Shown piece after piece: positions 1 to 9,545 of a stretch of 9,545 bases of DNA; positions within the stretch are counted from its first letter, which is position 1, and every line of letters starts with the position of its first letter. A program made the position numbers and the translations under genes. The notes beneath the pieces are model-generated. The model did no database searches. It was not told the DNA's origin and saw only the letters and a list, made by a program, of their open reading frames with translations. The DNA is from Candidatus Mcinerneyibacteriota bacterium. GTDB lineage: Bacteria; AUK180; JAQVHJ01. The stretch is from the NCBI GenBank assembly GCA_030630935.1, contig DAOVMD010000084.1:1-9545 (forward strand). Reading direction: 5' to 3'.

Positions 1-276
1 GATAGAATTAGAGAGACTCTCAAAACAAGCCGTCATAAAAAAACTTATAATGAACTAATTAATTACTCTATTAATCAGACTCTTAGTAGAACATTCCTCA
101 CGTCATTAACAACGCTCATGGTTGTTTTGGCAATCTTTATCTGGGGAGGAGAAGCCTTACATGATTTCTCTTTCGCATTAATGATTGGAATAATTACAGG
201 TACTTATTCTTCAATCTTTGTTGCAAGTCCTTTATTAATTGAATGGAAGAAGTTGTTTTCTTCTTCAGCAAAATGA
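1..276 (+). CDS. secF: Protein translocase subunit SecF, C-terminal part (5' truncated by window)
   Basis: The reading frame is open from the first base to the TGA at 274-276 and gives the last 91 residues of SecF. SecF pairs with SecD in the inner membrane and uses the proton-motive force to help SecYEG/SecA move preproteins into the periplasm. The visible part has the cytoplasmic stretch 'NYSINQTLSRTFLTSLTTL', a membrane segment at about residues 31-49, then 'FSFALMIGIITGTYSSIFVA' forming the last membrane helix, and 'SPLLIEWKK' as the cytoplasmic end. The G-x-x-x-GTYSSIFVASPL pattern is diagnostic of the SecF C-terminus. The stop overlaps the next start (ATGA), so the downstream DUF456 gene is probably co-translated. 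secD would be expected upstream of the window, or fused. Assignment is secure; only the N-terminal part is missing. Confidence 0.96.
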   Translation, partial: DRIRETLKTSRHKKTYNELINYSINQTLSRTFLTSLTTLMVVLAIFIWGGEALHDFSFALMIGIITGTYSSIFVASPLLIEWKKLFSSSAK

Positions 277-797
277 CAGAAACAATATTAATTATCCTTG
301 GTTATATAGTCTTCCATATTGTTTTAATAGTAGGGTTAATCCTTATTCCGATAGGATTAAGCGGAACATTTATTATAGTTGGCGATGTTCTGGTTTTTTC
401 TCTTTTTGATAAATTTGATAGAATCCCTATTTGGCTTATCGTTGTTTTTTTTATTGCATCCGTATTGGGTGAGGTCGTGGAATATTTATCAAGTGTAGTA
501 GGTACTAAGAAATTCGGAGCTTCCAATCTTTCAATTGTCTTGATGTTTGTTTTCATGATTGCAGGAGGTATCATCGGTGCGTCATTCACATTTGGATTAG
601 GTGCGATGCTCGGTGCAATAATCGGGGCTTTTGTTGGAGCTTTAGTTGGTGAGCTGATTTCAAAAAAGGATTTAAAAAAGGCATTAAAAGCCGGGACAGG
701 AGCATTCCTCGGTAAGATGACTGCTTGGATCGTTAAAGTTAGTATAGGTATCGCAATGGTTGTAATTTCGGTAATTTTAATTTGGATTAAATTTTAG
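273..797 (+). CDS. DUF456 family membrane protein
   Basis: A 174-residue, very hydrophobic, Gly-rich protein. I chose the ATG at 273, which overlaps the secF stop as ATGA, because it starts directly before the first membrane segment; an in-frame ATG at 243 would add ten residues and overlap secF by 34 bases. Membrane segments lie at about residues 5-25, 30-45, 52-70, 86-107, 108-127 and 150-172. The features that place it in DUF456 are the early G-x-x-x-x-P-x-G-x-x-G turn, the central 'GEVVEYLSSVVGTKKFGAS' and the later 'FVGALVGELISKKDLKKALK' followed by G-x-G-x-x-x-G-K and a final helix. The family has no established biochemical role; glycine-zipper-like repeats at about 98-127 suggest tight helix packing or oligomers in the inner membrane. 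No good Shine-Dalgarno precedes the start, which fits coupling to secF. The family call is fairly sure, the function unknown. Confidence 0.86.
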   Translation: MTETILIILGYIVFHIVLIVGLILIPIGLSGTFIIVGDVLVFSLFDKFDRIPIWLIVVFFIASVLGEVVEYLSSVVGTKKFGASNLSIVLMFVFMIAGGIIGASFTFGLGAMLGAIIGAFVGALVGELISKKDLKKALKAGTGAFLGKMTAWIVKVSIGIAMVVISVILIWIKF

Positions 798-809
798 GGC
801 GGCGTGCAG

Positions 810-1403
810 ATGGATTTATTAAAAAAGATGATTCTTGAACAGGGTCAGGTGATTGAAGATGGAGAGATACTTAAAGTGGATTCTTTTATTGATCACCAGA
901 TTGATACGGGGCTAATGAAAAAAATAGCAGAAGAATTTATTGTACATTTTAAAGAGCTGGGCATTATTAATAAGATTACAAAGATAATTACGATTGAAGC
1001 TTCAGGTATTGCAGTTGCGGTTGTAGTAGGGATGTTCATCGAAAGACCGATTATTTTCGCAAGGAAAAAAATTCCAATCACATTAATTGAAAAATTATAT
1101 TCCAGAACGATAATCTCACCTACAAAGAACGATAAAGTTGAACTTGTGATTTCAAGTAAATACCTGGGTAAAGAAGATAAGGTTTTTATTATTGACGATT
1201 TTTTAGCTACCGGCACAACTTCAATCGCTTTGATTGAAATGATCAAAGAATCAGGAGCCGAAGTACTTGGAACAGGAGCAATTATAGAAAACTTTTTCCA
1301 GGGCGGTCGGGAGAAGATTCATAAAAAATTCCCAGATTTGGAAATCTTTTCTTTAGTATCAATTGAATCAATGAATTCAAGTGGTGAAATAATTTTTAAG
1401 TAA
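810..1403 (+). CDS. xpt: Xanthine phosphoribosyltransferase
   Basis: A 197-residue type I phosphoribosyltransferase that converts xanthine plus PRPP to XMP in the cytoplasm, a purine salvage step. The N-terminal 'ILKVDSFIDHQID' (about residues 20-32) is characteristic of the Xpt subgroup. 'TIEASGIAVA' (61-70) forms the pyrophosphate loop region, 'IFARKK' (82-87) follows, and the PRPP-binding motif 'VFIIDDFLATGTTS' (125-138) contains the two acidic residues and the T-G-T-T loop. Length matches the family. I chose the ATG at 810 because 'MDLLKK' aligns with the usual N-terminus; a GTG at 804 is the alternative, adding two residues. AGGGCGG at 795-801 may serve as ribosome binding site. It sits 12 bases after the DUF456 gene and 10 before the next, so no purine riboswitch can precede it; expression must follow the upstream operon. 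Its presence among envelope genes is odd. Confidence is high for the enzyme, moderate for the exact start. Confidence 0.93.
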   Translation: MDLLKKMILEQGQVIEDGEILKVDSFIDHQIDTGLMKKIAEEFIVHFKELGIINKITKIITIEASGIAVAVVVGMFIERPIIFARKKIPITLIEKLYSRTIISPTKNDKVELVISSKYLGKEDKVFIIDDFLATGTTSIALIEMIKESGAEVLGTGAIIENFFQGGREKIHKKFPDLEIFSLVSIESMNSSGEIIFK

Positions 1404-1413
1404 TATTGGTATT

Positions 1414-3102
1414 ATGAAATATTTTATACAAATATCCCGGAAGTTTTTATTAATAATTTTATTGCTATCAATATTGGCAATTTCTTCCAGGTCTGGAATT
1501 CTACAAGACCTGATCGATAAGGTGAGATTTATAATGAAACTGGAAAAAGTGGATCAGCCCTCAATAACTTCTAAGGATTCCGATGAAAGGTTAAAGAGTA
1601 AAAACATCTCTTTTATATTTGAATTACCTTCAGTGAATTATTTAATTTCAGAAACAGGTAGGATTGTTCCAAGTTCTTTTAGGGAAGGGATATTAAAGAG
1701 GAACATTTATTTTATTAATTTTATTGATGAACTTGAGATTCTAAATTTCATGGTATATCTTCCTCCTGTTCATATTGAGATGTTAGATGATTTCCTGAAC
1801 GGCAATGTTGATAAAGTTTTTGCGATTTCAACAAAAAAATTCAATGATTTAAATGAAGACGAGAAAAAACTTGTTTTAGAATTACCTCAAGGCTCTGATA
1901 GTAATTCTGATGTTCTTTCTCCTGCTCAGTTGAATGAAGAATGGTTTTTAAATATAATCTGCAGGTATAACCTTTCCTTATTAAAAGATTTCGAGATTGA
2001 AGATGATGAAGATTGGGAGAAGGTTAAAGTTAAAACATCAGGCTTTACGAATGAGGATAAGGAACTTTTATTAACTCTCGAAGTTCGAGCCCTCTCTGAA
2101 TATAGGAACAAATTAAAGAAGTTACTAAAGAGTTATTCTATTGAATTCCTATCAAATACACGCTCGGGTTCAGAACCAGGATTGTTTTTATCCGAAGCCG
2201 CAATCCTTACTGATACTTCAAGCCTTTCAATTTTGACAGATTTAAAAGACGGTCGAAATAAGTATTTTAAAAGTTCTGGTTATTTTTCGTTAAACCGTGA
2301 TATCACACAAAAAGAAATTCCCTTGATAACAACAGCAGGTTTTTCTTATATACTTACAGATGAAGAAGCGTTAATGGAGTCACTTCAAAGTATTGAATAT
2401 CCTGGGTTGTCACTTAAAGAAATTGAACAGTTTCCGTATTATATATTTTTTACAGTTGAGACCGGGAAAATTATTCAAATTTTATTTTATCATTCAGAGT
2501 TTAAGGATGTATTTAAACAGGAAAATTTAAAGGACTATAAACAAAACCTCAGAAAGATTTATGATTCAATCCCTGATAATACCGCTGAAGGTGTTTTCGA
2601 GAATAAAGATCCGCTCTATATAGTTTTAATACCAACTGATGTGCTTTTTGATTATACAAAAGAAGATTTTAAAGTTTTAAAGGAACTTTTTGAATATACA
2701 ATTGATCTTTATATGTTTTCTTATGTTCCAATTAAAAATCATTTAAAGAAACATAATGATAAGGAAAAAATGTTCTTATTAAGAGATTTATTAGCCAACG
2801 CACATAGAGATATATATAGGGATTGGAATAAGGCTCAAAAGATGTCTTTTGATATATTGACCAGCATGAAAAAGGATATTAAAATAATTTCAACTGATTT
2901 AGAGAAGATTGAAGATCCTGAAAAGCTAATGACTGCTACAGGAGAATTGGATAAAATAAAAAGGGATTTTTTAACTTTACGTTCGTATTATTCAAATCTC
3001 AATGAATTTACTGTTGAGGAATTCGATCTATTTAGTAGTCAAATGAAAAAAATCATAAAAGAATTTGACATTGAAGAATTTACAAAAGAACACCCGGAAT
3101 GA
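1414..3102 (+). CDS. Unrecognised membrane-anchored or secreted protein, coupled to TamB
   Basis: A 562-residue protein that I do not recognise. It begins with a basic stretch and one hydrophobic segment (about residues 11-23, 'FLLIILLLSILAI'), followed by 'SSRSG', which could be a signal peptide or a single N-terminal anchor; there is no lipobox cysteine. The remainder is hydrophilic and mixed alpha/beta in appearance with no further membrane helix, so most of it should lie in the periplasm. An acidic cluster lies at 193-203, and about 445-557 is Lys/Glu-rich and probably helical, possibly coiled coil. There is one cysteine (C183) and no catalytic motif I can name. The Shine-Dalgarno is weak. 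Its TGA overlaps the tamB ATG (ATGA at 3099-3102), so the two are probably made together. That arrangement suggests, but does not show, a role alongside TamB. It lacks POTRA-like and beta-barrel features, so it is not an obvious TamA. Confidence 0.85.
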   Translation: MKYFIQISRKFLLIILLLSILAISSRSGILQDLIDKVRFIMKLEKVDQPSITSKDSDERLKSKNISFIFELPSVNYLISETGRIVPSSFREGILKRNIYFINFIDELEILNFMVYLPPVHIEMLDDFLNGNVDKVFAISTKKFNDLNEDEKKLVLELPQGSDSNSDVLSPAQLNEEWFLNIICRYNLSLLKDFEIEDDEDWEKVKVKTSGFTNEDKELLLTLEVRALSEYRNKLKKLLKSYSIEFLSNTRSGSEPGLFLSEAAILTDTSSLSILTDLKDGRNKYFKSSGYFSLNRDITQKEIPLITTAGFSYILTDEEALMESLQSIEYPGLSLKEIEQFPYYIFFTVETGKIIQILFYHSEFKDVFKQENLKDYKQNLRKIYDSIPDNTAEGVFENKDPLYIVLIPTDVLFDYTKEDFKVLKELFEYTIDLYMFSYVPIKNHLKKHNDKEKMFLLRDLLANAHRDIYRDWNKAQKMSFDILTSMKKDIKIISTDLEKIEDPEKLMTATGELDKIKRDFLTLRSYYSNLNEFTVEEFDLFSSQMKKIIKEFDIEEFTKEHPE

Positions 3103-6100
3103 AAATCAAAAAAGCGACAAAAGTATTTATAATATTTTTCTTTTTACTTTTTTTTATTTCAATTATAATCTTTTTATCCCTCCCTGAAATATTAAAGTCA
3201 ATTTTAGTAGCACATGTTTCTTTTGGTAAAGACTATAAGGTCCAGATCGGTAATGTTACCGGAGATTTTATAAATTATATTAAAATAGAAAATGTTCTAA
3301 TAGAGAATAAGAGTTCAGGAGAACAGGTCTTAGCTTTTAAAAAATTAAGAGTTGAGTATAATTTAATTTATCTTCTCCGAAATGAAATTTATATAAAGAA
3401 ACTGAATCTTGATAATTTTTATCTTAATGTTTATAAAATCAATAAAGACGAGTTTAATATTTCCGAGCTACTTAGTTTTAAAAAGAGTTCGAAAAAGAAG
3501 AAAGCAAAAAAAACAAAGAAATCTAAGTTTATTTTTTCAGTTTATGATATTGACATAAAAAAATCCACATTTTTATTTAACGATAATAGGGTAGAACTGA
3601 ATTTTTCCGGGGTTGATTTTAAAGGTAATGCAAAGAATTCACTTTCTGAGAAGGATGTATTTAAAATAAAGATTAAGAATGTCGGGGTTGATTTATATAT
3701 AGATGTCCTTGGAACCAAAATTCAGGATATAATGGCACGAGATACCTCAGGTGAAGTAATAATAACCTCCAAGGCAATCAATTGGTATAATGTAAAAGGT
3801 AAGAGTCGTACAGGAGAGTTCAAGAGTGATGGTCATGTTTTATTCAGTGAACAGAAATTCCGCGTTGATGTTCACTCAGCTTCACTTGATCTAAGTGAAA
3901 TAGACAGGATTTTCATTCATGATAATAAAAAAAATCTTAAGGGTAAAATCAATGCCACCGCTAAGATATTCGGTAGTTTTGGGGAGTTTCATATTCTTGG
4001 TTTTGCCAAAAGCGATCAAATCTTTGCTTATGGTCAAACCTTAACAAACATCAGTTCAGAAATTATCTTTGAGAAAAACAACTTAACTTTAAATGTTGAA
4101 AGAGCTAATTGGAATGAAGCAGATGTTTTGGGTACGTTCAAGTTACATCTAAAAAGTGGGGGATTTATTATTAAAGGCCGTGGAGAGAATATTGATCCTA
4201 TTAAAATTCTCCCTGATATTGATTTTGAGAAGGATAAGATTAATGTATCTTCTAATTTTACCTTAGAATATACCCGGACATCTACCGGTACGGATAAGTT
4301 CACAGGAAATTTCTGGAATATTTCAGGGGACATATTACAATATAAAATTTGTAATAGTAAGTTCAGTTTTAATAAGGAAGATGAGCTGGTAACATTTAAT
4401 AAAATAGTACTTAATAATTCCTTTTTACAATGTGAAGGATTAGGAATATTAAGATTGTCAGAAATACCGGTAATTAATTTTGAGATTACTAAGGGGAATG
4501 TAATTATTGAGAATTATTATTCGCCTGCAATCGGGAAAGTTGGAGTAATTGGAAAGGTTTTTGGTCCTATAAATAACTTAGCAGGAGAGTTGACTTTAAC
4601 AGGGAATACTCTGAGCTATGCAGATTTCGAGTTTATTAATTTCTCAGTACAATCACAGTTCCACTTAACAGATAACTTTCCTGATAATTTAATATCAAAG
4701 GGTGAGATTAGTATCGAAAACATTAAAACACCTTATGAGTGGTTAGATAATCCTGAGAAAATTAATTTGAATTATAATTTAGACGACGGGCATTTAAAGT
4801 TTAAAAAGTTTAAATGCCAATATCTTGATTCTAACGTTATCGTAGTAGGAGATGTTTCTGAGGTTTTTTCAACTGAACCTATTGCTGCTTTAAATGTCAT
4901 TTTTGAAAAAATCCCTTATACCACTTCATTAGGAACCAATGTCCCTCCATTGAGCTTTAAGGCAGATGGAAATGTTGTTTTAAACGGCTGGCTTAATGAT
5001 TATAATATAATGGCAAATGTTTTAATTACAGAATTATTTCTCGGAAAATATGATTTTGATCCGATTGTTTGTAATGTTAATCTTACTAAAAATCTCCTTC
5101 AAACAAAAATGGAAAACCGCGAAGGATCATTTTTTATTGATGGAGTATTTTTTCTCAACGAACCCGATATTTCATTTAATTTGGAAGCCAGGTTGTCCAG
5201 AATCAAATCAGAAATCCTACTGGGTTTTTTCAAGAGCCCGGTCTTAGAAGACCTGTCAGGGAAATTTAAAATTGATTTATTAGCCGGAGGAACTTTAAGT
5301 AACCCCAGGTTTTCAGGAACATTTAGCTCTAATATTTACAATGTAATAAAAAGGGTTGAGCTGGGAATCTTGAAAGGAGAATTTTCCTACAGTGATGCAT
5401 CTTTACAGTTCAAGGATATTAAATTAGAACATAAATTATATTCAATTTTATATAACGGTAATCTGCCTATAAATATTTCTTTGAACCCCATGAAGTTTGC
5501 TCTTGATCAATCAGGAAAAATTAAAGGTTTACTTGACTTAAATAGTATTTCACTGGAGACGGTGACTTATTTCGTTGCATACCTTCCATTCTTTAATAAG
5601 AGAATTAAGAATCTTGATTTCCTAAAGAAAATTGAGGGAATCCTGAACGGGCATTTGGAGATTTCCGGGATGCTTGAAGCACCACAGTACTCGGGTCATA
5701 TTAAATTAAAGGATGGGAGAATCAAATCAGAGATTATAACTGAAACCTCTGAAAGAATTTTTATCTTACCATTTTCAAAAACTGTGACGTCATTAGGATT
5801 TGATATCAGGGATATAAATGCGAGTATTGTTCTTGAGCCATTGGGTGATGGCAGTAATAGAATAAATTTAGCATCGTTCTCAGGTAAGTTCAAGAGTAGC
5901 AATACCGAAGGAGCATTTATCTTGGCGGGGTCACTCGACCTTGATAATTTTAACCCGGATAAATTTAATTTGAATTTTAAACAAACTTCAGGAGTTATCT
6001 CATTAATTCTTCCTGATACCACCGTTACCTTTGAAGATGCAGATATTACATTCAGTAATTTACAGGGAGACTCAATGCCATCCATAACAGGTACGATTAA

Positions 6101-7109
6101 TGTTATTGAAGCGAAGACCGGTTATGACTTTATTAGAATCCAGGATATATTCAGTATTATTTATAATATTGGTATTGATATTAAAGACTTAATTGTGGAA
6201 GATGATGGAGTTAAACCTTCATTTGAGAAACTTTCATTTAATGTTAAACATGATATGAAGATTAACCTCCTTGTAAAAGTGAAAGATAATATAAAATTCA
6301 CAGGCACTCAACAGAATTTCTATTTAAATGCACGAGAGGTTAATGTTAAAGGTACCCTAAACGCTTTTACCCTATTGGGAGACATCGATATTCAGGGTGG
6401 GAAAATATATAAATGGGGGCATACCTTTAATCTTACAAAGGGTTTTATAAAGTTTAATTTGGAAGATAAATTTGACCCGGAACTGGACATGATTCTTCAA
6501 ACCAGAATTCAGGAATACCTGATCCTGATAAAAATAACAGGTAGGAAATCTGCACCGGAAATTGAATTCTCTTCAATTCCTGAACTTGATAAGGGAAGGA
6601 TTTTTACGCTTTTATTTATTCATCAAACTCCGGACTTTTTAAAGGATCCGAATAAATTTGAAAGTGAATTTTTAAAGGAATTAGTTTGGGAATCGTTAAT
6701 TACAGAAGGGTTTAATCTTGCAACTTCACGACTTGCTCCAGGGCTTAACCGGTTCTTTGATGTTAAACGCATAAAAATTGAAGCAGGTGGTGAGAATGAA
6801 GAATCGAAACAATTATACCGTGCAACTTTGGGTAAATATATTACTCCCAGAATGTACTTAAGTTATTCATCATATGTTTATCAGAACCCCCGCGACCCAA
6901 GCCTAACACTTGCAATACATGTTAATGCGTATATGTTATTTAAGTCTGAAATTAGCCTAAGCCCTCATCCGGAAAGAAAGATTGGAGACTCGATAGGTAT
7001 TGAAGTCCATAGAACAGTTGATTTTAATAAGTATTTATTTAAGTTATTTAAGTTAGAATTAAAGTCAATAGACGATGAAGAAAGTATTGATGAAAGAAAA
7101 GAATATTAA
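3099..7109 (+). CDS. tamB: Translocation/assembly module protein TamB (AsmA-like, DUF490)
   Basis: A 1336-residue protein, close to the usual 1200-1500 residues of TamB. Proteins of this family are anchored in the inner membrane and span the periplasm as a long hydrophobic beta-groove; they act in outer-membrane protein assembly and in phospholipid transport to the outer membrane. Residues 8-28 form the N-terminal membrane anchor. Then follows an AsmA-like N-terminal part, a Lys-rich linker at 128-143, and about 1000 residues of alternating short beta strands with many 'LxLxxxxG' type repeats. The C-terminal DUF490 domain occupies roughly residues 980-1330, with 'IQGGKIYKWGHTFNLTKGFI' near 1098, followed by a D-P-E-L-D turn, and 'EIEFSSIPELDKGRIFTLLF' near 1155, both typical of TamB. 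It starts inside the preceding stop codon (ATGA) and ends overlapping the flippase-like gene. No tamA or bamA is adjacent. The tail is charged, ending in 'DERKEY'. The identification is strong. Confidence 0.92.
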   Translation: MKIKKATKVFIIFFFLLFFISIIIFLSLPEILKSILVAHVSFGKDYKVQIGNVTGDFINYIKIENVLIENKSSGEQVLAFKKLRVEYNLIYLLRNEIYIKKLNLDNFYLNVYKINKDEFNISELLSFKKSSKKKKAKKTKKSKFIFSVYDIDIKKSTFLFNDNRVELNFSGVDFKGNAKNSLSEKDVFKIKIKNVGVDLYIDVLGTKIQDIMARDTSGEVIITSKAINWYNVKGKSRTGEFKSDGHVLFSEQKFRVDVHSASLDLSEIDRIFIHDNKKNLKGKINATAKIFGSFGEFHILGFAKSDQIFAYGQTLTNISSEIIFEKNNLTLNVERANWNEADVLGTFKLHLKSGGFIIKGRGENIDPIKILPDIDFEKDKINVSSNFTLEYTRTSTGTDKFTGNFWNISGDILQYKICNSKFSFNKEDELVTFNKIVLNNSFLQCEGLGILRLSEIPVINFEITKGNVIIENYYSPAIGKVGVIGKVFGPINNLAGELTLTGNTLSYADFEFINFSVQSQFHLTDNFPDNLISKGEISIENIKTPYEWLDNPEKINLNYNLDDGHLKFKKFKCQYLDSNVIVVGDVSEVFSTEPIAALNVIFEKIPYTTSLGTNVPPLSFKADGNVVLNGWLNDYNIMANVLITELFLGKYDFDPIVCNVNLTKNLLQTKMENREGSFFIDGVFFLNEPDISFNLEARLSRIKSEILLGFFKSPVLEDLSGKFKIDLLAGGTLSNPRFSGTFSSNIYNVIKRVELGILKGEFSYSDASLQFKDIKLEHKLYSILYNGNLPINISLNPMKFALDQSGKIKGLLDLNSISLETVTYFVAYLPFFNKRIKNLDFLKKIEGILNGHLEISGMLEAPQYSGHIKLKDGRIKSEIITETSERIFILPFSKTVTSLGFDIRDINASIVLEPLGDGSNRINLASFSGKFKSSNTEGAFILAGSLDLDNFNPDKFNLNFKQTSGVISLILPDTTVTFEDADITFSNLQGDSMPSITGTINVIEAKTGYDFIRIQDIFSIIYNIGIDIKDLIVEDDGVKPSFEKLSFNVKHDMKINLLVKVKDNIKFTGTQQNFYLNAREVNVKGTLNAFTLLGDIDIQGGKIYKWGHTFNLTKGFIKFNLEDKFDPELDMILQTRIQEYLILIKITGRKSAPEIEFSSIPELDKGRIFTLLFIHQTPDFLKDPNKFESEFLKELVWESLITEGFNLATSRLAPGLNRFFDVKRIKIEAGGENEESKQLYRATLGKYITPRMYLSYSSYVYQNPRDPSLTLAIHVNAYMLFKSEISLSPHPERKIGDSIGIEVHRTVDFNKYLFKLFKLELKSIDDEESIDERKEY
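7035..7055 (+). repeat. Short tandem repeat inside the tamB 3' end
   Basis: The 9-base unit TTATTTAAG occurs twice in tandem (7035-7043, 7044-7052) followed by TTA. It is in frame and encodes L-F-K-L-F-K-L near residue 1313 of TamB. This is probably part of an amphipathic strand or helix in low-complexity AT-rich coding sequence rather than an independent element. Confidence 0.5.
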
Positions 7110-8235
7110 AAGTAAAAGAAACTATATTAGAATTGGGATAAAGTTATTTATTGTAATCACAATCACTGTTATTTCAGTTATTTTCTGGCATACAATTGAC
7201 GACACGTCATGGAAAGAATTAAAAAATATTAACCTGAATTATTTCTTGATGGCTGCGGTTGCTGCAGGATTAGCTTGGATACTTGATGGCCTCAGGATTT
7301 GGATTCTCTCGAAGGCATTGGGGTATAAAGTCTCGCTAGGGTATTGTATCGGAGTTAATCTTGCAAACCTCTTCGTATCAACTGTAACTCCTTTTCAATC
7401 AGGAGGAGCGCCGCTGCAGATTTATATGCTGAATAAAAAAGGAATACCTGTTGGAAAAGCTCTCACAATCGGATTAGTAAAGTGGTTAATTTTAATGGTG
7501 CTATTCTCAGTTATCAGTACAATTGTTTTCTTTTCAAAAGACCTATTCCTGGTTGATGAAAAAGTATTTCAATTTTTTAAAAATGTAATAATTTTTGTTC
7601 TAGCGATAGTTATAATTTTTATGTTATCCGGTTTCTTTCCTTTTTTTTATAAAAAACTTATTTCAAGACTGATTATTTGGATATGTAAAATTAAATTCCT
7701 GAGAAAATATAGAAACAAAATGTTAAGAACAATTAATGCTTTGATCGAAGAATTTCATGCATCATTTATATCATTTACAAATACAAATAAAACATATCTA
7801 TTTCTTAATATGATTGTCACAATATTATTTATGATCTGTTATGCTTCAGTTGCTGTTTTTTTAATGGCGGGATTAGGGAAGATTAATATCCTGGATTTCA
7901 ATATAGTCTGGCAGATTATGATTCTGCAGATCTTCTTGATCTTTGTAATTTATTTTTCCCCAACTCCAGGAGCAAGCGGAACCATGGAAGCAGGTTTCGC
8001 ACTTCTATTTATTGGTATTGCATCAAAGTCAATGATAGGTTTTGTCGTATTATTCTGGAGAATGTTTACCAATTTTATTCCAGTTATACTGGGAGGTTTC
8101 TTTATATTGAAATTCTTTAGTGGTAAACCAATGGTAAGGGAAATTAAGACAACAATTGAGTTCGAAAGAGAAAAAATTAAAGAAGAATTTGAAAAAGTTG
8201 CCGAGATACAGCATGGCGATTCGGAAGAGAAATAG
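7075..8235 (+). CDS. Flippase-like integral membrane protein (LPG_synthase_TM / UPF0104 family)
   Basis: A 386-residue polytopic inner-membrane protein with about eight hydrophobic segments (roughly residues 21-38, 55-76, 88-105, 131-153, 171-191, 244-266, 278-295 and 318-347) and a charged, Glu/Lys-rich cytoplasmic tail (350-386). Two motifs identify the family: 'NLFVSTVTPFQSGGAPLQIY' (98-117), matching the conserved P-x-x-x-G-G region, and 'YFSPTPGASGTMEAGFALLF' (293-312), matching the P-x-P-G-x-x-G-x-x-E region. Relatives include the membrane part of lysylphosphatidylglycerol synthase MprF, YbhN and AglD; several are linked to moving lipids or lipid-linked sugars across the membrane. No aminoacyl-transfer domain is attached here. 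The gene overlaps tamB by 35 bases with the ATG at 7075. An in-frame ATG at 7090, preceded by the purine-rich AAGAAAG, would shorten the protein by five residues and is equally plausible. Its position suggests it works with TamB in envelope lipid handling (inference). Confidence 0.9.
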   Translation: MKKVLMKEKNIKSKRNYIRIGIKLFIVITITVISVIFWHTIDDTSWKELKNINLNYFLMAAVAAGLAWILDGLRIWILSKALGYKVSLGYCIGVNLANLFVSTVTPFQSGGAPLQIYMLNKKGIPVGKALTIGLVKWLILMVLFSVISTIVFFSKDLFLVDEKVFQFFKNVIIFVLAIVIIFMLSGFFPFFYKKLISRLIIWICKIKFLRKYRNKMLRTINALIEEFHASFISFTNTNKTYLFLNMIVTILFMICYASVAVFLMAGLGKINILDFNIVWQIMILQIFLIFVIYFSPTPGASGTMEAGFALLFIGIASKSMIGFVVLFWRMFTNFIPVILGGFFILKFFSGKPMVREIKTTIEFEREKIKEEFEKVAEIQHGDSEEK

Positions 8236-8272
8236 AGAGTTATTTTATTTTTTTCTAATATGAAAAAATATC

Positions 8273-8302
8273 TTGACTTTTTAAAGAAAACTATGTTATA
8301 AT
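8273..8302 (+). promoter_or_regulatory. Strong sigma-70-type promoter for the DUF4870-like gene
   Basis: The -35 element is TTGACT at 8273-8278 and the -10 element is TATAAT at 8297-8302, 18 bases apart, with a TGn extended -10 at 8294-8296. Transcription should start near 8307-8310, giving a leader of about 60 bases. The region immediately upstream (8241-8272) is almost pure A/T with T and A tracts, which could act as an UP element. This separates the downstream gene from the tamB operon. Confidence 0.85.
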
Positions 8303-8351
8303 GTCTATTGTAGTAAAATATTTAATAGATTTTAATATCAACCATTTTTTT

Positions 8352-8362
8352 AAAGGAGGTGA
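8352..8362 (+). promoter_or_regulatory. Near-perfect Shine-Dalgarno that fixes the start of the DUF4870-like gene
   Basis: AAAGGAGGTGA matches the complement of the 16S rRNA 3' end almost completely and lies eight bases (counted from AGGAGG) before the ATG at 8368. It is far better than any other ribosome binding site in the window. An upstream in-frame GTG at 8359 lies inside this element and so cannot be the start. Confidence 0.9.
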
Positions 8363-8367
8363 CAAAA

Positions 8368-8787
8368 ATGGCAGAAGAAGAAAAGAAAACAACTCCACCA
8401 CCGGAACCCGAAGCACCGAAAGCTGAGGCACCAGTAGAGTTTACTTTTACCGAGGAAGAAATTGCTGATGGTAAGGGCGTAGCATGGTTAAGTTATTTAG
8501 GAATTTTAATTTTGATTCCTTGGTTAACCAAAAAAGAAAATGCTTTTGTTAAACCTCATGTAAGACAGGGTTTAATGGTAATAATCATTTTTATTGCTTT
8601 AAGTATTCTATGTTCACTAGCCCCAATTCCAATTCTTGGATGGATATGTGTGGCAATCGGTGGCTTAGGTTATTTAGCAAACTTAGTTTGTGCAGTTATT
8701 TCTATAATTAATGCATTCCAGGGAAAATTCTGGAAGATGCCTTTAGTCGGAGATTGGGCACAAGAATGGTTTAAAGGTATTATCTAA
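8368..8787 (+). CDS. Small DUF4870/Tic20-like membrane protein with Pro/Glu-rich N-terminal tail
   Basis: A 139-residue protein. Residues 1-30 are a disordered-looking tail rich in Glu, Pro, Ala and Lys. The rest resembles the DUF4870 / Tic20-like family: 'VAWLSYLGILILIPWLTKKE' (38-57), 'FVKPHVRQGLMV' (60-71) with the family's conserved F-V-x-x-H-x-R-Q-G signature, a second hydrophobic segment at 70-86, a third at 90-113, and 'NAFQGKFWKMPLVGDWA' (115-131), the typical N-A-x-x-G-K-x-W-x-x-P-x-x-G ending. It should be an inner-membrane protein with about three to four helices. The family has no firmly established function in bacteria. It has its own strong promoter, an excellent Shine-Dalgarno, two tandem stop codons (TAA TAA) and a terminator, so it is probably a well-expressed single-gene unit. 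Family call is good, role unknown. Confidence 0.87.
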   Translation: MAEEEKKTTPPPEPEAPKAEAPVEFTFTEEEIADGKGVAWLSYLGILILIPWLTKKENAFVKPHVRQGLMVIIIFIALSILCSLAPIPILGWICVAIGGLGYLANLVCAVISIINAFQGKFWKMPLVGDWAQEWFKGII

Positions 8788-8805
8788 TAAGAAAGATTTA
8801 AAATT

Positions 8806-8846
8806 AAGGGTAGGGCGATTTATTAATTTACCTACCCTTTTTTTTT
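8806..8846 (+). terminator. Rho-independent terminator after the DUF4870-like gene
   Basis: AAGGGTAGG at 8806-8814 pairs perfectly with CCTACCCTT at 8831-8839, leaving a 16-base AT-rich loop, and an uninterrupted run of nine T follows from 8838 to 8846. It lies 18 bases after the stop codon. The loop is longer than usual, which may weaken the hairpin and allow some read-through into the next gene. Confidence 0.88.
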
Positions 8847-8855
8847 GGTAAATTT

Positions 8856-9545
8856 ATGGAAAAATTACTTTATATTCTTGGCTCAGCGGTATGTCACCAG
8901 CTCCCGGAACGTTCGTTTTTTATAGCTGGACATCAGCTACCTATATGTATGAGATGTTCCGGAACTTACCTTGGAGCAATCATTACTTTTTTATTTTATC
9001 TGGTAACAGGAAGACTTAAGAGAGGAGCCTTTCCTAAAATGCCGATTTTTCTGACAATCCTAGCTTTTCCATTGACAATGGGTCTTGATGTTGTAACGGT
9101 TAATTTAGGTTTGCGTCCTCCAAGTGGTGATATTAAATTATTAACAGGGATATTTGCAGGCTTTTTTATCGCGTCATTCCTGGTCCCTGCTTTTCATACA
9201 GGCTTCTCAGGGAAGTATCAGGATAAAGAGTTCTTTACGAATTTCTGGTTTGTGTTAATTGCCCCTCTGGTATTTGTTGCCGCGTATTTTCTAGTTCATA
9301 TTCAATGGCTGCCAATGTTTTATTTCACCGCAATTCTGCAAAACCTCTCAATTCTATTAATCTTTATGACTCTAAACCTTTTCATCTTTTTAACAATCTT
9401 TGAAAAGAAATATATGTACCCGATCCCAATAAGAAGCATCATTAAAAGCCCCCTGCCAATTGCATTTGTCCTTACAATTGTTGAATTATCTTCAATATTT
9501 GTGTTAAGAACTATATTTGTCCCACCCGAATACATGGCTATGTAA
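8856..9545 (+). CDS. DUF2085 family membrane protein with C-terminal membrane extension
   Basis: A 229-residue membrane protein whose TAA stop is the last codon of the window, so it is complete. The N-terminal half has the DUF2085 signatures: 'CHQLPERSFF' at 13-22, 'CMRCSGTYLG' at 31-40, and 'MGLDVVTVNLGLRPPSGDIK' (75-94) followed by L-L-T-G-x-x-A-G. The Cys/His set C13-H14, C31-x-x-C34 could bind a metal or form a redox pair; this is inference and no family function is established. Hydrophobic segments lie at about 39-51, 62-78, 96-112, 130-149, 157-181 and 200-220. The part after about residue 115 goes beyond the conserved core and is all membrane helices and short loops. The ATG is preceded only by a weak GGTA and by the T-tract of the upstream terminator nine bases away, leaving no room for a promoter between them. 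The start is supported by the family's conserved motif lying close to the N-terminus. Confidence 0.88.
   Translation: MEKLLYILGSAVCHQLPERSFFIAGHQLPICMRCSGTYLGAIITFLFYLVTGRLKRGAFPKMPIFLTILAFPLTMGLDVVTVNLGLRPPSGDIKLLTGIFAGFFIASFLVPAFHTGFSGKYQDKEFFTNFWFVLIAPLVFVAAYFLVHIQWLPMFYFTAILQNLSILLIFMTLNLFIFLTIFEKKYMYPIPIRSIIKSPLPIAFVLTIVELSSIFVLRTIFVPPEYMAM

Follow-up and report, generated by a model that had tools for sequence, protein, structure and literature searches.

A putative GH57-derived pseudoenzyme, probably secreted, is encoded directly upstream of tamB within a single family of uncultured bacteria

TamB proteins are found across diderm bacteria, often without TamA, and little is known of their partners beyond Proteobacteria and Bacteroidota (PMC4494059, PMC12045153). 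The described TAM partners of TamB, namely TamA, TamL and BamA, are outer-membrane barrels of the Omp85 type (PMC4494059, PMC12045153). In many phyla TamB is present where TamA is missing (PMC4494059), which makes partners other than TamA plausible. We analysed a gene preceding tamB in a 9,545-nucleotide stretch of DNA (the window) from Candidatus Mcinerneyibacteriota bacterium. Like the three known partners, its 562-residue product is encoded beside tamB; unlike them, it gave no Omp85 match in Pfam and looks like a soluble, periplasmic protein.

The protein's closest relatives by profile comparison belong to glycoside hydrolase family 57 (GH57; PF03065, Glyco_hydro_57), whose enzymes process starch. 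The family has five conserved sequence regions (CSRs); CSR3 supplies the nucleophile Glu from strand 4, and CSR4 the proton donor Asp from strand 7 (PMC6037648). The matched subgroup comprises proteins of ~730 residues with the motifs HMHQP, GMWPSEGSV, LDGENxWEYY and GSDWxWWYG (e.g., P0003 in genome G026 and L105 in genome G001). The 562-residue protein is collinear with them over its central part, with the positions of CSR1, CSR3 and CSR4 in the same order, but it is shorter, carries a predicted signal peptide, lacks both the signature motifs and the C-terminal beta region, and goes undetected by the Pfam model. GH57 'like' proteins with incomplete catalytic machinery have been reported and judged unlikely to be GH57 enzymes, so this kind of protein is already known (PMC6037648). 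The present protein resembles those groups in its GH57 homology without catalytic machinery. According to the same excerpt, however, the groups were admitted only when all five CSRs could be identified, whereas none is recognisable here, and the excerpt makes no mention of secretion or of a tamB operon (PMC6037648). What looks new is the apparently secreted form, along with the loss of every signature motif and the location within a tamB operon. Literature searches on GH57 pseudoenzymes as such found no paper in the collection covered.

The gene and its place before tamB

The gene is an intact ORF with an ATG start, and the identity of the following ORF as tamB is supported by a match to DUF748 in addition to that given in Table 1. 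The stop codon TGA (3100-3102) overlaps the ATG of tamB (3099) to form ATGA (3099-3102), exactly as an earlier note on this DNA, made by reading the sequence, had stated. A homologue of 546 residues, 37% identical, is found at the corresponding position of a second genome (locus L064 in G001), where a 3-base gap replaces the overlap; thus adjacency to tamB is conserved without the exact ATGA overlap. The conserved close spacing supports co-transcription with tamB; strict translational coupling, as in the note, is a possibility.

Table 1. Features of the 562-residue protein and its neighbours (window positions)
Feature	Position	Strand	Basis
Phosphoribosyltransferase (PRTase) gene	804..1403	+	PF00156, E 6.2e-8; directly upstream in both genomes
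CDS, 562-residue GH57-like putative pseudoenzyme	1414..3102	+	ORF, homologue, hhalign
Predicted signal peptide, residues 1-24, sole hydrophobic segment	1414..1485	+	Hydropathy; cleavage site by eye
Region collinear with GH57 catalytic barrel, residues 57-453	1582..2772	+	hhalign, 98.1% and 97.9%; segments apart
Degenerate CSR1, residues 70-74, ELPSV for HMHQP	1621..1635	+	MAFFT alignments
Degenerate CSR3, residues 289-297, GYFSLNRDI for GLWPSEGSV	2278..2304	+	hhalign, MAFFT
Degenerate CSR4 region, residues 402-414, with Asp409	2617..2655	+	hhalign, MAFFT
Lys/Glu-rich C-terminal region, residues 454-562; putative position of GH57 helical bundle	2773..3099	+	Position
tamB	3099..7109	+	PF04357, E 2.4e-28; 51% identity to TamB beside homologue
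YbhN/LPG_synthase_TM-like membrane protein	7075..8235	+	PF03706, E 2.1e-34; downstream in both genomes, 61% identity

In the second genome the homologue is likewise preceded by the 3' end of a PRTase gene, and the gene order PRTase, GH57-like, tamB, ybhN-like is common to the two genera. Codon-position identities between the two homologues were 0.52, 0.67 and 0.38, compared with about 0.28, 0.32 and 0.29 for random codon pairs. This pattern, together with the presence of a homologue in the same place, indicates that the ORF is a real gene under coding constraint.

Two of the 337 genomes surveyed, the only members of its family in the set, encode the degenerate form, in keeping with the lineage-specific character suggested beforehand. 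It was absent from five genomes of a sister family in the same class (91–96% complete), and the tamB neighbourhoods of 10 other genomes, with both tamB copies of each of the five sister-family genomes covered, contained no such gene. Both known homologues lie directly upstream of tamB and none lies elsewhere. Judged from these genomes, the link with tamB is conserved but does not extend beyond one family of uncultured diderms, apparently of the LPS type; the two genomes of this family are 72–80% complete, and the conservation of the linkage amounts to one independent comparison.

The operon is mixed in its contents, combining the end of a SecF-like gene, DUF456, PRTase, tamB and ybhN. Positions 1-276 of the window, named by reading, encode the C-terminal end of the SecF-like protein, and since this end opens the window, a link between the tamB operon and secDF is possible.

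Hydropathy analysis of the protein revealed a 19-residue maximum of 2.25 at residue 12, the next best value being 1.25. As small residues close the N-terminal segment (LAIS/S, and LISAS/S in the relative), a cleavable signal peptide was judged by eye to be likelier than a membrane anchor, and the protein is probably secreted. Lys and Glu together make up 25% of the last 122 residues and 19% of the whole protein. The features read previously, a single N-terminal hydrophobic segment and a Lys/Glu-rich C-terminus, are borne out, and an envelope-type protein is supported.

Homology to GH57 and the degenerate signature motifs

The lead to GH57 came from a weak genome hit (E 1.9e-5) to a protein which Pfam identifies as GH57 (PF03065, E 1.3e-58). 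In HHalign, a two-row profile of the homologues matched an alignment of 12 GH57 proteins of one subgroup at 98.1% (E 1.3e-13 for one profile) and a second alignment of six GH57 proteins at 97.9%, while each homologue taken singly matched the GH57 profile at 96.9% and 95.3%. The overlapping segments 40-240, 150-340 and 240-453 matched the corresponding GH57 stretches at 95.4, 97.4 and 88.2%. The controls were clean: the reversed query gave 0.1%, 200 column shuffles gave at most 2.3% with scores up to 27.8 versus 112 for the real profile, and among 67 proteins longer than 300 residues from tamB neighbourhoods, the homologue from the second genome alone matched, the rest reaching at most 2.8%. 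Two other GH57 subgroups did not match the two-row profile (2.0% and 0.4%, the second a weak negative as that profile holds two sequences), although the matched subgroup itself finds them at 98.5% and 97.1%. The C-terminal region enters the GH57 alignment only in forced global hhalign, which reaches the C-terminus; residues 440-562 alone gave no match to the GH57 profile.

This significant, collinear match, as judged by profile comparison, is one of homology to the GH57 superfamily below the detection level of Pfam for single sequences. Whether queried with the lone sequence or with the two-row profile, Pfam, NCBIfam, PHROGs and PDB sequences gave nothing significant; TADA2A-like, B1 beta-lactamase and LOV2-DARPin matches in the library searches were noise. 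A scan of viral contigs for GH57 relatives that would deepen the alignment found none. The earlier view that the protein matches no family is true only of single-sequence tools. The match to GH57, a known and unrelated family, is one of the two findings which the note had named as refuting its reading; the other, homologues consistently away from tamB, was not observed. The AlphaFold model built from two sequences reached a pLDDT of 36.9, too low for a (beta/alpha)7 barrel and helical bundle to be read from it. With so few homologues the model is unusable, and the fold is predicted from sequence profiles only.

At CSR1 and CSR3 the homologue has EMDRY and GYYPPNGNI in the MAFFT alignments, and the column of the nucleophile Glu is occupied by Asn in both proteins (Asn294). 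Both proteins have Asp409 in the vicinity of the proton donor Asp, but the alignments put it at different columns. LDGENxWE(YY) and GSDWxWW(YG) are unrecognisable in both homologues, and none of the five signature regions can be recognised. Among the other profile hits examined, HxHQP and GxWPxE are intact in all 18 and LDGEN in 17. Because the protein matches the GH57 profile but has lost the motifs which other profile hits keep, it likely represents a GH57-derived pseudoenzyme, a non-catalytic envelope protein.

An ordinary GH57 protein of the matched subgroup is encoded in both genomes (L102, 4479-5732 of contig C420 in G000, the window's own genome; L105, 2511-4766 of contig C280 in G001). 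Its motifs HFHQP and GMWPSEGSV are intact, and the gene adjoins murI- and rph-like genes in both. The ordinary protein is 73% identical between the two genomes versus 37% for the degenerate paralogue, so the latter is an extra copy whose divergence has been much faster. In a tree with intact GH57 proteins, the degenerate pair sat on a very long stem and could be assigned to no parent group.

Possible role beside TamB and other readings

Three features, the predicted signal peptide, the loss of the catalytic motifs and the constant position before tamB, point to a periplasmic protein with a binding or scaffolding role that is produced together with TamB. We favour, with a probability of about 0.6, a secreted and catalytically dead GH57 member that supports TamB in such a role. 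An ancestor from one cytosolic GH57 subgroup would have gained a signal peptide; the signature motifs of the active site would then have been lost and the gene fixed in the tamB operon. The former active-site face may have been remodelled so as to bind either a glycan or glycolipid ligand or the surface of a protein, and non-catalytic binding or scaffolding in the periplasm could aid the TamB bridge, made from the same mRNA. The best conserved segments, 267-291 (64% versus the 36% mean) and 109-133, are known from two sequences, which makes claims about a conserved surface weak; the first of them extends to the old nucleophile strand, which would fit a new role for the former active-site face.

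A shared operon establishes linkage and is no proof of interaction with TamB. It is possible, if on the whole doubtful, that the dead GH57 relative is a periplasmic carbohydrate-binding protein unrelated to TamB, with the gene order reflecting a mixed envelope operon. Such an operon does combine unrelated functions, and the tamB genes of the sister family have other neighbours, so that TamB works there without this protein; yet the position before tamB has been kept in two genera despite just 37% identity. Unlikely in our view is an enzyme with a rebuilt active site, e.g., around Asn294 and Asp409, whose substrate would be an unusual envelope glycan. Both homologues share the Asn in the nucleophile column and the Asp near the proton donor, conservation is among the highest in the segment around the nucleophile strand, and some exceptions among the GH57 'like' proteins keep a complete catalytic machinery (PMC6037648). 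Against an enzyme speak the loss of all five signature regions beyond recognition and the uncertain register of Asp409. We know of no other GH57 activity that operates without the nucleophile Glu. We give very little weight to a new fold unrelated to GH57, with a false-positive profile match: Pfam and PDB offer no match and the AlphaFold model is of no help, but the match is strong and collinear, its controls are clean, and it was repeated with separate segments and separate GH57 sets.

The most specific form of the favoured reading, an exported GH57 protein that lost its catalytic function and became a dedicated non-Omp85 partner of TamB in one family of diderms, is proposed tentatively and is itself rather improbable. 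If true, it would represent a new, non-Omp85 kind of accessory for an inter-membrane lipid bridge. The conserved neighbour of tamB is in any event a concrete candidate partner, the case illustrates that GH57 drift is traceable despite no Pfam hit and no signature motif, and an apparently secreted form is added to the catalytically incomplete GH57 'like' proteins.

Envelope genes and the sister family

The earlier note's remark that no Omp85 gene is adjacent holds: none lies in the window, and the Omp85 matches of the genome lie on other contigs, one a fragment that precedes skp/lpxD/fabZ/lpxA-like genes, the other an Omp85-domain ORF on a separate contig. Judged from reading and from the order of the genes, the genome encodes an LptF/G-like permease and Skp-like and LpxD/FabZ/LpxA-like proteins, a set which, with Omp85, fits an LPS-bearing diderm. 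A 928-residue ORF (L107, 3058-5841) with a C-terminal Omp85-type match stands upstream of an LptF/G-like permease gene and is possibly an unusual Omp85 protein of the lineage.

One tamB match was found per genome in the window's family, at its 72–80% completeness. The sister-family genomes (G002-G006; L065-L074) have two tamB-like genes each; the neighbours of the first are an MBL-fold RNase-like gene and DUF2085, and the second adjoins a clpC-like gene. DUF2085 near tamB is common to both families; the other tamB neighbours in the sister family differ.
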